From Henriciella sp. (GTDB taxonomy: Bacteria > Pseudomonadota > Alphaproteobacteria > Caulobacterales > Hyphomonadaceae), in NCBI GenBank assembly GCA_013214545.1, contig JABSQB010000002.1:131798-195797 (forward strand): a stretch of DNA of 64,000 nucleotides. The letters are read 5' to 3'. The notes under the pieces were generated by a model. The model saw nothing but the letters and a program-made list of their open reading frames with translations, had not been told where the DNA came from and did no database searches. The translations under genes and the position numbers were made by a program. Below, one piece after another: positions 1-64,000 of this stretch (position 1 is the stretch's first letter; each line of letters starts with the position of its first letter).

Positions 1-3604
<3,604 letters not shown>

Positions 3605-3641
3605 ACCCCCTCATACAATGAGAACAAAATGAGAACAAGCG

Positions 3642-4475
3642 TTATTTACCACCCGGAATGAGACGCTGTAGCCAAGTGCGTCTCTGCACCTCGCCGGCGC
3701 CTTCCGGATCTAACCCTTCACCGCTGAGCAGGCGGTATGAGTACTGATACCAGATCGTGTCAGGATAATTGTAACCAAGAACCGAACCCGCCGCGAGCGC
3801 TTCCTGCTTCAGACCCAGGGCGAGATAAACCTCGACCAGGCGGTGTAGCGCCTCTGGCGTATGGCTGGTGGTTTCGTAGTCGGTCACCACTGTGCGGAAG
3901 CGATTAACGGCTGACAGATGCTGATTTCGTCGCAGATACCAGCGCCCGATTTCCAGTTCTTTACCCGCGAGCTGGTCATTGACCATATCGAGTTTGACCG
4001 TCGCGTCGCGCGCGTAATCCGTCTCGGGATACCGCCTAACAACATCGTTCAGCGCGTCGCGCGCCAGCTCCGTGGTCTTTTGGTCCCGGCCGACATCCAT
4101 GATCTGATCGAAATGACAGATCGCAATCAGGTAATATGCATAAGGCGCGCCCTGCCCCGCTGGATTGAGCGACAGGTACCGCTGCGCCGTAGAAACCGCT
4201 TCGTCATACTTTCGCGATTCATACGCCGCAAAGGCCGACATCAACGATGAGCGACGTGCCCATTCCGAATATGGGTGCTGGCGCTCAACTTCGTTAAACA
4301 GCAGGATCGCTTCATCATAGTCGCGTTTGTCCAATTCCTCAGTTGCCCGCGAATAGAGCAGCTCGACTGGGCGCTCGACATAGGCCAATTCCTGACGCCG
4401 GTTATTGCCTTGACAAGCCGCCAACACCAGTGAGGCAACAGAAATTGAAAGAAGAGTGACGTGAACTTTACGCAT
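3642..4475 (-). CDS. bamD: Outer membrane assembly lipoprotein BamD
   Basis: The 277-residue protein begins with a lipoprotein signal and a lipobox L-A-A-C at Cys21. About 220 residues of TPR-like helical repeats follow, beginning with LYSRATEELDKRDYDEAILLF, typical of BamD/ComL/YfiO. BamD is the essential lipoprotein of the BAM complex that inserts beta-barrel proteins into the outer membrane. It lies upstream of recN and is divergent from the XRE regulator at 4658, so both promoters should sit in the 180-base gap. The usual upstream neighbour lpxC is absent here. Confidence 0.94.
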   Translation of the reverse strand: MRKVHVTLLSISVASLVLAACQGNNRRQELAYVERPVELLYSRATEELDKRDYDEAILLFNEVERQHPYSEWARRSSLMSAFAAYESRKYDEAVSTAQRYLSLNPAGQGAPYAYYLIAICHFDQIMDVGRDQKTTELARDALNDVVRRYPETDYARDATVKLDMVNDQLAGKELEIGRWYLRRNQHLSAVNRFRTVVTDYETTSHTPEALHRLVEVYLALGLKQEALAAGSVLGYNYPDTIWYQYSYRLLSGEGLDPEGAGEVQRRTWLQRLIPGGK

Positions 4476-4657
4476 CTGCGATGATAACCGTTTTGCTTGC
4501 CCGCAGTTTCCCTAGGCGGCCTCATTTGTAAAGCCTGAGACTGTCTCTAATCGCCTCCAAGCGCTCACATTTACAGTCTTGTCACAAAACCCAATCGATC
4601 TATTTCCTCAGTCACATGTATGCACCGCTATGTTGCGCGCGCATCCGAGGAAAAAAG

Positions 4658-5095
4658 ATGGATAAGGAAAACTCCTTTCTGACCGCCAGCGAAGTGGACC
4701 GCTTGGTCGGAGACAGAATCCGCCGCCGCCGCATTCTTATGGGGCTCACCCAAGATCAATTGGGCGAGGCGCTCGGCATCTCGTATCAACAAATTCAGAA
4801 GTATGAGACCGGCGCTAATCGTGTGAGTGCTGGCCGTCTATATCTTATCGGTCAGTGTCTCGACGTCTCACCCGGCTGGTTCTTCGATCCTGCGAAGTCA
4901 GACGCCTCCAGCGGCGATTTCGATGAGCTAGGATCCTCACGTCTCCTGATGGAATTTGTGCGCAGCTTCGCCCGGATTGATGATGAGCGCGTGAAGTCGC
5001 TTCTCGTTTCGCTCGTAAAAGCCATGGCCGATGGCGAGCCTGGGTCAGAAGCCGTGCCGAATGGCGAATCACACGCAAACGAATCGCGTTTGTGA
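4658..5095 (+). CDS. XRE/Cro-type transcriptional regulator, PraR/PhrR-like
   Basis: The 145-residue protein has an N-terminal HTH_3 domain (VGDRIRRRRILMGLTQDQLG, then GISYQQIQKYETGANRVSAGRL) and a short acidic C-terminal part with an ESRL ending. The pattern matches the widespread alphaproteobacterial PraR/PhrR group, which control surface, biofilm and stress genes in rhizobia; that role is transferred from the family and not shown here. I chose the ATG at 4658 because GAGGAAAAAAG precedes it. An upstream in-frame ATG at 4616 would add 14 residues unlike the family. It is transcribed away from bamD. Confidence 0.88.
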   Translation: MDKENSFLTASEVDRLVGDRIRRRRILMGLTQDQLGEALGISYQQIQKYETGANRVSAGRLYLIGQCLDVSPGWFFDPAKSDASSGDFDELGSSRLLMEFVRSFARIDDERVKSLLVSLVKAMADGEPGSEAVPNGESHANESRL

Positions 5096-5215
5096 TCGAA
5101 CCAACGGCTTTATCCAGCGAAGACGACTACCTCGCCCTTTGGCGATAGCTTATACAAGAAATCGCTTGAAATCGCCCTTGGCGACGACGATTCATCTACG
5201 TTTTCCACAAGCATC

Positions 5216-5247
5216 AAAACGAAAAAGGGAGGCCAAAAAGACCTCCC
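5216..5247 (-). terminator. Rho-independent terminator of the phasin-like gene
   Basis: On the minus strand GGGAGG and CCTCCC (5242-5247 with 5227-5232) form a six-pair GC stem with a nine-base loop, followed directly by TTTTT and a further T-rich stretch. It lies about 95 bases downstream of the phasin-like stop codon. On the plus strand no T-run follows, so it would not serve the XRE gene in the same way. Confidence 0.6.
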
Positions 5248-5342
5248 CTCAACACTCTACGCATACTCTACTGTGGGTTTTCTATACCGAATTCTACACA
5301 GTTTGGAAACCCGAGGGTTTCAGCATGAGGAAATTGTAAGGC

Positions 5343-6296
5343 TTAGCTCACAACTTTCTTTGCCAGTGCGCGGGCTTGTGCTTTCCAGTTATCACGAACC
5401 ATGCGGCCCGGGAAACGCAGGACAGCTTCAAGTGCGTCCATCTGAGCTTTGCGCATTTGAGCGATCTGCCAGAAGTGGAACACACCAGCGTCGTTCAGAC
5501 GACGCTCCAGCACCGCGCCAACGCCTTTGATCAGTTTCAGATCGTCTGGCGAACCAACTGGCTTGGTCAGGCGACCGTTTTCGTCAGTCTTGGGCTCAGC
5601 AGCAACGGTTTTGGCTTTCGCTTTAGGCGCAGCTTTGACAGTCTTCTTGGCGGCCTTGGCTTTTTTCGCTTTCTTCGGCTTTGAACCGACAGCCGCGATT
5701 TCCTGGCTCAGGCGCTCAACGCGAGCTTTGACTTTATCGTCAACACCTTCAGCATCGGCACGGAGTTCAGCAACCTGCTCTTCCAGGTCGTCGAGTTTGC
5801 TGTGCAGCTTTTCAGCTTTCTTGGCTTTCAGAGAAAACTGCTTCAGTCCGAGAGCTTCGCGCATCCGCTCCATACGGGCTTCCAGGCGCTCACGCTGTTC
5901 GTGCTGAAACTTGGTAACAGCTTCGGCAGCTTCTTCAGTCGCTTCGCGAACACGGCCGCGAACCTTCTCGGCTTCTTCAGCAACGCGGTTCATCTGCTCG
6001 GTCATCTTGGAGATGGCAGAGTTGGAGTTCAGACGAGCGCGGACATCGGCTTCAATCTCTTCGCCGCGAGCCACGAGATCTTCAAACAGAACTTCGCCCT
6101 GGCCGCTGACTTTGCCAACACCTTCAGTGGCAACGTCATAAGCTTTGCCATAGGCGCCGACGCCTGCGAGCCAGATTTTGTGAGCGACTTCAACGCCCTT
6201 GTTCTCAATTGCAGCGCCGAGGAATTGGGCCTGAGTCTTCTTCTCAGCCTTCTTCGCTTTTTTCGCTTTCTTGTCTTTTTTGTCTTTCTTCGCCAT
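5343..6296 (-). CDS. Phasin-like granule-associated protein with C-terminal helix-hairpin-helix
   Basis: The 317-residue protein starts at the ATG at 6294-6296, behind ACGGAG. A Lys/Ala-rich N-terminus leads into a phasin-type segment (residues about 25-150; IWLAGVGAYGKAYD is characteristic of PhaF/PhaI-type proteins). A coiled coil, a second Lys/Ala-rich linker resembling histone H1, and a helix-hairpin-helix follow; the HhH centres on LKLIKGVGAVLERRLNDAG with FHFWQIAQM. Phasins coat polyhydroxyalkanoate or lipid granules, and PhaF-type proteins with basic tails also bind DNA. Granule coating is inferred from the family. No PHA synthase is present in the window, but lipid-storage genes are. 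Confidence 0.8.
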   Translation of the reverse strand: MAKKDKKDKKAKKAKKAEKKTQAQFLGAAIENKGVEVAHKIWLAGVGAYGKAYDVATEGVGKVSGQGEVLFEDLVARGEEIEADVRARLNSNSAISKMTEQMNRVAEEAEKVRGRVREATEEAAEAVTKFQHEQRERLEARMERMREALGLKQFSLKAKKAEKLHSKLDDLEEQVAELRADAEGVDDKVKARVERLSQEIAAVGSKPKKAKKAKAAKKTVKAAPKAKAKTVAAEPKTDENGRLTKPVGSPDDLKLIKGVGAVLERRLNDAGVFHFWQIAQMRKAQMDALEAVLRFPGRMVRDNWKAQARALAKKVVS

Positions 6297-6460
6297 GTCG
6301 TGGCTCCGTTTCTGGGATTGGATCAGCCCTCTGCTAATCCTCATTGAGGCCTGAAATAATGAAGCTGTCTAGAAATCGCATACTAATTTGCGACCGCGTT
6401 TTCGCGTGTCTGGCGAATTTGTGATTGGGAACACGCTGTAATTGCGGTACCCTTTGGTCA

Positions 6461-7216
6461 ATGCGGTGGACGATTGCTCTGTTCTTGGCCCTCACACCCG
6501 CGGCTTTCGCCGAGGATGAAGCGCATTTGACTGCCTTCACAGAGGGCCGCTACGAAGAGGCCGCAATACTTGCGCAAGAAAACACAACGCCTGACCATCT
6601 CGCATTTGCCGCGCGCAGTTTGCTAGCCGAGGCAATGAGCGCGGCAGACTTTGTACCGCCGCCAATTCTGATCGACGAAGCTGAAATCCTTGCCCGCACA
6701 GCGCTGGAAACCAACCCCAAGCACATAGAAGGTCGCCTTCAACTTGCCATCGCGCTATCGCTCAAGGCGCGCCCGCTCTCAACGCGTGAAGCGATGCGGA
6801 CCGGATACGGAGAAGATGCCAAGGCTTTGGTCGAAGACGTGCTGGCGGATGATCCGGATAATCCTTTCGCGCATGGATTTCTTGCCGTCTGGCACCTCGA
6901 AGTTCGTCGACGAGGCGGCGCCATTGGCGCTTCTGTTCTGGGCGCGTCTGTCAAAAAAGGACGGCGGCATTATCAGTCCGCCATCGCGGCCTCGCCTGGC
7001 GATGCCTCAATCCATTGGCAATATGCCCGGGCACTGGCCGCACTTAACGCTCGGAAGTATCGAGATGAAATCGAGACCAGCTTACAGGCCGCCCTTGATT
7101 GCCACACGGACAGCACGCTGGAAGACGTGATGCGCCGGCGCGCCGAACTGCTGCAATTCGCGATCGAAAACGAAAATCGTTCTGTCGTCCAACGGCTGGC
7201 GACCGAAATGCTCTGA
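6461..7216 (+). CDS. Secreted TPR-repeat protein of unknown function
   Basis: A 251-residue protein with a clear Sec signal peptide (MRWTIALFLALTPAAFA, cleavage before E-D) and Ala-rich helical repeats of TPR type through most of the mature part (for example LAFAARSLLAEAMSAADF and AHGFLAVWHLEVRRRG). It is probably periplasmic. No catalytic motif is visible. I used the ATG at 6461, because the upstream in-frame ATG would place charged and Cys residues ahead of the signal. Its stop is one base from the convergent trxB stop. Confidence 0.8.
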   Translation: MRWTIALFLALTPAAFAEDEAHLTAFTEGRYEEAAILAQENTTPDHLAFAARSLLAEAMSAADFVPPPILIDEAEILARTALETNPKHIEGRLQLAIALSLKARPLSTREAMRTGYGEDAKALVEDVLADDPDNPFAHGFLAVWHLEVRRRGGAIGASVLGASVKKGRRHYQSAIAASPGDASIHWQYARALAALNARKYRDEIETSLQAALDCHTDSTLEDVMRRRAELLQFAIENENRSVVQRLATEML

Positions 7217-7217
7217 T

Positions 7218-8183
7218 CTACTCAGCCGCGACGGCTTCGAGCGCTTTGCTTTCTTCGAGGAACTTTTCTGCTTCCAGCGCCGCCATGCAGCCCATACCCG
7301 CTGCCGTGACAGCCTGGCGATAGGTTTCGTCGGTTACATCACCCGCTGCAAACACGCCCGGGACATTGGTCGCTGTAGAGTCGGGGGCGGTGATGAGATA
7401 CCCGTTATCATGCATGTCCAGCTTACCAACAAAAAGCTCTGTTGATGGTGCATGGCCTATCGCGATGAATATGCCGTGGACCGGAACATCCTCAACAACG
7501 CCAGTGTCGAAATTTTTTAGACGCGCTGCCGTGACCCCAAGCGGATTTTCGTCGCCCACGGCTTCTTCCAAGGTCGTGTTCCAGCGCACTTCAATCTTTG
7601 GATGATTCAACAGGCGATGCTGCAAGATCTTTTCGGCGCGCAGGGTGTCGCGGCGATGTACCAAGATCACTTTGGACGCAAAATTGGTCAGGAACAGAGC
7701 TTCCTCGACAGCGGTATTGCCGCCGCCGACCACGACGACGTCTTTCTCGCGATAGAAGAAACCGTCACACGTGGCACAGGCCGAGACGCCAAAGCCCTGG
7801 AACTTGTTCTCGCTCGGCAGACCGAGCCATTTCGCCTGAGCGCCGGTTGAGATAACAACCGCGTCGGCGGTGTAGACCGTACCGCTGTCGCCAACCGCAC
7901 GAAACGGACTGGCATCGAAGTCTACCGATGTGATGTGATCTTCAGCCAGCTTCGCGCCCATTTTCAGGGCGTGCTCTTTCATCTTTTCCATCAGCTCGGG
8001 TCCCTGGATCTCGGCAAATCCAGGATAATTCTCGACCTCGGTGGTGATCGTCAGCTGACCTCCTGGCTGTGATCCTGCAACCACCAGAGTATCGCGCATA
8101 GCACGGGCCGCATAAACCGCTGCCGTCCAACCTGCCGGGCCGGATCCGATGATCAGAATTTCGGTATGCTGCGTGTCTGACAT
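7218..8183 (-). CDS. trxB: Thioredoxin reductase
   Basis: The 321-residue flavoprotein reduces thioredoxin with NADPH. Visible motifs are the FAD-binding GSGPAG at residues 13-18, the redox-active C-A-T-C at Cys136/Cys139, the NADPH-binding VVGGGNTAVEEA, and the C-terminal FAD motif VFAAGDVTDETYRQAVTAAG. GGAGA precedes the ATG at 8183, so this is chosen over an ATG four codons upstream. It is separated by 118 bases from the downstream end of the pyk gene, whose transcription runs toward it. Confidence 0.96.
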   Translation of the reverse strand: MSDTQHTEILIIGSGPAGWTAAVYAARAMRDTLVVAGSQPGGQLTITTEVENYPGFAEIQGPELMEKMKEHALKMGAKLAEDHITSVDFDASPFRAVGDSGTVYTADAVVISTGAQAKWLGLPSENKFQGFGVSACATCDGFFYREKDVVVVGGGNTAVEEALFLTNFASKVILVHRRDTLRAEKILQHRLLNHPKIEVRWNTTLEEAVGDENPLGVTAARLKNFDTGVVEDVPVHGIFIAIGHAPSTELFVGKLDMHDNGYLITAPDSTATNVPGVFAAGDVTDETYRQAVTAAGMGCMAALEAEKFLEESKALEAVAAE

Positions 8184-8301
8184 GACATTCTCCAATAGCT
8201 CGCGAGCGAGCGAATTATCTCTTGGCGCTGGTTATGGGGATTCGGGGCCTAGGAATAAAGGGGGCAATCGCCTCACAGGGCTGTGAAGGTCAGCTAAACC
8301 G

Positions 8302-9696
8302 CTATTCCTCCACGCCCATCTCCCACGCCCAAACACTGTCGCTGCCCCGCCACATGGCGTAGGTCACGGGGCCATCCAGGGCTGCACTCTTCATCAAGCG
8401 ACGGGCCCAATCGTCTCCAGGTTCCATCTCCGCTGAATGAATGCCCCATAACATTTGGGCCTGACGAAGACGTTTTTCGTCCAGCGATCCATAGAGGATG
8501 GGCTGACGGCCGCGCACACGAGAGAATTGCGCGAGGCGGAATACATCGCCGGTCCGCAGAGCCAACGGGGTAGCATTGCGTTCCGCGATCTCCATGACCG
8601 CCTGAGCCGTTGTGTCCACGTCGTCTCGCTTTTCGCCGCCGCCATCATACTGCACCAATGCCTGACGATAATCATCGGCGCGCTCTACCGCGCGAATGAT
8701 CCGGTTCATGATCGCCACGGCCGTGGCTGGATGTCGGCCCACGGCGGTTTCGGCCGAGAGCATCACTGCATCGACACCTTGATAGACGGCCGTCGCCACA
8801 TCCGAGGCTTCCGCGCGCGTCGGGGCTGCGTTTTCGACCATGCTTTCGAGCATTTGGGTCGCAACGATCACCGGCTTGGCTGCGTTGCGTGCCACACGCA
8901 CGATGCGCCGCTGGATTAGCGGGACTTCTTCTGGTGGGAACTCTACCCCGAGATCCCCGCGCGCAATCATCACAGCGTCCGTAGCATCGATGATGGCGTC
9001 GAGATTATCGATCGCTGCGGGTTTTTCGAGCTTTGCTACGATCATCGCCCGGTCGCCAATCAGACCGCGAGCCTCTTCGATATCAGCGACGGTCTGCACG
9101 AAGGAAAGCGCGATAATATCGACGCCCATATCCAGTGCGAAGGCCAAGTCGCTACAGTCTTTGTCGGACAATGCAGGCACAGGCAGCGCCTTGCCGCGAA
9201 CGGTGAACCCTTTGCGGTCCTTGAGAACACCCGGCAGCTCGGAACGCACTCGCGGTTTGTCGCCGGCGGCAATCACGGTGAAAATCAACAAGCCATCGTC
9301 GGCGAGAATCGTATCGCCTTCTTCGAGCACCGAAAGGATCTCAGCCCGTGGAACCGGGATGGTGTGTTCGGCATCCGTTTCTTGGCCGACCACTAAGTCA
9401 TATTCACCGCGCATCTCAAGTTTCAGCGCACCGCCCGGAAATTTTCCAACGCGTATTTTCGGTCCTTGAAGGTCTGCAAGAACGGCCAGAGGGCGGCCCA
9501 ACAGCTCTTCCGTCATTCGAATGACGTCACAGGTCTTTTTGTGTTTCTCTTGCTCGCCATGACTGAAATTCAGGCGGAAGACGTCGACGCCCGCTTCCGC
9601 TAACAACCGAATAGTTCCAGGCGCAGAGCTACCCGGTCCTAGTGTTGCGATGATCTTGGCGCTTCGTCCACGCAGGCCGGCTGCCCTCTTGCTCAT
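8302..9696 (-). CDS. pyk: Pyruvate kinase
   Basis: The 464-residue enzyme converts phosphoenolpyruvate and ADP to pyruvate and ATP. Characteristic parts are the N-terminal KIIATLGPGSS and FRLNFSHGE, the catalytic block MIARGDLGVEFP, and VATQMLESM followed by AEASDVATAVYQGVDAVMLS. The ATG at 9696 follows AGGGGAGC and lies one base beyond the eda stop, so it is the last gene of the zwf-edd-glk-eda-pyk operon. The C-terminal regulatory domain is short, ending around WAWEMGVEE. Placement with the ED genes fits a role in the final step from the ED pathway. Confidence 0.95.
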   Translation of the reverse strand: MSKRAAGLRGRSAKIIATLGPGSSAPGTIRLLAEAGVDVFRLNFSHGEQEKHKKTCDVIRMTEELLGRPLAVLADLQGPKIRVGKFPGGALKLEMRGEYDLVVGQETDAEHTIPVPRAEILSVLEEGDTILADDGLLIFTVIAAGDKPRVRSELPGVLKDRKGFTVRGKALPVPALSDKDCSDLAFALDMGVDIIALSFVQTVADIEEARGLIGDRAMIVAKLEKPAAIDNLDAIIDATDAVMIARGDLGVEFPPEEVPLIQRRIVRVARNAAKPVIVATQMLESMVENAAPTRAEASDVATAVYQGVDAVMLSAETAVGRHPATAVAIMNRIIRAVERADDYRQALVQYDGGGEKRDDVDTTAQAVMEIAERNATPLALRTGDVFRLAQFSRVRGRQPILYGSLDEKRLRQAQMLWGIHSAEMEPGDDWARRLMKSAALDGPVTYAMWRGSDSVWAWEMGVEE

Positions 9697-9697
9697 A

Positions 9698-10339
9698 TCA
9701 AGCTCCCCTGCCGAGCTCCGCGGCTTCGCGAACTTTGGCCTCGATTCCAGCCCAATCACCAGCCTCCATTTCGGCCGGTGATGCGATCCAGGTTCCACCC
9801 GCCGCGATCACGTTTGGCAGGCTGAGATAGTCCTTCGCATTGTGTGGCTTCACACCGCCGGTTGGCATAAAATCGATATGCGGTAACGGCCCCGCCAACG
9901 ACTTTAGGAAGTTCTCGCCACCTGATGCTTCGGCTGGGAAGAATTTCAGTACGCCATAGCCTTCTTCGAAACGCGCCATGGCCTCACTTGCGGTCGCAAC
10001 ACCCGGAAGGATTACACCATCATGATAGGCCAGTGCCTTTAGCAGTTCAGGCGCCGTGCCAGGCGACACAAGAAAATCAGCGCCCGCTTTAAGCGCCGCG
10101 TCGACATCACCCTCAGAGCAAATCGTGCCGGCGCCGACAATCAGCTCCGGCTCCGCCTGTTTCATTTCCTCAATTACTTTGAGTGCGACCGGCGTGCGCA
10201 AGGTGACTTCAGCGCTACGCAACCCGCCATTTATGAGCGCTGATGCAAGCGGAGCTGCGTGCTCCACCGCGGTCACGGTCAATACGGGAACGATGGGCGC
10301 ACCATGCAGCGCCTCTCGAAAGGTCGCGAGATTGATCAT
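9698..10339 (-). CDS. eda: KDPG aldolase (2-keto-3-deoxy-6-phosphogluconate aldolase)
   Basis: The 213-residue class I aldolase splits 2-keto-3-deoxy-6-phosphogluconate into pyruvate and glyceraldehyde 3-phosphate. The Schiff-base lysine lies in L-K-F-F-P-A-E, preceded by the VGAGTI and FLVSPG strands and followed by FMPTGGV. It overlaps the glk stop by ATGA and lies one base from pyk. Length and motifs are normal. It is the second dedicated ED enzyme, after edd in the same operon. Confidence 0.96.
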   Translation of the reverse strand: MINLATFREALHGAPIVPVLTVTAVEHAAPLASALINGGLRSAEVTLRTPVALKVIEEMKQAEPELIVGAGTICSEGDVDAALKAGADFLVSPGTAPELLKALAYHDGVILPGVATASEAMARFEEGYGVLKFFPAEASGGENFLKSLAGPLPHIDFMPTGGVKPHNAKDYLSLPNVIAAGGTWIASPAEMEAGDWAGIEAKVREAAELGRGA

Positions 10340-11313
10340 GCCGCAAGGTCCTCATCAAAGTGCAAAGCCGCCGCCCCAATAAGCGCTGCTTCGCCTTCCA
10401 TCAACAAACGAATTGGAATGGGCTCCATGTAATGGCTCATAGGCCCGCGATCGAAGAAGCGAGACAGGGCTTTGGGTTGGGCGAGCCAATCTACCAAACG
10501 CTCAGCCACGCCGCCCGTAATCACCACCCCACCGCGCGTGCCGTTGATAAGAGCGGCGTCGCCCAATGCATCAAGCGTGGCGCCGGCGCGAATTTCACAA
10601 ATGTCGCGCGACAAGGCATCACCTGCTTCGGCCCGGCGCATGATTTCAGCTGGCGGCGTACGTTCCCACTCGATCCCGTCAATGTCACACAGGGCCTTGT
10701 GAACAGCGTTCAAACCAGATCCCGACAGAACAAGCTCCTTCGACACATACCCATATGTCGCCTTCAACCGCTTGGTGAGCTCCCACTCGCGATCCGACCG
10801 CGGTGCGAAGGCGGCATGGCCACCTTCCCCGGTCATCACGCGCCATCCGCGCTCCCCTTCAGGAAGCAGCGTGGCCATACCCAGTCCTGTGCCGGGGCCC
10901 GCTACGAGGATCGGCGAGCGTTCATCCGGTACGCGCCCATCGTGCAGCAGGCGAAAACTCTCATCGCCAAGCTCTGGGATCGAACGGGCCATTGCGGCAT
11001 AATCATTTACGAGGCGAATGCGCTCGAGGCCGGTCTGCCGTTCGAGCTCATGACTGTCGACAATCCAGTCGCGATTGGTCAAACGCACAACGCCATCTCG
11101 CACCGGCCCTGCAAATGCGAACAAAGCCTGCTGCGGACGTTTGTTTCCAAGCTGCCCGAGGTACACGTTCAACGCATCATGAAAGTTGGCGAATCCATCG
11201 CCGGGCATCACAGCAACATCATCGACTTCTGGATGCCCCGCAAAGCCCAGACGCGCCCGTCCGAAACGGACATTGGTACCGCCAATATCACCGACCAGGA
11301 CCGTATCTGGCAT
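10336..11313 (-). CDS. glk: Glucokinase
   Basis: The 325-residue kinase of the bacterial Glk family phosphorylates glucose. ATP-binding motif D-I-G-G-T-N-V-R-F is near the N-terminus. The catalytic segment VNDYAAMA contains the base Asp. GPGTGLG, GEGGHAAF, ITGGVAERL and the C-terminal EGEAALIGAAAL complete the fold. The start overlaps the edd stop (TGATG) and the stop overlaps the eda start (ATGA), so it is fully coupled within the ED operon. It supplies glucose 6-phosphate to zwf when glucose enters without a PTS. Confidence 0.95.
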   Translation of the reverse strand: MPDTVLVGDIGGTNVRFGRARLGFAGHPEVDDVAVMPGDGFANFHDALNVYLGQLGNKRPQQALFAFAGPVRDGVVRLTNRDWIVDSHELERQTGLERIRLVNDYAAMARSIPELGDESFRLLHDGRVPDERSPILVAGPGTGLGMATLLPEGERGWRVMTGEGGHAAFAPRSDREWELTKRLKATYGYVSKELVLSGSGLNAVHKALCDIDGIEWERTPPAEIMRRAEAGDALSRDICEIRAGATLDALGDAALINGTRGGVVITGGVAERLVDWLAQPKALSRFFDRGPMSHYMEPIPIRLLMEGEAALIGAAALHFDEDLAA

Positions 11314-13139
11314 CAGCCGCCTCCCAGCATTGAAAACACGCTGCCACCTTGCTCGGAATTGGTCACCGTTGCGCGGAAACCGCCGAACAGTTCGCGGCCA
11401 AGTCCAGAGGCGGACTCATTTGGCCGAAACGGCGCTGCGTCCCGGGAATCAAATTCGGTCGGGTCGACTTTAACGTCGAGTATGCCAGTTACTGCATCTA
11501 AGCGAACAACATCGCCGTCGCGGATCTTGGCGATCGCGCCACCGCGACTGGCTTCTGGTCCGACATGGATTGCTGCCGGAAACTTGCCCGAGGCGCCAGA
11601 CATACGCCCGTCGGTGACCAGAGCGACCTGATGCCCCTTGTCGTGCAATGCGCCGATGGCGCCGGAAAGGCCGTGAAGCTCTGGCATGCCGTTGGCCGCT
11701 GGGCCCTGGAACCGGACCACGATGACAACGTCGCGGTCGAGTTCGCCGGCCTGGAACGCCGCTTTAACACCTTCCTGGCTATCAAACACACGCGCAGGCG
11801 CTTCGGTGACATGACGGTCTGGCTTAACCGCCGAAATCTTGATCACGCCGCGACCAAGCGGGCCGTCGAGCATCTGCAACCCGCCGGTGGGCGCAAAAGG
11901 ATCCTCGATCGGGCGAACAATATCGAGATCTCCGCTTTCTTCCGGTGCCTCGCGCCATTTGAGCTCGTCGCCGTCGAGCCATGGCTCTTGGCTGTAGGTG
12001 CTGAGTGGACCCGCAACTCCCAGCGCGTCGCCTTGCAGAAGGCCACCTTTGAGCAGCTCGCGCACGACAAAGCCCATGCCGCCTGCGGCGTGGAAATGAT
12101 TCACATCTGCAGGACCATTTGGATAGATGCGGCAAAGCAGCGGCACCACTTCGCTGACATCGGCGAAGTCTTCCAAGGTGACCTCATAACCGGCTGCTGC
12201 TGCCATAGCCGGAATGTGCAGTGCATGATTGGTCGACCCACCGGTCGCCATCAGGCCAACCAGCGCATTCACAAAACTGCGGGCGTCGACGATCTCGCCG
12301 GCGGGGCGATACTCACCCTGAATCGAATTGTCGAGGGCCTGACGCACAGCCGCCCGGGTCAATGCTTCACGCAATGGCGTTCCGGGATTAGGGAAAGCTG
12401 CACCAGGCAAATGGAAGCCCATCACTTCCATCAGCATTTGATTGGAATTGGCGGTCCCATAAAACGTGCATGTTCCCTGACTGTGATAGCTCTCGCTTTC
12501 GGCGCGCAACAACTCCTCACGACCGACTTTGCCAAGCGCGAACTCCTGACGGATGCGTTGCTTTTCAGGGTTTGGAAGTCCGGACGGCATCGGCCCGGCT
12601 GGCACCATCACGTGAGGCAGCCAGCCGAAGCGGAGCGCCGCAATCGTCAATCCGGGAATAATCTTGTCGCAAACGCCCAGATTGAGCACCGCGTCGTAAG
12701 CATCATGGCTCAGGGAGACGGCTGAGGCCATCGCAATCACATCGCGGGAGAAGAGCGAAAGCTCCATACCCTCCTGGCCTTGAGTGACACCGTCGCACAT
12801 TGCGGGCACCCCGCCAGCGACCTGCGCGGTGGCGGTATTCTTGCGCGCTTCATCGCGGATCAGCTCAGGGTAATGCTCAAACGGCGCATGCGCGGAGAGC
12901 ATGTCATTGTAGCTGGTGATAATGCCGATATTCGGCCAGCCCGAACCGAGGATCTGGGTCTTGTCCATTACGGCGCAGCCAGCAGATGCGTGCGCCAGAT
13001 TTCCCTCGGTGAGTTTTGTACGCGCGAAACCACTTGGGCGCCGCGCACGAATGAGTTCGAGATAGGCAGCGCGGCTGTCTTTGCTGCGCGCCTCAATCCG
13101 AGCCGTGACTTCCGCGATCGTGTCATTGATTTCGGTCAT
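11313..13139 (-). CDS. edd: 6-Phosphogluconate dehydratase
   Basis: The 608-residue IlvD/Edd-family dehydratase makes KDPG from 6-phosphogluconate, the first committed ED step. It has the Fe-S cluster cysteine motifs PAMCDGVTQGQEGMELS and GVCDKIIPG, the block TGGSTNHALHIPAMA, and a C-terminal swivel domain with VTDGRMSGASGKFPAAIHV. Length is normal for Edd (IlvD is shorter, about 560). It starts four bases after zwf stops. The location with zwf, glk and eda separates it from the paralogous IlvD. Confidence 0.96.
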   Translation of the reverse strand: MTEINDTIAEVTARIEARSKDSRAAYLELIRARRPSGFARTKLTEGNLAHASAGCAVMDKTQILGSGWPNIGIITSYNDMLSAHAPFEHYPELIRDEARKNTATAQVAGGVPAMCDGVTQGQEGMELSLFSRDVIAMASAVSLSHDAYDAVLNLGVCDKIIPGLTIAALRFGWLPHVMVPAGPMPSGLPNPEKQRIRQEFALGKVGREELLRAESESYHSQGTCTFYGTANSNQMLMEVMGFHLPGAAFPNPGTPLREALTRAAVRQALDNSIQGEYRPAGEIVDARSFVNALVGLMATGGSTNHALHIPAMAAAAGYEVTLEDFADVSEVVPLLCRIYPNGPADVNHFHAAGGMGFVVRELLKGGLLQGDALGVAGPLSTYSQEPWLDGDELKWREAPEESGDLDIVRPIEDPFAPTGGLQMLDGPLGRGVIKISAVKPDRHVTEAPARVFDSQEGVKAAFQAGELDRDVVIVVRFQGPAANGMPELHGLSGAIGALHDKGHQVALVTDGRMSGASGKFPAAIHVGPEASRGGAIAKIRDGDVVRLDAVTGILDVKVDPTEFDSRDAAPFRPNESASGLGRELFGGFRATVTNSEQGGSVFSMLGGG

Positions 13140-13142
13140 GGC

Positions 13143-14609
13143 CTAGCTCGCCTCCCACCAATCGCGACCATCTCGACGCAGCATCAAACGCGCTTCGACC
13201 GGGCCGTCCTCAAGACCAGCTTGGTAGGTTTCCATCGGCAATTCCGCTTGCTCCCAGGCGGCGAGCAGACCGTCCACCCATTTCCATGCCGCCTCGACTT
13301 CCTCGCGGCGCATGAACAGCGAGAGATTGCCACGCACGACATCCATCAGCAGGCGCTCATACGCATCTGGATACCGAACCGAGAAATTCGCCGCATAAGA
13401 CAGGTTCAGCGGCAGCGATTTGATGCGCAATCCGCCAGGCCCCGGTTCCTTGATTTGCAAATAGAGTTGCACGCCTTCGTCGGGCTGGACGTTGATGACC
13501 AGTCGATTGGATTGCGCTTCCGTTTCCCCAAACATCGAGTGCGGCGTTTCTCTGAACTGCACGACAATCTCCGAGTGACGCCCTTTCATCCGCTTACCGG
13601 TGCGCAGATAGAACGGTACCCTGGCCCATCGCCAGTTATCTATCGACGCTTTGATCGCCACGAATGTCTCGGTGGCGCTTTCGTGGCCAAGCTCTTCCAG
13701 ATACCCCGGCACAGACTCACCCTGTACGGCGCCGGCGACATATTGAGCGCGTACCGTATCTTCGCGAGCCTCACCCGGCGTGATCGGATTCAGCGCCTCG
13801 AGCACTTTAATTTTTTCGGTCCGGATCGCGTCGCCATCAATCGAGTTTGGTGGCTCCATGGCGATCAGGCAGAGCAATTGAAGCAAGTGGTTTTGCACCA
13901 TGTCGCGCAGCGCGCCCGAGCCATCATAATACCCGGCCCGGTCACCGACGCCGTAATGCTCGGACACCGTAATCTGGATGTGATCAATGGCTGTGCGGTT
14001 CCAAAGCGGTTCGAACAGCGAATTGGCGAAGCGCAAGACCATCAGGTTTTGCACGGTCTCTTTGCCGAGATAGTGATCAATCCGGTAGATGCACTCTTCG
14101 GGGAATACTGCGCCGACGCCTTCATTGATCTCATGCGCTGATGCGAGATCCGTGCCGATCGGTTTTTCCAGAACGACCCGCGCGTTACCTTGGTTCAGAC
14201 CCGCTTTCCCAAGCGATTCACAAATCGCGACATAGATTTTCGGAGTCACCGCCAGATAGTGAACCAAGGGTCGCTCTGAATTATCGCTCAGGTGGTGCTT
14301 CAGATCTCCCCAGTCCGCCTCGGGGCTCGTCGCGTCCATGGTGACATAATGGAGATGCTGCTCGAACTTCTTCCAATCGGTCTTGTTGACGCTTTCGGAC
14401 GCTGCTTCGCAACACGCATCGAAGGCAAATTTTCGGAACGCCGTATCGTCCATCTCTGAGCGCGACACACCAATGATTTTGGCATCTTCCGGAATCTGGC
14501 CGTCCGCCCAGCGGTGATACAATGCCGGCAGCAGTTTTCGGCGTGAAAGATCGCCGGTGCCGCCAAAAATGATGATGTCGAACGAGCCAACGGGAATGAA
14601 CTCAGCCAT
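13143..14609 (-). CDS. zwf: Glucose-6-phosphate 1-dehydrogenase
   Basis: The 488-residue enzyme oxidises glucose 6-phosphate to the 6-phosphogluconolactone. Near the N-terminus it has the NAD(P)-binding FGGTGDLSRRKLLPALY. The substrate-binding motif R-I-D-H-Y-L-G-K carries the catalytic His, and WRWARVPFYLRTGKRM is typical. GAGGGAGC precedes the ATG. It is the first gene of zwf-edd-glk-eda-pyk. The lactonase gene pgl, which often lies between zwf and edd, is absent: only three bases separate the two genes. Confidence 0.96.
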   Translation of the reverse strand: MAEFIPVGSFDIIIFGGTGDLSRRKLLPALYHRWADGQIPEDAKIIGVSRSEMDDTAFRKFAFDACCEAASESVNKTDWKKFEQHLHYVTMDATSPEADWGDLKHHLSDNSERPLVHYLAVTPKIYVAICESLGKAGLNQGNARVVLEKPIGTDLASAHEINEGVGAVFPEECIYRIDHYLGKETVQNLMVLRFANSLFEPLWNRTAIDHIQITVSEHYGVGDRAGYYDGSGALRDMVQNHLLQLLCLIAMEPPNSIDGDAIRTEKIKVLEALNPITPGEAREDTVRAQYVAGAVQGESVPGYLEELGHESATETFVAIKASIDNWRWARVPFYLRTGKRMKGRHSEIVVQFRETPHSMFGETEAQSNRLVINVQPDEGVQLYLQIKEPGPGGLRIKSLPLNLSYAANFSVRYPDAYERLLMDVVRGNLSLFMRREEVEAAWKWVDGLLAAWEQAELPMETYQAGLEDGPVEARLMLRRDGRDWWEAS

Positions 14610-14683
14610 TCTGCTCCCTCTTATGAATATTCACAGCCCCTATGCGCTGATGTGACAGCGGTGTCAATATTTTCACGCGCAAG

Positions 14684-14710
14684 AAAAAACCCCGAGAGGT
14701 GTCCTCGGGG
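14684..14710 (-). terminator. Rho-independent terminator after ilvC
   Basis: On the minus strand CCCCGAG and CTCGGGG (14704-14710 with 14690-14696) form a seven-pair GC stem with a seven-base loop, followed by TTTTTT. It lies 24 bases after the ilvC stop and before zwf, so it isolates the ilv transcript from the ED operon. Confidence 0.9.
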
Positions 14711-14733
14711 TATCTTCAATTGGTATGGCCTAC

Positions 14734-15837
<1,104 letters not shown>

Positions 15838-16383
15838 TCATCCCTTTTCGGCGCCTCGTTTGATTGAAAGCACGCCGGTGCGGCTGACCTCGACAAGGCC
15901 TAGTGGCTCCATCAGCGCGCAAAACTGGTCGACCTTGTCGCTGGCGCCGGTTAGCTCAAAGATAAAGCTTTTATTGGTCGTATCGATGACGCGCGCGCGG
16001 AAGATTTCGGAAATGCGCAACGCCTCGACGCGCTTGTCCCCTTCGCCGGCGACTTTGATCAGCGCCAGTTCACGCTCCAGTCCGCGCTTGGATTTTGTGA
16101 TGTCGGTGACGTTTGCGACCGGCACGAGACGCAAGAGCTGCGCTTCGATCTGCTCGAGCGTGTGCGCCGTTCCAGCGGTCACAATGGTAATCCGCGAGCG
16201 ATGACGATCACGGTCGACTTCCGCAACGGTCAGGCTTTCAATATTGTAGCCACGGGCCGAAAATAGCCCGACGACGCGGCCGAGGACGCCCGGTTCATTG
16301 TCGACGATCACCGCGAGCGTACGGCGCTCTTCGGTCTCTTCGACATGGCTCATGTCATACGCGCTGGCGGGATTGTCGCTCAC
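15838..16383 (-). CDS. ilvN: Acetolactate synthase small (regulatory) subunit
   Basis: The 181-residue subunit has an N-terminal ACT domain (TLAVIVDNEPGVLGRVVGLF, then RGYNIESLTVAEVD) that binds branched-chain amino acids for feedback inhibition of IlvB, and a C-terminal ALS_ss_C domain ending with GVLSIKRG. Its ATG overlaps the stop of the preceding unknown membrane-protein gene by four bases, so translation is coupled to a gene that is not part of the standard ilv set. IlvN is often called IlvH; the symbol is by position next to ilvB. Confidence 0.95.
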   Translation of the reverse strand: MSDNPASAYDMSHVEETEERRTLAVIVDNEPGVLGRVVGLFSARGYNIESLTVAEVDRDRHRSRITIVTAGTAHTLEQIEAQLLRLVPVANVTDITKSKRGLERELALIKVAGEGDKRVEALRISEIFRARVIDTTNKSFIFELTGASDKVDQFCALMEPLGLVEVSRTGVLSIKRGAEKG

Positions 16384-17129
16384 TGGACGGTCTCCTTGCG
16401 CTCACCGAGGACAATGCCCGGGCGACGCGACTTCAAGATGGTTTTCAAACTGTTGGCGCGCTCGATCGCATCGCTGCGATTGTCCATACGCTGGTCATCA
16501 TAGCGGTCAACAACTGTATCACGGCGGCGCGGATCCAGATGAGCCTGCAGCTCCGAGACCAGCAATCGGCGGCAATCATCGATAAAATCAGCGCTATTGT
16601 CCGCCGTCGGACCGCCTTGCCGGGTCAGAGCTTCGACTTCGTAATAGGCGAGCATCAAAGCGTCGAGAACCGGCGGCCGCGACCCGCGATAAGCGCCCTC
16701 TTTTTCGGAGCCTTTGCTCGCCGGATCGATGTTCGGAAAGAACAGACGCCCGCGTTCGACCAAAGAGGAAAGCGCCAACATCATGTTGACCCGCTGCTGA
16801 AAGAAGCTCGCATCATTGTTTTGATGCTGTCGGGTCCGCGCGAACATGGCAGCGCGATTGAGCACATCGATGCAAGCATTGCCCCAGGCAAGGCTCTGGG
16901 AATCGACGTTATGGCGCAGGTTTTCAAGCTGCAGCGCCCGTTGCTTCTGAGTCTCTCTCCGGCTGATAAAGGCCCCGACCAGCGCGACAATCGCCGACAG
17001 AATTGCGACGACCACTTCGATATGGTTCTGCATCCACCCGAAAAGACTATCTAGGCCCATTGCGACCCCCTGTGTCTGGGCCATGCTTTTGCCAGAGGCG
17101 ATCGCTGGGGAAAAGAGACCAGATGACAT
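16380..17129 (-). CDS. Unknown single-pass membrane protein inserted between ilvB and ilvN
   Basis: I do not recognise the family. The product is up to 249 residues. One transmembrane helix (about EVVVAILSAIVALVGAFI) is followed by a basic R-R-E-T-Q-K-Q-R stretch, a helical, Arg-rich cytoplasmic part of about 150 residues with many hydrophobic heptads, and a final basic segment. Its first ATG overlaps the ilvB stop (TGATG) and its stop overlaps the ilvN start. A second start at 17060, behind GGGGG, would remove 23 non-conserved-looking residues and may be the true one. Tight overlap on both sides shows that it is made together with the two subunits of acetolactate synthase. Its role is unknown. 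Confidence 0.75.
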   Translation of the reverse strand: MSSGLFSPAIASGKSMAQTQGVAMGLDSLFGWMQNHIEVVVAILSAIVALVGAFISRRETQKQRALQLENLRHNVDSQSLAWGNACIDVLNRAAMFARTRQHQNNDASFFQQRVNMMLALSSLVERGRLFFPNIDPASKGSEKEGAYRGSRPPVLDALMLAYYEVEALTRQGGPTADNSADFIDDCRRLLVSELQAHLDPRRRDTVVDRYDDQRMDNRSDAIERANSLKTILKSRRPGIVLGERKETVQ

Positions 17130-18901
17130 CAGACAAGCTTTCGACCGGCCTCATCAATCTCCTCGCCGGTGATTTCCGACAGGATCATCTCATTGTGCGC
17201 AGCACCTGACGGGATCATTGGCAGGCAATTCTCGGCTTTGGTCACCCGGCAATCGAACACAACCGGACCGTCATAATCGATCATTTCCTGAATCTTGGCA
17301 TCGAGCTCTGCCGGGTCATCGCAGACAAGGCCCAGACCGCCATAGGCGTCAGCAAGTTTCACAAAGTCTGGCAAACTGTCCGAATAGGAATGCGAGTAAC
17401 GTTCGCCATGCAGCAATTCCTGCCACTGTCGAACCATTCCCATCCACTCATTGTTGAGGATGAAGATCTTGATCGGCAGATTATGCTGAACAGCGGTCGA
17501 CAGCTCCTGCAGCACCATCTGAACCGACGCTTCCCCGGCAATATCGATGACGAGGGACTCCGGATGCGCGGCCTGAATTCCGACGGCGGCTGGAAGACCA
17601 TACCCCATTGTACCAAGACCACCACTCGTCATCCAGCGATTGGGCTCCTCGAAATGATAATGCTGAGCCGCCCACATCTGGTGTTGGCCGACCTCTGTCG
17701 AGATATAGGTGTCGCGCGCCTTGGTCAGCTCGTAGAGGCGTTCAATCGCGTATTGCGGTTTGATCTCGCCTTCGCTTTCGCCATAGGCAAAGCAATTGCG
17801 CGAGCGCCAGCGATCGATTTGCGCCTTCCAGTCCGAAAGATCCTGGGGCTTGGATTTTCCCCAGGCCTTGATCAAGGCGTTCAGCGCTTCACCGCTATCG
17901 GCAATGATCGGCACATCGGCGCGAATGACTTTGTTGATCGAGCTGGGGTCGATATCGATATGGATCTTCTTGGAGCCAGGCGAAAAAGCATCAATGCGCC
18001 CCGTCACACGGTCATCGAAACGGGCACCGACGCAGATCATCAGATCGCAATCATGCATGGCATTATTGGCTTCATAAGAGCCGTGCATGCCCAGCATGCC
18101 AAGCCAGTCCTCATGGCTGGCTGGGAAGGCGCCAAGCCCCATCAGAGTTGAGGTCACAGGAAATCCTGTGACCGCCTGCAAATTGCGCAGCGCCTCGCTG
18201 GCCTGTGGGCCTGAATTGATGATCCCGCCGCCCGTATAGAAAACCGGTCTGCGCGCCTTCTTCATGAGCTGGATCGCCGCCTTGATCCCGTGTGCACTTG
18301 GTTCCGTTTGCGGCTTGTAGGTTGCCTTATGGATCCCCTCTTTGCCGATATAGGTGCCAGAGGCGAACTGAACGTCCTTAGGAATATCGATCACAACGGG
18401 CCCCGGACGACCGGTTGTCGCGATCAGGAACGCTTCATGAATCGTGCGCGCCAGATCCTCGACATCGGTGACGAGATAATTGTGTTTGGCGCAGCAGCGC
18501 GTGATCCCGACCGTGTCGCATTCCTGGAACGCATCCGTACCGATCAGATGGGTCGGCACCTGACCGGTGATCACGACCATTGGAATGGAATCCATCATCG
18601 CGTCCGTAATCGGTGTGACCATGTTGGTCGCACCGGGGCCTGAAGTCACCAAAGCCACGCCGGCTTTTCCCGTGGATCGCGCATAGCCTTCAGCGGCGTG
18701 CCCTGCGCCTTGTTCATGGCGCACGAGAACGTGTCGGATCGAGGGCTCTGTGAACAGCGCATCATAGATTGGAAGGACAGCACCGCCCGGATAGCCGAAC
18801 ATCACATCCACACCCTGTTCCTTCAGCGCGGTGATGACGATCTCTGCACCAGTCATCTGGCGAGTGTCGGTCTTGGCCTCAGGCTTGGTCTGCACGGTCA
18901 T
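17129..18901 (-). CDS. ilvB: Acetolactate synthase large (catalytic) subunit
   Basis: The 590-residue TPP enzyme condenses two pyruvates, or pyruvate with 2-oxobutyrate. The N-terminal PYR domain has GYPGGAVLPIYDAL and the TPP-activating Glu in HEQGAGHAAEGYAR. The C-terminal domain has the metal/TPP motif, read here as A-G-E-A-S with Glu at residue 457 where the general family has GDG, and ends in ILNNEWMGMVRQW. It is the first structural gene after the leader and attenuator. Biosynthetic rather than catabolic use is supported by the adjacent ilvN and ilvC. Confidence 0.96.
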   Translation of the reverse strand: MTVQTKPEAKTDTRQMTGAEIVITALKEQGVDVMFGYPGGAVLPIYDALFTEPSIRHVLVRHEQGAGHAAEGYARSTGKAGVALVTSGPGATNMVTPITDAMMDSIPMVVITGQVPTHLIGTDAFQECDTVGITRCCAKHNYLVTDVEDLARTIHEAFLIATTGRPGPVVIDIPKDVQFASGTYIGKEGIHKATYKPQTEPSAHGIKAAIQLMKKARRPVFYTGGGIINSGPQASEALRNLQAVTGFPVTSTLMGLGAFPASHEDWLGMLGMHGSYEANNAMHDCDLMICVGARFDDRVTGRIDAFSPGSKKIHIDIDPSSINKVIRADVPIIADSGEALNALIKAWGKSKPQDLSDWKAQIDRWRSRNCFAYGESEGEIKPQYAIERLYELTKARDTYISTEVGQHQMWAAQHYHFEEPNRWMTSGGLGTMGYGLPAAVGIQAAHPESLVIDIAGEASVQMVLQELSTAVQHNLPIKIFILNNEWMGMVRQWQELLHGERYSHSYSDSLPDFVKLADAYGGLGLVCDDPAELDAKIQEMIDYDGPVVFDCRVTKAENCLPMIPSGAAHNEMILSEITGEEIDEAGRKLV

Positions 18902-18952
18902 GATCTTGTTCCTTGAAGATTTGGCAGGGTTGGGTGGTTCGGGTTTGAGTTT

Positions 18953-18980
18953 AAAAAAAAGGGCCTCTGGTGAGAGACCC
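18953..18980 (-). terminator. Attenuator terminator ahead of ilvB
   Basis: On the minus strand GGGTCTCT and AGAGGCCC pair over eight bases (one G-T pair) with loop CACC, followed by TTTTTTTT. It lies between the leader peptide and ilvB, so it must be passed for ilvB to be transcribed. The U-run and stem directly after a Val/Leu/Ile leader make it the terminator arm of an attenuator. Confidence 0.85.
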
Positions 18981-18989
18981 TGGTTACAA

Positions 18990-19028
18990 GCACCTGCGAC
19001 TGACGAACGGTTTCGTCAGCGCAGGTGC
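18990..19028 (-). promoter_or_regulatory. Pause/protector hairpin of the ilv leader RNA
   Basis: GCACCTGCG with CGCAGGTGC (nine pairs) encloses TGACGAA with TTCGTCA (seven pairs), making one long stem that begins inside the last codons of the leader peptide. A ribosome stalled at the Val/Leu/Ile codons would stop its 5' arm from pairing and free the 3' arm. This is the arrangement expected of the 1:2 hairpin in transcription attenuation. An antiterminator pairing is plausible (GGTG with CACC in the terminator loop) but short. Confidence 0.7.
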
Positions 19029-19057
19029 CTAATAACGAGTACGACTGTTGGACGCAT
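19016..19057 (-). CDS. ilv operon leader peptide
   Basis: A 13-codon open frame reads MRPTVVLVIRHLR. Six of its residues are branched-chain (V, V, L, V, I, L), with V-V-L-V-I in a row. It is preceded by GGGAGGAAA at a good distance. The stop lies in the pause hairpin, and an intrinsic terminator follows 35 bases later. This is the classic architecture of a branched-chain amino acid attenuator: scarcity of charged Val, Leu or Ile tRNA would stall the ribosome and allow transcription of ilvB, the unknown gene, ilvN and probably ilvC. Confidence 0.88.
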   Translation of the reverse strand: MRPTVVLVIRHLR

Positions 19058-19100
19058 GAAGCGTTTCCTCCCAAAAATTGGTAGGGTCATAACTTACCTC

Positions 19101-20033
19101 TTAACCCCCGTCAACCTCCTTATAAAGGGCAAGAATTACCCGCATCCGGTCTTCCAGAGAAAGGCTTGGAATCCTTGGCCAAAATGGAAATTGGCGCCCA
19201 ATCCAGGTGAACTGGCGCTTGGCATAACGCCGCGTGTCGCGTTTGGCGTTCTCCGCCGCCCCCTCTGCGCTCATGTCGCCGCGAAGATAAGCCAGCAGCC
19301 AGGGGATGCCATGCGCCTTCATCGCAGGCAGATCCTCAGGGAGATTCTGCGCCGCCAGGCCTCTCGCCTCTTCCATGGCGCCTTCCATCAGCATGCCCTC
19401 AAAGCGGCGGTCGATCCGCGAATAAAGGCGCGGCCGAGACGGGGTCAGCGCAACACCGAGCCAGTCCTCATTATCGAGAATGGCGCGCCCCTTCTTACCC
19501 TGGAATTCGGTGATTGATTTTCCCGTCGCCAGCCAGACCTCCAGCGCCCGTGACAAGCGTTGCCGGTCGCCCTCTCCCAACTTCCCGGCGGTCTCCAGAT
19601 CAACTTGTTCCAGTTTTTCGCGCAGGGCCGCGACGCCGCCGCTCTTGTGTATCTCTGTGACCTCAGCGCGAACGTCTTCCGGCACGGGCGGAATCTGCGA
19701 CAAACCTTCAATCAAAGCCAGGTGATAGAGCCCAGTACCGCCAATGATGATCGGCACTTTACCGCGGCGCTGGACCTTGGCGATAACTGGTTTCACATCA
19801 TCCAGCCACTTGCCCGTGGAGTAGCGCTCATTGGCGGAAACATGGCCGAACAAGTGATGTTCGATCCCATCCATCTCGGCCGCAGCGGGACGCGCTGAGA
19901 TCACTCTCAGGTCGCGGTAGACCTGCATGGAGTCGGCATTGATCACCTCCCCATCCACGCGTTTCGCCAACGCTACTGATAGCGCCGACTTCCCACTGGC
20001 AGTGGGGCCGTGAATAAGGATTGCAGGTTTCAT
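19101..20033 (-). CDS. miaA: tRNA dimethylallyltransferase
   Basis: The 310-residue enzyme adds the isopentenyl group to A37 of tRNAs reading codons that start with U. The P-loop G-P-T-A-S-G-K-S is at residues 9-16. DSMQVYRDLRVISARP and VIIGGTGLYHLALIEGL are family hallmarks. The insertion domain lies in the middle, and the C-terminal block contains RDTRRYAKRQFTWI. The ATG at 20033 places the P-loop as usual. It is divergent from serB with overlapping upstream regions of about 50 bases. Confidence 0.95.
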   Translation of the reverse strand: MKPAILIHGPTASGKSALSVALAKRVDGEVINADSMQVYRDLRVISARPAAAEMDGIEHHLFGHVSANERYSTGKWLDDVKPVIAKVQRRGKVPIIIGGTGLYHLALIEGLSQIPPVPEDVRAEVTEIHKSGGVAALREKLEQVDLETAGKLGEGDRQRLSRALEVWLATGKSITEFQGKKGRAILDNEDWLGVALTPSRPRLYSRIDRRFEGMLMEGAMEEARGLAAQNLPEDLPAMKAHGIPWLLAYLRGDMSAEGAAENAKRDTRRYAKRQFTWIGRQFPFWPRIPSLSLEDRMRVILALYKEVDGG

Positions 20034-20084
20034 ACAATCAGTCGTAAGAAGCACGCCGCAACGCGTAAAGACAGGAATGCTGCG

Positions 20085-21032
20085 ATGACCGCAAAAACCC
20101 AAGATTCCAGTTACATAGCGACCGCAGTTGCGCCGAACACGGTTGCTTTGGACGCGCTTGAAACAGGTCTGAGAGCGGCGCTCGGAGCGGCCGGTCTGTC
20201 ACCCTCAGGTGAAGCACGCCTCCTCAGCACTCAAGGCAAATGGTCGGCGCTTGAAATCCCCGTAAATGCCGTGGATGAGGCCCTACCGAACCATCGCCGA
20301 GCCCTGCGCGAAGCGTGGCGCCGTAATGACTCAGAACCGGCTGACCTGTCACTCCTTGGAACACAGCACCGCAAGAAGAAGCTCCTGGTCTCGGACATGG
20401 ACTCCACAATCATTCAGCAGGAGTGCCTCGACGAGCTCGCAGCCTATGCCGGCCTCAAGGATAAGATCGCTGCGATCACCGCGCGGGCGATGGCGGGTGA
20501 ACTCGACTTCGAGGAGGCTCTGACCGAACGGGTTGGCAAACTGAACGGCTTGTCGCTCAGCGCGTTGCAGCAATGCTTCGATGAGCGGATCACACTGATG
20601 CCGGGCGCGAAGACGCTGACGGCAACGATGGCGGCGCATTCGGCCTTCTGTCTGCTGGTCTCTGGCGGCTTCACCTTCTTCACCTCACGCGTGGCCGCTG
20701 AGACCGGATTCAACGCCCATAAAGGCAACACGCTGATAGATGATGGCGCCGCGCTGACCGGCGAAGTTGGTCGGCCCATTCTTGGCCGTGAGGCGAAGCT
20801 GGAAGCCCTCGATGATTGCGCCTTTGCGAACGGGATCACCCGAGCCGATGCGCTCGCTATGGGCGATGGTGCGAACGACCTTGCGATGATTGAAGCGGCT
20901 GGCCTCGGCCTCGCCGTGCATGCCAAGCCAATTGTGGCTAAGGCGGCCGACGCAGCGATCAATGTCACGGAGCTGACAACCGCGCTCTACTTCCAGGGCT
21001 ATACGGACGATGAAATCGTATGGCGGGACTGA
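20085..21032 (+). CDS. serB: Phosphoserine phosphatase
   Basis: The 315-residue HAD-family phosphatase makes L-serine in the last biosynthetic step. HAD motif I is D-M-D-S-T-I-I near residue 104. Motif II is in LLVSGGFTFF, and the C-terminal metal site is in AMGDGANDLAMIEAAGLG. The N-terminal 95 residues form a divergent ACT-like region. The start at 20085 is preceded by AGGA; the frame is open further upstream, but that part overlaps miaA. Its TGA abuts the stop of the convergent Do protease (TGATCA). Confidence 0.94.
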   Translation: MTAKTQDSSYIATAVAPNTVALDALETGLRAALGAAGLSPSGEARLLSTQGKWSALEIPVNAVDEALPNHRRALREAWRRNDSEPADLSLLGTQHRKKKLLVSDMDSTIIQQECLDELAAYAGLKDKIAAITARAMAGELDFEEALTERVGKLNGLSLSALQQCFDERITLMPGAKTLTATMAAHSAFCLLVSGGFTFFTSRVAAETGFNAHKGNTLIDDGAALTGEVGRPILGREAKLEALDDCAFANGITRADALAMGDGANDLAMIEAAGLGLAVHAKPIVAKAADAAINVTELTTALYFQGYTDDEIVWRD

Positions 21033-22466
21033 TCAGCCGCGCACTTCGATATCGATGGCTTCGAACAGAGTCTGTCCGCGGCGATAGACGCGCAGCAGCA
21101 GTGGCTGACCACTGCGATCCATCGCTTCGTCCATAGCCAGCAAAGCGTCTTCCGGTGTTTCAACCGTCTCGAAGGCCATCTCGGTAACGACATCGCCCTT
21201 TTGCAGCTTGCCGAAGCTTGGCCCGCGCGGTGACACCACTCTGACCAGTACGCCATTCACGTCACTCGGGATGCGATAGCGGCGGCGATCATCTTCGGTT
21301 AGCGCCACGAAATCCACGCCAAGCGGATTGTCCGTCAGCGTGCTGTCGGTTTCCGGGGCTTCATCTTCTTCTTCGTCAGTGCCCGCATCCAATTCGCCAA
21401 GCTCGAAGCTGACGGTGCGAGTCCGGCCGTCGCGGACGAGCAGGACATCAACCGTCTTGCCGATCTCGGTGTCGGCCACAATCCGGCTGAGCGCGCGTTC
21501 GTCTTTCACCTCGCGGCCATCGAATTCGAGGATCAGGTCACCAATCTCGAAATCGGCCTTCGAAGCGGGACCGTCATCGGTGATGCGGGTCAGGATGACA
21601 CCCGTACCCTCTTCCAGACCGTAGGCTTGAGAGAGGCCACGATCGGCGTTCTGAATGTTCACACCGAACCAGCCGCGCCGCGCTTTGCCGTACTGAATAA
21701 GCTGCTCGCTGATCTGGCTGGCGAGATTGGACGGGATCGAAAACCCAAGACCGACAGAACCGCCAGTTGGCGTAATGATTGCGGTGTTCACTCCAAGCAC
21801 TTCGCCATTCAGATTAAACAGCGGTCCGCCCGAATTGCCTGAGTTAATCGCCGCGTCCGTCTGGATGTAATTATCATAATTGCCGGACTGGATGTCACGA
21901 TTGCGGGCCGAGACGATGCCAACCGATACAGACCCACCAAAGCCAAACGGATTACCGATCGCCATGACCCAGTCGCCGACTTGAGCGGCCTCACTGTCAG
22001 CCCATTCGACATAAGGGAACGGATCATCCTGTTCGACCTTGAGGACCGCGACATCGGTCGCCTCATCGGTGCCGATCAGTTCAGCGCGCAAGGTGCGACC
22101 GTCAGAGAAGATCGCGTTGATCTCATCCGCGCCCTCAATGACGTGATTGTTGGTGACGATCAGGCCATCGGCGGAAATCACAAAGCCTGAGCCCAGCGCG
22201 CCTTCCTGGCTGAAGCCTTCCGGATCGCGGCCGAAGAATTCATTGAAATCCTGCAGCGGCCCCTCTTCGAACTGCGGCAAGTCGCTGGCGACCACGCGCG
22301 ATGTCGTGATGTTGACCACCGCCGGCATCAGTCGCTTTGAAAGTTCAGAAAAGCTGTCTGGCCGCGCCCCCTGATCAACAGGTTCACCAACGTCTGAGAG
22401 CGATTGCCCCATGGCCGGGCTGGCGGCAATCAGTGCCAGTGAAAGGGCTGTAAGGGTTCGACGCAT
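21033..22466 (-). CDS. degP: Do-family periplasmic serine protease (DegP/MucD-like)
   Basis: The 477-residue protein has a Sec signal peptide ending in AMG-Q. The trypsin-like catalytic triad is His108 (TNNHVI), Asp138 (ATDVAVL) and Ser212 (GNSGGP), and two C-terminal PDZ domains follow. It is an envelope quality-control protease/chaperone. It is downstream of hflK-hflC-DUF2065 on the same strand, a common alphaproteobacterial arrangement. An acidic linker (DAGTDEEEDEAPETD) separates the PDZ domains. The symbol is by family; DegP, DegQ and MucD are hard to tell apart from sequence alone. Confidence 0.93.
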   Translation of the reverse strand: MRRTLTALSLALIAASPAMGQSLSDVGEPVDQGARPDSFSELSKRLMPAVVNITTSRVVASDLPQFEEGPLQDFNEFFGRDPEGFSQEGALGSGFVISADGLIVTNNHVIEGADEINAIFSDGRTLRAELIGTDEATDVAVLKVEQDDPFPYVEWADSEAAQVGDWVMAIGNPFGFGGSVSVGIVSARNRDIQSGNYDNYIQTDAAINSGNSGGPLFNLNGEVLGVNTAIITPTGGSVGLGFSIPSNLASQISEQLIQYGKARRGWFGVNIQNADRGLSQAYGLEEGTGVILTRITDDGPASKADFEIGDLILEFDGREVKDERALSRIVADTEIGKTVDVLLVRDGRTRTVSFELGELDAGTDEEEDEAPETDSTLTDNPLGVDFVALTEDDRRRYRIPSDVNGVLVRVVSPRGPSFGKLQKGDVVTEMAFETVETPEDALLAMDEAMDRSGQPLLLRVYRRGQTLFEAIDIEVRG

Positions 22467-22544
22467 CTATTCAGGCTCTCCTACAGGTGTAACACGCATC
22501 ATAGCTTTAACTAGGGCAGCAACGAGGCAAGGCGCAAGCCCATC

Positions 22545-22742
22545 TCACCCACCGAATCTCACCATAAGGTAAAGCAAAAGCGCGCCGATCGCCATCGACC
22601 ACAGGCCAGACTGTCGAATTGTCGCTTCCGGCATTTCGGCAAGCCAGGCGCCGAACCGTTTCATCGCGCTGGGAGCTCCGGCATAAATCGCGCCTTCCAC
22701 AAGGAACCAAACGCCAATCCCGGCGAGGATAATGGTCAGCAT
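22545..22742 (-). CDS. DUF2065 small membrane protein (YjeT-like)
   Basis: The 65-residue protein has two predicted transmembrane helices (LTIILAGIGVWFLVEGAIY and WSMAIGALLLYLMVRF) and fits DUF2065. GGGAGGCGG precedes the ATG at 22742, so an upstream in-frame ATG adding seven residues is less likely. It lies between hflC and the Do protease, the place where this family is typically found. Function is unknown; association with HflKC is inferred from synteny. Confidence 0.85.
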   Translation of the reverse strand: MLTIILAGIGVWFLVEGAIYAGAPSAMKRFGAWLAEMPEATIRQSGLWSMAIGALLLYLMVRFGG

Positions 22743-22766
22743 GTTCGCCGCCTCCCGAATCAATAA

Positions 22767-22792
22767 CCCCGCCCAACATAAGCTGGACGGGG
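22767..22792 (-). terminator. Hairpin between hflC and the DUF2065 gene
   Basis: CCCCG and CGGGG plus CCA and TGG form a stem with one internal mismatch and an eight-base loop. On the minus strand it is followed by only a short T-rich run (GGTTATTG). It may reduce readthrough into the downstream genes or protect the upstream mRNA end; it is not a strong terminator. Confidence 0.35.
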
Positions 22793-22814
22793 TCGATTGG
22801 GTATGTCGGCGCGA

Positions 22815-23771
22815 TTAGCGGCGCGCAGTACCGTTCGCACGGGCGCGTTCGATGAATTCATCGCACAGGCCCAGCTGGTTCGGTCCAACCACAATCCGGG
22901 TTGGCTCCTGCTGCGAGCGCGGGCTTGAGCTCTCGGTATCGGCAGAGTCTCCGACATCACCGACGCCAAAGGCCTTCTCGCAAGCGATCAGAGCGCGTTG
23001 GAAACGGAAGAATTCCGCATCCTGCTCATACGCCACAGCGTAGATTTCGTTCCGCTGGGCATCGCCCTCACCGCGGATCTGCTCTGCTTCACGGCGGGCT
23101 TCAGCGAGGAGAACGGTCTTCTCACGGTCGGCTTCAGCGCGCACCAGTTTGGCCCGCTCGTCACCTTCAGCGCGAATTTGTTCGGCTTGTTGGTTCCGCG
23201 TTGCGGCCATCCGGTCGAACACACGCTGCGACACGTCTGGCGGCAGATCCACGCGCTTGATCCGGACATCGATAATATCAATACCGCGGCCGGCGATCGC
23301 CGTGCTCAGGCTTTCGCGGATTTCATCCATCAGCTCTGACCGCTGACCAGAGATGATCTCTTCCGGCAGCTGGCTACCGAGCGCGTTACGGATCGCGGTA
23401 TCGGTGAAGCGCAGAAGCTGGTTCTGTGCTTCCCGCTGCGTGCCCAAACGCTGATAGAACGCGAGCGGTTCAGAAATCCGCCAGCGCACAAAGGCGTCGA
23501 CGATCAGCTGTTCCTGGTTCGATGCGAAGACTTCAATATCTGGCACATCAAGACCGAGATTGCGCTTGTCATAAGTGACAACCGACTGAACGAACGGGAT
23601 CTTGAACTTGAGACCCGCTTCGTCTGCGCCAGGCTCGTTATAGGCTTCAACCGCGCGACCAACTTGCAGCACCAGTGATTGCTGACGCTGGTCGACGATG
23701 AAGAAGGAGTTGAGCAGCGCGATGATCGCGCCAAACACAACGACAATGCCGAGAATTCCAAACGGTTTCAT
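22815..23771 (-). CDS. hflC: HflC, SPFH/band-7 regulator of FtsH
   Basis: The 318-residue membrane protein has one N-terminal transmembrane helix (GIVVVFGAIIALLNSFFIV) followed by a band-7 domain (QQSLVLQVGRAV to VFDRMAATRNQQAEQIRAEG) and a long helix rich in Glu, Ala and Arg. With HflK it forms the HflKC complex that surrounds the FtsH protease. Its ATG is two bases from the hflK stop. The C-terminal tail after about residue 250 is Ser/Glu-rich. Confidence 0.95.
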   Translation of the reverse strand: MKPFGILGIVVVFGAIIALLNSFFIVDQRQQSLVLQVGRAVEAYNEPGADEAGLKFKIPFVQSVVTYDKRNLGLDVPDIEVFASNQEQLIVDAFVRWRISEPLAFYQRLGTQREAQNQLLRFTDTAIRNALGSQLPEEIISGQRSELMDEIRESLSTAIAGRGIDIIDVRIKRVDLPPDVSQRVFDRMAATRNQQAEQIRAEGDERAKLVRAEADREKTVLLAEARREAEQIRGEGDAQRNEIYAVAYEQDAEFFRFQRALIACEKAFGVGDVGDSADTESSSPRSQQEPTRIVVGPNQLGLCDEFIERARANGTARR

Positions 23772-23773
23772 GT

Positions 23774-24910
23774 CTAGTTCCCTCCCCGGTTCACGCGATC
23801 CAGCGGCAGGTAAGGTACTGCGCCGGAATCACTGTCGAGAATGAGTTTATCGGTACGGTTCAGAACCCGCTCCATGGTCTCGAGATACATACGCTCACGC
23901 GTCACCTGAGGCGCTTTGCGATACTCTGCGAGGATCTGGCTAAAGCGATCGGCCTGACCGGTCGCATCGGCAATCACCTGATCGCGATAGGCTTGTGCGC
24001 GTTGCAGGATCTGCTGAGCTTCACCACGAGCCCGCGGAACAATGTCATTGGCGTAGCGATTGGCTTCCTGAACCAGACGCTCAGCATCCTGACCGGCATT
24101 GATAACGTCAATGAAGTCGGCGCGGACCGGCGCAGGGGCCAGGGCTTCCTGGATCTCGACGTTCTCGATGTTCACACCGGCGCCGTAATCAGACAGCAGG
24201 ACCTGCAGCTGTTCACGCACCGTCGCAGCGATCTCACCACGGCCAGTGGTCAGCACCGCGTCGAGGGTCGACTTGCCGACCACTTCGCGCATGACGCTCT
24301 CGGCTGCCGCTTTGACCAGCGGGGTGCCATTATCAATGTTCAGAATGAAGTTTTCCGGGTTCTCGGCATCATAGTACCAGAACACACGGAACTGCACGTC
24401 GACGATGTTCTCGTCACCCGTCAGCATCAGGCTCTCGCCCTGATTGATCCCGACCTGAGTTTCCTGTTGGCGCTCAGAGGGCAGAATCTCGTGCGTTTCG
24501 ATTGGGGCTGGCAAATGCACATGAAAGCCCGGAGTGAAGTTCTTTTGATACTGACCGAAGCGGAAGACCGCTGCCCGCTCGCCTTCGTCGACGATTACGA
24601 CGCCAGTGGCGAGCCAGGCGACCAGCGCCACAACGCCGAGCACCAGGAAGCCGCCAGGACCGAGGCTTGGCCCGCGTCGTCCACCTCCGCCTCCGCCGCG
24701 TCCACGGCGAGAGAATCGTTCCTGCATTTTGCGCATCTGTTCTTCGATATCAGGGCCACCGCCGCCTTGGCCGCCGCCACCTCCGCCGGGTCGACCCCAG
24801 GGCGAACCGCCATCGCCGTTGCCGCCGCCGCCCGAGCCACCGCTGCCCCAGGGGCCGCCATTGGCTTTGGGAGGCTCGTCGCCATTTCCACTATTGTCGT
24901 TCCAGGGCAT
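23774..24910 (-). CDS. hflK: HflK, SPFH/band-7 regulator of FtsH
   Basis: The 378-residue protein starts with a long Gly/Pro/Asn-rich, low-complexity segment (about 70 residues), followed by a transmembrane helix (FLVLGVVALVAWLATGVVIV) and a band-7 domain with the FTPGFHVHLPAPIET motif. The ATG at 24910 follows AAGGAGGGGCA; a GTG seven codons upstream is less likely. It is the first gene of hflK-hflC-DUF2065-protease and is divergent from mrp, with about 92 bases between them for both promoters. The Gly-rich N-terminus is usual for HflK. Confidence 0.95.
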   Translation of the reverse strand: MPWNDNSGNGDEPPKANGGPWGSGGSGGGGNGDGGSPWGRPGGGGGGQGGGGPDIEEQMRKMQERFSRRGRGGGGGGRRGPSLGPGGFLVLGVVALVAWLATGVVIVDEGERAAVFRFGQYQKNFTPGFHVHLPAPIETHEILPSERQQETQVGINQGESLMLTGDENIVDVQFRVFWYYDAENPENFILNIDNGTPLVKAAAESVMREVVGKSTLDAVLTTGRGEIAATVREQLQVLLSDYGAGVNIENVEIQEALAPAPVRADFIDVINAGQDAERLVQEANRYANDIVPRARGEAQQILQRAQAYRDQVIADATGQADRFSQILAEYRKAPQVTRERMYLETMERVLNRTDKLILDSDSGAVPYLPLDRVNRGGN

Positions 24911-25002
24911 TGCCCCTCCTTTTCCTGTCACCAGTTGACTGGCTTTTTGACTCTATGGTGCCTATTTGCGTTCGAAAGGCCTCTGCATCAAGGACATAGC
25001 CC

Positions 25003-26190
25003 ATGTTTTGGGACAAGAAAGACCAGAAAACACTCTCAGATGACGCCGTGACGCAGGCCCTTGGCGCGCCCGACTGGCTCTCAGGGGTCCGCGTCGCCGA
25101 AAATGGCCGTGTGACTTTGATCATTGAAGCCGACCCAAATGACATGGAACGGGCTGAAACGCTGAAGATCGAAGCCGAGGCCCGGGCGATGAGCATTGAA
25201 GGTGTGACCGAGGTGCAAGCCGTCCTGACCGCTCAGCGCGCGCCGGGCGAAACACCGCCTGCTCCAGCGCCGAAACCCAGCGGCCTCACTACGCATGCGA
25301 GCCCCCGCCGTGTCCGCAAAGGCGCGCGCTTGTCCGAGGAAGCTGTCAGCCAAGGTCAGCCGCAGCAATCGGCGCAAATCGCGCCGATCCCGGGCATCTC
25401 GCGCATTCTCGTTGTCGCCAGCGCCAAAGGCGGGGTCGGCAAGTCGACGGTCTCGGTCAATCTGGCGGCGAGCTTTGCCAAACAGGGTCTCCGCGTAGGC
25501 CTACTCGATGCCGACATTTACGGCCCGTCCATCCCGACCATGCTTGGCGTTGCTGATGCGAGCCCCAGCCCGCATCCGGACAATAAGCTGCTGCCCGTCT
25601 CAGCCCACGGGATCGAGACCCTGTCGATCGGCTATCTGACCGACCCAGACTCGCCGATGATCTGGCGCGGGCCGATCGTGCAGTCGGCGATCACGCAAAT
25701 GCTGAACGACGCCATCTGGGGCACGCCGGACAATCCGCTCGACCTCTTGATCATCGACACTCCGCCCGGCACCGGTGAGGCGCAGCTCACCCTCGCTCAG
25801 CGCGTGCCGGTCACGGCTGCCGTGATCGTCACCACGCCGCAGGAAGTCGCCCTCGCCGACGTCCGCAGGGGCGCTGCTATGTTCGCCAAGACGCACGTTC
25901 CCGTGCTTGGCATTGTCGAGACGATGAGCTGGTTTGAAGATCCGGCCGGCAATCGCCACCCGATCATGGGTGAAGGCGGCGGGGAGAAAATGGCGCAGGC
26001 ACTCGGGCTGCCATTGATCGCTCAAATCCCGATGCTTCAGTCAATTCGCGAAGGCGGCGATGCGGGCGAACCTGCAGCAAACACTGAAGGTCCAGCCGCG
26101 GAGTTGTTCACAGAGCTTGCCCGCGAAGTAGCGCTGTCTCTCGACGCGCTGGAGACCAAACCGGCGCCAAAAATCATCTTCGAAGAATAA
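25003..26190 (+). CDS. mrp: Mrp/NBP35-family iron-sulfur carrier ATPase
   Basis: The 395-residue protein has an N-terminal FSCA/DUF59 domain (residues about 10-85), a Pro/Arg-rich linker and a P-loop ATPase domain with A-K-G-G-V-G-K-S-T, LLDADIYGPSIPTML and LLIIDTPPGTGEAQLTL. Mrp carries Fe-S clusters to target apoproteins. The C-terminal CxxC pair of classical Mrp is missing: the equivalent segment reads MSWFEDPAGNRHPIMGEGGG, as in several alphaproteobacterial members. It is divergent from hflK. Confidence 0.92.
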   Translation: MFWDKKDQKTLSDDAVTQALGAPDWLSGVRVAENGRVTLIIEADPNDMERAETLKIEAEARAMSIEGVTEVQAVLTAQRAPGETPPAPAPKPSGLTTHASPRRVRKGARLSEEAVSQGQPQQSAQIAPIPGISRILVVASAKGGVGKSTVSVNLAASFAKQGLRVGLLDADIYGPSIPTMLGVADASPSPHPDNKLLPVSAHGIETLSIGYLTDPDSPMIWRGPIVQSAITQMLNDAIWGTPDNPLDLLIIDTPPGTGEAQLTLAQRVPVTAAVIVTTPQEVALADVRRGAAMFAKTHVPVLGIVETMSWFEDPAGNRHPIMGEGGGEKMAQALGLPLIAQIPMLQSIREGGDAGEPAANTEGPAAELFTELAREVALSLDALETKPAPKIIFEE

Positions 26191-26271
26191 TCACGGATCG
26201 ATCAAATTTCATCGATCCATTGAACGCAGATTTCGGACTTTTCCTGTAGCACATATTGCAGGGACCGAGAT

Positions 26272-27042
26272 ATGCTGAGTACTTCTTCACGCCTCCATAC
26301 GATTGTTTACGCCGTCTTGATGTCGGTGGTGCTGATTTGCGCAACCGTGCATTTCACGGCGCTGATCGCGCCATATCTGGAAGAACGGAACGTCAATACG
26401 GCGATCCTGACCTCGGCCATCGCGTCGTGTGTGTTGGCCCCGCCAGCTTCAATCCTGATGGCGCTGTATTCGAGCAAGCTGATCAGCGTTCAGGAACAGT
26501 TGCACGAACTGGCAACCACCGATCCTCTGACAAGCCTGCTTAATCGCCGCGCCTTTGCCCACCGCTATGAGCGCGAGGCGGCTCGCTATGATCGCACCAA
26601 TCGCCCAATTTCACTGCTGCTGATCGATCTCGATTACTTCAAGCTGATCAATGACAAATATGGCCATGCAGGCGGCGATGAAGCGTTGCGCATCCTGGCC
26701 GATCATTTGCGCGCCACAAGCCGCTTTGGCACGGACGATGTTGCCCGCTGGGGCGGTGAGGAATTTGCCATCCTGCTGTCTGATACCGGTCACCAGTCTG
26801 CGGTTCGCGTGGCTGAGCGCTTGCGACGTCAGATCGAGACGCTGAAGGTCAAGTTCAACGACCATCAGATCCACCTGGAAGCCAGTATCGGCGTCATAGC
26901 CTGCCGTAAGCGCGAAACGCTCGAGCAGGCCATGCAACGTGTCGATCTCTGCCTGCGTCAGGCGAAATCGCAGGGCCGTAACCGGATCACCGTCTATCCG
27001 GAAGACATGCCGGTGGATGCCGAGACGGTCTCTGTCGCCTAG
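26272..27042 (+). CDS. Membrane-anchored diguanylate cyclase (GGDEF)
   Basis: The 256-residue protein has two N-terminal transmembrane helices (residues about 10-35 and 43-70), a short coiled linker and a GGDEF domain from about residue 82. The active-site motif is G-G-E-E-F at 161-165, with DPLTSLLNRRAF and LLIDLDYFKLINDKYGH as usual, so c-di-GMP synthesis is expected. The inhibitory I-site is degenerate: the Arg of RxxD is Phe152. No sensory domain is visible apart from the membrane part. RBS-like AGGGA precedes the ATG. Confidence 0.92.
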   Translation: MLSTSSRLHTIVYAVLMSVVLICATVHFTALIAPYLEERNVNTAILTSAIASCVLAPPASILMALYSSKLISVQEQLHELATTDPLTSLLNRRAFAHRYEREAARYDRTNRPISLLLIDLDYFKLINDKYGHAGGDEALRILADHLRATSRFGTDDVARWGGEEFAILLSDTGHQSAVRVAERLRRQIETLKVKFNDHQIHLEASIGVIACRKRETLEQAMQRVDLCLRQAKSQGRNRITVYPEDMPVDAETVSVA

Positions 27043-27200
27043 GGCCAAGTAAGCCCCTTCGAGGCTTCCTCTCCAGAATTTGATCCAGCGGGCGGGCCGC
27101 GAACGGATTCTTTTCTTCTCAGCTTTGATTTGACTCGGTACTCATGATGCGGGCGCGCTCGATTGAGTGCGTCAGGGATCAGGGATGAAGGGAGCGCCCA

Positions 27201-27695
27201 ATGTTAAATCTACTATCTCGGACCTGGGTCATGGTGGGCATGTTCGTGGCCATGATGGCCATTGGATACTCGTTTTCTTTCGTCCAGACTGCGGCCGGTG
27301 GCCCATTGCTGGACATGATCGGCACCGGCGCTGAAGCGAAAGCCCGCCTGGCTGAGATGAGCGCGGACCAAAAGACCGCTCATTTCTGGGGCACCGTCCT
27401 CAATGACACCGCCTATCCGCTTGCCTATGGCGGGTTGTTTGCCGGTCTCATCTGGCGCTTAGCGGGCACGCTCCGGCGCTGGCTGGTCATTCCGGCCCTC
27501 GCGGTCATCGTCGCCGACCTGGCTGAGAACACGACCCAGGCCATGGCGCTTGCAGGCAATGAGTCCCTGATCGGATTGAAGGACGTCCTGACGCCTTTGA
27601 AGTTCGGTCTGTTCTTTCTGGCGGCGATCATGGTGCTGATCAGCGTTGGGCTGGGCATTGCCCGCCGCATGAAGAAGGCTGCGCCTGAGGCCTAG
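27201..27695 (+). CDS. Unknown four-helix membrane protein
   Basis: A 164-residue protein with about four hydrophobic helices (residues 8-30, 70-88, 93-112 and 130-155), a short amphipathic loop after helix one, and a basic C-terminus (ARRMKKAAPEA). AAGGGAG lies upstream of the ATG. I do not recognise a family. Its TAG stop shares the bases CTAG with the convergent lipoprotein gene. Confidence 0.72.
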   Translation: MLNLLSRTWVMVGMFVAMMAIGYSFSFVQTAAGGPLLDMIGTGAEAKARLAEMSADQKTAHFWGTVLNDTAYPLAYGGLFAGLIWRLAGTLRRWLVIPALAVIVADLAENTTQAMALAGNESLIGLKDVLTPLKFGLFFLAAIMVLISVGLGIARRMKKAAPEA

Positions 27696-28252
27696 TCGGC
27701 GCCGCCTTCTTCCCACCAGGCCTCATCAGCGAATTCATCAAGATAGGCGGTGCGGAACGTTGCCGTGAGCGTTTGCAGGTCGGGCGCCCGGCACTCCCTG
27801 CCCCAACCCGCACCGATTTGCCCGCCGGCTGCGAGAAAGCCCGCCAGCTCATCTTCCGACAAGGCATCACACGTCACCAGAGCGAGTTCCATATCGGCTG
27901 GGCCCTCGTCTTCCGCCATCGTTCGGCGGGCGACCAGATAAGAGAAGGCATCGTCTTCCGTATCGTGGGCTTCGAGTAAGTAGATCTGGCGTCCATCCAC
28001 CTGAACCAAGGGAATGAACCGCGCCGCGCCGGTCTGATCTGGCCCAGCCTCTGGCGCCGTCACATAGGTATCGCCTTCTACGCGCATCTCTACGCAGTTA
28101 TTGGGACCGTCGGGACAAAGGGTCAGGCCGTGATCGACCGGCAATACTGCCTCGCCTTCGGGAATGAGCGACTCCTCAGAAACGTAACAGGCTGTCAGCA
28201 GGCTTATCGCCCCCAACTGCATCGACACGCGCAGGCCCTGGTGCAGGTTCAT
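27692..28252 (-). CDS. Unknown lipoprotein
   Basis: The 186-residue product has a lipoprotein signal with lipobox L-L-T-A-C at Cys22, then an acidic, mostly beta-like globular part with four further Cys. Trp-Trp-Glu-Glu occurs near the end. No catalytic motif is visible. AGGACGAG upstream of the ATG may serve as ribosome binding site. The stop is interlocked with the convergent membrane protein gene. Function is unknown. Confidence 0.72.
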   Translation of the reverse strand: MNLHQGLRVSMQLGAISLLTACYVSEESLIPEGEAVLPVDHGLTLCPDGPNNCVEMRVEGDTYVTAPEAGPDQTGAARFIPLVQVDGRQIYLLEAHDTEDDAFSYLVARRTMAEDEGPADMELALVTCDALSEDELAGFLAAGGQIGAGWGRECRAPDLQTLTATFRTAYLDEFADEAWWEEGGAD

Positions 28253-28344
28253 CTCGTCCTCCCTCGATCACTCGAATGCAGAGCATCCTGCGAAATGAGG
28301 TCAAGATTGAGGCCGCGGCAGGGCGCATCGGCCGTCACCAAGAG

Positions 28345-28374
28345 AAAAGCGGTCTCGTTTCGGAGACCGCTTTT
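28345..28374 (-). terminator. Strong terminator after the TacA-like gene
   Basis: AAAAGCGGTCTC and GAGACCGCTTTT are perfect complements (12 pairs) around a six-base loop. On the minus strand the stem ends in TTTT followed by CTCTT. It lies 27 bases beyond the stop of the sigma-54 activator. The stem is symmetric, so it could also act on plus-strand transcripts. Confidence 0.88.
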
Positions 28375-28400
28375 CCGGATTTCTTGTTTAAGGAGCGGGC

Positions 28401-29852
28401 TTAGCTTGCTTCCTTCTTGGCGTCGCTCTCAAGACCGTATTCGCGAACTTTGCGATACAGGGTTGAGCGACCAATGCCGAGACGGCGCGAAACTTCGCTC
28501 ATATGTCCCGCATAATGCTCGATCGCGTAGGCGATGAGGTCACGCTCGACATCTGACAAGCTGCGGACTTCGCCATCTTCGACGACAGCCACCGGCCCTG
28601 CCCCCATGGCCGGGGCTGCGTCATTCGCAACCTTGGGCTGCGCAGGCACTTCTGGAAGCGATGCGATCTCTGGCATCACGCCGCTGATTTGCGGGAAATC
28701 GTGTGGCTGCAAATGCTCGCCTTCACACAGGATCACAGCGCGGAACACGGCATTCTCCAGCTGACGGACATTGCCGGGCCAGTCGAAAGCGGTGAGCATT
28801 TTCAGCGTATCGTCTGCGGCGCCGACAATGCGCGTCCCCTCAGAGGCGTTGAAGCGACCGATAAAGTGATCGACCAGCGCCGGAATGTCCTCCACACGCT
28901 CGCGCAGGCTTGGCATTTCAACAGGATAAACGTTGAGGCGGTAGAACAGATCTTCGCGGAATGCGCCTTCCTTGACGCGCTGCGCCAGATCGCGGTTCGT
29001 TGCAGAGATGATGCGAACGTCGACTTTGACCGGGCGACGCGCGCCAACCGGATCGACTTCACCTTCTTGCAGCGCGCGCAGCAGTTTGACCTGCATATCG
29101 AGCGGCAGTTCGCCAACTTCGTCCAGGAACAGCGTGCCGCCATCGGCTTCAACGAATTTACCTGGCGAGCGAGACACAGCGCCGGTAAACGCGCCCTTCT
29201 CATGTCCAAAAAGGATGCTCTCAACCAGATTTTCCGGGATGGCGCCGCAATTGACCGAGATAAACGGCTTGCCGGCGCGATCTGAGGCGCCCTGGATGCA
29301 GCGGGCGATGACTTCTTTACCGACACCGCTTTCACCCAGGATCAGAACTGGAATGTCTGAGGCCGCAGCGCGTTCGCCGAGGCGAATGACCTGACGCATG
29401 ACAGGAGCGCTGGCAATCATGTCTTCGAATCCCATACCGCCATCGGCTTTGCGGGTCAGACGCTTTACCTCGCCTGTCAGCGAAGACAGTTTCAGGGCGT
29501 TCCGGATCGAAACGACGACGCGTTCAGGACTTGCAGGCTTAACCACGAAATCGACGGCGCCGGTGCGCATCGCCGCAACAATTGTATCAATGCCGCTGGT
29601 CGCGGTCAGCATGATGACCGGCAGGTCCGGGCGACGCTCAACCAGCATTTCAAGCGTGTCCATTCCGGACAGGCCGGGCATGGTCAGATCAAGCAGAACA
29701 ACATCAGCGCCGGCATTGGCGTCGGTCGCAATGGCGACACCAGTTTCCCCGTCAGGCGCAGTCCGACAGGCAAACCCCGCTTTTTCAACCGCTGCTGTCA
29801 GCAGGCGGCGCTGGGTTGGATCATCATCGATAACCAGAACGGTCTTTGCCAT
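28401..29852 (-). CDS. tacA: Sigma-54-dependent response regulator, TacA-like
   Basis: The 483-residue NtrC-type regulator starts with a receiver domain: acidic pocket Asp10/Asp11, phosphorylation site Asp55 and Lys105. An AAA+ domain follows with Walker A G-E-S-G-V-G-K-E (173-180), the sigma-54 contact loop G-A-F-T-G-A (220-225) and Walker B LFLDE. A Fis-type HTH (SEVSRRLGIGRSTLYRKVREY) ends it. The N-terminus MAKTVLVIDDDPTQRRLL and overall layout resemble Caulobacter TacA, which controls stalk and polar genes; that functional match is inferred. rpoN lies at 57.8 kb. No kinase gene is adjacent. Confidence 0.85.
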   Translation of the reverse strand: MAKTVLVIDDDPTQRRLLTAAVEKAGFACRTAPDGETGVAIATDANAGADVVLLDLTMPGLSGMDTLEMLVERRPDLPVIMLTATSGIDTIVAAMRTGAVDFVVKPASPERVVVSIRNALKLSSLTGEVKRLTRKADGGMGFEDMIASAPVMRQVIRLGERAAASDIPVLILGESGVGKEVIARCIQGASDRAGKPFISVNCGAIPENLVESILFGHEKGAFTGAVSRSPGKFVEADGGTLFLDEVGELPLDMQVKLLRALQEGEVDPVGARRPVKVDVRIISATNRDLAQRVKEGAFREDLFYRLNVYPVEMPSLRERVEDIPALVDHFIGRFNASEGTRIVGAADDTLKMLTAFDWPGNVRQLENAVFRAVILCEGEHLQPHDFPQISGVMPEIASLPEVPAQPKVANDAAPAMGAGPVAVVEDGEVRSLSDVERDLIAYAIEHYAGHMSEVSRRLGIGRSTLYRKVREYGLESDAKKEAS

Positions 29853-29967
29853 TTTTTATCCCTCATCTGCACCTCTCGAGGCGGCGCGTGGTTCATTACG
29901 CTACGCCCCGTTATGGCACATAGAGATGAGGTTATGGTTCAGCTGATCGCTTGAATTTTATCGAATT

Positions 29968-30747
29968 TTATCCGATTTCGGCCGCCGATTTGAAGACACG
30001 CTCGCGCCAGCCTGAACGATCGAACGGGCGCCAATCGCCTTCGGGCTGGGCCAAACGGTCGGCCACAGCAACCATGACCAGCGGGTTCACACCGAGACCA
30101 ACATGGCTGGCCGGAACGACAATATTCTCGGTCTGATGCCCTTTGCTTGGACACTGTACAGAGCCGCGCCAAGAGACGATGCCGTCCGTTTTTGTCAGGA
30201 TGGATGTGGTCGGCACCGGCGGCGCTTCAGCAAGGTCGGTATAGCGACCTTCGCGTTCAGGCGCCGTTTGCTTGCCATTGATCGCCTCAAACAGGCGCGA
30301 TGGCGCGGCATGGCGTCGGTCATTGGTAATCGGGCTGCCGAGTGAGATTACTATGCGGACAATATCGGGATGCATCTTGGCCAACTCGCGCGCAAACACG
30401 CCGCCAAGGCTCCAGCCAACGATAGAGAGCTTCTCGCCATGGTCTGCATAGATCTGTTCGACCAGATCCGACATTTCGCGTTCACGGGTTTCGTTGAATT
30501 TGACGTTTCGGCCGAGGCCCCAGCCATAAGACTGATAGCCTAGATCATCGAACAATCGCCGCATCGGCTTGGTCGACCGGTCGCTCGCCATGAACCCTGG
30601 CAGGACCAGTACGGGGTGCCCGTCGCCCTTTGGCAGGTTTCTCATGCGGTTCCGGAATAAGCCGAACGCACCAAACTCGAGAATCGCCCGCCCTTCTGTC
30701 AAAGTCCAGAATGGATGTGGCGGTCTCGCCAGCGTTGCAGCAACCAT
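29968..30747 (-). CDS. Alpha/beta hydrolase, lipase-like
   Basis: The 259-residue hydrolase carries an oxyanion-hole strand VLVLPGFMAS, the nucleophile elbow G-W-S-L-G-G with the catalytic Ser, an Asp in LTKTDGIVSW and a His in VPASHVGLG. No signal peptide is visible. It lies downstream of the WS/DGAT gene on the same strand (95-base gap). A paralogue at 48888-49604 shares layout and most motifs. Activity on neutral lipids or esters is plausible from the fold and neighbour; substrate is unknown. Confidence 0.85.
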   Translation of the reverse strand: MVAATLARPPHPFWTLTEGRAILEFGAFGLFRNRMRNLPKGDGHPVLVLPGFMASDRSTKPMRRLFDDLGYQSYGWGLGRNVKFNETREREMSDLVEQIYADHGEKLSIVGWSLGGVFARELAKMHPDIVRIVISLGSPITNDRRHAAPSRLFEAINGKQTAPEREGRYTDLAEAPPVPTTSILTKTDGIVSWRGSVQCPSKGHQTENIVVPASHVGLGVNPLVMVAVADRLAQPEGDWRPFDRSGWRERVFKSAAEIG

Positions 30748-30781
30748 GTTTTAGCCTCCCGTCTGCCGCTTTTTGCGGTCT

Positions 30782-30812
30782 GATACACCACCATGGGTGG
30801 TATTTATGTATC
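30782..30812. promoter_or_regulatory. Nested inverted repeat between WS/DGAT and hydrolase genes
   Basis: ACCACC-ATG-GGTGGT (30787-30801) is a perfect 6-3-6 inverted repeat, flanked by GATAC and GTATC on the outside with a six-base bulge. It lies in the 95-base gap upstream of the lipase-like gene. It could be an operator for a dimeric regulator or an RNA hairpin; neither can be decided from sequence. Confidence 0.35.
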
Positions 30813-30842
30813 TGACAAGACTAGAAAATGATGCCTAATTGC

Positions 30843-32402
30843 TTAACCAGTTCTTACTTTTGCCTTTGAGCCGGTCGATTTTTTGGCCGAGCTGGCGCGC
30901 GGTTTACGCTTGGTTTTGGCACTCCGACTGCCCGAAGCTGCGGCCTTTTTTGGTGCAGGAGCAGGCTTTGGCCGGCTCAGATCGATGCCCGCAAGATCGG
31001 CCATTTCCTCGAAACTCTCCCAGATGCACTGAGCGTAGAATTCCGGGTCCTTCACGATTTCGCGATCCGCGGTGAAGGTGATGGTCGCTTCGTTGACATA
31101 GCTCTGCACAACGTGGCCGAGTGCCATGCCATCCAGCAGGCATAGAAGCCCCTGCATTGAAACGAGTTTTGCGCCAGCCTGATAGATCGGCACGGGTGGC
31201 CCTGGAACGTTTGTCACGACTGTATTGATCACTGGCCGCGCCATGTAATTGGCAACGCCCAGGCGCGAATAAAGCTGTGCCCCGAGCGCCATAAACAGCG
31301 CTGGCGAAACCTTACTCGCCTCAGTCATCTGACGGGCGCCGAGCGCGCTGGTCATTTCTTTAGAGCGGCTGGTCTGATCGAAGACATATTCCATCCGCTC
31401 TTTCGGGTCAGCGATATGGGTACCCAGAGGTGCGATCATCGCCGACACCTGGTTGCCCATCGTGTTCTTCTCACCCTCAGTCCGGACCGAGATCGGCGCC
31501 ATCGCCGTCATGGTCGTCTTGGGCAAGTCATTGTGATGTTTGAGGTATTTGTGCAGACCGCCCCCAATGATGGTGAGCATGACATCATTGACCTTGGCAC
31601 CCTCAACCAAGCCGCGCAGGGCTTTGATATGGGCGAGTTCGAACACCTGTCCATCGACGACGCGATGCGGTGAGATCTTTGTATTGAAACGCGTTTTCGG
31701 GGCCTCAATCGCAGCCTTCAGGCCGAACTCACCGCGAAGCATGCCGCGAGCGGTGCGGTAAAGCCCTGGTACAGCCTGAGCCGATACGCCCATCTGACGA
31801 ATCGGATTGAGCCAGGCGCGGGCATATCCCTTGGCGAACATGCCGACCCGATTCGGGTATTTCTCCGGCTTCCAGTCATCCGGCTCATTCGGCGGCGTGA
31901 CATCTGGCTTGGGCGTATGTAGCGCCTGCATCAGGTCGATGCCGGACATGCCATCAATCGCGGCATGGTGAACCTTCGAAACAATTGCGTAAGAGCCTTT
32001 CGGAATACCCGGAATATTATCCAGACCTTCAACCACGGTCATTTCCCAAGGCGGACGAGACAGATCGAGCGGGCGCGCAAACAGGCGCGCGGCCTGAATG
32101 TTCAACTGGCGCATATCGCCAGGCTTCGGCAGCGCAACGTGGCGAACATGATATTCGAGATCGAAATCAGCGTCTTCGACCCAATACGGGTAGTCGACAT
32201 TGAACGGCACTTTGACGAGCTTCTGACGCATCGTCTTGGAAAACCGCATCCGCTCTTCGTAGAACCGCAAGATATCCTTGAAGCGAACGAAACCGCCGGG
32301 CGCGGTTGACGGGTCGTAAATCAGGATCGACCCGATATGCATTGGCGAACTTGGCGTTTCCATCGCCACGAACGAGGCATCCATGCCTTGTAATTGTTCC
32401 AT
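30843..32402 (-). CDS. Wax ester synthase/diacylglycerol acyltransferase (WS/DGAT)
   Basis: The 519-residue protein has the WS/DGAT condensation fold with the active-site motif H-H-A-A-I-D-G at residues 145-151. Other features are an N-terminal MEQLQGMDASFVAME block and the PLDLSRPPWEMTVVEGL and NTVVTNVPGPPVPIY segments. It joins acyl-CoA to a fatty alcohol or diacylglycerol to make storage lipid. After residue 475 the protein ends in a Lys/Ala/Ser/Pro-rich basic tail similar in composition to the phasin-like protein, perhaps a DNA- or granule-contact tail. A lipase-like gene lies downstream. Confidence 0.92.
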   Translation of the reverse strand: MEQLQGMDASFVAMETPSSPMHIGSILIYDPSTAPGGFVRFKDILRFYEERMRFSKTMRQKLVKVPFNVDYPYWVEDADFDLEYHVRHVALPKPGDMRQLNIQAARLFARPLDLSRPPWEMTVVEGLDNIPGIPKGSYAIVSKVHHAAIDGMSGIDLMQALHTPKPDVTPPNEPDDWKPEKYPNRVGMFAKGYARAWLNPIRQMGVSAQAVPGLYRTARGMLRGEFGLKAAIEAPKTRFNTKISPHRVVDGQVFELAHIKALRGLVEGAKVNDVMLTIIGGGLHKYLKHHNDLPKTTMTAMAPISVRTEGEKNTMGNQVSAMIAPLGTHIADPKERMEYVFDQTSRSKEMTSALGARQMTEASKVSPALFMALGAQLYSRLGVANYMARPVINTVVTNVPGPPVPIYQAGAKLVSMQGLLCLLDGMALGHVVQSYVNEATITFTADREIVKDPEFYAQCIWESFEEMADLAGIDLSRPKPAPAPKKAAASGSRSAKTKRKPRASSAKKSTGSKAKVRTG

Positions 32403-32702
32403 CTCAGTCTCCCAACCCGGTCTTCGCGGTGCACTGTAACGGCCCTTACGGTAAACCGGCTAAGAAACATATGACGGGTTGTGCGCAATTTGACCAGTCT
32501 TGCTCCCTTCTCAGGCGAAATTTGAATCGACAATCGTTGATGAGTGGAAAGATCAGCATCCACCAAACAGTGTCCCAGAGCAGGCATGGACTGAATTCAA
32601 CACCAGCAACTTATCTCTGTGTCTGCATTCATCCGCCCAAAGACAAAGTTGATTTTGACATGATCTAATTTGTGTTAGCGGAAGGATTCGGGGGGATTCA
32701 CC
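32403..32702. other. Intergenic region between divergent WS/DGAT and MFS genes
   Basis: About 300 bases separating two divergent genes. It must hold both promoters, but no clear -35/-10 pair, operator or RNA was recognised. A purine-rich GGGGGGA lies 8-14 bases before the GTG start of the MFS gene and may be its ribosome binding site. Confidence 0.5.
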
Positions 32703-33983
32703 GTGAGTGAAACAGTCTCAAAATCGCGCGTTGTCGCCTTTGTCTGCGCGATCGTGTTTTTCGACGCGGTCGGGTTTGGGCTGCTGATGCCGATTATGCC
32801 AGAGCTGCTTGCTGACGTGGCCGGCCTGTCGATCAGTGAAGGCGCGACCATTGCGGGGCTGCTGCTGACCACATTTGCGATCATGCAGTTTCTGTTTGCG
32901 CCAATCCTTGGCGGGCTAAGTGATCGGTTCGGACGCCGCCCCGTGCTTTTGATCGCGCTGCTCGGCTTTGCTCTGGACAGTTTCATCATGGCCTGGGCGC
33001 CGAACCTCACCTGGTTGTTTGTGGCGCGCCTCGTTTCTGGCATCTGCGGCGCGACTTATGCGGCAGCTTATGCCTGTCTCGTCGACGTGTCAGAGCCGGA
33101 GGAGCGCGCAAAATATTTCGGCTATGCTGGCGCGGCGCTCGGCCTCGGCTTCATTTTCGGCCCAGCGCTTGGCGGCCTGCTGGGAGAGTATTGGGTGCGA
33201 CTCCCCTTCGTCGCAGCGGGTATTCTGATCGCGCTTGTGGCGATCTGGGGCTATTTCATGTTCCCGGAGACCCTGAAGGAAGAGAACCGCAGGAGCTTCT
33301 CACTCTTGCGTGCAAACCCGCTCGGCAGCCTGATCTCAATCGCCCGGCACCCGAGCGTGGTGATTGTCCTCGCGGCCCTGTTCCTGATCCAACTCAGCAA
33401 CCATTCCTATTCGAGTATCTGGTCCTTCTTCACTGCAGAAGTGGCGGGCTGGTCACCCTTCCTGATCGGGCTTTCGGTGAGTGCTTGTGGCTTCGGCATG
33501 GCCGCCGTGCAGAGCGCCCTTACCGGTCCGGTCATCGCGCGCTTTGGGGAGGTCAAAGCCGTCTATTTTGCGGTCGCTGTGGGCCTTATCTCGTTCGGTA
33601 TTCTCGCCGTCGCGACGTCTGCCATTCACATATATCTGGCCATCGCCATTGGTGTGTTTTCGGCCTTCCTCAGTCCGGCTTTGCAATCGCTGATGACCAG
33701 CCGCACGCCAGCTGACTCTCAAGGCGAGCTGCAGGGCGCGATTACCAGCCTGTACAGCCTCGCTTCGATCATCAGTCCAGCCGCGATGGCGCTGATCTTT
33801 ACCGCTTATACAGATGAGCCCGGCATCTATCTGCCGGGCGCACCGTTCGTTCTTGCTGCCGCGCTGATCGTTGGCGCAGCTTGTATTTTTGCGGTCGCCG
33901 CCCGTCGCCTCGCCAAGGATGCTCTGCCCCCGGCGCAGGCCACTGAGACGGCGGAAACGGCTGTTGCCGAGACCTTCGACTAG
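32703..33983 (+). CDS. MFS transporter, TetA-like drug/H+ antiporter family
   Basis: The 426-residue protein has 12 predicted transmembrane segments. Motif A is G-G-L-S-D-R-F-G-R-R-P in the loop after helix two, and motif C resembles LGLGFIFGPALGGLLG in helix five. Both are typical of 12-TMS antiporters near TetA/Bcr. Substrate is not predictable; tetracycline resistance should not be assumed. The start codon is GTG. Its stop is interlocked with the convergent thiolase gene (CTAG). Confidence 0.88.
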   Translation: MSETVSKSRVVAFVCAIVFFDAVGFGLLMPIMPELLADVAGLSISEGATIAGLLLTTFAIMQFLFAPILGGLSDRFGRRPVLLIALLGFALDSFIMAWAPNLTWLFVARLVSGICGATYAAAYACLVDVSEPEERAKYFGYAGAALGLGFIFGPALGGLLGEYWVRLPFVAAGILIALVAIWGYFMFPETLKEENRRSFSLLRANPLGSLISIARHPSVVIVLAALFLIQLSNHSYSSIWSFFTAEVAGWSPFLIGLSVSACGFGMAAVQSALTGPVIARFGEVKAVYFAVAVGLISFGILAVATSAIHIYLAIAIGVFSAFLSPALQSLMTSRTPADSQGELQGAITSLYSLASIISPAAMALIFTAYTDEPGIYLPGAPFVLAAALIVGAACIFAVAARRLAKDALPPAQATETAETAVAETFD

Positions 33984-35224
33984 ATCCGCTCGATAATCAC
34001 AGCCGGAGCCATGCCGCCAGCAGCGCACATGGTAATCAGGCCATACTTTCCGCCAGAGCGTTCGAGCTCATCAAGAGCAGTACCGATCAGGATTGAACCC
34101 GTCGCCCCGATCGGGTGACCAAGCGCCATGGCGCCGCCATTGATGTTCACTTTCTCACGGTCGAGATCGAGATGACGGATAAAGCGCTCAGCGACGACAG
34201 AAAACGCCTCATTGATTTCCCAGACGTCGATATCGTCCTTGGAGAGCCCGGCTTTGTCGAGCACCTTCTTCGCCGCATTTACCGGCGCGTTCAGCATCAG
34301 CGTCGGGCAGTCGCCCATATTTGCAGTCGCGACGATCCGGGCGCGCGGGGACCAGCCATTCTTGTCGACCGCTTCCTTTGAGGCCAGCAACAGGGCCGCG
34401 GCTCCATCGACGACGCCGGACGAGTTACCGGCATGGTGCACGTGATTCATCTTACCTTCGAGCTCAGGATATTTCTTAGTCACCATGGTGCCGTAAGTGT
34501 TGCCATGATCATCGACCGGGATGTCCATGAACATGTTGAACACCGTCTTCAGACCACCAAGGCTTTCCATGGTGGTACCCGGACGTGGGAACTCTTCTTT
34601 GTCGAGGGCGAGCGTTCCATCCGGATTGTGAACCGGGACCACCGATTTATCAAAGCGGCCTTCCTCGATGGCGCGCGCGGCGCGTTCCTGGCTGACCACG
34701 GCGAGTTGGTCGACGGCTTCGCGGTCAATGCCTTCCAGCGTCGCGATCGCATCGGCGCAGACGCCCTGCTGCGACTGCGGGTGTTTTTCACGCAGGCTCA
34801 TATTGCCAGCGTCGAGCATTGGCGGAACTTTTGGGTCTGCGGTGGCTGAGGTGTAGCTCATCATCTCGGTTCCGCCGGCGATGACGACGTCTTCCATGCC
34901 CGACATGACCTGCGCCGCAGCGAGGTTCACGGTCGTAATGCCTGAGCCGCAGAAACGGTCGAGCGTCACACCGGAGGCTTTGACATCATATCCTGCATCA
35001 AGCGCCGCCATGCGGCCAAGGTCAGCGCCTTGAGCGCCGCGTTGGGAGCTTGTGCCCCAGATGATGTCATCGACCTCTGAGGTGTTCAGATCATTGCGAT
35101 CGCGAATAGCCGACAGCACCGTCGCTGCCAGATGTTGCGGGTGCAGGTGGGCGAGCGCGCCCTTCCCTTGCTTTCCGATTCCGCGAGGGGTGCGGCAGGC
35201 ATCAATAATATAAGCTTCGGCCAT
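33980..35224 (-). CDS. Acetyl-CoA acetyltransferase / thiolase
   Basis: The 414-residue enzyme has the thiolase active-site Cys in L-D-R-F-C-G-S-G, the C-terminal His motif in GGAMALGHPIGATGS and the second Cys in MCAAGGMAPA. NEAFSVVAERF is a standard block. It either joins two acetyl-CoA or cleaves 3-ketoacyl-CoA. Its closest functional setting here is the nearby lipid genes. The long loop before the C-terminal half and the absence of phaB or fadB beside it leave the direction open. Confidence 0.92.
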   Translation of the reverse strand: MAEAYIIDACRTPRGIGKQGKGALAHLHPQHLAATVLSAIRDRNDLNTSEVDDIIWGTSSQRGAQGADLGRMAALDAGYDVKASGVTLDRFCGSGITTVNLAAAQVMSGMEDVVIAGGTEMMSYTSATADPKVPPMLDAGNMSLREKHPQSQQGVCADAIATLEGIDREAVDQLAVVSQERAARAIEEGRFDKSVVPVHNPDGTLALDKEEFPRPGTTMESLGGLKTVFNMFMDIPVDDHGNTYGTMVTKKYPELEGKMNHVHHAGNSSGVVDGAAALLLASKEAVDKNGWSPRARIVATANMGDCPTLMLNAPVNAAKKVLDKAGLSKDDIDVWEINEAFSVVAERFIRHLDLDREKVNINGGAMALGHPIGATGSILIGTALDELERSGGKYGLITMCAAGGMAPAVIIERI

Positions 35225-35321
35225 TAGGGGTCTCCGTCATCATGAGTGTGACGGAGATATGCTTTACGCGCACGTCAACGACAAGCCGTGACGTTGCGTG
35301 ATCGATCCTTATGGCAATGGC

Positions 35322-35930
35322 CTAATTCTGATTGTAACCGTCGCGATCAAGGACCTTGTTGAGCTCCATGAAGTAGCCATCGCGGTCGAACAGATAACAG
35401 GTGCGCACCACGATATCCGGACCATCGCCGCGGCCAGGATAAGTCGTATTGCTGGCCTCAGTGGTCACTTTGATGCCCGGCAGTTCCGCCGCAGCATCGC
35501 AATGCTCGTCGACCTTTTCGGTGTTGAAGACCAGGATGGCATCGCCGATCCCCATCCGCTCCGGCGCATAGCCGCGCTCAAGCGGTGGATCGAGCCATTC
35601 GAGCAAACCAATCCAACCGACCCAGCTATCATTCGAGCTGAGCAGAACCAGACGTGCCTTCGCCCCTGGCTCACCCGCTGGCAAAGCGACGCCGCTCATT
35701 GTGACTTCGGTATCGTAATTGACTTCGAACTCGAGCACGTCGCGATAGAGCTTCAGGGACTCATCGATGTCATCGACGATGAGACTGACGCGGCGCAGAT
35801 CGGTGGGGAACTTCTGCTCGTCGGCGTTTGGCGCGGCAACGGTGGTCGACGAGGCCGGCGCCTCTGCTGCCTGGAGCGCGCAGCCAGACACCAAACCGAC
35901 CGCCATCAACGCTGCTATCCAGTGTTTCAT
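35322..35930 (-). CDS. VOC (glyoxalase-like) domain lipoprotein
   Basis: The 202-residue protein begins with a lipoprotein signal (VGLVSGCALQ, lipidated at Cys17) and an Ala/Ser/Pro linker. A vicinal-oxygen-chelate domain follows (RRVSLIVDDIDESLKLYRDVLEFEV; then DILVF-like DAILVFNTEKVDEHCDAAAELPGI and FDRDGYFMELNKVL). VOC enzymes are usually cytosolic, so an outer-membrane or periplasmic member is unusual. Metal ligands cannot be assigned with certainty. It is divergent from the peptidase at 36090. Confidence 0.8.
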   Translation of the reverse strand: MKHWIAALMAVGLVSGCALQAAEAPASSTTVAAPNADEQKFPTDLRRVSLIVDDIDESLKLYRDVLEFEVNYDTEVTMSGVALPAGEPGAKARLVLLSSNDSWVGWIGLLEWLDPPLERGYAPERMGIGDAILVFNTEKVDEHCDAAAELPGIKVTTEASNTTYPGRGDGPDIVVRTCYLFDRDGYFMELNKVLDRDGYNQN

Positions 35931-36089
35931 CCTCGTCTCCCAATCCTTGAAATCCTAGCCTTTTGTGAGCCAGACTCGCCATCAGGTCAAATGATATATC
36001 CTTTGATGCTAGCTTTCTGTTGCGACACCGCCGCGAATACGACACTTTCGACGCATAGATTCGGCTTTGACGAGGAACAGGGAGCTCCC

Positions 36090-37472
36090 ATGCGTACCAT
36101 TGCCGCCAGCTTAAGCGCACTTTCTATCGCCCTCACCGGACTGGCTCTGCCAGCCCACGCCGAACAAGTTACATCGGCCAAATCGACGGGTCTCATCCTG
36201 ATGGATGAGGAAGAGTATGACGCCCTGCCAGAGCGCGATCCATTGATGCGCGGGCGGCTTCCGCAATTTGTCGACCTGAGCAGTTTCTTCCCGACCCCGG
36301 GCCATCAGGGCGCGCAAGGCTCGTGCGTCGGCTGGGCGGTCGGCTATGCGCTGAAAACCTATCAGGAAGCGCTTGAGTTCAACATCTCACAGCCGCAAGC
36401 CTGGGATCATTTCAGCCCGGCCTTTGTTTTTAACTCCATCAAGCAGGGCAATGATTGTAGCGCTGGCAGTCGCATTTCAGATGCCCTCGAATTCGTCGCC
36501 AACACGGGCGCGGTGCGGATGGATGACTTCCCCTATGAGGAGGCCCAGTGCTATCCACCCAGCGAGGATATGAGCTCGCTTGCCCGCGACTACACAATCA
36601 AAAGCTATCGCCGCCTGCAGCGCGACGGCATGCTGTTCGCCATCCGCGAGGCCCTGTCGAACGAGAAGCCGGTCGTCATCGCGATGCGGGTCTTCCCAAG
36701 CTTCGAAGACTGGGATGGCGGCGGCAATTATCGCCACGATCCAGATATTGAGTTCCAGGTCGATTATCATGCCGTCACAGTGGTCGGGTATGATGATGAG
36801 CGCCGCGCGCTCAAGATCATCAATTCCTGGGGCACCGAGTGGGGCGATGACGGGTTTTTCTGGATGGATTACCGCGCCGCGCGCCAGTTGATTGCAGAAG
36901 CCTATGTCACCACCGACCGCCTATTCGATGAGCCGTATCCCGAAGAAGACGGCATTGTCCTGGCGCTCGATCCGAACTCGCCGCGTGGCAACAGCGCTGC
37001 GTCTGGCGCACCCATCGAGGAAGAAGCCGATGAGGCGCCGCCAGCTGAGCCTATCCAGCTCGATGTGAACATGCTGGCCAACGCGGTCACAGGTCATGTC
37101 GGACGTAGCCCGGAAGGCCAGACGCCGATGGGCTATGATTTCTATCCCGCTTCCGTCTGGCTTAATCTGGATGAACCTTATCTCGAGCAGATCGAGTCTG
37201 TGCGCTACTACTTCTACCACCGGACGTTCTTCAATCCGATGCGGCCGGTCGAGGACTCGAACGTCTTCCTGGCGACCTGGAAAGGCTATGGCTGCATCGA
37301 GAATGCGGAAGTCAAAGTGAAGCTGAAGACAGGCGAGGAACTCGCAGCGCCGTTTAATCTGTGCACGATCTGGGATCGTTTTCATCCCGGCGCATTCCGC
37401 AAGGATGGCAGCCGTGGCGGCACCGCGCCGCTGTCAGATCATGAGGATTTTGACAAACGGAACGGCGACTAA
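36090..37472 (+). CDS. Secreted papain-like (C1) peptidase with C-terminal YEATS-like domain
   Basis: The 460-residue protein has a Sec signal (ALTGLALPAHA) and a C1A peptidase domain with Gln73, Cys79 (QGAQGSCVGW), His227 (VDYHAVTVVGY) and Asn245 (IINSWGTEWGDDGF), so the catalytic set is complete. No propeptide of normal length is visible. A Pro/Glu linker (about 300-325) leads to a beta-rich domain at about 353-425. Its pattern VRYYFYHRTFF and NVFLATWKGYGCIENAEVKV matches prokaryotic YEATS domains (my recognition, not searched). GGGAGC precedes the ATG; open frame further left overlaps the divergent gene. Confidence 0.85.
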   Translation: MRTIAASLSALSIALTGLALPAHAEQVTSAKSTGLILMDEEEYDALPERDPLMRGRLPQFVDLSSFFPTPGHQGAQGSCVGWAVGYALKTYQEALEFNISQPQAWDHFSPAFVFNSIKQGNDCSAGSRISDALEFVANTGAVRMDDFPYEEAQCYPPSEDMSSLARDYTIKSYRRLQRDGMLFAIREALSNEKPVVIAMRVFPSFEDWDGGGNYRHDPDIEFQVDYHAVTVVGYDDERRALKIINSWGTEWGDDGFFWMDYRAARQLIAEAYVTTDRLFDEPYPEEDGIVLALDPNSPRGNSAASGAPIEEEADEAPPAEPIQLDVNMLANAVTGHVGRSPEGQTPMGYDFYPASVWLNLDEPYLEQIESVRYYFYHRTFFNPMRPVEDSNVFLATWKGYGCIENAEVKVKLKTGEELAAPFNLCTIWDRFHPGAFRKDGSRGGTAPLSDHEDFDKRNGD

Positions 37473-37666
37473 GACCGGTCGCACTTACCGCCTTTGAGAA
37501 TGAAGCGGCGATCGCAATATTTGCATTCGACCATGTCATCGTCGCCCATTTCGTACCAGACAATCGGGTGACCGAGCGCCCCGCCACCGCCATTGCAAGA
37601 CACTTTGCGCGTGTCGACGAGGATGACTTCCGGATTCTCATATGAAGGTGTCTTGGTCATGGACAT
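37469..37666 (-). CDS. Zinc-finger protein of the NDUFS6/zf-CHCC type
   Basis: The 65-residue protein has one Cys in RKVSCNGGGGALGHP, an H in GHP and a C-terminal VECKYCDRRFIL with two Cys, which together match the zf-CHCC family (homologues of complex I subunit NDUFS6). It is a stand-alone small protein in alphaproteobacteria. Its stop TAG overlaps the TAA of the convergent peptidase gene (CTAA). Start is the first ATG; a second ATG two codons later is equally possible. Confidence 0.88.
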   Translation of the reverse strand: MSMTKTPSYENPEVILVDTRKVSCNGGGGALGHPIVWYEMGDDDMVECKYCDRRFILKGGKCDRS

Positions 37667-37778
37667 TCTCTTCTCTTCCCCAAGGTGAAATTGCCAAACA
37701 CGCTGCCCTCCCGCTAGCTAGGCCTCGCGACGAGTCGCGTCAATGCGGCGCGTGCTGCGAACTGGAGCATCATAGCCT

Positions 37779-38402
37779 ATGACCCTGACTTTGTATCACT
37801 GTTCCCATGCCCGGTCCCTGCGCCCGCTTTGGTGCCTGGAGGAAATGCAGCTGGACTATGAGCTGATCAACCTCCCCTTCCCGCCGCGCGTGTTCGCCAA
37901 GGAATACAAGGAAATCAATCCGCTCGGCACGATCCCATTCCTGATTGATGGCGAGACGCGGATGACGGAGAGCAGCGGCATCTGCCACTATCTGACCCAG
38001 CGCTATGGCCCGACCGATCTCGATCTCCCAGTCGAGCATCCGGAATATGGGTCGTTTCTGAACTGGCTCTATTTCAGCGACGCCACCCTGACCTTTCCGC
38101 AAACTCTGGTCCTGCGATACACGCAGCTGGAGCCGGAGGAACGCCGTCTACCGCAAGCTGCAGAGGATTACGGCGCCTGGTTTTCAGGCCGGTTGCGACA
38201 TGTTGAAAGCGCTCTGGAAACGCGCGACTATCTGGTCGCGGGCAAATTCACCATTGCCGATATCGCCATTGGCTACGCGCTGCATCTGGCAGATCGCCTG
38301 CCGCCCATCCGTGATCGGCTTGGCCCGCATGCCCGCGACTATCTCGAACGCCTGAGAGCCCGCGACGCCTTCCTGAGGGCGCTAGAAAAACAAAAGACTT
38401 AG
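37779..38402 (+). CDS. Glutathione S-transferase family protein
   Basis: The 207-residue protein has an N-terminal thioredoxin-like GST domain (TLYHCSHARSLRPLWCLEE; then NPLGTIPFLIDG with the cis-Pro and TESSGICHYL with the glutathione-binding Glu-Ser) and an alpha-helical C-terminal domain with FTIADIAIGYALHLA. It is cytosolic and probably a glutathione transferase or isomerase; substrate is unknown. It is 53 bases upstream of the ABC ATPase on the same strand. Confidence 0.9.
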   Translation: MTLTLYHCSHARSLRPLWCLEEMQLDYELINLPFPPRVFAKEYKEINPLGTIPFLIDGETRMTESSGICHYLTQRYGPTDLDLPVEHPEYGSFLNWLYFSDATLTFPQTLVLRYTQLEPEERRLPQAAEDYGAWFSGRLRHVESALETRDYLVAGKFTIADIAIGYALHLADRLPPIRDRLGPHARDYLERLRARDAFLRALEKQKT

Positions 38403-38454
38403 CGAATCCGTTCGCCTTTCCTATATGGTGCAGCCTGAGCGCGAGGAGCCCTGC

Positions 38455-39396
38455 ATGACCGATCCTGAATATGCCATCGAAGCGATTGGGCTGGAAAAGA
38501 TCTATCGCGCGTCTGGCAAACTACCGGAAATGCGGGCGCTGAAGAGTATCGATCTCAAAATCAAGCGCGGATCGATGTTTGGCCTGCTCGGCCCGAATGG
38601 CGCGGGCAAATCGACCTTTATCAACATTCTCGCAGGGCTGGTGACTAAAACCTCGGGCACAGCACGCATATGGGGCCTGGATATAGATAAGCATCCGCGC
38701 TCCTCACGCGCCGCGATTGGTGTGGTGAATCAGGAAATCACCATGGACCCGTTCTTCACGCCATTGCAGGCGCTGGAGCTTCAAGCTGGATATTATGGCG
38801 TCCCGAAAGCGGATCGGCGCAGCATGGAGATCCTCACTGCGGTGGGTCTGGATGACAAGAAGGACGCCTATGTCCGGCAATTGTCGGGCGGGATGAAGCG
38901 GCGTCTGATGGTCGCCAAGGCGCTGGTGCACAATCCACCGGTCTTGATCCTGGACGAGCCGACCGCTGGCGTCGATGTCGAGCTGCGCCGCTCGCTCTGG
39001 GCTTATGTGCGCGAACTCCATGCCAATGGCACAACGATCATTCTGACAACGCATTACCTGGAAGAAGCCGAGGAGCTTTGCGACGAGATTGCGATTATTA
39101 GCCATGGCGAGGTTCTGGCTCAGGAACCGACCCCGCAATTATTGGCCCGGCTTGATCAGCGCTTGCTCCGGATTACGCCGAAAGATCCACTGACCAACGT
39201 GCCTTCGGGTCTCGCAGGGCTGAACGCAGAGCTTGCCGAAGATGGCGTTTTGAACATCACCTTCCGTAGCTCAGAAACCGGAATCGGGCGCTTGCTCGAG
39301 CGTGTCCGCGAAGCCGGGATCGGGGTTGCCGATCTTTCGACCGAGCAACCCAACCTGGAAGATGTCTTCGTCGCGATGACGACAGAGACGGCTTAA
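38455..39396 (+). CDS. ABC-2 type transporter ATP-binding protein
   Basis: The 313-residue ATPase has Walker A G-P-N-G-A-G-K-S at residues 46-53, Q-loop region VVNQEITMDPFFT, signature Q-L-S-G-G-M-K-R, Walker B VLILDEPTAGVD and switch H in TTHYLEEAEEL. The family drives ABC-2 export of polysaccharides, lipids or drugs. GGAGCC precedes the ATG at 38455. No permease lies beside it: the next gene is on the opposite strand and interlocks its stop at TTAA. The permease must be elsewhere or partner is shared. Confidence 0.92.
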   Translation: MTDPEYAIEAIGLEKIYRASGKLPEMRALKSIDLKIKRGSMFGLLGPNGAGKSTFINILAGLVTKTSGTARIWGLDIDKHPRSSRAAIGVVNQEITMDPFFTPLQALELQAGYYGVPKADRRSMEILTAVGLDDKKDAYVRQLSGGMKRRLMVAKALVHNPPVLILDEPTAGVDVELRRSLWAYVRELHANGTTIILTTHYLEEAEELCDEIAIISHGEVLAQEPTPQLLARLDQRLLRITPKDPLTNVPSGLAGLNAELAEDGVLNITFRSSETGIGRLLERVREAGIGVADLSTEQPNLEDVFVAMTTETA

Positions 39397-39755
39397 GCCT
39401 GCTTCACCAGGCGCAGTTCAATCCGTTTCAGCTCACGCAGAACATTGAGATGGTTCATGCGCATCCAGAACCAGATCTTGATCAGGCCGACGCCAAGGCT
39501 CGCCCAACCAAACAGCGCGCCCCAAAGGACAACCATTTTCAGGCTCTCCGCCTGAAGCATGTTATAGCCAGCCCAAAGTGACAACAGAAAGATCAGGAAG
39601 CTGATCACGAAGGCGAAGGCGGTCCAGTAGCGCAACGGCCCGCTAAACGTCATGCCCATTTGCTGGAACATGCCGACATCGTCTTCCAGCTCTTTCAGGA
39701 ACGCTTCGTCATCGGCGTTCAGGCTCGTCATCAGACGGTCTTCAAAACTACTCAT
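39393..39755 (-). CDS. DUF6768-like two-helix membrane protein paired with an ECF sigma factor
   Basis: The 120-residue protein has an acidic N-terminus (MSSFEDRLMTSLNADDEAFLKELEDD), then two transmembrane helices (about 46-67 and 76-99) and a basic C-terminus. This matches the family called DUF6768, which accompanies ECF sigma genes. Its first codons overlap the sigma gene end by eight bases, so translation is coupled. A role as anti-sigma or membrane anchor of the sigma factor is an inference. The stop interlocks with the ABC ATPase gene. Confidence 0.85.
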   Translation of the reverse strand: MSSFEDRLMTSLNADDEAFLKELEDDVGMFQQMGMTFSGPLRYWTAFAFVISFLIFLLSLWAGYNMLQAESLKMVVLWGALFGWASLGVGLIKIWFWMRMNHLNVLRELKRIELRLVKQA

Positions 39756-40296
39756 CAGTCTCTCCTTTCAGAGTTGATTTCAAATGTTGGCGCGCATGAA
39801 AAACGCGCGATTTGGCTGTACCGACCGGCGTTCCGGTGACAGCGGCGATCTCGTTCAGGCTGAGGCCTTCGCCGAAATAGAGCACGGCAACCAAGCGGTG
39901 ATCATCGCTCAGTTCGGCGAGCGCCTGGTCGATCTCAACCTGCAGCTCCCCGCGCGCGGGCTGACTGGGCTCAGGTGCGGCTTCCAAAGGCGCCGTGCGA
40001 GCCCGCTGGGCCTGCGCTTTGCGAATGCGGTCGACGCATTTCCGGCGCAAAATCCCGAAGGCCCAACCGGGAAACATGGCTGGGTCCGACAGGCGCGGCC
40101 AGCCCCGGCAGATGCCGGCCCAGGCCTCCTGCACGGCATCCTCGGCTTCGCTGCGATCTCGCAGCAGGCGCAAGGCGGTCCGCATCAGCCGCGGATACCA
40201 ACGCGCGGCGAGCCGGTTTGCGGCCCTGTCGTCGCCCGAACGCGCCAGGGTGACGAGCAGCTCGTCATATACGCGATCGGTTTGTTGCCTCGGCAT
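39748..40296 (-). CDS. ECF sigma factor
   Basis: The 182-residue protein has sigma region 2 (AAARWYPRLMRTALRLLRD-type block with AEDAVQEAW, then FPGWAFGILRRKCVDR) and region 4 (HRLVAVLYFGEGLSLNEIAAVTGTPVGTAKSRVFHAR). A proline-rich linker lies between. It directs RNA polymerase to a small stress regulon; target is unknown. The downstream membrane protein overlaps it by eight bases. It has no zinc anti-sigma gene nearby. Confidence 0.92.
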   Translation of the reverse strand: MPRQQTDRVYDELLVTLARSGDDRAANRLAARWYPRLMRTALRLLRDRSEAEDAVQEAWAGICRGWPRLSDPAMFPGWAFGILRRKCVDRIRKAQAQRARTAPLEAAPEPSQPARGELQVEIDQALAELSDDHRLVAVLYFGEGLSLNEIAAVTGTPVGTAKSRVFHARQHLKSTLKGETDE

Positions 40297-40434
40297 CGAA
40301 TGCTCTCCTGAAGCCAGTCATAAGGATAGTCGCCCGGACCACCAAAAAGGTTCATCCTCTCCCTGAGACATGGCTTAACGACCGATCAGAAATCAGTACT
40401 GAGTTGATCCAGAAATTTCTCAGGAGGCTGCACA

Positions 40435-41112
40435 GTGGAATATCAAGACGTGGTGATGGGGCGCCGCAGCATACGTGGCTATCAGGACAAGCCTGTCCCC
40501 AAAACAGTGATCAAGGACGTGCTGGAACTCGCCATGCGCGCACCAACTTCTTTGAACACGCAGCCCTGGAACTTCTACGTCGTGACGGGTGAACCGCTCG
40601 ACAAAATCCGGGCTGGAAATGTCGAACGCAATCTCGCCGGTGTGCCCGACATACGCGAGTTCCGCAAAGGCCCTGGTTATGAAGGAGCTCACCGCGAGCG
40701 TCAGATTGGCATCGCCATCCAACTGTTCCAAGCCATGGGCATTGAGCGCCATGACAAGGAAAAGCGTCAGGACTGGGTGCTGCGCGGGTTCCGCCAGTTC
40801 GATGCGCCCGTGTCGATCGTCGTGACCTATGACAAGTCGATCCATGGCTCTGATATCGCGCCCTTCGATTGCGGCGGCGTCGTCAATGCGCTCGTCAATG
40901 CGGCCTGGTCCAAGGGCCTTGGTTGCGTCATCAATTCACAAGGCATCATGCAATCACCTGTCGTGCGCGAACATGCGGGTATTCCGGATGATCAGGTGAT
41001 CATGATCTGCGTCGCCATGGGCTGGCCGGATGACAGCTTTCCGGCAAATGCCGTCGTCTCCAAACGCAAGTCTGTCGATGAAGGCGCCGTTTTCGTCGGG
41101 TTCGACGACTAG
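40435..41112 (+). CDS. Nitroreductase-family flavoprotein
   Basis: The 225-residue protein starts at a GTG behind CAGGAGG. It has the nitroreductase fold: the FMN-binding GRRSIRGYQDKPVP, then MRAPTSLNTQPW with the conserved Asn/Gln/Pro, and CVAMGWPDDSFPAN near the end. It likely reduces nitro or quinone compounds using NAD(P)H. Substrate is unknown. Convergent with the DsbA-like gene; the stops interlock at CTAG. Confidence 0.9.
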   Translation: MEYQDVVMGRRSIRGYQDKPVPKTVIKDVLELAMRAPTSLNTQPWNFYVVTGEPLDKIRAGNVERNLAGVPDIREFRKGPGYEGAHRERQIGIAIQLFQAMGIERHDKEKRQDWVLRGFRQFDAPVSIVVTYDKSIHGSDIAPFDCGGVVNALVNAAWSKGLGCVINSQGIMQSPVVREHAGIPDDQVIMICVAMGWPDDSFPANAVVSKRKSVDEGAVFVGFDD

Positions 41113-41681
41113 GCCGTTTCCAGGATCAGTTCTTCAACCCACGGCAAGTGTTCACGGCCAACAAAGATCTGCTCGGCAATGACATAGGCTGGCGCGCCAA
41201 CAATGCCTGCGGCTTCGGCTTCTTCCTGTGCCTTGGCCAGGGCGGCGGGCGCTGAGGCCAAATCGCCTGACAGTGAAGCGCCGCTGCGGGCGATCAGGTC
41301 ACTGACCACCGTTTCATCATTCAAGTCCGCATGATCGGACCAATACGCCTCGAACGCAGCCTGGATGAAGGGAAGCTTGTCGCCCTCCAGCTGCGCCAGC
41401 GTGCCGAGCGCCAGATCGGTCTCGCCGAGCGGATCCGGATAGCGCAGATCGATGCCCTGATACGCCGCATACTTGATTGCCAGCGCCCGCTGCGAGGCAG
41501 CGCGCACCCGGCGATGGCTTTCCCCGATAGATTCCTGTTCGCCGAGCTTCGGCACGTCGCGCTCAATGGTCTTGAACGCGCGCCAGTCAATGGCGAGACC
41601 ATGCTTCTCAGCCAGCGCCAGTGTCGGCTTCAACGCCAGATAGGCGCCCGCAGATTTGAAATCCATATAGAGCGTCAACAT
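41109..41681 (-). CDS. DsbA/GST-kappa family protein, 2-hydroxychromene-2-carboxylate isomerase-like (copy 2)
   Basis: The 190-residue thioredoxin-fold protein starts MLTLYMDFKSAGAYLAL, where the Ser-x-x-Tyr/Ala position replaces the DsbA CxxC, as in HCCA isomerases. A helical insertion with LEGDKLPFIQAAFEAYW follows, then the cis-Pro segment IVGAPAYVIAEQIFVGREHLPW. It lacks a catalytic Cys and probably uses glutathione. Its ATG shares one base with the stop of the neighbouring paralogue (TGATG). Substrate is unknown. Confidence 0.85.
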   Translation of the reverse strand: MLTLYMDFKSAGAYLALKPTLALAEKHGLAIDWRAFKTIERDVPKLGEQESIGESHRRVRAASQRALAIKYAAYQGIDLRYPDPLGETDLALGTLAQLEGDKLPFIQAAFEAYWSDHADLNDETVVSDLIARSGASLSGDLASAPAALAKAQEEAEAAGIVGAPAYVIAEQIFVGREHLPWVEELILETA

Positions 41682-42355
41682 CAGGCAATCTCGTAAGCAA
41701 TATCGGGGGCCGGTCCCTCGCGCCCGGTCAGCGCCCAGCGCAGACAAGGAATATGCTCGCGGCCAAACAGGATGTCATCGCCGAGCACATAAGTCGGAAC
41801 CCCATATATCCCGTTCGGATGAAACTGCAGCTGCAAATCATCATGCAGCGCCCGGCCCCGGCCTGAGGCATATTCTGCAAAGCCCCCAGCATCGATCCCG
41901 GCTTGTTCCAACACACCCTCGACCACGGAAATGTCTTCAATGTCGAGTTCGCGGCGCCAGAATGGCGGATACACAGCGCGAAGATAATCCGGCAGGCGCT
42001 CGCGGGCGGTCTCCATCACCCACAGGATGGCCATGTTCGGCAGGCTGGACTCCCAGATCTTCTCCGTGCCCTTGAGCATCAAACCCTGACGCTCTGCATA
42101 TCTGCGCGCGTCACGATAGGAGTATCGGATGGCGTTCCAGGTACGCTGGCTCCGCCCTTTAGATTCCACCACTTTGCCCTTCTTCTTTTCCGCTGAGCCG
42201 AGATAGCTCGGAATGTTCAGGGTCAGTGGTCGCCAATCGAATTGCAGTCCAAGCTCGGCCTCCAGCGCCAGCGTTGGTTCGATGGCGACAAAGGCGTAGG
42301 GGCTCTTGATGTCCACATAGACGATGAGCGGCGCGTCGCTTTTCAACACATGCAT
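41681..42355 (-). CDS. DsbA/GST-kappa family protein, 2-hydroxychromene-2-carboxylate isomerase-like (copy 1)
   Basis: The 224-residue protein has VYVDIKSPYAFVAIEPTLAL at the N-terminus, with Ser-Pro-Tyr at the glutathione-binding spot, a long helical insertion, and the cis-Pro region GIYGVPTYVLGDDILFGREHIP. It is a paralogue of the next gene, with the same GREH(I/L)P ending. The tandem, coupled pair may form a heterodimer, which is an inference. No ring-cleavage or naphthalene genes are nearby, so a role in aromatic breakdown is not supported by context. Confidence 0.87.
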   Translation of the reverse strand: MHVLKSDAPLIVYVDIKSPYAFVAIEPTLALEAELGLQFDWRPLTLNIPSYLGSAEKKKGKVVESKGRSQRTWNAIRYSYRDARRYAERQGLMLKGTEKIWESSLPNMAILWVMETARERLPDYLRAVYPPFWRRELDIEDISVVEGVLEQAGIDAGGFAEYASGRGRALHDDLQLQFHPNGIYGVPTYVLGDDILFGREHIPCLRWALTGREGPAPDIAYEIA

Positions 42356-42487
42356 TGCAACATCCTCACTTGCTCAATCACCCGCACCAGGCGGCTAAGG
42401 GAGGCCTTGCCACAGTCTTAATGCAGCCGTCAAAGTTTACCGCGCGGCATTTTCGAAATCTCCACTATACCCGTCTAAGTAGAAGAA

Positions 42488-43879
42488 ATGGCGGATATTT
42501 TTGCCGAGAACAATTCGGCACGTGGGGTATCAGATCGCGCGCAGCGTATCGCGTATTGGGTTTCACTGACCGGACTAGTGGCGAACACAATCTTGTTCGC
42601 TCTGTACGTTTCGAATGACAGCCTGTCAGCCTTCCTGCTCGCCAATTACATCTATTACACCCTGGCTATGTCGCTCATTGCCTGGAGCGCATATCGAAAC
42701 TGGCATTTCCGGCCGATCCTCTCTGCCGGGATCGCTGCGATCTACTTCCATATGTGGGGCACGACCTTTTTCGATGCCTGGGCCGGTCACGCGTCAATTC
42801 TCAGCTTCCCCACCCTGCTCTTTGTTCCCTTATGCATGATCCTGATTTCCGGGCCGCGCGTCTTGATGGCCTATGCAGCAACGCAGGCCATCCTCGTTTA
42901 TTGCTACATGAAGTATTTCGGCGCCGGGGTTTTCGGGTTCGATCCGACGCAAGTCGATACATCCAACTTGGCGGTGCTGCTCGCGATGATGTCTGGCATC
43001 ACGCTTTTTGTGCTCGCCATCGTGAGTTATGCGCGGCGCGCGACAGATGATCGATTGCTGCGCCTCGTGCGCGAGACGGAGCGCCTCGCGGCTCAAGATC
43101 CGCTGACAGGATTGAAAAACCGCCGCGCTTTCATGGAAGATGTCGAAGCGTTTTGGGCCAGTAAGACGCCCTTCTCAGTTGTTTTCGTTGATCTCGATCG
43201 GTTCAAGCCGCTGAATGATGAGTATGGCCACGCCGTCGGTGACAGCGTGCTTCAGACCCTAGCGTCCCGCCTGCAGGATCATCAGGCCGCGCAAACAGTT
43301 GCCCGATTTGGCGGGGATGAGTTCGCGCTCCTGATCAAGGAACAAGAGAACGATGAAGCGCTCGATGAAATCGTGCACCAGATGTACCGCCAATGCGTAT
43401 CAGAGATCGATATTGAGATCGCGAAAGTCTCTGTCGGCGCTTCGTTCGGCTATACCAAAGCCTTCGTGGATGCTGGCAGCGTCAGCGATCTGCTGCACGC
43501 CGCTGATACAGCGATGCGGCGCTGCAAGGCCAATGGCGGCGGCGTCGAGAAGTTCGACTCCGCAAAAGACGACGCAACCTTCGCGTCCACTGCGTTTGAA
43601 GATCTCTTCCGAAAAGCGCTGCGAACAGGTCAAATTCAACCCGCGCTTCAGCCTATTGTCGATGCGAAAACGCGCGAGATTGTCGGCCACGAATTGCTCG
43701 CCCGATGGGTTGAGAGCGGTTTGTCGCGCACGCCCTCTCCGGCTGAGTTCATTCCGGTCGCTGAGAAGCTTGGCCTGCTGAATGAAGTGCTTTGGATCAC
43801 TTTGAGATCAGCGCTCGCGGCCATGAAAACTCGCCCGGGCTTTCTCGCGATCAATGTGTCGCCGTCACAGCTTTCCTAG
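42488..43879 (+). CDS. GGDEF-EAL membrane protein, N-terminal part ending at an in-frame TAG
   Basis: The 463-residue reading frame has five or six transmembrane helices (residues about 23-180), a complete GGDEF domain with active motif G-G-D-E-F (275-279) and the first third of an EAL domain with E-L-L-A-R (402-406). It stops at TAG 43877-43879 right after INVSPSQLS, in the middle of an EAL strand. The same frame continues for 148 codons (next entry). If translated as is, it would have a GGDEF domain and a truncated EAL. The I-site RxxD is absent. It was evidently a single 612-residue gene. Confidence 0.88.
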   Translation: MADIFAENNSARGVSDRAQRIAYWVSLTGLVANTILFALYVSNDSLSAFLLANYIYYTLAMSLIAWSAYRNWHFRPILSAGIAAIYFHMWGTTFFDAWAGHASILSFPTLLFVPLCMILISGPRVLMAYAATQAILVYCYMKYFGAGVFGFDPTQVDTSNLAVLLAMMSGITLFVLAIVSYARRATDDRLLRLVRETERLAAQDPLTGLKNRRAFMEDVEAFWASKTPFSVVFVDLDRFKPLNDEYGHAVGDSVLQTLASRLQDHQAAQTVARFGGDEFALLIKEQENDEALDEIVHQMYRQCVSEIDIEIAKVSVGASFGYTKAFVDAGSVSDLLHAADTAMRRCKANGGGVEKFDSAKDDATFASTAFEDLFRKALRTGQIQPALQPIVDAKTREIVGHELLARWVESGLSRTPSPAEFIPVAEKLGLLNEVLWITLRSALAAMKTRPGFLAINVSPSQLS

Positions 43880-44326
43880 AGCGCGTTCGTGGACAAGCTG
43901 CAGGACACGGTCGAATCGAATGGCTTTTCGATGGACCGGATCGAACTCGAAATCACGGAACATGTCGCGTTCAGAAATCTCGACGACAATATTGCCACGC
44001 TGACGAGGGCCCGCGACCTGGGCTGCAAGATCGTGCTCGATGATTTCGGATCCGGATACTCGTCTCTGTCGCTGCTGGAAGAGCTTCCACTGGACAAAGT
44101 CAAACTGGATAAAAGCCTGCAATCCTCTAACCAGCAGCGCGGCGTGCTCGCCGCGACCATACGCCTGGCGCGGGACCTTGGGTTCCTGTGCTGCGTGGAA
44201 GGGATCGAATCTGAAGCTGCGGCGCAGTTTGCGACTGAAAAGGGTTGCCGACAAATGCAGGGCTTCTGGTTCGGCCATCCGGAAACCGTGGGTGCGGTTT
44301 TGGCACAATTGAAAATCGCTTCCTGA
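43880..44326 (+). pseudogene. C-terminal EAL domain part, in frame after the TAG of the GGDEF-EAL gene
   Basis: The 148 codons after the TAG at 43877 are in the same frame. They carry the remainder of a normal EAL domain: DRIELEITEH, IVLDDFGSGYSSLSLL (metal-binding Asp pair), KVKLDKSL with the catalytic-type Lys, and CCVEGIESEAAA with the late Glu. All are intact, so decay is recent or the stop is read through. A GTG at 43889 could start a separate EAL fragment, but no ribosome binding site stands out and it would lack the E-L-L signature. Confidence 0.85.
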
Positions 44327-44386
44327 AGCCCGGTCTTGTCGACCCACGCCGAAGCCCGCTAACCTGCCCGCTCGAGGAGGGTAGAT

Positions 44387-44812
44387 GTGCTGGAAGCGAT
44401 ACGGAATTTCGGACAAGACGGCGCGGTTCTGTTGCTCGGCCTGTCGATTGGAGCCGCCTGGGTCGTGACCATGGTCGCTCCAAATGCCTCTTATGATCAT
44501 CTGAGCGCCGGGAACGCCGATAAACATGTGCGCGAGCTGCTGAAATCTGCCTCTGACCCGATTGCAGTGATCCTGCTGGTCGCAGGTGGCCTCGCCATTC
44601 TTGGCGGCGCTTTCGTTGCCGGGATCACGTCTTTTCTCGCCGCGTTCGGGTTCTTCACCAATCGCTGGACGCTGGCGAATTTCAAACGCGGAGAGACGCC
44701 GCCTGACGCGAAAGAGAAACGCAAGGCTCAACGCGCCATTGCGGTGAGCCTTACTTTGGTCTTCGCCCTGGTCGCAGCGGTCGCTGCGGGCCTGGCATTG
44801 TTTGGAATCTAA
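44387..44812 (+). CDS. Unknown three-helix membrane protein
   Basis: The 141-residue protein starts with a GTG after GAGGAGGGTAGAT. It has hydrophobic stretches at about 12-32, 60-90 (interrupted by Gly) and 118-141. A hydrophilic, Lys-rich segment (KRGETPPDAKEKRKAQR) lies before the last helix. I do not recognise a family. Its stop TAA interlocks with the TAG of the convergent lipoprotein gene. Confidence 0.7.
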   Translation: MLEAIRNFGQDGAVLLLGLSIGAAWVVTMVAPNASYDHLSAGNADKHVRELLKSASDPIAVILLVAGGLAILGGAFVAGITSFLAAFGFFTNRWTLANFKRGETPPDAKEKRKAQRAIAVSLTLVFALVAAVAAGLALFGI

Positions 44813-45882
44813 GAAGACGGCTCTTCGGACTCGACCGGCAAGCGGTCACCGGTGAGCTCATCAATGATTTCCAAACCGACGCGCTGGTCTGACAGTTTGC
44901 GCAAGGCTTTCAGGAAATCTGCCCCGGCGGTCACCCCATCCGCACTGAACGGGATCGAAAGCTCAGCCGCTTTGGCATAATGCCCTTGCGCGCCCTGAAA
45001 GTCAGATGTCGCTTCAGCGCAGGCGCCGAGATTGTGAATCACCGCTGGTGAGTTGGGGTACTCCTCAGCCATGCCCGTCCACATCGCACAGGAGGTGATT
45101 GGATCTTTGGACGAAATCTCAAGCGCCTGTTCGAACCGTGGATCAGCCCGAACAACCGGGTCGAGCGCCTTGGTCACGAAGGTTGCCCGAACGGTCGCAT
45201 TGCGCGGGGCAATGTCATTGCGGATCGGGGTCAGCGTTTCAAACAAGGCCTCCCGCACCAAATCGGCGGGCGCATCCAGGCCGGCAAATCCGATCGAATG
45301 GAAGCCATTCAGCGTATGGCGGCCCCGCTTGCGTGCGATTTTCTTATTGTAGACGCCGTCATAGACGCCGGTTTCGTAACAGTTTTCTCGTGAAGCATCA
45401 CCGCCATAAGCGCCGGAGAAGACAACCTCACCGGTGTCTGCATCGACCAGTCGGGGATGAACCGACACGGAAACCCGCTCTTCGACACAGAGCTGTTCGA
45501 CATCAACCCGGGTCTCGCAATCGAACAAGCCGTCCCATTCGATACATTTGCTGGTGGTGTCGTGATACTCATTCCAATCATAGGAATCGATATCGATATG
45601 GCCGGTATATGTGCCCGCGGGCGTATCGCCGGGTACACCGTATTCGAAATCGGCCAATGTAAACCAGGCGGTGCCATCAAACATGGTCCGCGCGATCATC
45701 GACTCGAACTGGCTGGCATACCAGCCGCCGCCGGGTCCGCGAAAGCGATCCACCTGCACGGTGCGGGTTTCAGCGGCCGCGACGCTTTCAGGCATCAGGC
45801 GCGCTTCGTAATTAATCCCGGGGGTTGTACAGGCCGCTGCCCCAAGCAGCGCGCAAGTGGTTGCAAACAGGGTCTTTTTCAT
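44809..45882 (-). CDS. Unknown lipoprotein with TPR-like C-terminus
   Basis: The 357-residue protein has a lipobox L-L-G-A-A-A-C region (signal ending near Cys18), a beta-rich middle (residues about 35-200) with several Cys (CIEWDGLFDCETRVDVEQLC), and a C-terminal helical repeat part (SAMWTGMAEEYPNSPAVIHNLGACAEA). The middle resembles lipoproteins that assemble or export surface proteins, but no secure family match can be made. It is probably outer-membrane-anchored. Function unknown. Confidence 0.75.
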   Translation of the reverse strand: MKKTLFATTCALLGAAACTTPGINYEARLMPESVAAAETRTVQVDRFRGPGGGWYASQFESMIARTMFDGTAWFTLADFEYGVPGDTPAGTYTGHIDIDSYDWNEYHDTTSKCIEWDGLFDCETRVDVEQLCVEERVSVSVHPRLVDADTGEVVFSGAYGGDASRENCYETGVYDGVYNKKIARKRGRHTLNGFHSIGFAGLDAPADLVREALFETLTPIRNDIAPRNATVRATFVTKALDPVVRADPRFEQALEISSKDPITSCAMWTGMAEEYPNSPAVIHNLGACAEATSDFQGAQGHYAKAAELSIPFSADGVTAGADFLKALRKLSDQRVGLEIIDELTGDRLPVESEEPSS

Positions 45883-46044
45883 CGCTTTCGTCCCATTAGC
45901 TTGCAGGCGAGTGTGCGCAGCACGGCCTGAATAGTCCCTGAATAGATTAGGAAAATTAAACGGCCAAATCTTGCCGCAGCGTCAGACTTGCGAGCGCCGG
46001 GCCGAACTCGCACATACGCAGGCACCATAAATAAGGATTTCCAT

Positions 46045-47157
46045 ATGTCTGGAACTGCCCCGCTTTTCGAACCGCTGACCATTCGCGGCCTCACCATTCC
46101 CAACCGAATTGTCATGGCGCCGATGACGCGCTCTTTCTCTCCGGGCGGCGTGCCCGGCGAGAATGTTGCCGAATACTATGCCCGCCGCGGCGATGCTGAT
46201 GTCGGCCTGATTGTGACCGAAGGCACCACGGTCGGGCGCGGCGGTGCGTCGAACGATCCTAAAGTCCCGAACTTTCACAAGGATGACGCTCTGAATGGCT
46301 GGTCCAACGTGGTCAACGCGGTGCACAAGACGCCCGGCAAGGTCGCGCCTCAGCTCTGGCATGTCGGCATGATGCGCAAGCCAGGCACGGGCCCGGACCC
46401 AGACGCCATCTCTGACAGCCCGTCGGGTCGCACGCATAAAGGCAAGCAGGTTCAGCCTGAGCCAACCGAGAGCGAAGTCGATGATATGGTCATGGCCTAT
46501 GCAAATGCGGCTGGAGAGGCCAAACGCCTCGGCTTTGACGCCATCGAAATCCATGGCGCCCATGGCTACCTGATCGACGAATTCTTCTGGAATGTCATGA
46601 ACACGCGCGAAGACAAATATGGCGGCGACCTTGCCGATCGCGCCACGTTTGCGGGCGACATCATTCGCGAGTGCCGCAAACAGGTCGGCGACGATATGCC
46701 GATCATCCTGCGCTTCTCGCAGTGGAAGCAGCAGGAATACACCGCCCGCCTCGCCGAAACACCGCAAGAGCTTGAGCCGTTCCTGCAAGTCTTCGCGGAT
46801 GCAGGCGTCGATGTCCTGCACGCCAGTCAGCGCCGCTGGTGGGAGGCTGAATTCCCGGAAATCGACGGCGACGAAGGCCTCAACCTGGCCGGCTGGTGTA
46901 AGAAGATCACCGGTCTGCCTTCGATCACAGTCGGCTCTGTCGGCCTGTCATCAGACTTTATCGGCGCCTTCGCCGGACAAGGCTCCAAGACCCGTCCGAT
47001 CTCTGATGTGATTGAGCGTCTCGAAAAAGGCGAGTTCGATATGGTTGCGGTTGGCCGCGCTCTTCTGCAGGACCCTTTCTGGGCGCAGAAGATCAAGGAT
47101 GGCCGCACGGACGAGCTGGCCGATTATGACGCCAAGGCGCTCGCAACGCTGTACTAA
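46045..47157 (+). CDS. Old Yellow Enzyme family NADH:flavin oxidoreductase
   Basis: The 370-residue FMN enzyme starts with LFEPLTIRGLTIPNRIVMAPMTRSFS and has the active-site region QLWHVG, the substrate His/Asn-like FDAIEIHGAHGYLIDEFFW and a C-terminal phosphate-binding VAVGRALLQDPFWAQKIKDGR. It reduces activated C=C bonds such as those of enones or nitroesters using NAD(P)H. AAGGA lies 8 bases before the ATG. The nearby DUF3833 lipoprotein and desaturase follow on the same strand, so it may share a transcript with them. Confidence 0.93.
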   Translation: MSGTAPLFEPLTIRGLTIPNRIVMAPMTRSFSPGGVPGENVAEYYARRGDADVGLIVTEGTTVGRGGASNDPKVPNFHKDDALNGWSNVVNAVHKTPGKVAPQLWHVGMMRKPGTGPDPDAISDSPSGRTHKGKQVQPEPTESEVDDMVMAYANAAGEAKRLGFDAIEIHGAHGYLIDEFFWNVMNTREDKYGGDLADRATFAGDIIRECRKQVGDDMPIILRFSQWKQQEYTARLAETPQELEPFLQVFADAGVDVLHASQRRWWEAEFPEIDGDEGLNLAGWCKKITGLPSITVGSVGLSSDFIGAFAGQGSKTRPISDVIERLEKGEFDMVAVGRALLQDPFWAQKIKDGRTDELADYDAKALATLY

Positions 47158-47214
47158 GTCATCCAATCTCTGAGGAGGCGCGTAGACAGGGCAACAACAA
47201 GAAAGCTCAGTCCC

Positions 47215-47763
47215 ATGCGCCTCTCAGATCTCTTTGCCCCGACGCTTGCTGTCGCGACCAGCGCTGCCGTAACCACAGGCTGCGTATCTGGCCCCAATAT
47301 CGCTGAATTCACCGACGCCCCCCGCACGCTGGTGCTGGAGGAGTATTTTGAAGGCGAGACCACAGCCTACGGCATCTTCGAAGATCGCTTCGGCAAAGTC
47401 CGGCGCAGCTTCAAGGTCGACATTACAGGGACAGTTGAAGACGGCGTGCTAACGCTAGATGAGCGCTTCATCTATGATGATGGCGAGCGCGATACCCGGG
47501 TCTGGGAAATCGATATTCTCGGCGACGGAAATTATCGCGGCACCGCGGGCGACGTCCCCGATTATGCCGAAGGCAAAGTCGCTGGAAACGCCTTCAACTG
47601 GAAGTACAAAGTCGACCTGAAAGTCGGCGATAGCGTCTGGAATGTCGGGTTCGATGACTGGATGTATTTGCTGGAAGACGGCGTCCTGCTCAATCGTGCT
47701 TACGTCACCCGATTCGGGATCCGTATTGGTGAAGTGACGATCGCGTTCCAGAAGGCCTCCTAG
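47215..47763 (+). CDS. DUF3833 family lipoprotein
   Basis: The 182-residue protein has a short lipoprotein signal (SAAVTTGCVSG, Cys about residue 23) and a beta-barrel-like part with W-x-x-x-V-G-F-D-D-W and LVLEEYFEGETTAYGIFEDRFG, characteristic of DUF3833. Members are predicted lipid-binding or lipid-handling proteins in proteobacteria; function is not known. It follows the Old Yellow Enzyme gene by 57 bases and precedes a desaturase, which agrees with a membrane-lipid theme. Confidence 0.88.
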   Translation: MRLSDLFAPTLAVATSAAVTTGCVSGPNIAEFTDAPRTLVLEEYFEGETTAYGIFEDRFGKVRRSFKVDITGTVEDGVLTLDERFIYDDGERDTRVWEIDILGDGNYRGTAGDVPDYAEGKVAGNAFNWKYKVDLKVGDSVWNVGFDDWMYLLEDGVLLNRAYVTRFGIRIGEVTIAFQKAS

Positions 47764-47817
47764 GTAAACCTCCCTATCAAAAGTTGACGCCTGCGTCATT
47801 TTTTGAGATAAGGGTGT

Positions 47818-48012
47818 ATGCAACAGGTCATCAAATCGATTTTTTATCTGGGGCCCCTGCTCTTCGGGCTCGGATTTCTCGCGCCGCTCACGGCACAGAT
47901 TATTGAGGCCATGGCCTGGACACCGCCGTTTGGATTGTCCTCACTTATGACGGGTTTGATTGTTGGCGGAACACTGGGCCTGCTGGCACAAATTCGGGGG
48001 ACCTGGATATGA
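47818..48012 (+). CDS. Small two-helix membrane protein coupled to the desaturase
   Basis: The 64-residue protein has two hydrophobic helices (about LGPLLFGLGFLAPLTAQIIEA and LSSLMTGLIVGGTLGLLA). Its TGA stop overlaps the desaturase ATG (ATGA), implying translational coupling. I do not recognise a family. It may assist or regulate the desaturase; that is inference from overlap alone. Confidence 0.72.
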   Translation: MQQVIKSIFYLGPLLFGLGFLAPLTAQIIEAMAWTPPFGLSSLMTGLIVGGTLGLLAQIRGTWI

Positions 48013-48881
48013 GCCCGACGCAAGATCTCTCAGCGCTTTCCGAAGCCGAACTGATGCGCCTGGAACGCGAAGTTGCGGCACGTCACATCAATAAATTCCC
48101 TTACCTGGCAGTGGTTTGGGCGTTCGGAAACTTTGCGGTCTGGCTATCGCTCTGGCCACTGGTTTTCCTCGGCATCATCCCGCTTTGGCTTGGCTTCATC
48201 GTCGCCACGCTGAACATTATGCTGTCCTATTTGCCGAGCCATGAGGCGCAGCACGACATTATTGCCAAGCCGGGCACCAAGCTGCGCTGGCTCAATCAAT
48301 TGGTCGGCCACGTCTCTACCATTCCGCTGGTCATGCCCTATCGCACCCTGAAATGGACGCATATGGAGCACCACAAGCACGCCAATGACCCACAACTAGA
48401 CCCCGACTATGGGACGCACGCAAAGGGACCGTGGCAAGCACTTTGGAAGACCTTGGAAAATCGCCAGCCAAGATCGGAATGGACGCAATCCTATCCGAAA
48501 ACGCTTGAACGCGTTGGCAAGACCGGGGCGATCCTTGATGCCATCCTGTACCAGCTTGTGTTTTACGGCATTCTGTTCGGACTGGCCTGGTCCGGCTATG
48601 CGATCGAGGCAGCCTTGCTCTGGTGGTTGCCGCGCCACATCGCGTTTAGCTATATCCAGTATTATCTCAGCTGGGCACCGCACAATCCTGATATGTCCAA
48701 GGGACGCTATAAGGATACACGCAGCTTCCGCGCCATTCTCGGCAATATCGGATCGATGGGAATGCAGTACCATATCGTTCATCACCTGCACCCGCGCATC
48801 CCGCTTTACCGGACGCCGCGCGCCTATTGGGAGATGAAGCCGATCCTGGAAGCCCGTGGCTGCGATATCCACGAGCTTTAG
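48009..48881 (+). CDS. Membrane fatty acid desaturase-type enzyme
   Basis: The 290-residue protein has three His boxes: H-E-A-Q-H-D (78-83), H-M-E-H-H-K-H (118-124) and HIVHHLHP near 257-264, which bind the di-iron centre. Four hydrophobic segments flank them. This fits the membrane-bound desaturase/hydroxylase superfamily; the exact substrate (fatty acyl chain, carotenoid or other) is open. It overlaps a small membrane-protein gene by ATGA. Six bases separate its stop from the convergent hydrolase stop. Confidence 0.9.
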   Translation: MSPTQDLSALSEAELMRLEREVAARHINKFPYLAVVWAFGNFAVWLSLWPLVFLGIIPLWLGFIVATLNIMLSYLPSHEAQHDIIAKPGTKLRWLNQLVGHVSTIPLVMPYRTLKWTHMEHHKHANDPQLDPDYGTHAKGPWQALWKTLENRQPRSEWTQSYPKTLERVGKTGAILDAILYQLVFYGILFGLAWSGYAIEAALLWWLPRHIAFSYIQYYLSWAPHNPDMSKGRYKDTRSFRAILGNIGSMGMQYHIVHHLHPRIPLYRTPRAYWEMKPILEARGCDIHEL

Positions 48882-48887
48882 CGCACC

Positions 48888-49604
48888 CTAGACCGGGGCT
48901 TTCCCTGCCAGCGTATTAGCGACGATCTTCCAGACAGTCGGGCTGGTCCCCATGGCGAAATGGGTGCTGCGCACCACAATGTTGCGCGCCTGATTGTTAT
49001 AGACATCGCGCGCTGCCTGCCAGCCGACCACACCATCGGACTTGCTGTAAATCACGGTGAGCGGCTGGCTCAGTCCGATCGAGTTGCGTTCATGCACTTC
49101 CTGCTCGAACGCGTCCATGTCGAGGCCCTCGCGGCGCGCATAGATCGCGCCCACAGAGGTGTATTTCGGTCCGCCGATCAAAGGCGTTCCCATAGTAATG
49201 ACTTCGCGCACAGAAGGGCTGAACAGGCGCGCCGTCTCGCGCGCGATGACGCCGCCTAGGCTCCAGCCGATCAGCGTGACGGGTGCAGCTTCGCGATTAG
49301 CGACGTCCTGGACGTTTTGACCAAAGGTCTGCGTCAGCTGGTCAACAGCGCCGTCATTCACGCCGAGGCCCCAGGTCGAGGCATCATAGCCGAGATAGCG
49401 CAGATATAGCGCCAGCGGCTGCATTGATAGCTCCGGCGCCGTGAAGCCAGGCAACAGGATCACTTTGCGCCCATCACCGCGCGGCGCTGCAGCCAGCGAT
49501 GGCGTCATGATAGGAAACTTCAGAAATTCGAGCGGTGTGCCGAGTTCACGCAGACTGGAGAGCAGGCTTGGCTTCTCACAATCTGTGGGCATGTCTTGAA
49601 TCAT
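48888..49604 (-). CDS. Alpha/beta hydrolase, lipase-like (paralogue of the 30 kb gene)
   Basis: The 238-residue enzyme has KVILLPGFTAPE, nucleophile elbow G-W-S-L-G-G, Asp in YSKSDGVVGW and His in STHFAMG, in the same order as the hydrolase at 29968-30747. The two share MGTP/LGSP-type strands as well. No signal peptide is visible. Neutral-lipid esterase activity is plausible from the fold and from the desaturase next to it. Confidence 0.85.
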   Translation of the reverse strand: MIQDMPTDCEKPSLLSSLRELGTPLEFLKFPIMTPSLAAAPRGDGRKVILLPGFTAPELSMQPLALYLRYLGYDASTWGLGVNDGAVDQLTQTFGQNVQDVANREAAPVTLIGWSLGGVIARETARLFSPSVREVITMGTPLIGGPKYTSVGAIYARREGLDMDAFEQEVHERNSIGLSQPLTVIYSKSDGVVGWQAARDVYNNQARNIVVRSTHFAMGTSPTVWKIVANTLAGKAPV

Positions 49605-49686
49605 TGTTGTCCTCCGGGATCCCTACTCGCAATACGAGCCCGGATGGAGACTGGATCACTTTTAGAGAGTAGTCGCTGCGACCGGC

Positions 49687-50160
49687 CTACCAGCTGCCTT
49701 CATTATCCATGCTGGCCCACGGCTCAACCGGCGCCAGAGGCGTGCCTTTCTGAAGCAGCTCGACCGAGATCCCGTCAGGAGATCGCACAAACGCCATACG
49801 GCCATCGCGCGGCGGGCGATTGATGGTTACGCCGAGCTTCTGAAACCGCTCGCAAGCTTCGTAAATGTCGCCGACCCGGTACGCGAGATGACCGAAATTC
49901 CGGCCGCCCTGATAATCCTCAGGATCCCAATTGTAAGTCAACTCCACCATCGGGATGTCCATCGCGGTGGGCGAGGTGTTTTCCGGGATGCCGCCTGCGC
50001 GTTCGATATCGTCTGGTGAGGCCAGGAATACCAAGGTGAACCGCCCGGCTTCATTCTCATAGCGCAGCAATTCCTGAAGCCCGAGCCCTTCGCCATAGAA
50101 CTTGACCGCGGCATCTATGTCGGTGACGCGCACCATTGCGTGCAGGAATTCAACGCTCAT
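49687..50160 (-). CDS. Glyoxalase I family protein (lactoylglutathione lyase-like)
   Basis: The 157-residue protein has a VOC fold in two halves: MVRVTDIDAAVKFYGEGLGLQEL and MVELTYNWDPEDYQGGRNFGHLAYRVGDIYEACERF, ending with FVRSPDGISVELLQ. His/Glu metal ligands of glyoxalase I (His in LHAMVRV, Glu in VELT, His in GHLAY, Glu in VELLQ) are present, so true glyoxalase I activity is likely. The start overlaps the upstream membrane-protein stop. Confidence 0.88.
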   Translation of the reverse strand: MSVEFLHAMVRVTDIDAAVKFYGEGLGLQELLRYENEAGRFTLVFLASPDDIERAGGIPENTSPTAMDIPMVELTYNWDPEDYQGGRNFGHLAYRVGDIYEACERFQKLGVTINRPPRDGRMAFVRSPDGISVELLQKGTPLAPVEPWASMDNEGSW

Positions 50161-50663
50161 TTGTATTGCTCCTCAAGTCGGCGAATTTCCGAGCGCAGCG
50201 ATGGCGGCCGGTTGCGATAATAGAAAAAGGTGGCTGCTGCGAGCAGCGCCGCATTGATCGCCATGATGATAATGATGGTCAGGAAGTCGCCTAGAATATT
50301 GCCAAGATTCTGCTGGCGGATCGTCAGCTGGACATTGTCCTCGCCCCAAACGTTGGCCTCATGCGTGAAGCCATAAAATCCGGCGACCAAGACGGGCAGC
50401 AGGACGAGGGCCAGTAAGGCAATCCCGCATTGATAGACGCCGAGGCGTGGCCGTTCTGCGCGCGAAAAGCTGCGCACAAACTCATCGCGCGGGACATTGC
50501 CGTTCAGCAGGCCCTTCTCGACATTGGAATCATAGACCTGCTCTCCAAGCTCTGGCGTCTTGATCCATTTCCAGGCAAGAACTCCGGCCCAGACTGCGAT
50601 CGGGACAAACATCAAATAATAGATGCCGGTAAAGTTATCGACGAACATGCAGGTCCACTCCAT
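50157..50663 (-). CDS. Unknown three-helix membrane protein upstream of the glyoxalase
   Basis: The protein has 168 residues from the first ATG or 163 from the ATG at 50648. Three hydrophobic segments lie at about 12-30, 78-100 and 125-150, with charged ends including a final RNRPPSLRSEIRRLEEQYK. No family was recognised. The stop overlaps the glyoxalase start by four bases, so the two are coupled. It follows the Ada-like gene on the same strand after 18 bases. Role unknown. Confidence 0.75.
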   Translation of the reverse strand: MEWTCMFVDNFTGIYYLMFVPIAVWAGVLAWKWIKTPELGEQVYDSNVEKGLLNGNVPRDEFVRSFSRAERPRLGVYQCGIALLALVLLPVLVAGFYGFTHEANVWGEDNVQLTIRQQNLGNILGDFLTIIIIMAINAALLAAATFFYYRNRPPSLRSEIRRLEEQYK

Positions 50664-50681
50664 CCGGTGGACCTGGCCGGC

Positions 50682-51572
50682 CTATTCGGCTGCCGTGTGC
50701 ACCTTCTCATAGGTTAGCATGGCACGTTTCCGTGCCGTCCCCCAATGGTAATTATGTAACCTACCGTCAGATGCAAGCGCGCGGTGGCAGGGGATCAGCC
50801 AGGCAATCGTGTTTGCACCGATGGCGGTGCCCGCCGCACGCGCCGCTTTCGCATTGCCGGCCAGCGTCGCAACCCGCCCATAGGTCCAGGTTTCTCCGAC
50901 CGGAATTTCCAGCAAAGCGCGCCAGACCTGACGCCGAAACGGGGTGCCATACATGGCCAGGGGCACCTCGCCGCCATCACCAAAGATCTTCTCGGCCCAG
51001 CGTTTGGCTTCGGCATCATCGCGCGTGAAGTCGGCTTGGGCGTAGCGCTGCATCATATCTTCGAACACGCGGTCTTCATTATAGCCCGGATGCACGAACC
51101 CGGTCTTTGCGACCGCGCCATCATCGGCAAACCCCAGTCCGCACAAACCGCGCGGAGAGATCAGGAAGACCCCTGTTCCAAATGGTGTCCCGGCTTTGCC
51201 AATGGTCAGCCGTGCGCCCTCGCCGCCCGCTTTCGCCTCGCCCGGAGACAGGGCCTCATGCGCGATGAACAAGTCATGCAGCCGCGACGGCGACGACATG
51301 CCAGTCTCAAAAGTCGTATCGAGCACGCTGGCGCCCTGTCGCAGCAAATCGCCGGCTTCAGCATGGGCCAGCGTCGCTTGATACTGTTTGGGGCTGATCC
51401 CGGCCCAGCGGGTGAATTCGCGCTGAAAATGGCTGGCCGACAGACCAACAGCGTCAGCGCAGGTGCGCAGATCCGGCCAGTCGCGCCAGGTCTCGCCCAA
51501 ATGTTCCAAAGCATCAGCCATGCGCTCATAAGCAACACAGCGTTCGTCGAGAGGTTTCATCAGAAGTGTCAT
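50682..51572 (-). CDS. Ada-like protein: AraC-type HTH plus O6-alkylguanine-DNA methyltransferase
   Basis: The 296-residue protein has an AraC HTH (about 45-95: LSASHFQREFTRWAGISPKQYQATLAHAEA), a linker and the alkyltransferase domain ending with the acceptor site I-P-C-H-R and the HTH block YGRVATLAGNAKAARAAGTAIGANTIAW. The N-terminal Zn-binding phosphotriester domain of full Ada is missing, so it may repair O6-methylguanine and regulate transcription without methyl sensing. I used the ATG at 51572 to avoid an atypical leader; other starts (51560, 51644) remain possible. Confidence 0.88.
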   Translation of the reverse strand: MTLLMKPLDERCVAYERMADALEHLGETWRDWPDLRTCADAVGLSASHFQREFTRWAGISPKQYQATLAHAEAGDLLRQGASVLDTTFETGMSSPSRLHDLFIAHEALSPGEAKAGGEGARLTIGKAGTPFGTGVFLISPRGLCGLGFADDGAVAKTGFVHPGYNEDRVFEDMMQRYAQADFTRDDAEAKRWAEKIFGDGGEVPLAMYGTPFRRQVWRALLEIPVGETWTYGRVATLAGNAKAARAAGTAIGANTIAWLIPCHRALASDGRLHNYHWGTARKRAMLTYEKVHTAAE

Positions 51573-51674
51573 GAGCACTATTTGCCAAGGCACAGCAAGC
51601 CCTGCCACCCGATTCTTGCGCCGCACGTCAGGCGCCGCTGACACAGGCTTGTGGCACCCTGCCGCAGCTCTAAT

Positions 51675-51689
51675 TGAGAATCATTCTTG
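51675..51689. promoter_or_regulatory. Fur-type iron box upstream of the Bfd gene
   Basis: TGAGAAT-C-ATTCTTG is a 7-1-7 inverted repeat that agrees with the Fur consensus TGATAAT-n-ATTATCA at 10 of the 14 paired positions. It overlaps a -35-like TTGACA at 51687-51692. A weak -10 (CAAATC) lies 17 bases on, so repression by Fur in iron-replete cells is likely. The organism may use Irr or RirA instead, which cannot be decided here. Confidence 0.65.
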
Positions 51690-51721
51690 ACAAACGCGAT
51701 TCGAAACTGCAAATCGTTCTC

Positions 51722-51922
51722 ATGATCATTTGCATCTGCCGCCGTATTAACGAAACTGGGGTCCGCGAGGCTATTGAAGCTGGCGCGCGTAGCCCTGAGG
51801 CTGTGCAAGAGCATCACGGCTGCACATTCAATTGCGGTAAGTGCCGGTGTACCATTGGTGAAGTGATCTCAGAAACGCTCGAAGCGGATGGTCAGTCGCT
51901 TGAGCTGATGGCCGCGGAATAG
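51722..51922 (+). CDS. bfd: Bacterioferritin-associated ferredoxin (Bfd)
   Basis: The 66-residue [2Fe-2S] protein has the Bfd cysteine spacing C4-x-C6 and C38-x2-C41 (ICIC then NCGKC). It donates electrons to release iron from bacterioferritin. The ATG at 51722 is chosen because an upstream TTG-started frame would absorb the iron box. No Shine-Dalgarno sequence precedes the ATG; the predicted start of transcription lies close to it, so the mRNA may be leaderless. A bacterioferritin gene is not adjacent. Confidence 0.87.
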   Translation: MIICICRRINETGVREAIEAGARSPEAVQEHHGCTFNCGKCRCTIGEVISETLEADGQSLELMAAE

Positions 51923-51926
51923 CGCC

Positions 51927-52955
51927 CTACTCGTTTTCTTCTTCATAACCGACCAAACGCAATGGCCGCGCCTTGCGCCCTTCCAGCTCTGCCCATCGCA
52001 CCAGTGCGTCCTCGCGGCCATAGGTGATCCAGAGCTCTTCCGGATCGACATCGCGCACCGTCTGGGTGAGTTCATCCCAATCAGCATGATCAGACAACAC
52101 CAGAGGTAGCTCAACGCCGCGCTGCTTGGCGCGCTGACGTACGCCCATCCAGCCTGAGGCGAAGCACGTCACCGGATCCGGAAACCGGCGACCCCATTTG
52201 TCAATGAAGCTGGCAGGCGGCCCGAGCACGATCTCGCCGCGAAACTGTTCGCTCTCGCCGCGTTTTTCCGGCTCCAGGGTCGCCGGGCGAAGCTCACCCA
52301 GCGCCACACCGCTCTTTTCGTACAAAGCGCACAGCTTCTCCAGCGCGCCGTGAATATAGAGCGGGCGGTCATAACCAGCTTCACGCAACAAGGCGATCAC
52401 GCGCTGCGCCTTGCCGAGCGAATAGACCCCGACCAGATGCGTCCGGTCTTCGAACAGATCGACACTGGCGAGCAGTTTGCGGATTTCCGACCGATCATCC
52501 GGATGACGGAACACAGGCAAGCCAAACGTCGCCTCAGTGATGAAAACATGCGTGTTCGGCACAATCTCGAACCCGCGACAGGTGGGGTCCTGACGGCGCT
52601 TATAGTCACCGGTCGAAACCATGCGCAGGCCGCGCCATTCGACCACCACCTGTGCAGAGCCCAGAATGTGCCCCGCCGGCGCCAGCCAGACCGTGACGCC
52701 ATTGATCTCGACCATCTCTCCAAAGGCGAGCGCCTGGCGTTTCGCCGTGAACGCTTCACCATAGCGCGCAGCCATGATGTCGAGCGTCTCCTGCGTCGCG
52801 AGCACGGCGCCATGTCCGGCCCGGGCATGGTCAGCGTGCCCGTGTGTGATGACGGCCCGGTCGACGGCGCCGCGCACTGGATCAATGTAAAAATCCCCTG
52901 GCGGGCAATACAGCCCTTTCGGCGTTTCATGCAGCAGCAGGTCGGGTCGGATCAT
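51927..52955 (-). CDS. Ligase-associated DNA exonuclease (metallo-beta-lactamase/beta-CASP)
   Basis: The 342-residue nuclease starts MIRPDLLLHETPKGLYCPPGDFYIDP. It has the MBL metal motif T-H-G-H-A-D-H, a second block HILGSAQVVVEWRG, and STGDYKR with the Asp ligand. The C-terminal VLSDHADWDELTQTV belongs to beta-CASP. This matches the exonuclease of the Lhr-ligase-MPE repair module known from Pseudomonas and actinobacteria. The ATG at 52955 is used, since upstream codons add Cys/Arg-rich sequence. No ATP-dependent ligase is next to it; the cognate helicase lies 2.3 kb to the right. Confidence 0.88.
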   Translation of the reverse strand: MIRPDLLLHETPKGLYCPPGDFYIDPVRGAVDRAVITHGHADHARAGHGAVLATQETLDIMAARYGEAFTAKRQALAFGEMVEINGVTVWLAPAGHILGSAQVVVEWRGLRMVSTGDYKRRQDPTCRGFEIVPNTHVFITEATFGLPVFRHPDDRSEIRKLLASVDLFEDRTHLVGVYSLGKAQRVIALLREAGYDRPLYIHGALEKLCALYEKSGVALGELRPATLEPEKRGESEQFRGEIVLGPPASFIDKWGRRFPDPVTCFASGWMGVRQRAKQRGVELPLVLSDHADWDELTQTVRDVDPEELWITYGREDALVRWAELEGRKARPLRLVGYEEENE

Positions 52956-53065
52956 GGCCTGAATATAGGTCAGTTTGCGAAAACAGACACTGCCCCATTT
53001 CCGCCGCTTGCAGGTCTTACCCAAACCAGCCTAGCGTTCCATTTCGCAAGTACTGGGAGTTTCGT

Positions 53066-54529
53066 ATGCACCGTCTTCTCGCTTTGGCCGCCGGCCTGAC
53101 CCTGGCCACCAGCCCGCTCGCACAAGCCCAGAATTCAGAACCCAGCGAAACCACCAAACTGGCGCTGGTCGCCGGGTATAAAGCGCTGTTCACATGCTCC
53201 GGCTATTTCACCGCAGGCCAGACGCTGCCGGAAATTCAGTCGAACGAGCTGAGCGGCATCTATGTCGATTACCGCCCGCTAATGAACCGGGTGTCGAACG
53301 CAAGGATCGATGAAGACAATCGGTCAGTTCAGGTTGAGTTTGATAACAGCCTGCCACCGCGCACAGCTGTTTGGCGGCCTGGCATTGGCTGCTCAACGCT
53401 ACCCGTGGGCGCAGCGCCAGACATGACCGCCTGGCTGCCAAGTTTTTCAAACATGCCCGGCATGGACGAGCCAGATAACTCCACCGCGCTTGGCGACAAT
53501 GTCACGCTGACGGATAACACGTTCGCGCTCGATCTGCTTGGCGTCCCGGTGAGTTTTGCCTTTGACGGATCCACCTATGGTCAGGGCACGCGCACCAGCG
53601 CAGTGATCGTCCTGCACAAGGGTCAGGTCGTGGCCGAGCAGTATGATCGCGGCATTGACCGCACGACGCCGCAACGCACCTGGTCGGTGGCGAAATCCCT
53701 GACCTCAACCATTCTCGGCGCTGCGGTTTATGACGGCATTCTGGGCCTCGATAATGAGGCCATCATTTCTGACTTCAACAAAGGCGGCGATCCACGCCGG
53801 ACCATCACGCTTCGCCACGTTCTGAATATGGCGAGCGGCCTGGAATCCAATGATCCAGGATCGCGTACGGACCGGCTTTATTTTGGCGGCGCCGCGGTGG
53901 CTGACCAGCTTGCTGACCGCTCCCTCGAAGCGGTTCCCGGCACCCGGTTTAAATATTCAAATGTCGACACGCTGATCGGTATGCGCGCCCTGCGCGAAGC
54001 GATGGGCAATGACTCCGCCTATCGCACCTTTCCATACACCGAAGTTCTACAAAAGATCGGCGCCCGCCACACCGTGCTGGAGACGGACTGGAACGGAGAT
54101 TATATCTCCTCCTCGCAAGTCTGGATGACGGCGCGCGATATGGCCCGGCTGGGGCAGCTCTATCTGCAAGACGGCAAGTGGGGCGGCGAGCAGATCCTGT
54201 CACCGAACTGGATTGATTATGTCACCACGCCAGCACCAGCCCAGCCGGAAGGTGAGATGGGTTATGCAGGCTCGTTCTGGCTGATGAACAATGTCGACGG
54301 CGTCCCATCCGATACGTTCGCTGGCTTCGGCAATCGCGGTCAGTACATGGTCGTCGTGCCGTCCAGGGACCTGGTGATCGTGCGACGCGGCTTTGATGTC
54401 GCCGGCGAACCCCGCTTTGAGATTGGAAACTTCGTCGCAAATGTCGTCGGCGCATTCGATGCAGCAGAGCAAGCCCGCCTCGCCGCTGAGGCCGCCGCTG
54501 CAGCGCTCGAAGAAGAAGCGACGAACTAG
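53066..54529 (+). CDS. Periplasmic serine hydrolase of the beta-lactamase/PBP4-like (class C) family
   Basis: The 487-residue protein has a signal peptide (LTLATSPLAQA-Q) and a C-terminal serine beta-lactamase fold with S207-x-x-K210 (WSVAKSL), Y297-S-N and a late G-F-G-N-R-G region where the canonical KTG would be. The N-terminal 130 residues are extra. The family includes esterases and peptidases as well as lactamases, so resistance should not be assumed. It lies between the exonuclease and the Lhr helicase. Its stop interlocks with the next gene. Confidence 0.87.
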   Translation: MHRLLALAAGLTLATSPLAQAQNSEPSETTKLALVAGYKALFTCSGYFTAGQTLPEIQSNELSGIYVDYRPLMNRVSNARIDEDNRSVQVEFDNSLPPRTAVWRPGIGCSTLPVGAAPDMTAWLPSFSNMPGMDEPDNSTALGDNVTLTDNTFALDLLGVPVSFAFDGSTYGQGTRTSAVIVLHKGQVVAEQYDRGIDRTTPQRTWSVAKSLTSTILGAAVYDGILGLDNEAIISDFNKGGDPRRTITLRHVLNMASGLESNDPGSRTDRLYFGGAAVADQLADRSLEAVPGTRFKYSNVDTLIGMRALREAMGNDSAYRTFPYTEVLQKIGARHTVLETDWNGDYISSSQVWMTARDMARLGQLYLQDGKWGGEQILSPNWIDYVTTPAPAQPEGEMGYAGSFWLMNNVDGVPSDTFAGFGNRGQYMVVVPSRDLVIVRRGFDVAGEPRFEIGNFVANVVGAFDAAEQARLAAEAAAAALEEEATN

Positions 54530-55194
54530 CCGACCGGATCCAGCAGTTTGGTGATGCGCCGGGACACGGCCTCATCAAAGCTCTGCATCATGGCTGAGCC
54601 CGCAATCTTAAAGTCGAAGCTCTCGACAAAGGTTCGGCCATCGGGGGCGCGAGCGCAGCTGGCATCCATCTCAAACGCGTTGATCTTGGCAACAATCGCA
54701 GGTTTGTAGGGCTTGGGCAGTTTCATGTTGAACGCCAGAACCGAGCCATCGGCCTTGTCGAGTGTGACCGTGCCTTTGAGCTTTTTCATCATCTTCTTTT
54801 CCATTCCGTCCGCATCGGCTTCGGGCTTGGGAGTAAAAGCATAGGTGATGGTCGCGTCGTTTTCAGTCAGCGTTGAAACGCTGTCTGGAACCATTTCGGC
54901 AAAGTCTGCGCACCAGATATCGCCATCGGTTTCGGCTTCCATTTCTTCGAGCCCTTCGCGGAAGTCATCAGACCATTCGCTCTCATCCGGGCTCGTCACC
55001 TGAATACGTTCACCTTCAGGCTGGCTTGGGTCAATCTTCCCTTCAGCTACGATTTCGGCATCCGAGTAGGTCATCTCATACGAGTAGACGGGCCCGTCCT
55101 TGGACAGGTTGCGCATCATATCGAGCACGGAATCGGCGGACGCTGGGAGGGCAAAACTCGCGGCGACAAGCGCGAGCGGAAGCATGCGGGACAT
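54526..55194 (-). CDS. Unknown secreted acidic protein
   Basis: The 222-residue product has a signal peptide (ALVAASFALPASA-D) and an acidic mature part rich in Asp and Glu, with two halves that may repeat. Few Cys occur (two visible). The pattern FNMKLPKPYKPAIVAKINAF and FVESFDFKIAG near the end suggests beta-sandwich or lipocalin-like structure, but no family was recognised. It is probably periplasmic or secreted. Confidence 0.75.
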   Translation of the reverse strand: MSRMLPLALVAASFALPASADSVLDMMRNLSKDGPVYSYEMTYSDAEIVAEGKIDPSQPEGERIQVTSPDESEWSDDFREGLEEMEAETDGDIWCADFAEMVPDSVSTLTENDATITYAFTPKPEADADGMEKKMMKKLKGTVTLDKADGSVLAFNMKLPKPYKPAIVAKINAFEMDASCARAPDGRTFVESFDFKIAGSAMMQSFDEAVSRRITKLLDPVG

Positions 55195-55291
55195 GGAAAC
55201 TCCTAATTCTTTTTCTTCTTCAAACCCGCCTCTGTCTGAATGTCAGATGAAAAATCTGCAACCGGGCCAAGAATAGTTTAAATAGAGCCTG

Positions 55292-57799
55292 ATGCCAGAC
55301 ACCTTGTCCCCTCCCTTCTTGCTGCCAGATCGGTTCAGCGACTGGTTTGACGGGCGCGGCTGGGCCCCGCGATCGCATCAGCTCGAATTGACCGAAACAG
55401 CCCTCGGCGGTGAAAGCGCATTGCTGATTGCGCCCACCGGCGGCGGCAAGACTTTGGCGGGCTTTCTGGCGAGCTTGATCGAGCTGTCCAAGAAGAAGCA
55501 GCGCAATTCGGAGCGCCCTGCCCTGCACACGCTCTATATCTCGCCACTCAAGGCGCTCGCGGTCGACGTCGCACGCAACCTCACCAAGCCCGTAGAGGAA
55601 ATGGGTCTCGATATCCGCATTGAGACCCGCACCGGCGACACGCCGTCGCACAAACGACAAAGGCAGCGCAAAACACCGCCTGACATCTTGCTGACCACAC
55701 CGGAACAGCTAGCTTTGTTCATCGCTTCCGATCATGCGGCTGAGTTCTTCGCTGATCTGAAATGCGTCATCATTGATGAGATCCACGCCATCGCGCCGAG
55801 CAAGCGCGGCGACCTGCTCAGCCTTGGCCTCGCAACGCTGGCCAAATGGGCTCCTGCCTGCCGCTTCATTGGCCTGTCGGCGACGGTCCATGATCCGAGC
55901 GTCTTGCAATCCTGGCTCGCCGTTCGGAACGATGCGCCGCGTTTGATCATCGCAGAAGGCGGCGTGCATGCGGACGTCGATATTCTGATCTCGGACGAGC
56001 GCATTCCCTGGTCCGGACACTCCGGCCGCTTTGCTGTCGGCGAGGTCTATGAGCAGATCAAGGCGGCGCGGATGTCGCTGGTCTTCGTCAATACGCGCTC
56101 GCAAGCAGAGCTCCTGTTTCAGGAGCTTTGGAATGTGAACGAAGACGGGTTGCCGATTGCGCTGCATCACGGCTCCCTCGCCAAAGAACAGCGCCGCAAA
56201 GTCGAGGCGGCCATGGCGGCAGGCCAGTTAAAGGCCGTCGTCTGCACCTCGACGCTCGATCTCGGGATCGACTGGGGCGAGGTTGATCTCGTCATTCAGA
56301 TGGGCGCTCCGAAAGGTGCGGCTCGACTGGTCCAAAGGATTGGCCGCGCCAATCACCGCATGGACGAAGCAAGCCAGGCCATGCTGGTGCCCACCAATCG
56401 CTTTGAGGTACTCGAATGCCGCGCCGCTGAAGAGGCAGTTGAAGCCGGCGAGATTGATGGCGAACCGGTGCGCAATGGCGCTTTGGACGTGCTCGCACAG
56501 CACATTATGGGCCGGGCCTGCGGTGAAGGGTTCGGGCTGGAAGACTTGTTCGATGAGGTCAAACAGTCTGCGCCTTATGCTGATCTTGATTGGGAAACCT
56601 ATGAGCGCGTGGTCGATCTGGTGGCGACCGGCGGCTATGCGCTGAAGACCTATGACCGGTTCAAGCGGATCACCCGGCGCCGAGATGGCTTGTGGTCCGC
56701 ACGCACGCCGCGCGATCAGCAACAGCACCGCATGAATGTCGGCGCGATTGTCGAGGCCCAGCATCTCAAAGTGCGTCTGGCGAGCCGTGTTGGGCGCGAG
56801 AAAGCCGGCCAAGCCACTGGCCGCCCTGCCCTGCGCGCAGGCCGAACACTGGGCGAGATCGAAGAATACTTCATCTCCACTCTGACACCCGGCGATACTT
56901 TTCTCTTCGCAGGCGAAATCCTTCGCTTCTTAGGTGTGCAGGATAATGATTGTCTCGTCATGCGTGCACCGGCGGACAGCAATCCGGCGATCCCGAGCTA
57001 TAATGGCGGGAAATTTCCTCTGACCCAGTTCCTCGCCGGGCGCGTGCGCAAGATGATCCACGAGCGGGAGGATTGGCACGCTTTACCGGATCAGGTTCGC
57101 GAATGGTTCGAGATCCAGGACCTGCGGTCCACCATTCCGGCGGCGGACGAACTCCTGATCGAGACCTTCCCGCGCGGACAGCGGCACTTTCTCGCCTGTT
57201 ACCCGTTTGAAGGACGCCTCGCGCATCAAACGCTTGGCATGTTGCTGACTAGGCGCCTGGAGCGCATGGGTGCCAAGCCGCTCGGCTTTGTGGCGTCTGA
57301 ATATGCGATGGCCGTCTGGGCGATGGAACCGATGGGGGAAATCGATCTGGCGGCCCTTTTCGCGCCCGACCTGCTCGGCGATGACCTCGAGGCGTGGCTG
57401 GATGAGGCGGTGTTGATGAAGCGCCACTTTGCGCATTGCGCGCAGATTTCCGGTCTGATCGCGCGGCGGATGCCCGGCAAGGAAAAGACTGGACGGCAAG
57501 TGACCTTCTCAACCGACCTCATCTATGACGTGCTGCGCAGCCACGAGCCGGATCATATCTTGCTACAAGCGGCGCGGCACGACGCAGCGACCGGCTTCCT
57601 CGACATCCGGCGCCTGTCCGACATGTTGGTGCGGGTTCAGGACAAGCTCGTGCACAAGGACCTGCCAAAGATCAGCCCGTTTGCGGTGCCGGTCATGCTC
57701 GAAGTCGGCAAGGAACCGGTCCACGGCGCTAGCGTGGAGGAAGCCATCCTGCGCGAGGCCGAAGCAGATCTGATCGCTGAGGCGATGCAGGTGATCTAG
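55292..57799 (+). CDS. Ligase-associated DEXH-box helicase (Lhr-like)
   Basis: The 835-residue helicase has Walker A A-P-T-G-G-G-K-T near residues 47-54, D-E-I-H at 162-165, motif III LSATVHDP and motif VI LVQRIGRANHRMD, followed by the Lhr core and winged-helix parts (RRRDGLWSARTPRDQQQHRMNVGA). Its size matches the ligase-associated DNA-damage-response helicase group. With the exonuclease at 52 kb it represents two of the four usual partners. The MPE and ATP-dependent ligase genes are not here. Its stop interlocks with rpoN. Confidence 0.92.
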   Translation: MPDTLSPPFLLPDRFSDWFDGRGWAPRSHQLELTETALGGESALLIAPTGGGKTLAGFLASLIELSKKKQRNSERPALHTLYISPLKALAVDVARNLTKPVEEMGLDIRIETRTGDTPSHKRQRQRKTPPDILLTTPEQLALFIASDHAAEFFADLKCVIIDEIHAIAPSKRGDLLSLGLATLAKWAPACRFIGLSATVHDPSVLQSWLAVRNDAPRLIIAEGGVHADVDILISDERIPWSGHSGRFAVGEVYEQIKAARMSLVFVNTRSQAELLFQELWNVNEDGLPIALHHGSLAKEQRRKVEAAMAAGQLKAVVCTSTLDLGIDWGEVDLVIQMGAPKGAARLVQRIGRANHRMDEASQAMLVPTNRFEVLECRAAEEAVEAGEIDGEPVRNGALDVLAQHIMGRACGEGFGLEDLFDEVKQSAPYADLDWETYERVVDLVATGGYALKTYDRFKRITRRRDGLWSARTPRDQQQHRMNVGAIVEAQHLKVRLASRVGREKAGQATGRPALRAGRTLGEIEEYFISTLTPGDTFLFAGEILRFLGVQDNDCLVMRAPADSNPAIPSYNGGKFPLTQFLAGRVRKMIHEREDWHALPDQVREWFEIQDLRSTIPAADELLIETFPRGQRHFLACYPFEGRLAHQTLGMLLTRRLERMGAKPLGFVASEYAMAVWAMEPMGEIDLAALFAPDLLGDDLEAWLDEAVLMKRHFAHCAQISGLIARRMPGKEKTGRQVTFSTDLIYDVLRSHEPDHILLQAARHDAATGFLDIRRLSDMLVRVQDKLVHKDLPKISPFAVPVMLEVGKEPVHGASVEEAILREAEADLIAEAMQVI

Positions 57800-59307
57800 G
57801 CGCTGGCCTTCAGCATCCGGCGACGTTGGACAGAGCTCGGAATGCCCAGGCTTTCACGATACTTTGCAACGGTGCGACGAGCAATCTCAATCCCGAATTC
57901 GGTCAGGATCTCGACGATCTTGTCGTCGGAGAGAACCTTATCGCCCTCTTCGTCGATCAACTGCTTGATGCGATAACGCACGGCTTCTGCCGAGTGGGCC
58001 TCACCCCCGCCTGTAGACGGGATCGCCGCTGAGAAGAAGTATTTCAGCTCAAACAGACCACGCGGCGTGGCCATGTATTTGTTGCTGGTCACACGGCTGA
58101 CCGTCGACTCGTGCATCTCGATCGCATCGGCAACCTGTTTCAGGTTGAGCGGGCGAAGATGCGCCACACCGTGCGCAAAGAACGCGTCCTGCTGGCGAAC
58201 AATCTCGCTCGCAACTTTCAGGATCGTACGGGCGCGCTGGTCGAGTGACTTGATCAGCCAGGTCGCATTGGCGGCACATTCGGAGATGAATTCCTTCTCC
58301 TTGTCGCGCATCGGCAGCGCCGAGACCTCGGCGTAGTAAGCCTTGTCCATCAGGACTCGCGGTAGCGTCTCACTGTTCAGTTCCACCGCGAACATGCCGT
58401 TCGGCATTTCCTTCACGAATACATCCGGCGCGACGGCGATGGTTGCCTCAGTCGCAAAACCAGACGCCGGACGCGGGCTGAGCGTGCGCAGCTCAGCGAT
58501 CATGTCCATGACATCGTCTTTGTCGACGCCGCAAATCTCGCTCAGACCCTTGATGTCATGCTTGGCAACCAGGTGCAGGTTTTCGAGGAAGGTCTGCATG
58601 ACCGGGTCGAGGCGGTCGCGCTCTTTCAGCTGCAGCGCCAGGCACTCAGTCAGATCGCGGGCCATTACGCCGGTTGGATCAAAGCCCTGACAGACCTCCA
58701 GCACGGCCGCAACATTGGCGGGATCAGCGCCCAGAACTTTCGCCGTCTCTTCCAGATCGACTTTGCAGAAGCCGGAATCGTCGGTTTCATCGATGAGCCG
58801 TGCGCCAATCAAGCTGTCCGCCTGGCTGAGGCCAGCCATAGCGAGCTGATCATGCAGATGCTCGTGCAGGGACTTTTCGCTGGTCAGCGAGCCTTCGAAA
58901 TCAAAATCTTCACCGCCGCCGCGGCCAGATCCGACGGACGACCAGTCAGTGCTCGCGGACGGGCCAGATTGGCTGTTCGCCGTGCGGGCTTCGTCAGAGC
59001 CGGTACCGGCTTCATACATATCGCTGTCAGAGGCATCGACCGCGTCGCGAGCATTGCCGATCCCTTCCGAGCCATCCAGCGCCAGCTCGTCGCGGCCCTT
59101 GGATTTGTCGACGTCTCCGTCCAGACCGGTCTCTGCCTGAGCAGCGTTTTCCCCGCGCTCGAGCAACGGATTGCGCTCAATCTCATCAGCAACGAATTCA
59201 GCGAGTTCGATGTTCGACAATTGCAACAGCTTGATGGCCTGCTGCAGTTGCGGCGTCATCACCAGGGATTGCCCCTGGCGCATGTCTAAGCGTTGATAGG
59301 CACTCAT
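57796..59307 (-). CDS. rpoN: RNA polymerase sigma-54 factor
   Basis: The 503-residue sigma factor has region I (QGQSLVMTPQLQQAIKLLQLSNIEL), an acidic region II of about 110 residues, the core-binding region, an HTH, and the RpoN box A-R-R-T-V-A-K-Y-R-E at residues 476-485. It works with activators such as the TacA-like protein at 28.4 kb. It starts 12 bases after the lptB stop, the common lptB-rpoN order; the usual downstream raiA/hpf and ptsN are absent, as the next gene is convergent. Confidence 0.97.
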   Translation of the reverse strand: MSAYQRLDMRQGQSLVMTPQLQQAIKLLQLSNIELAEFVADEIERNPLLERGENAAQAETGLDGDVDKSKGRDELALDGSEGIGNARDAVDASDSDMYEAGTGSDEARTANSQSGPSASTDWSSVGSGRGGGEDFDFEGSLTSEKSLHEHLHDQLAMAGLSQADSLIGARLIDETDDSGFCKVDLEETAKVLGADPANVAAVLEVCQGFDPTGVMARDLTECLALQLKERDRLDPVMQTFLENLHLVAKHDIKGLSEICGVDKDDVMDMIAELRTLSPRPASGFATEATIAVAPDVFVKEMPNGMFAVELNSETLPRVLMDKAYYAEVSALPMRDKEKEFISECAANATWLIKSLDQRARTILKVASEIVRQQDAFFAHGVAHLRPLNLKQVADAIEMHESTVSRVTSNKYMATPRGLFELKYFFSAAIPSTGGGEAHSAEAVRYRIKQLIDEEGDKVLSDDKIVEILTEFGIEIARRTVAKYRESLGIPSSVQRRRMLKASA

Positions 59308-59318
59308 GGTCTCGCCCT

Positions 59319-60053
59319 CTACGCCGCAAATCTCTGGCCGAGATAGACCCGGCGGACATCGTCGTTGTTGAGGACTTCCTGCGGCTGTCCTTCGAACAGC
59401 ACGCTGCCTTCATAAATGATTGAAGCACGATCAACGATTTGAAGCGTCTCGCGAACCTGGTGATCGGTAATCAGAACCCCGAGCCCGCGCTCTTTAAGGT
59501 AACCAACCAGATCGGAAATATCGGAAATAGCCAGCGGATCGATACCGGTAAACGGCTCATCGAGCAGCATGAAAGCCGGACGCGAAGCCAGAGCGCGAGC
59601 AATCTCAACCCGGCGACGTTCACCGCCTGAAAGGCTCGTCGAAGGCTGCTTGCGCAAGTGCGTGATGTGCAGCTCTTCCAGCAGGGAATCGACTTGGTTC
59701 TGACGCTCAGACTTGTCGCGCTCAACCAGTTCAACAACCGCCATAATGTTTTCTTCGACATTCATGCCGCGAAAAATGCTGGCTTCCTGCGGCAGATAAC
59801 CGAGGCCCAGCCGCGCACGCTGATACATCGGCAGCGCGGTGACATCAGCGCCATCGATGCGGATAGATCCGTCATCCGCGCCAATCAGGCCCATGATCAT
59901 GTAAAAACAAGTGGTCTTCCCCGCCCCGTTCGGCCCGAGAAGTCCGACGACTTCGCCCCGCTGTAGACTCAGCGAAACATCATGGACAACCTGACGCTTG
60001 CCAAAAGACTTGGCGAGTCCGGTTGCGACAAGGCCTTGGCCGGTCTGGTCCAT
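59319..60053 (-). CDS. lptB: LPS export ABC ATPase LptB
   Basis: The 244-residue ATPase has Walker A G-P-N-G-A-G-K-T, Q-loop with YLPQEASIFRGMNVEENI, signature S-L-S-G-G-E-R-R-R, Walker B MLLDEPFTGIDPLA and the switch His in LITDHQVRETL. These match LptB, which powers transport of lipopolysaccharide from the inner membrane. It follows lptC and lptA in the usual order, with a 90-base gap to lptA, and precedes rpoN. The membrane partners LptF/LptG are elsewhere. Confidence 0.96.
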   Translation of the reverse strand: MDQTGQGLVATGLAKSFGKRQVVHDVSLSLQRGEVVGLLGPNGAGKTTCFYMIMGLIGADDGSIRIDGADVTALPMYQRARLGLGYLPQEASIFRGMNVEENIMAVVELVERDKSERQNQVDSLLEELHITHLRKQPSTSLSGGERRRVEIARALASRPAFMLLDEPFTGIDPLAISDISDLVGYLKERGLGVLITDHQVRETLQIVDRASIIYEGSVLFEGQPQEVLNNDDVRRVYLGQRFAA

Positions 60054-60143
60054 ATGTTTCAGCTCCCTTTAGTGATCAGCTCTTGGCTTAACCACTTAGA
60101 ATATCAGGCTTAAAATCCGTTTAGACCGAAACAACGAATTTTA

Positions 60144-60665
60144 TCAATTATTGTTCTCGCTGGGCGTGATCACCAGATTTACTTGGCTGTCGCCGCCGTC
60201 CAGCGTCGTCTTCCCGGCTTCAAGTTCCATGACCAGGCGCTCACCCTTGGCCACGTCTTCGCCGCGAATCATGACGACATTGCCAGTCAGCGTTATCGTA
60301 TCGGTTGCAGCCACATAGATACCGAGATCGCCATTCGCCTTCAAATCCGGCGTGACATAGAAGACGTTGCCACGCGCGGTCATGGTGCGAATATCACCGA
60401 AATTGGAGCCTAGGCCGGTGGTCGAGGTGTTACCGCCGCCGCCATATTCAAGCGTCACCACATCAGCGCGCAACCGTGCCGTGCCTTGCGTAATATCCAC
60501 ATTGTCGATCAGAATGACTTTGCGCTCTTTATCGAGCACCTCAGATCGGTCTGCATTGACGCGGATCGGACCGCCTTCACCAGAGACCTGAGCCGCTGCC
60601 GTTCCTAGTGTCATTGTCGCCAGCGTCGAAATAGCCAGTGCGCCTGTGGCAGCCATAATTCTCAT
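60144..60665 (-). CDS. lptA: LPS transport periplasmic protein LptA (OstA-like)
   Basis: The 173-residue protein has a signal peptide (TLGTAAA-Q) and an OstA/LptA jellyroll with GPIRVNADRSEVLDKERKVILIDNVDITQG and repeats of the type LTGNVVMIRGEDVAKGERLVMEL. It forms the periplasmic bridge that carries LPS. It lies 11 bases from lptC and upstream of lptB. The length is normal. Confidence 0.93.
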   Translation of the reverse strand: MRIMAATGALAISTLATMTLGTAAAQVSGEGGPIRVNADRSEVLDKERKVILIDNVDITQGTARLRADVVTLEYGGGGNTSTTGLGSNFGDIRTMTARGNVFYVTPDLKANGDLGIYVAATDTITLTGNVVMIRGEDVAKGERLVMELEAGKTTLDGGDSQVNLVITPSENNN

Positions 60666-60676
60666 CGACTTAGCCT

Positions 60677-61339
60677 CTACTCTTCTACCGTGTCATCCTC
60701 AGCCGCTTCTTGGCCATCAGGATAGATTGTCAGATCGACATTGCCGCGCAAGATCACACGGTCGCCATCATCTTCAATTTCATACGAGTCTGCGCGCACA
60801 TCGCCAAGGGGTCCATTGCCGCTGAGGGGCTCTAATCCTTGCACGCGCCCTTCCTGAACAAACACGCGCGCTGCGGTGGTTGTGAATTCATAGCCATCAG
60901 AATCGCGCACTTGCACCGCCTGGAACAGGTCCAGAAACTCCGCGTTTTGATAGAACACACCGATGGGCGCGCCTACTTCAGTCCCTTTGTCATCCACCAG
61001 GCGCGGATTGACGAGGTCGACAATACTCGAGTCAGCGCGTCGACGACGGGCCTCTGCAGCCGTGATGACGTAGGCTTCCCCGGCAATATTGCGGCCGGTA
61101 AAGCGCGCATTGACCATGGTGATCACCTCATCGGCATCGACCTGGTCAATTTGCTGGCCATTGCTGGACAGCGCTGTTGCCGCGATTGGCCCGATAATCA
61201 CGCCGGCCGAGATCGCTGCGCAGGCAACAAACACGACTCGCAGCCAGCCGACCGTCGCGGACCGGCGGCGCGCTTGTGCCAGCGTCATCTGCCGCTGCGG
61301 CGCCCATTGCGCGAGCATTTCTGTATGCGCTGCATTCAT
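60677..61339 (-). CDS. lptC: LPS export protein LptC
   Basis: The 220-residue bitopic protein has a cytoplasmic N-terminus, one transmembrane helix (WLRVVFVACAAISAGVIIGPI) and a periplasmic beta-jellyroll with NARFTGRNIAGEAYVITAAEARRR and SYEIEDDGDRVILRGNVDLTIY. It links LptBFG to LptA. An acidic tail (EAAEDDTVEE) ends it. It opens the lptC-lptA-lptB-rpoN cluster. Confidence 0.92.
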   Translation of the reverse strand: MNAAHTEMLAQWAPQRQMTLAQARRRSATVGWLRVVFVACAAISAGVIIGPIAATALSSNGQQIDQVDADEVITMVNARFTGRNIAGEAYVITAAEARRRRADSSIVDLVNPRLVDDKGTEVGAPIGVFYQNAEFLDLFQAVQVRDSDGYEFTTTAARVFVQEGRVQGLEPLSGNGPLGDVRADSYEIEDDGDRVILRGNVDLTIYPDGQEAAEDDTVEE

Positions 61340-61406
61340 GCTTTCGTCCTAAGCCAAAAATTGGAGCACGAACAGGGCACTGTCATGACGGATCCGTCAC
61401 ACTCAC

Positions 61407-62021
61407 TCAGCTATGTGCAAAAATATCGGTTTCTTCCCAGCCCATCAGGTCGAGCTCAGCCCGAACCGGCAGGAAATCAAAGCAAGCCTGCGCCAGCGCC
61501 ATGCGCCCTTCGCGCTCGAGCATCGCCATCAGCCCCTCACGAATCTCGTGCAGGTGCAAAACGTCGCTCGCCGCATATTGCAGCTGCTGATCGCTAAGCT
61601 CTGCCGCGCCCCAATCTGATGATTGCTGCGACTTGTCCATATTCGCGCCGATCAGCTCGCGCGTGACATCCTTCAGTCCATGACGGTCTGTATAGGTACG
61701 CGAGAGTTTGGAGGCGATCTTGGTGCACCAGACCGGTGCGCAATCAACGCCCAGCCATTTCTTCATCATCGCAATGTCGAAGCGGGCAAAATGAAAGATT
61801 TTCAGCACCGCCTCATCGCTCAGCAGGTGTTTCAAGTTCGGGCAGTCATAATCGCGCGAAAGTTGCACCACATGTGCCGATCCGTCGCCGGAGGAAATCT
61901 GCACCACGCATAGCGCATCCCGCACAGGATTTAAGCCCATCGCCTCGGTATCAACAGCAACAACCGCCTCGAGATCGAGCCCGCCGGGCAAATCGCCCTT
62001 GTGAAGAGTTATATTGTTCAT
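61407..62021 (-). CDS. rnd: RNase D-like 3'-5' exonuclease
   Basis: The 204-residue protein has the DEDDy set: D and E in V-V-A-V-D-T-E-A-M, D in FHFARFDIAMM, and Tyr and Asp in Q-L-Q-Y-A-A-S-D-V. The HRDC domain of full RNase D is missing, as usual for the short alphaproteobacterial form. It trims RNA 3' ends, likely tRNA precursors. It is 67 bases upstream of lptC on the same strand. Confidence 0.9.
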   Translation of the reverse strand: MNNITLHKGDLPGGLDLEAVVAVDTEAMGLNPVRDALCVVQISSGDGSAHVVQLSRDYDCPNLKHLLSDEAVLKIFHFARFDIAMMKKWLGVDCAPVWCTKIASKLSRTYTDRHGLKDVTRELIGANMDKSQQSSDWGAAELSDQQLQYAASDVLHLHEIREGLMAMLEREGRMALAQACFDFLPVRAELDLMGWEETDIFAHS

Positions 62022-62136
62022 GCCCCGGGAATAGGCCCGGCGTCTCAGCCATGCAAGCCCATCTGCGAAAAGGCTGCACCTGCCAGAATTCGGCGCTTGC
62101 TCTCGATGCGCGAAACAATTAGGGAAATCCCTTCGC

Positions 62137-62227
62137 GGAGAGGTGGCCGAGTGGCTGAAGGCGCTCCCCTGCTAAGGGAGTATACGTGATAAGCGTATCG
62201 AGGGTTCGAATCCCTTCCTCTCCGCCA
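62137..62227 (+). tRNA. tRNA-Ser (anticodon GCU)
   Basis: The acceptor stem GGAGAGG (62137-62143) pairs with CCTCTCC (62217-62223), followed by discriminator G and encoded CCA. The anticodon loop CTGCTAA (62169-62175) is closed by CTCCC/GGGAG, giving anticodon GCT at 62171-62173, for AGC and AGU. The D arm (GGCCGAGTGGCTGAAGGC) and T arm (GAGGGTTCGAATCCCTT) are standard. A long variable arm with TACG/CGTA is typical of serine tRNAs. Confidence 0.97.
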
Positions 62228-62270
62228 CCCAATCCTTAAGCTTCTGGTATCACTGAAATATTTTCTATCG

Positions 62271-62301
62271 AAAGTGTCTAACCCAGTAGGTTAGACACTT
62301 T
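62271..62301 (+). terminator. Terminator after tRNA-Ser
   Basis: AAAGTGTCTAACC and GGTTAGACACTTT form a perfect 13-pair stem with a five-base loop (CAGTA), ending in TTT followed by TGTG. It lies 44 bases beyond the CCA of tRNA-Ser and would end its transcript. The stem is symmetric and could also stop minus-strand transcription. Confidence 0.8.
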
Positions 62302-62527
62302 TGTGTTCTCGGCCTGTGCTCCACACTCCCCATTGCGGCCCGGACGGCGAGCATTCAGAGATTCAAGTTTAGTGTTATAAGTGGCTCCAAATCATCTCCG
62401 ATTATCGGTTGGAGCGTTCGCCATTTCGGTCTTTGCGTACCACCTCGCGAAAGCTATCTCGCCGCAGCTTTAGGACGCTAGTCAGCCTCTATTACTGACT
62501 TCTTACGCTATCGGCCGATCTGTCAAA

Positions 62528-62612
62528 AAGACCCGCCGACCGCTCAGCGCAGACAACGGGTCTTATGGACGGGAGTGCGTCCCCCAAGCGACTGCGGGAG
62601 GAAATGCGTCGC
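62528..62612 (+). other. Series of three consecutive hairpins
   Basis: AAGACCCG with CGGGTCTT (62528-62535, 62557-62564), GGACG with CGTCC (62567-62571, 62578-62582) and GCGAC with GTCGC (62588-62592, 62608-62612) follow each other with short linkers in an otherwise gene-free stretch. They could be part of a structured RNA. No known RNA family is recognised, and no promoter or terminator of its own was found. Confidence 0.3.
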
Positions 62613-62795
62613 CGGACGCGGCTTAAACCATGGTTCGATGACAGAAATATTTACTCCATGGACCTAGGTCTTCGTCAAAAGGACGCTCACCCCCGATTAG
62701 TCTAACCCTTCTTTCAAACGATCAGAGGGGAGTGCTTTACTCCAATGCACACCTTCTTGAATTGCGCTTAAGAAGCCGCTGCATTTCCACATTAG

Positions 62796-63068
62796 CTACG
62801 GCTGTGTTTCCAACGCCTCTACTTTGGCTAACGCCGTCTCTACGACGTTTGCGCGGTAGTCAGGGTCATTCTTTCCCAACTCAAATCCGGATAAGCTTTC
62901 CCACACCTCGAGGGGCAAAACACTCTCGAAATCGCAGCCGCGGATTTTGTGTCGAATCCTCTCAGCGAGCAGGTTCAACTGATCTATCTCATTTTGCCAG
63001 TAGTTTGAGCGAAGCTCCAAGTGCAAGAGCTCGATCAAATCACTTCGAAAACAATCCATGGAATACAT
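62796..63068 (-). CDS. Small unknown protein
   Basis: The 90-residue product (from the ATG at 63068) is mostly helical and acidic, with ELLHLELRSNYWQNEIDQLN and SVLPLEVWESLSGFELG. I do not recognise it. The amino-acid make-up is protein-like, while the overlapping plus-strand frame is rich in Ser, Arg and His as expected of an antisense frame. A GTG at 63122 or an ATG at 63059 are alternative starts. No strong ribosome binding site is seen. Confidence 0.45.
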   Translation of the reverse strand: MYSMDCFRSDLIELLHLELRSNYWQNEIDQLNLLAERIRHKIRGCDFESVLPLEVWESLSGFELGKNDPDYRANVVETALAKVEALETQP

Positions 63069-63158
63069 GGTCGATCCATACTCTAAACCACACGCGTTTG
63101 ACGAGGCACGATAGCAGTTCACATCGGTCTGTATTGTCCAAGCAGTGTGCCGCTAAAG

Positions 63159-63428
63159 TCACTTTTTCTTAGGCTTTGATGTCGTCTTTTTCTTGGCCGG
63201 TGCTTTCTTTGCGGCGGGTTTCTTAGCAGTAACTTTTTTGGGCGCTGGTTTCTTTGCCGCGTCCTTTTTTGACGCCGTCTTCTTAGCAGGTTTCTTTTTA
63301 TCTGGAGCTTGGGTGAGCGCTGATGCTGCTAGCGATTTGATTTCCGCTTTTGTCAGCTTTTCGGGAGACTTGAGCCCTTTGGCAGCGATCGCCGCAATCT
63401 TCTTTGATGTTTTCTCGTTCTTAGACAT
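63159..63428 (-). CDS. Lysine-rich histone H1-like protein
   Basis: The 89-residue protein has a short helical N-terminus (MSKNEKTSKKIAAIAAKGL) followed by a Lys/Ala/Pro-rich tail with repeats of AKK, PKK and KKP through to the end. This composition is that of bacterial histone H1-like proteins that bind DNA non-specifically. The ATG at 63428 follows GAGGTTGA. A longer open frame to the left in reverse would add 141 residues with no protein character and overlap a dehydrogenase fragment. Function is inferred from composition only. Confidence 0.78.
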   Translation of the reverse strand: MSKNEKTSKKIAAIAAKGLKSPEKLTKAEIKSLAASALTQAPDKKKPAKKTASKKDAAKKPAPKKVTAKKPAAKKAPAKKKTTSKPKKK

Positions 63429-63444
63429 CTCAACCTCGTTCTGA

Positions 63445-63792
63445 GTTCTGTTCTTCTTGGAATTCAACACTCTAGCGAGTCTGCGAGGAAATGCCAGATA
63501 CGGTATCTTCGCGAAAATAGAGCGCGGAAGTTTGGTGATAGATGTAGAACGAGGCGGATTGCTGGATGAATGGGCCTTCTTTGAAGCGTTGAAAAACGGC
63601 GCTCTAGCGCAAGCATATTTTGATGTCGTTCGCATGGATCCGTTGCCGAATGTGAGCCGAATTCGGCCCCATCGAAATATCATGCTGACAACGCATATTT
63701 CAGCACTAGAGACCGGATCGGGCCTTCGAACTGATAAAATTTTCTTCGAAAACCCACAGCATTTTCTGGAGGATAAGCCGTTAAAAAAATAG
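63445..63792 (+). pseudogene. Fragment of a D-isomer-specific 2-hydroxyacid dehydrogenase
   Basis: The open frame of about 115 codons resembles the C-terminal part of the NAD-binding domain: I-E-R-G-S-L-V-I-D-V-E-R-G-G-L-L-D-E (normally INVARGGLVDE), then FEALKNGALAQAYFDVV, HRNIMLTTHISA and FFENPQHFLEDKPL at the end. The N-terminal half of the enzyme, with the G-x-G-x-x-G motif, is missing and the frame is closed upstream by TGA at 63442. The first homologous codons are also worn. It is a relic of a gene, facing away from the histone-like gene. Confidence 0.75.
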
Positions 63793-63844
63793 GATGGATA
63801 CGGATGAATTTCCCAGTTTGTCACAAATGTGTCATAATGGGTGA

Positions 63845-64000
63845 ATGTCATTTAGGGATTCACTGTTTAATAAATCATCCAAGGCGGCGAAGGCCGCTGT
63901 GTTTGCACTTTGCTGCATAGCAGGTTTGTATTCAGCGCAGGCGACTGAACGACAGGCGCTCACTTTACTCGAGAGCGATCAAAACTGGCCGATTGCCGAG
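63845..64000 (+). CDS. Start of an unknown secreted protein (runs off the window)
   Basis: From the ATG at 63845, 52 codons are visible without a stop. They encode a basic start, a hydrophobic helix (AAVFALCCIAGLYSA) and a likely cleavage before Q-A-T-E-R-Q. After that the sequence is mostly polar and helical (ALTLLESDQNW). A Sec signal peptide is clear. No ribosome binding site stands out, and the family cannot be named from the visible part. Confidence 0.6.
   Translation, partial: MSFRDSLFNKSSKAAKAAVFALCCIAGLYSAQATERQALTLLESDQNWPIAE

Follow-up and report, generated by a model that had tools for sequence, protein, structure and literature searches.

A recent nonsense mutation probably accounts for an in-frame TAG within the EAL domain of a membrane GGDEF-EAL gene in Henriciella sp.

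We examined a 64,000-nucleotide stretch of Henriciella sp. DNA (the window) in which a gene for a membrane GGDEF-EAL protein is interrupted by a single stop codon. Read straight on the forward strand, the frame at 42488-44326 gives 463 residues, a TAG at 43877-43879, 148 further residues, and a TGA at 44324-44326. This reading bears out the initial annotation, which had described one TAG splitting an otherwise open frame, and the three motifs that it reported as intact, DDFGSGYSS, KVKLDKSL, and VEGIE, all lie downstream of the TAG in the same frame. The initial annotation had offered a recent nonsense mutation, a sequencing error, and read-through as explanations. As judged from the sequence, the best account is probably that a full-length membrane GGDEF-EAL gene acquired a nonsense mutation very recently, within the lineage of this genome; this account is supported by four of four uninterrupted syntenic orthologues and by a downstream part that has not decayed.

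Domain content on either side of the TAG

The features of the interrupted gene are listed in Table 1. The TAG falls within the EAL domain, directly after INVSPSQLS. When the full frame was searched against Pfam with an X at the TAG, GGDEF was matched at residues 201-350 (E 4.2e-35) and EAL (PF00563) at residues 374-598, the latter over profile positions 4-236 of 236 (E 2.2e-54). The domain in the full frame is thus complete and holds E402, N456, E488, D518, D519, K539, E571, and Q591, which we take to be the metal and substrate ligands of EAL enzymes and which are invariant across 19 aligned proteins. Two of these residues, E402 and N456, precede the TAG, and the other six (E488, D518, D519, K539, E571, and Q591) follow it. 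Furthermore, the full frame can be aligned with the solved proteins 5m3c and 4rnh across both GGDEF and EAL.

Table 1. Features of the interrupted GGDEF-EAL gene (window coordinates)
Feature	Position	Strand	Evidence
Truncated open frame: membrane segment (by eye), GGDEF, first ~40% of EAL; 463 aa	42488..43879	+	ORF list, translation, Pfam
GGDEF domain, residues 201-350, signature intact	43088..43537	+	Pfam; G275, G276, D277, E278, F279 invariant in 19 aligned proteins
EAL stub 5' of the TAG, residues 374-462, profile 4-96 of 236	43607..43876	+	Pfam
In-frame TAG; sense codon in four syntenic orthologues	43877..43879	+	Sequence, codon alignment
Same-frame remainder of EAL with conserved residues, 148 codons + TGA	43880..44326	+	Translation, Pfam, alignment
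Mechanical ORF from GTG, 145 aa, EAL profile positions 103-236 only	43889..44326	+	ORF list, Pfam

The 463-residue product by itself retains the GGDEF domain (PF00990, residues 201-350, E 2.9e-35) with its signature, and its EAL match stops at profile position 96 of 236, short of a complete domain. RxxD is the inhibitory-site motif of GGDEF proteins; none was seen by eye 5' of the GGDEF domain in the translated frame. With about 60% of the EAL domain lost (profile positions 97-236 of 236), the product is expected to have no phosphodiesterase activity. Because the GGDEF domain is intact, it is plausible that the truncated product is a diguanylate cyclase without phosphodiesterase.

We propose that the ancestral gene would have encoded a full-length membrane GGDEF-EAL protein and that, in the lineage of this Henriciella sp. 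genome, one EAL codon would have been changed to TAG very recently. Translation would then end at 43877 by ordinary RF1 termination, yielding a 463-residue protein made of the membrane part, an intact GGDEF domain, and about 40% of the EAL domain. Such a product, deprived of six of the eight conserved EAL ligand residues, would be unable to act as a phosphodiesterase. This scheme takes the TAG base to be real and termination to be efficient; the product would be either unstable, in which case the function would simply be lost, or still able to act as a diguanylate cyclase.

Orthologues and conservation downstream of the TAG

A survey of 29 genomes of the genus, that of the strain itself included, returned at least 150 GGDEF/EAL matches, and among the 150 listed, the window gene is the only one with an internal stop. 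A second GGDEF match of the same genome that had been flagged with one TAA (C84) was set aside, the stop being the normal end of a 454-residue protein with a receiver-like N-terminal part (by eye). The best four of the listed matches in other genomes of the genus are 80% (L009), 54% (L011), 53% (L012), and 52% (L010) identical to the interrupted one and contain no stop. On the upstream side, their loci have a DSBA-like gene in opposite orientation, and on the downstream side genes of 141 and 357 residues, neither of which has a Pfam match; the flanking genes are 80-84% identical upstream and 64-82% identical downstream. Because their neighbours are the same, we take the four as orthologues. 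They share with the interrupted gene the membrane-GGDEF-EAL layout, the neighbours, and the signature residues but differ in having a sense codon at the TAG column, namely Ser in L009, Asn in L010, and Ala in L011 and L012. Fourteen more distant relatives have Ala, Thr, or Ser there. The column is therefore variable, with Ser, Asn, Ala, or Thr across the 18 aligned relatives, as expected from the earlier claim that it usually holds an ordinary residue; rather than all ending at this point, the four syntenic orthologues are all uninterrupted. In a separate scan, the best named matches came from Hellea and Henriciella, both Hyphomonadaceae, at 35-42% identity.

The part downstream of the TAG is conserved as well as the part upstream. 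The nearest orthologue shares 364 of 463 residues upstream of the TAG and 124 of 148 (84%) downstream (Fisher p 0.20), and 84% identity of these 148 codons to an uninterrupted orthologue argues that the same-frame continuation is more than chance. By the NG86 method, dN to this orthologue is 0.141 before and 0.119 after the TAG, with dS saturated in both parts (1.39 and 4.10). Changes were also polarised with the three more distant orthologues as outgroups. On the branch of the interrupted gene, 29 changes fall before the TAG and 3 after it (Fisher p 0.053, before versus after, a borderline value in the direction of more constraint after the TAG, not less); the nearest relative's branch has 16 and 4 (between-branch Fisher p 0.41), and 54 and 17 changes were left without branch assignment. 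In these comparisons, the part 3' of the TAG shows no sign of relaxation or decay. Its conservation means that the stop is young, or is an error, or is read through, and the absence of decay is equally expected under a base-call error or functional read-through. A crude Poisson bound limits the neutral time since the stop to at most 0.4-24% of the branch in eight of nine settings and to 40% in the ninth, a rough dating because dS is saturated and the polarised counts are small. The lack of a further stop is weak evidence, as about half of the neutral simulations at 0.05 changes per site likewise ended without one.

Error, re-initiation, and read-through

A single base-call or assembly error, with the gene intact in the organism, would produce a lone stop without decay after it, and the genome is a draft of 138 contigs. 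We regard this explanation as rather unlikely. The window was compared with 63.4 kb of the nearest relative's contig by pairing mechanical ORFs of at least 90 residues, greedily, at an identity of at least 60% and an overlap of at most 60 bases, under which an internal stop would appear as a split or short match. Of the 52 pairs obtained, two represent the halves of the interrupted gene. The remaining 50, among them one truncated at the window edge, showed no internal stop; some of these differ at the N terminus through start choice, extensions, or, for 20444-20968, a short partner of 94 residues. The frame at 41109-41747 was removed by the overlap rule, and its match (41115-41681) has no stop. 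Many other matches contain stops, and those of overlapping or antisense frames were taken as spurious; in the three long ones examined (8305-9840, 45931-47154, and 47784-48878), the stop lies in a 5' extension ahead of the likely start. Thus, the window sequence looks clean on the regional scale, which says nothing on the single TAG base, and the 50 stop-free pairs do not support a generally poor or decaying region.

The same comparison revealed differences in gene content. The frame at 35298-37472 encodes a 724-residue protein with papain-like peptidase and pYEATS matches, of which about 240 N-terminal residues are absent from the frame of the G018 relative, whose contig is about 700 bases shorter there. 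Two frames, 47215-47763 (182 aa) and 48888-49604 (238 aa), have no partner among the pairs with the G018 contig, which is shorter there.

Gene fission, in which translation restarts just 3' of the stop and the two EAL pieces assemble, would find a possible start in the GTG at 43889, 9 bases past the TAG, from which a 145-residue frame runs. However, this GTG is an unremarkable codon inside the ancestral gene, where aligned relatives have Val, Leu, or Ile, no ribosome-binding site for it is evident by eye, and either piece holds just part of the EAL domain by Pfam, so that we consider fission extremely improbable. Programmed or tolerated read-through of the UAG, by which both a short product with GGDEF and a long one with GGDEF and EAL would arise, would fit the intact and conserved downstream frame. 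It also has a possible counterpart in Shigella, where two mutated diguanylate cyclase genes gave bands of full-length size despite nonsense mutations, with read-through as one possibility (PMC11327459). We nonetheless judge it very unlikely. The stop is absent from all four orthologues, and the TAG is therefore not a conserved device. Nor does the RNA beyond the stop show more stable folding than its shuffled versions: for the 120 bases that follow the TAG, z was 0.45, and 133 of 200 shuffles did equally well or better.

The decoding machinery of the genome likewise speaks against read-through. The initial annotation had suggested a search for amber suppressor tRNAs, and none with a CTA anticodon occurs among the 36 tRNA genes found, an incomplete set from which Ala-TGC and Ile-GAT, tRNAs that we would expect in this genome, are among those missing. 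RF1 is present: the prfA model scored 486.1 bits, above its cut-off of 423.25, on a 360-residue frame without a stop, which rules out loss of RF1. In bacteria, TAG tends to be the least used stop; here it is the commonest among the genes sampled, ending 24 of 51 window frames with a stop (the interrupted gene included) and, among the other complete window genes that were compared, 23 of 49. Other loci of the same genome gave 37 of 68 in a cruder count, in which a few loci overlap and one lies inside the window, and the corresponding figures were 25 of 51 in the nearest relative and 27 of 79 in 27 other genomes of the genus. With TAG at the end of about half of the genes, general suppression would affect about half of them, which is implausible. 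Neither a CTA tRNA nor RF1 loss or TAG avoidance, by which UAG suppression or reassignment would be recognised at the genome level, was found among the tRNAs and genes sampled. Altogether, the tRNAs, RF1, RNA folding, and stop usage yielded nothing positive for the read-through option beyond the intact downstream frame.

Two tRNA loci drew attention during this search. A second, divergent tRNA-Gln (TTG) at L144:1501-1574 (G000:C1:36362-36435), with similar genes in 5 of the 29 genomes of the genus, this one included, was considered as an odd UAG reader and rejected: its anticodon is not CTA, and the nearest relative has a similar tRNA although its orthologue contains no stop. A weak, shortened tRNA-Lys copy was noted at L160:204-274 (G000:C110:3183-3250); its last ~46 bases (by eye) are common to the full tRNA-Lys gene at L118:1501-1576, a pattern like that at the distal end of an element inserted in a tRNA gene.

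Parallels and meaning for c-di-GMP turnover

The closest parallel comes from Shigella flexneri, in which several diguanylate cyclase genes carry nonsense mutations, and three genes stopped before the GGDEF domain still yield c-di-GMP (PMC11327459). The authors invoke multiple starts and, where full-length bands appeared (two genes), suggest that the stop may be read through or decoded as selenocysteine (PMC11327459). The Henriciella gene resembles those genes in being a c-di-GMP enzyme gene with an early stop and domain sequence persisting beyond it (PMC11327459). In contrast, the Shigella flexneri stops precede GGDEF, whereas in Henriciella the GGDEF domain lies before the stop and EAL is cut; moreover, c-di-GMP was measured in Shigella flexneri, while the Henriciella gene is known here from its sequence alone (PMC11327459). 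In the literature on GGDEF and stop codon readthrough, covered in part, no case besides Shigella flexneri (PMC11327459) was found, and similarly partial coverage of the literature on Henriciella and c-di-GMP turned up nothing apparently related.

A leaky TAG fixed in the species, from which the cell would obtain chiefly a cyclase with GGDEF alone and a minor amount of full-length GGDEF-EAL protein, is highly improbable in our estimate. If it were true, termination efficiency would shift one enzyme between making and breaking c-di-GMP. The case would be of consequence only with proof of read-through, since the balance between two opposing activities would then depend on a single codon.

Under the preferred reading of a recent nonsense mutation, the change is an ordinary event, of a type often seen at the level of strains, and has little general bearing. 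Besides this gene, the genome holds 14 further GGDEF/EAL matches (15 loci in all), six of which extend through the EAL part of the query, and with 14 others present, the loss of one would be tolerable. If the TAG base is real, the strain would be short of one phosphodiesterase domain, and its c-di-GMP may be slightly raised.
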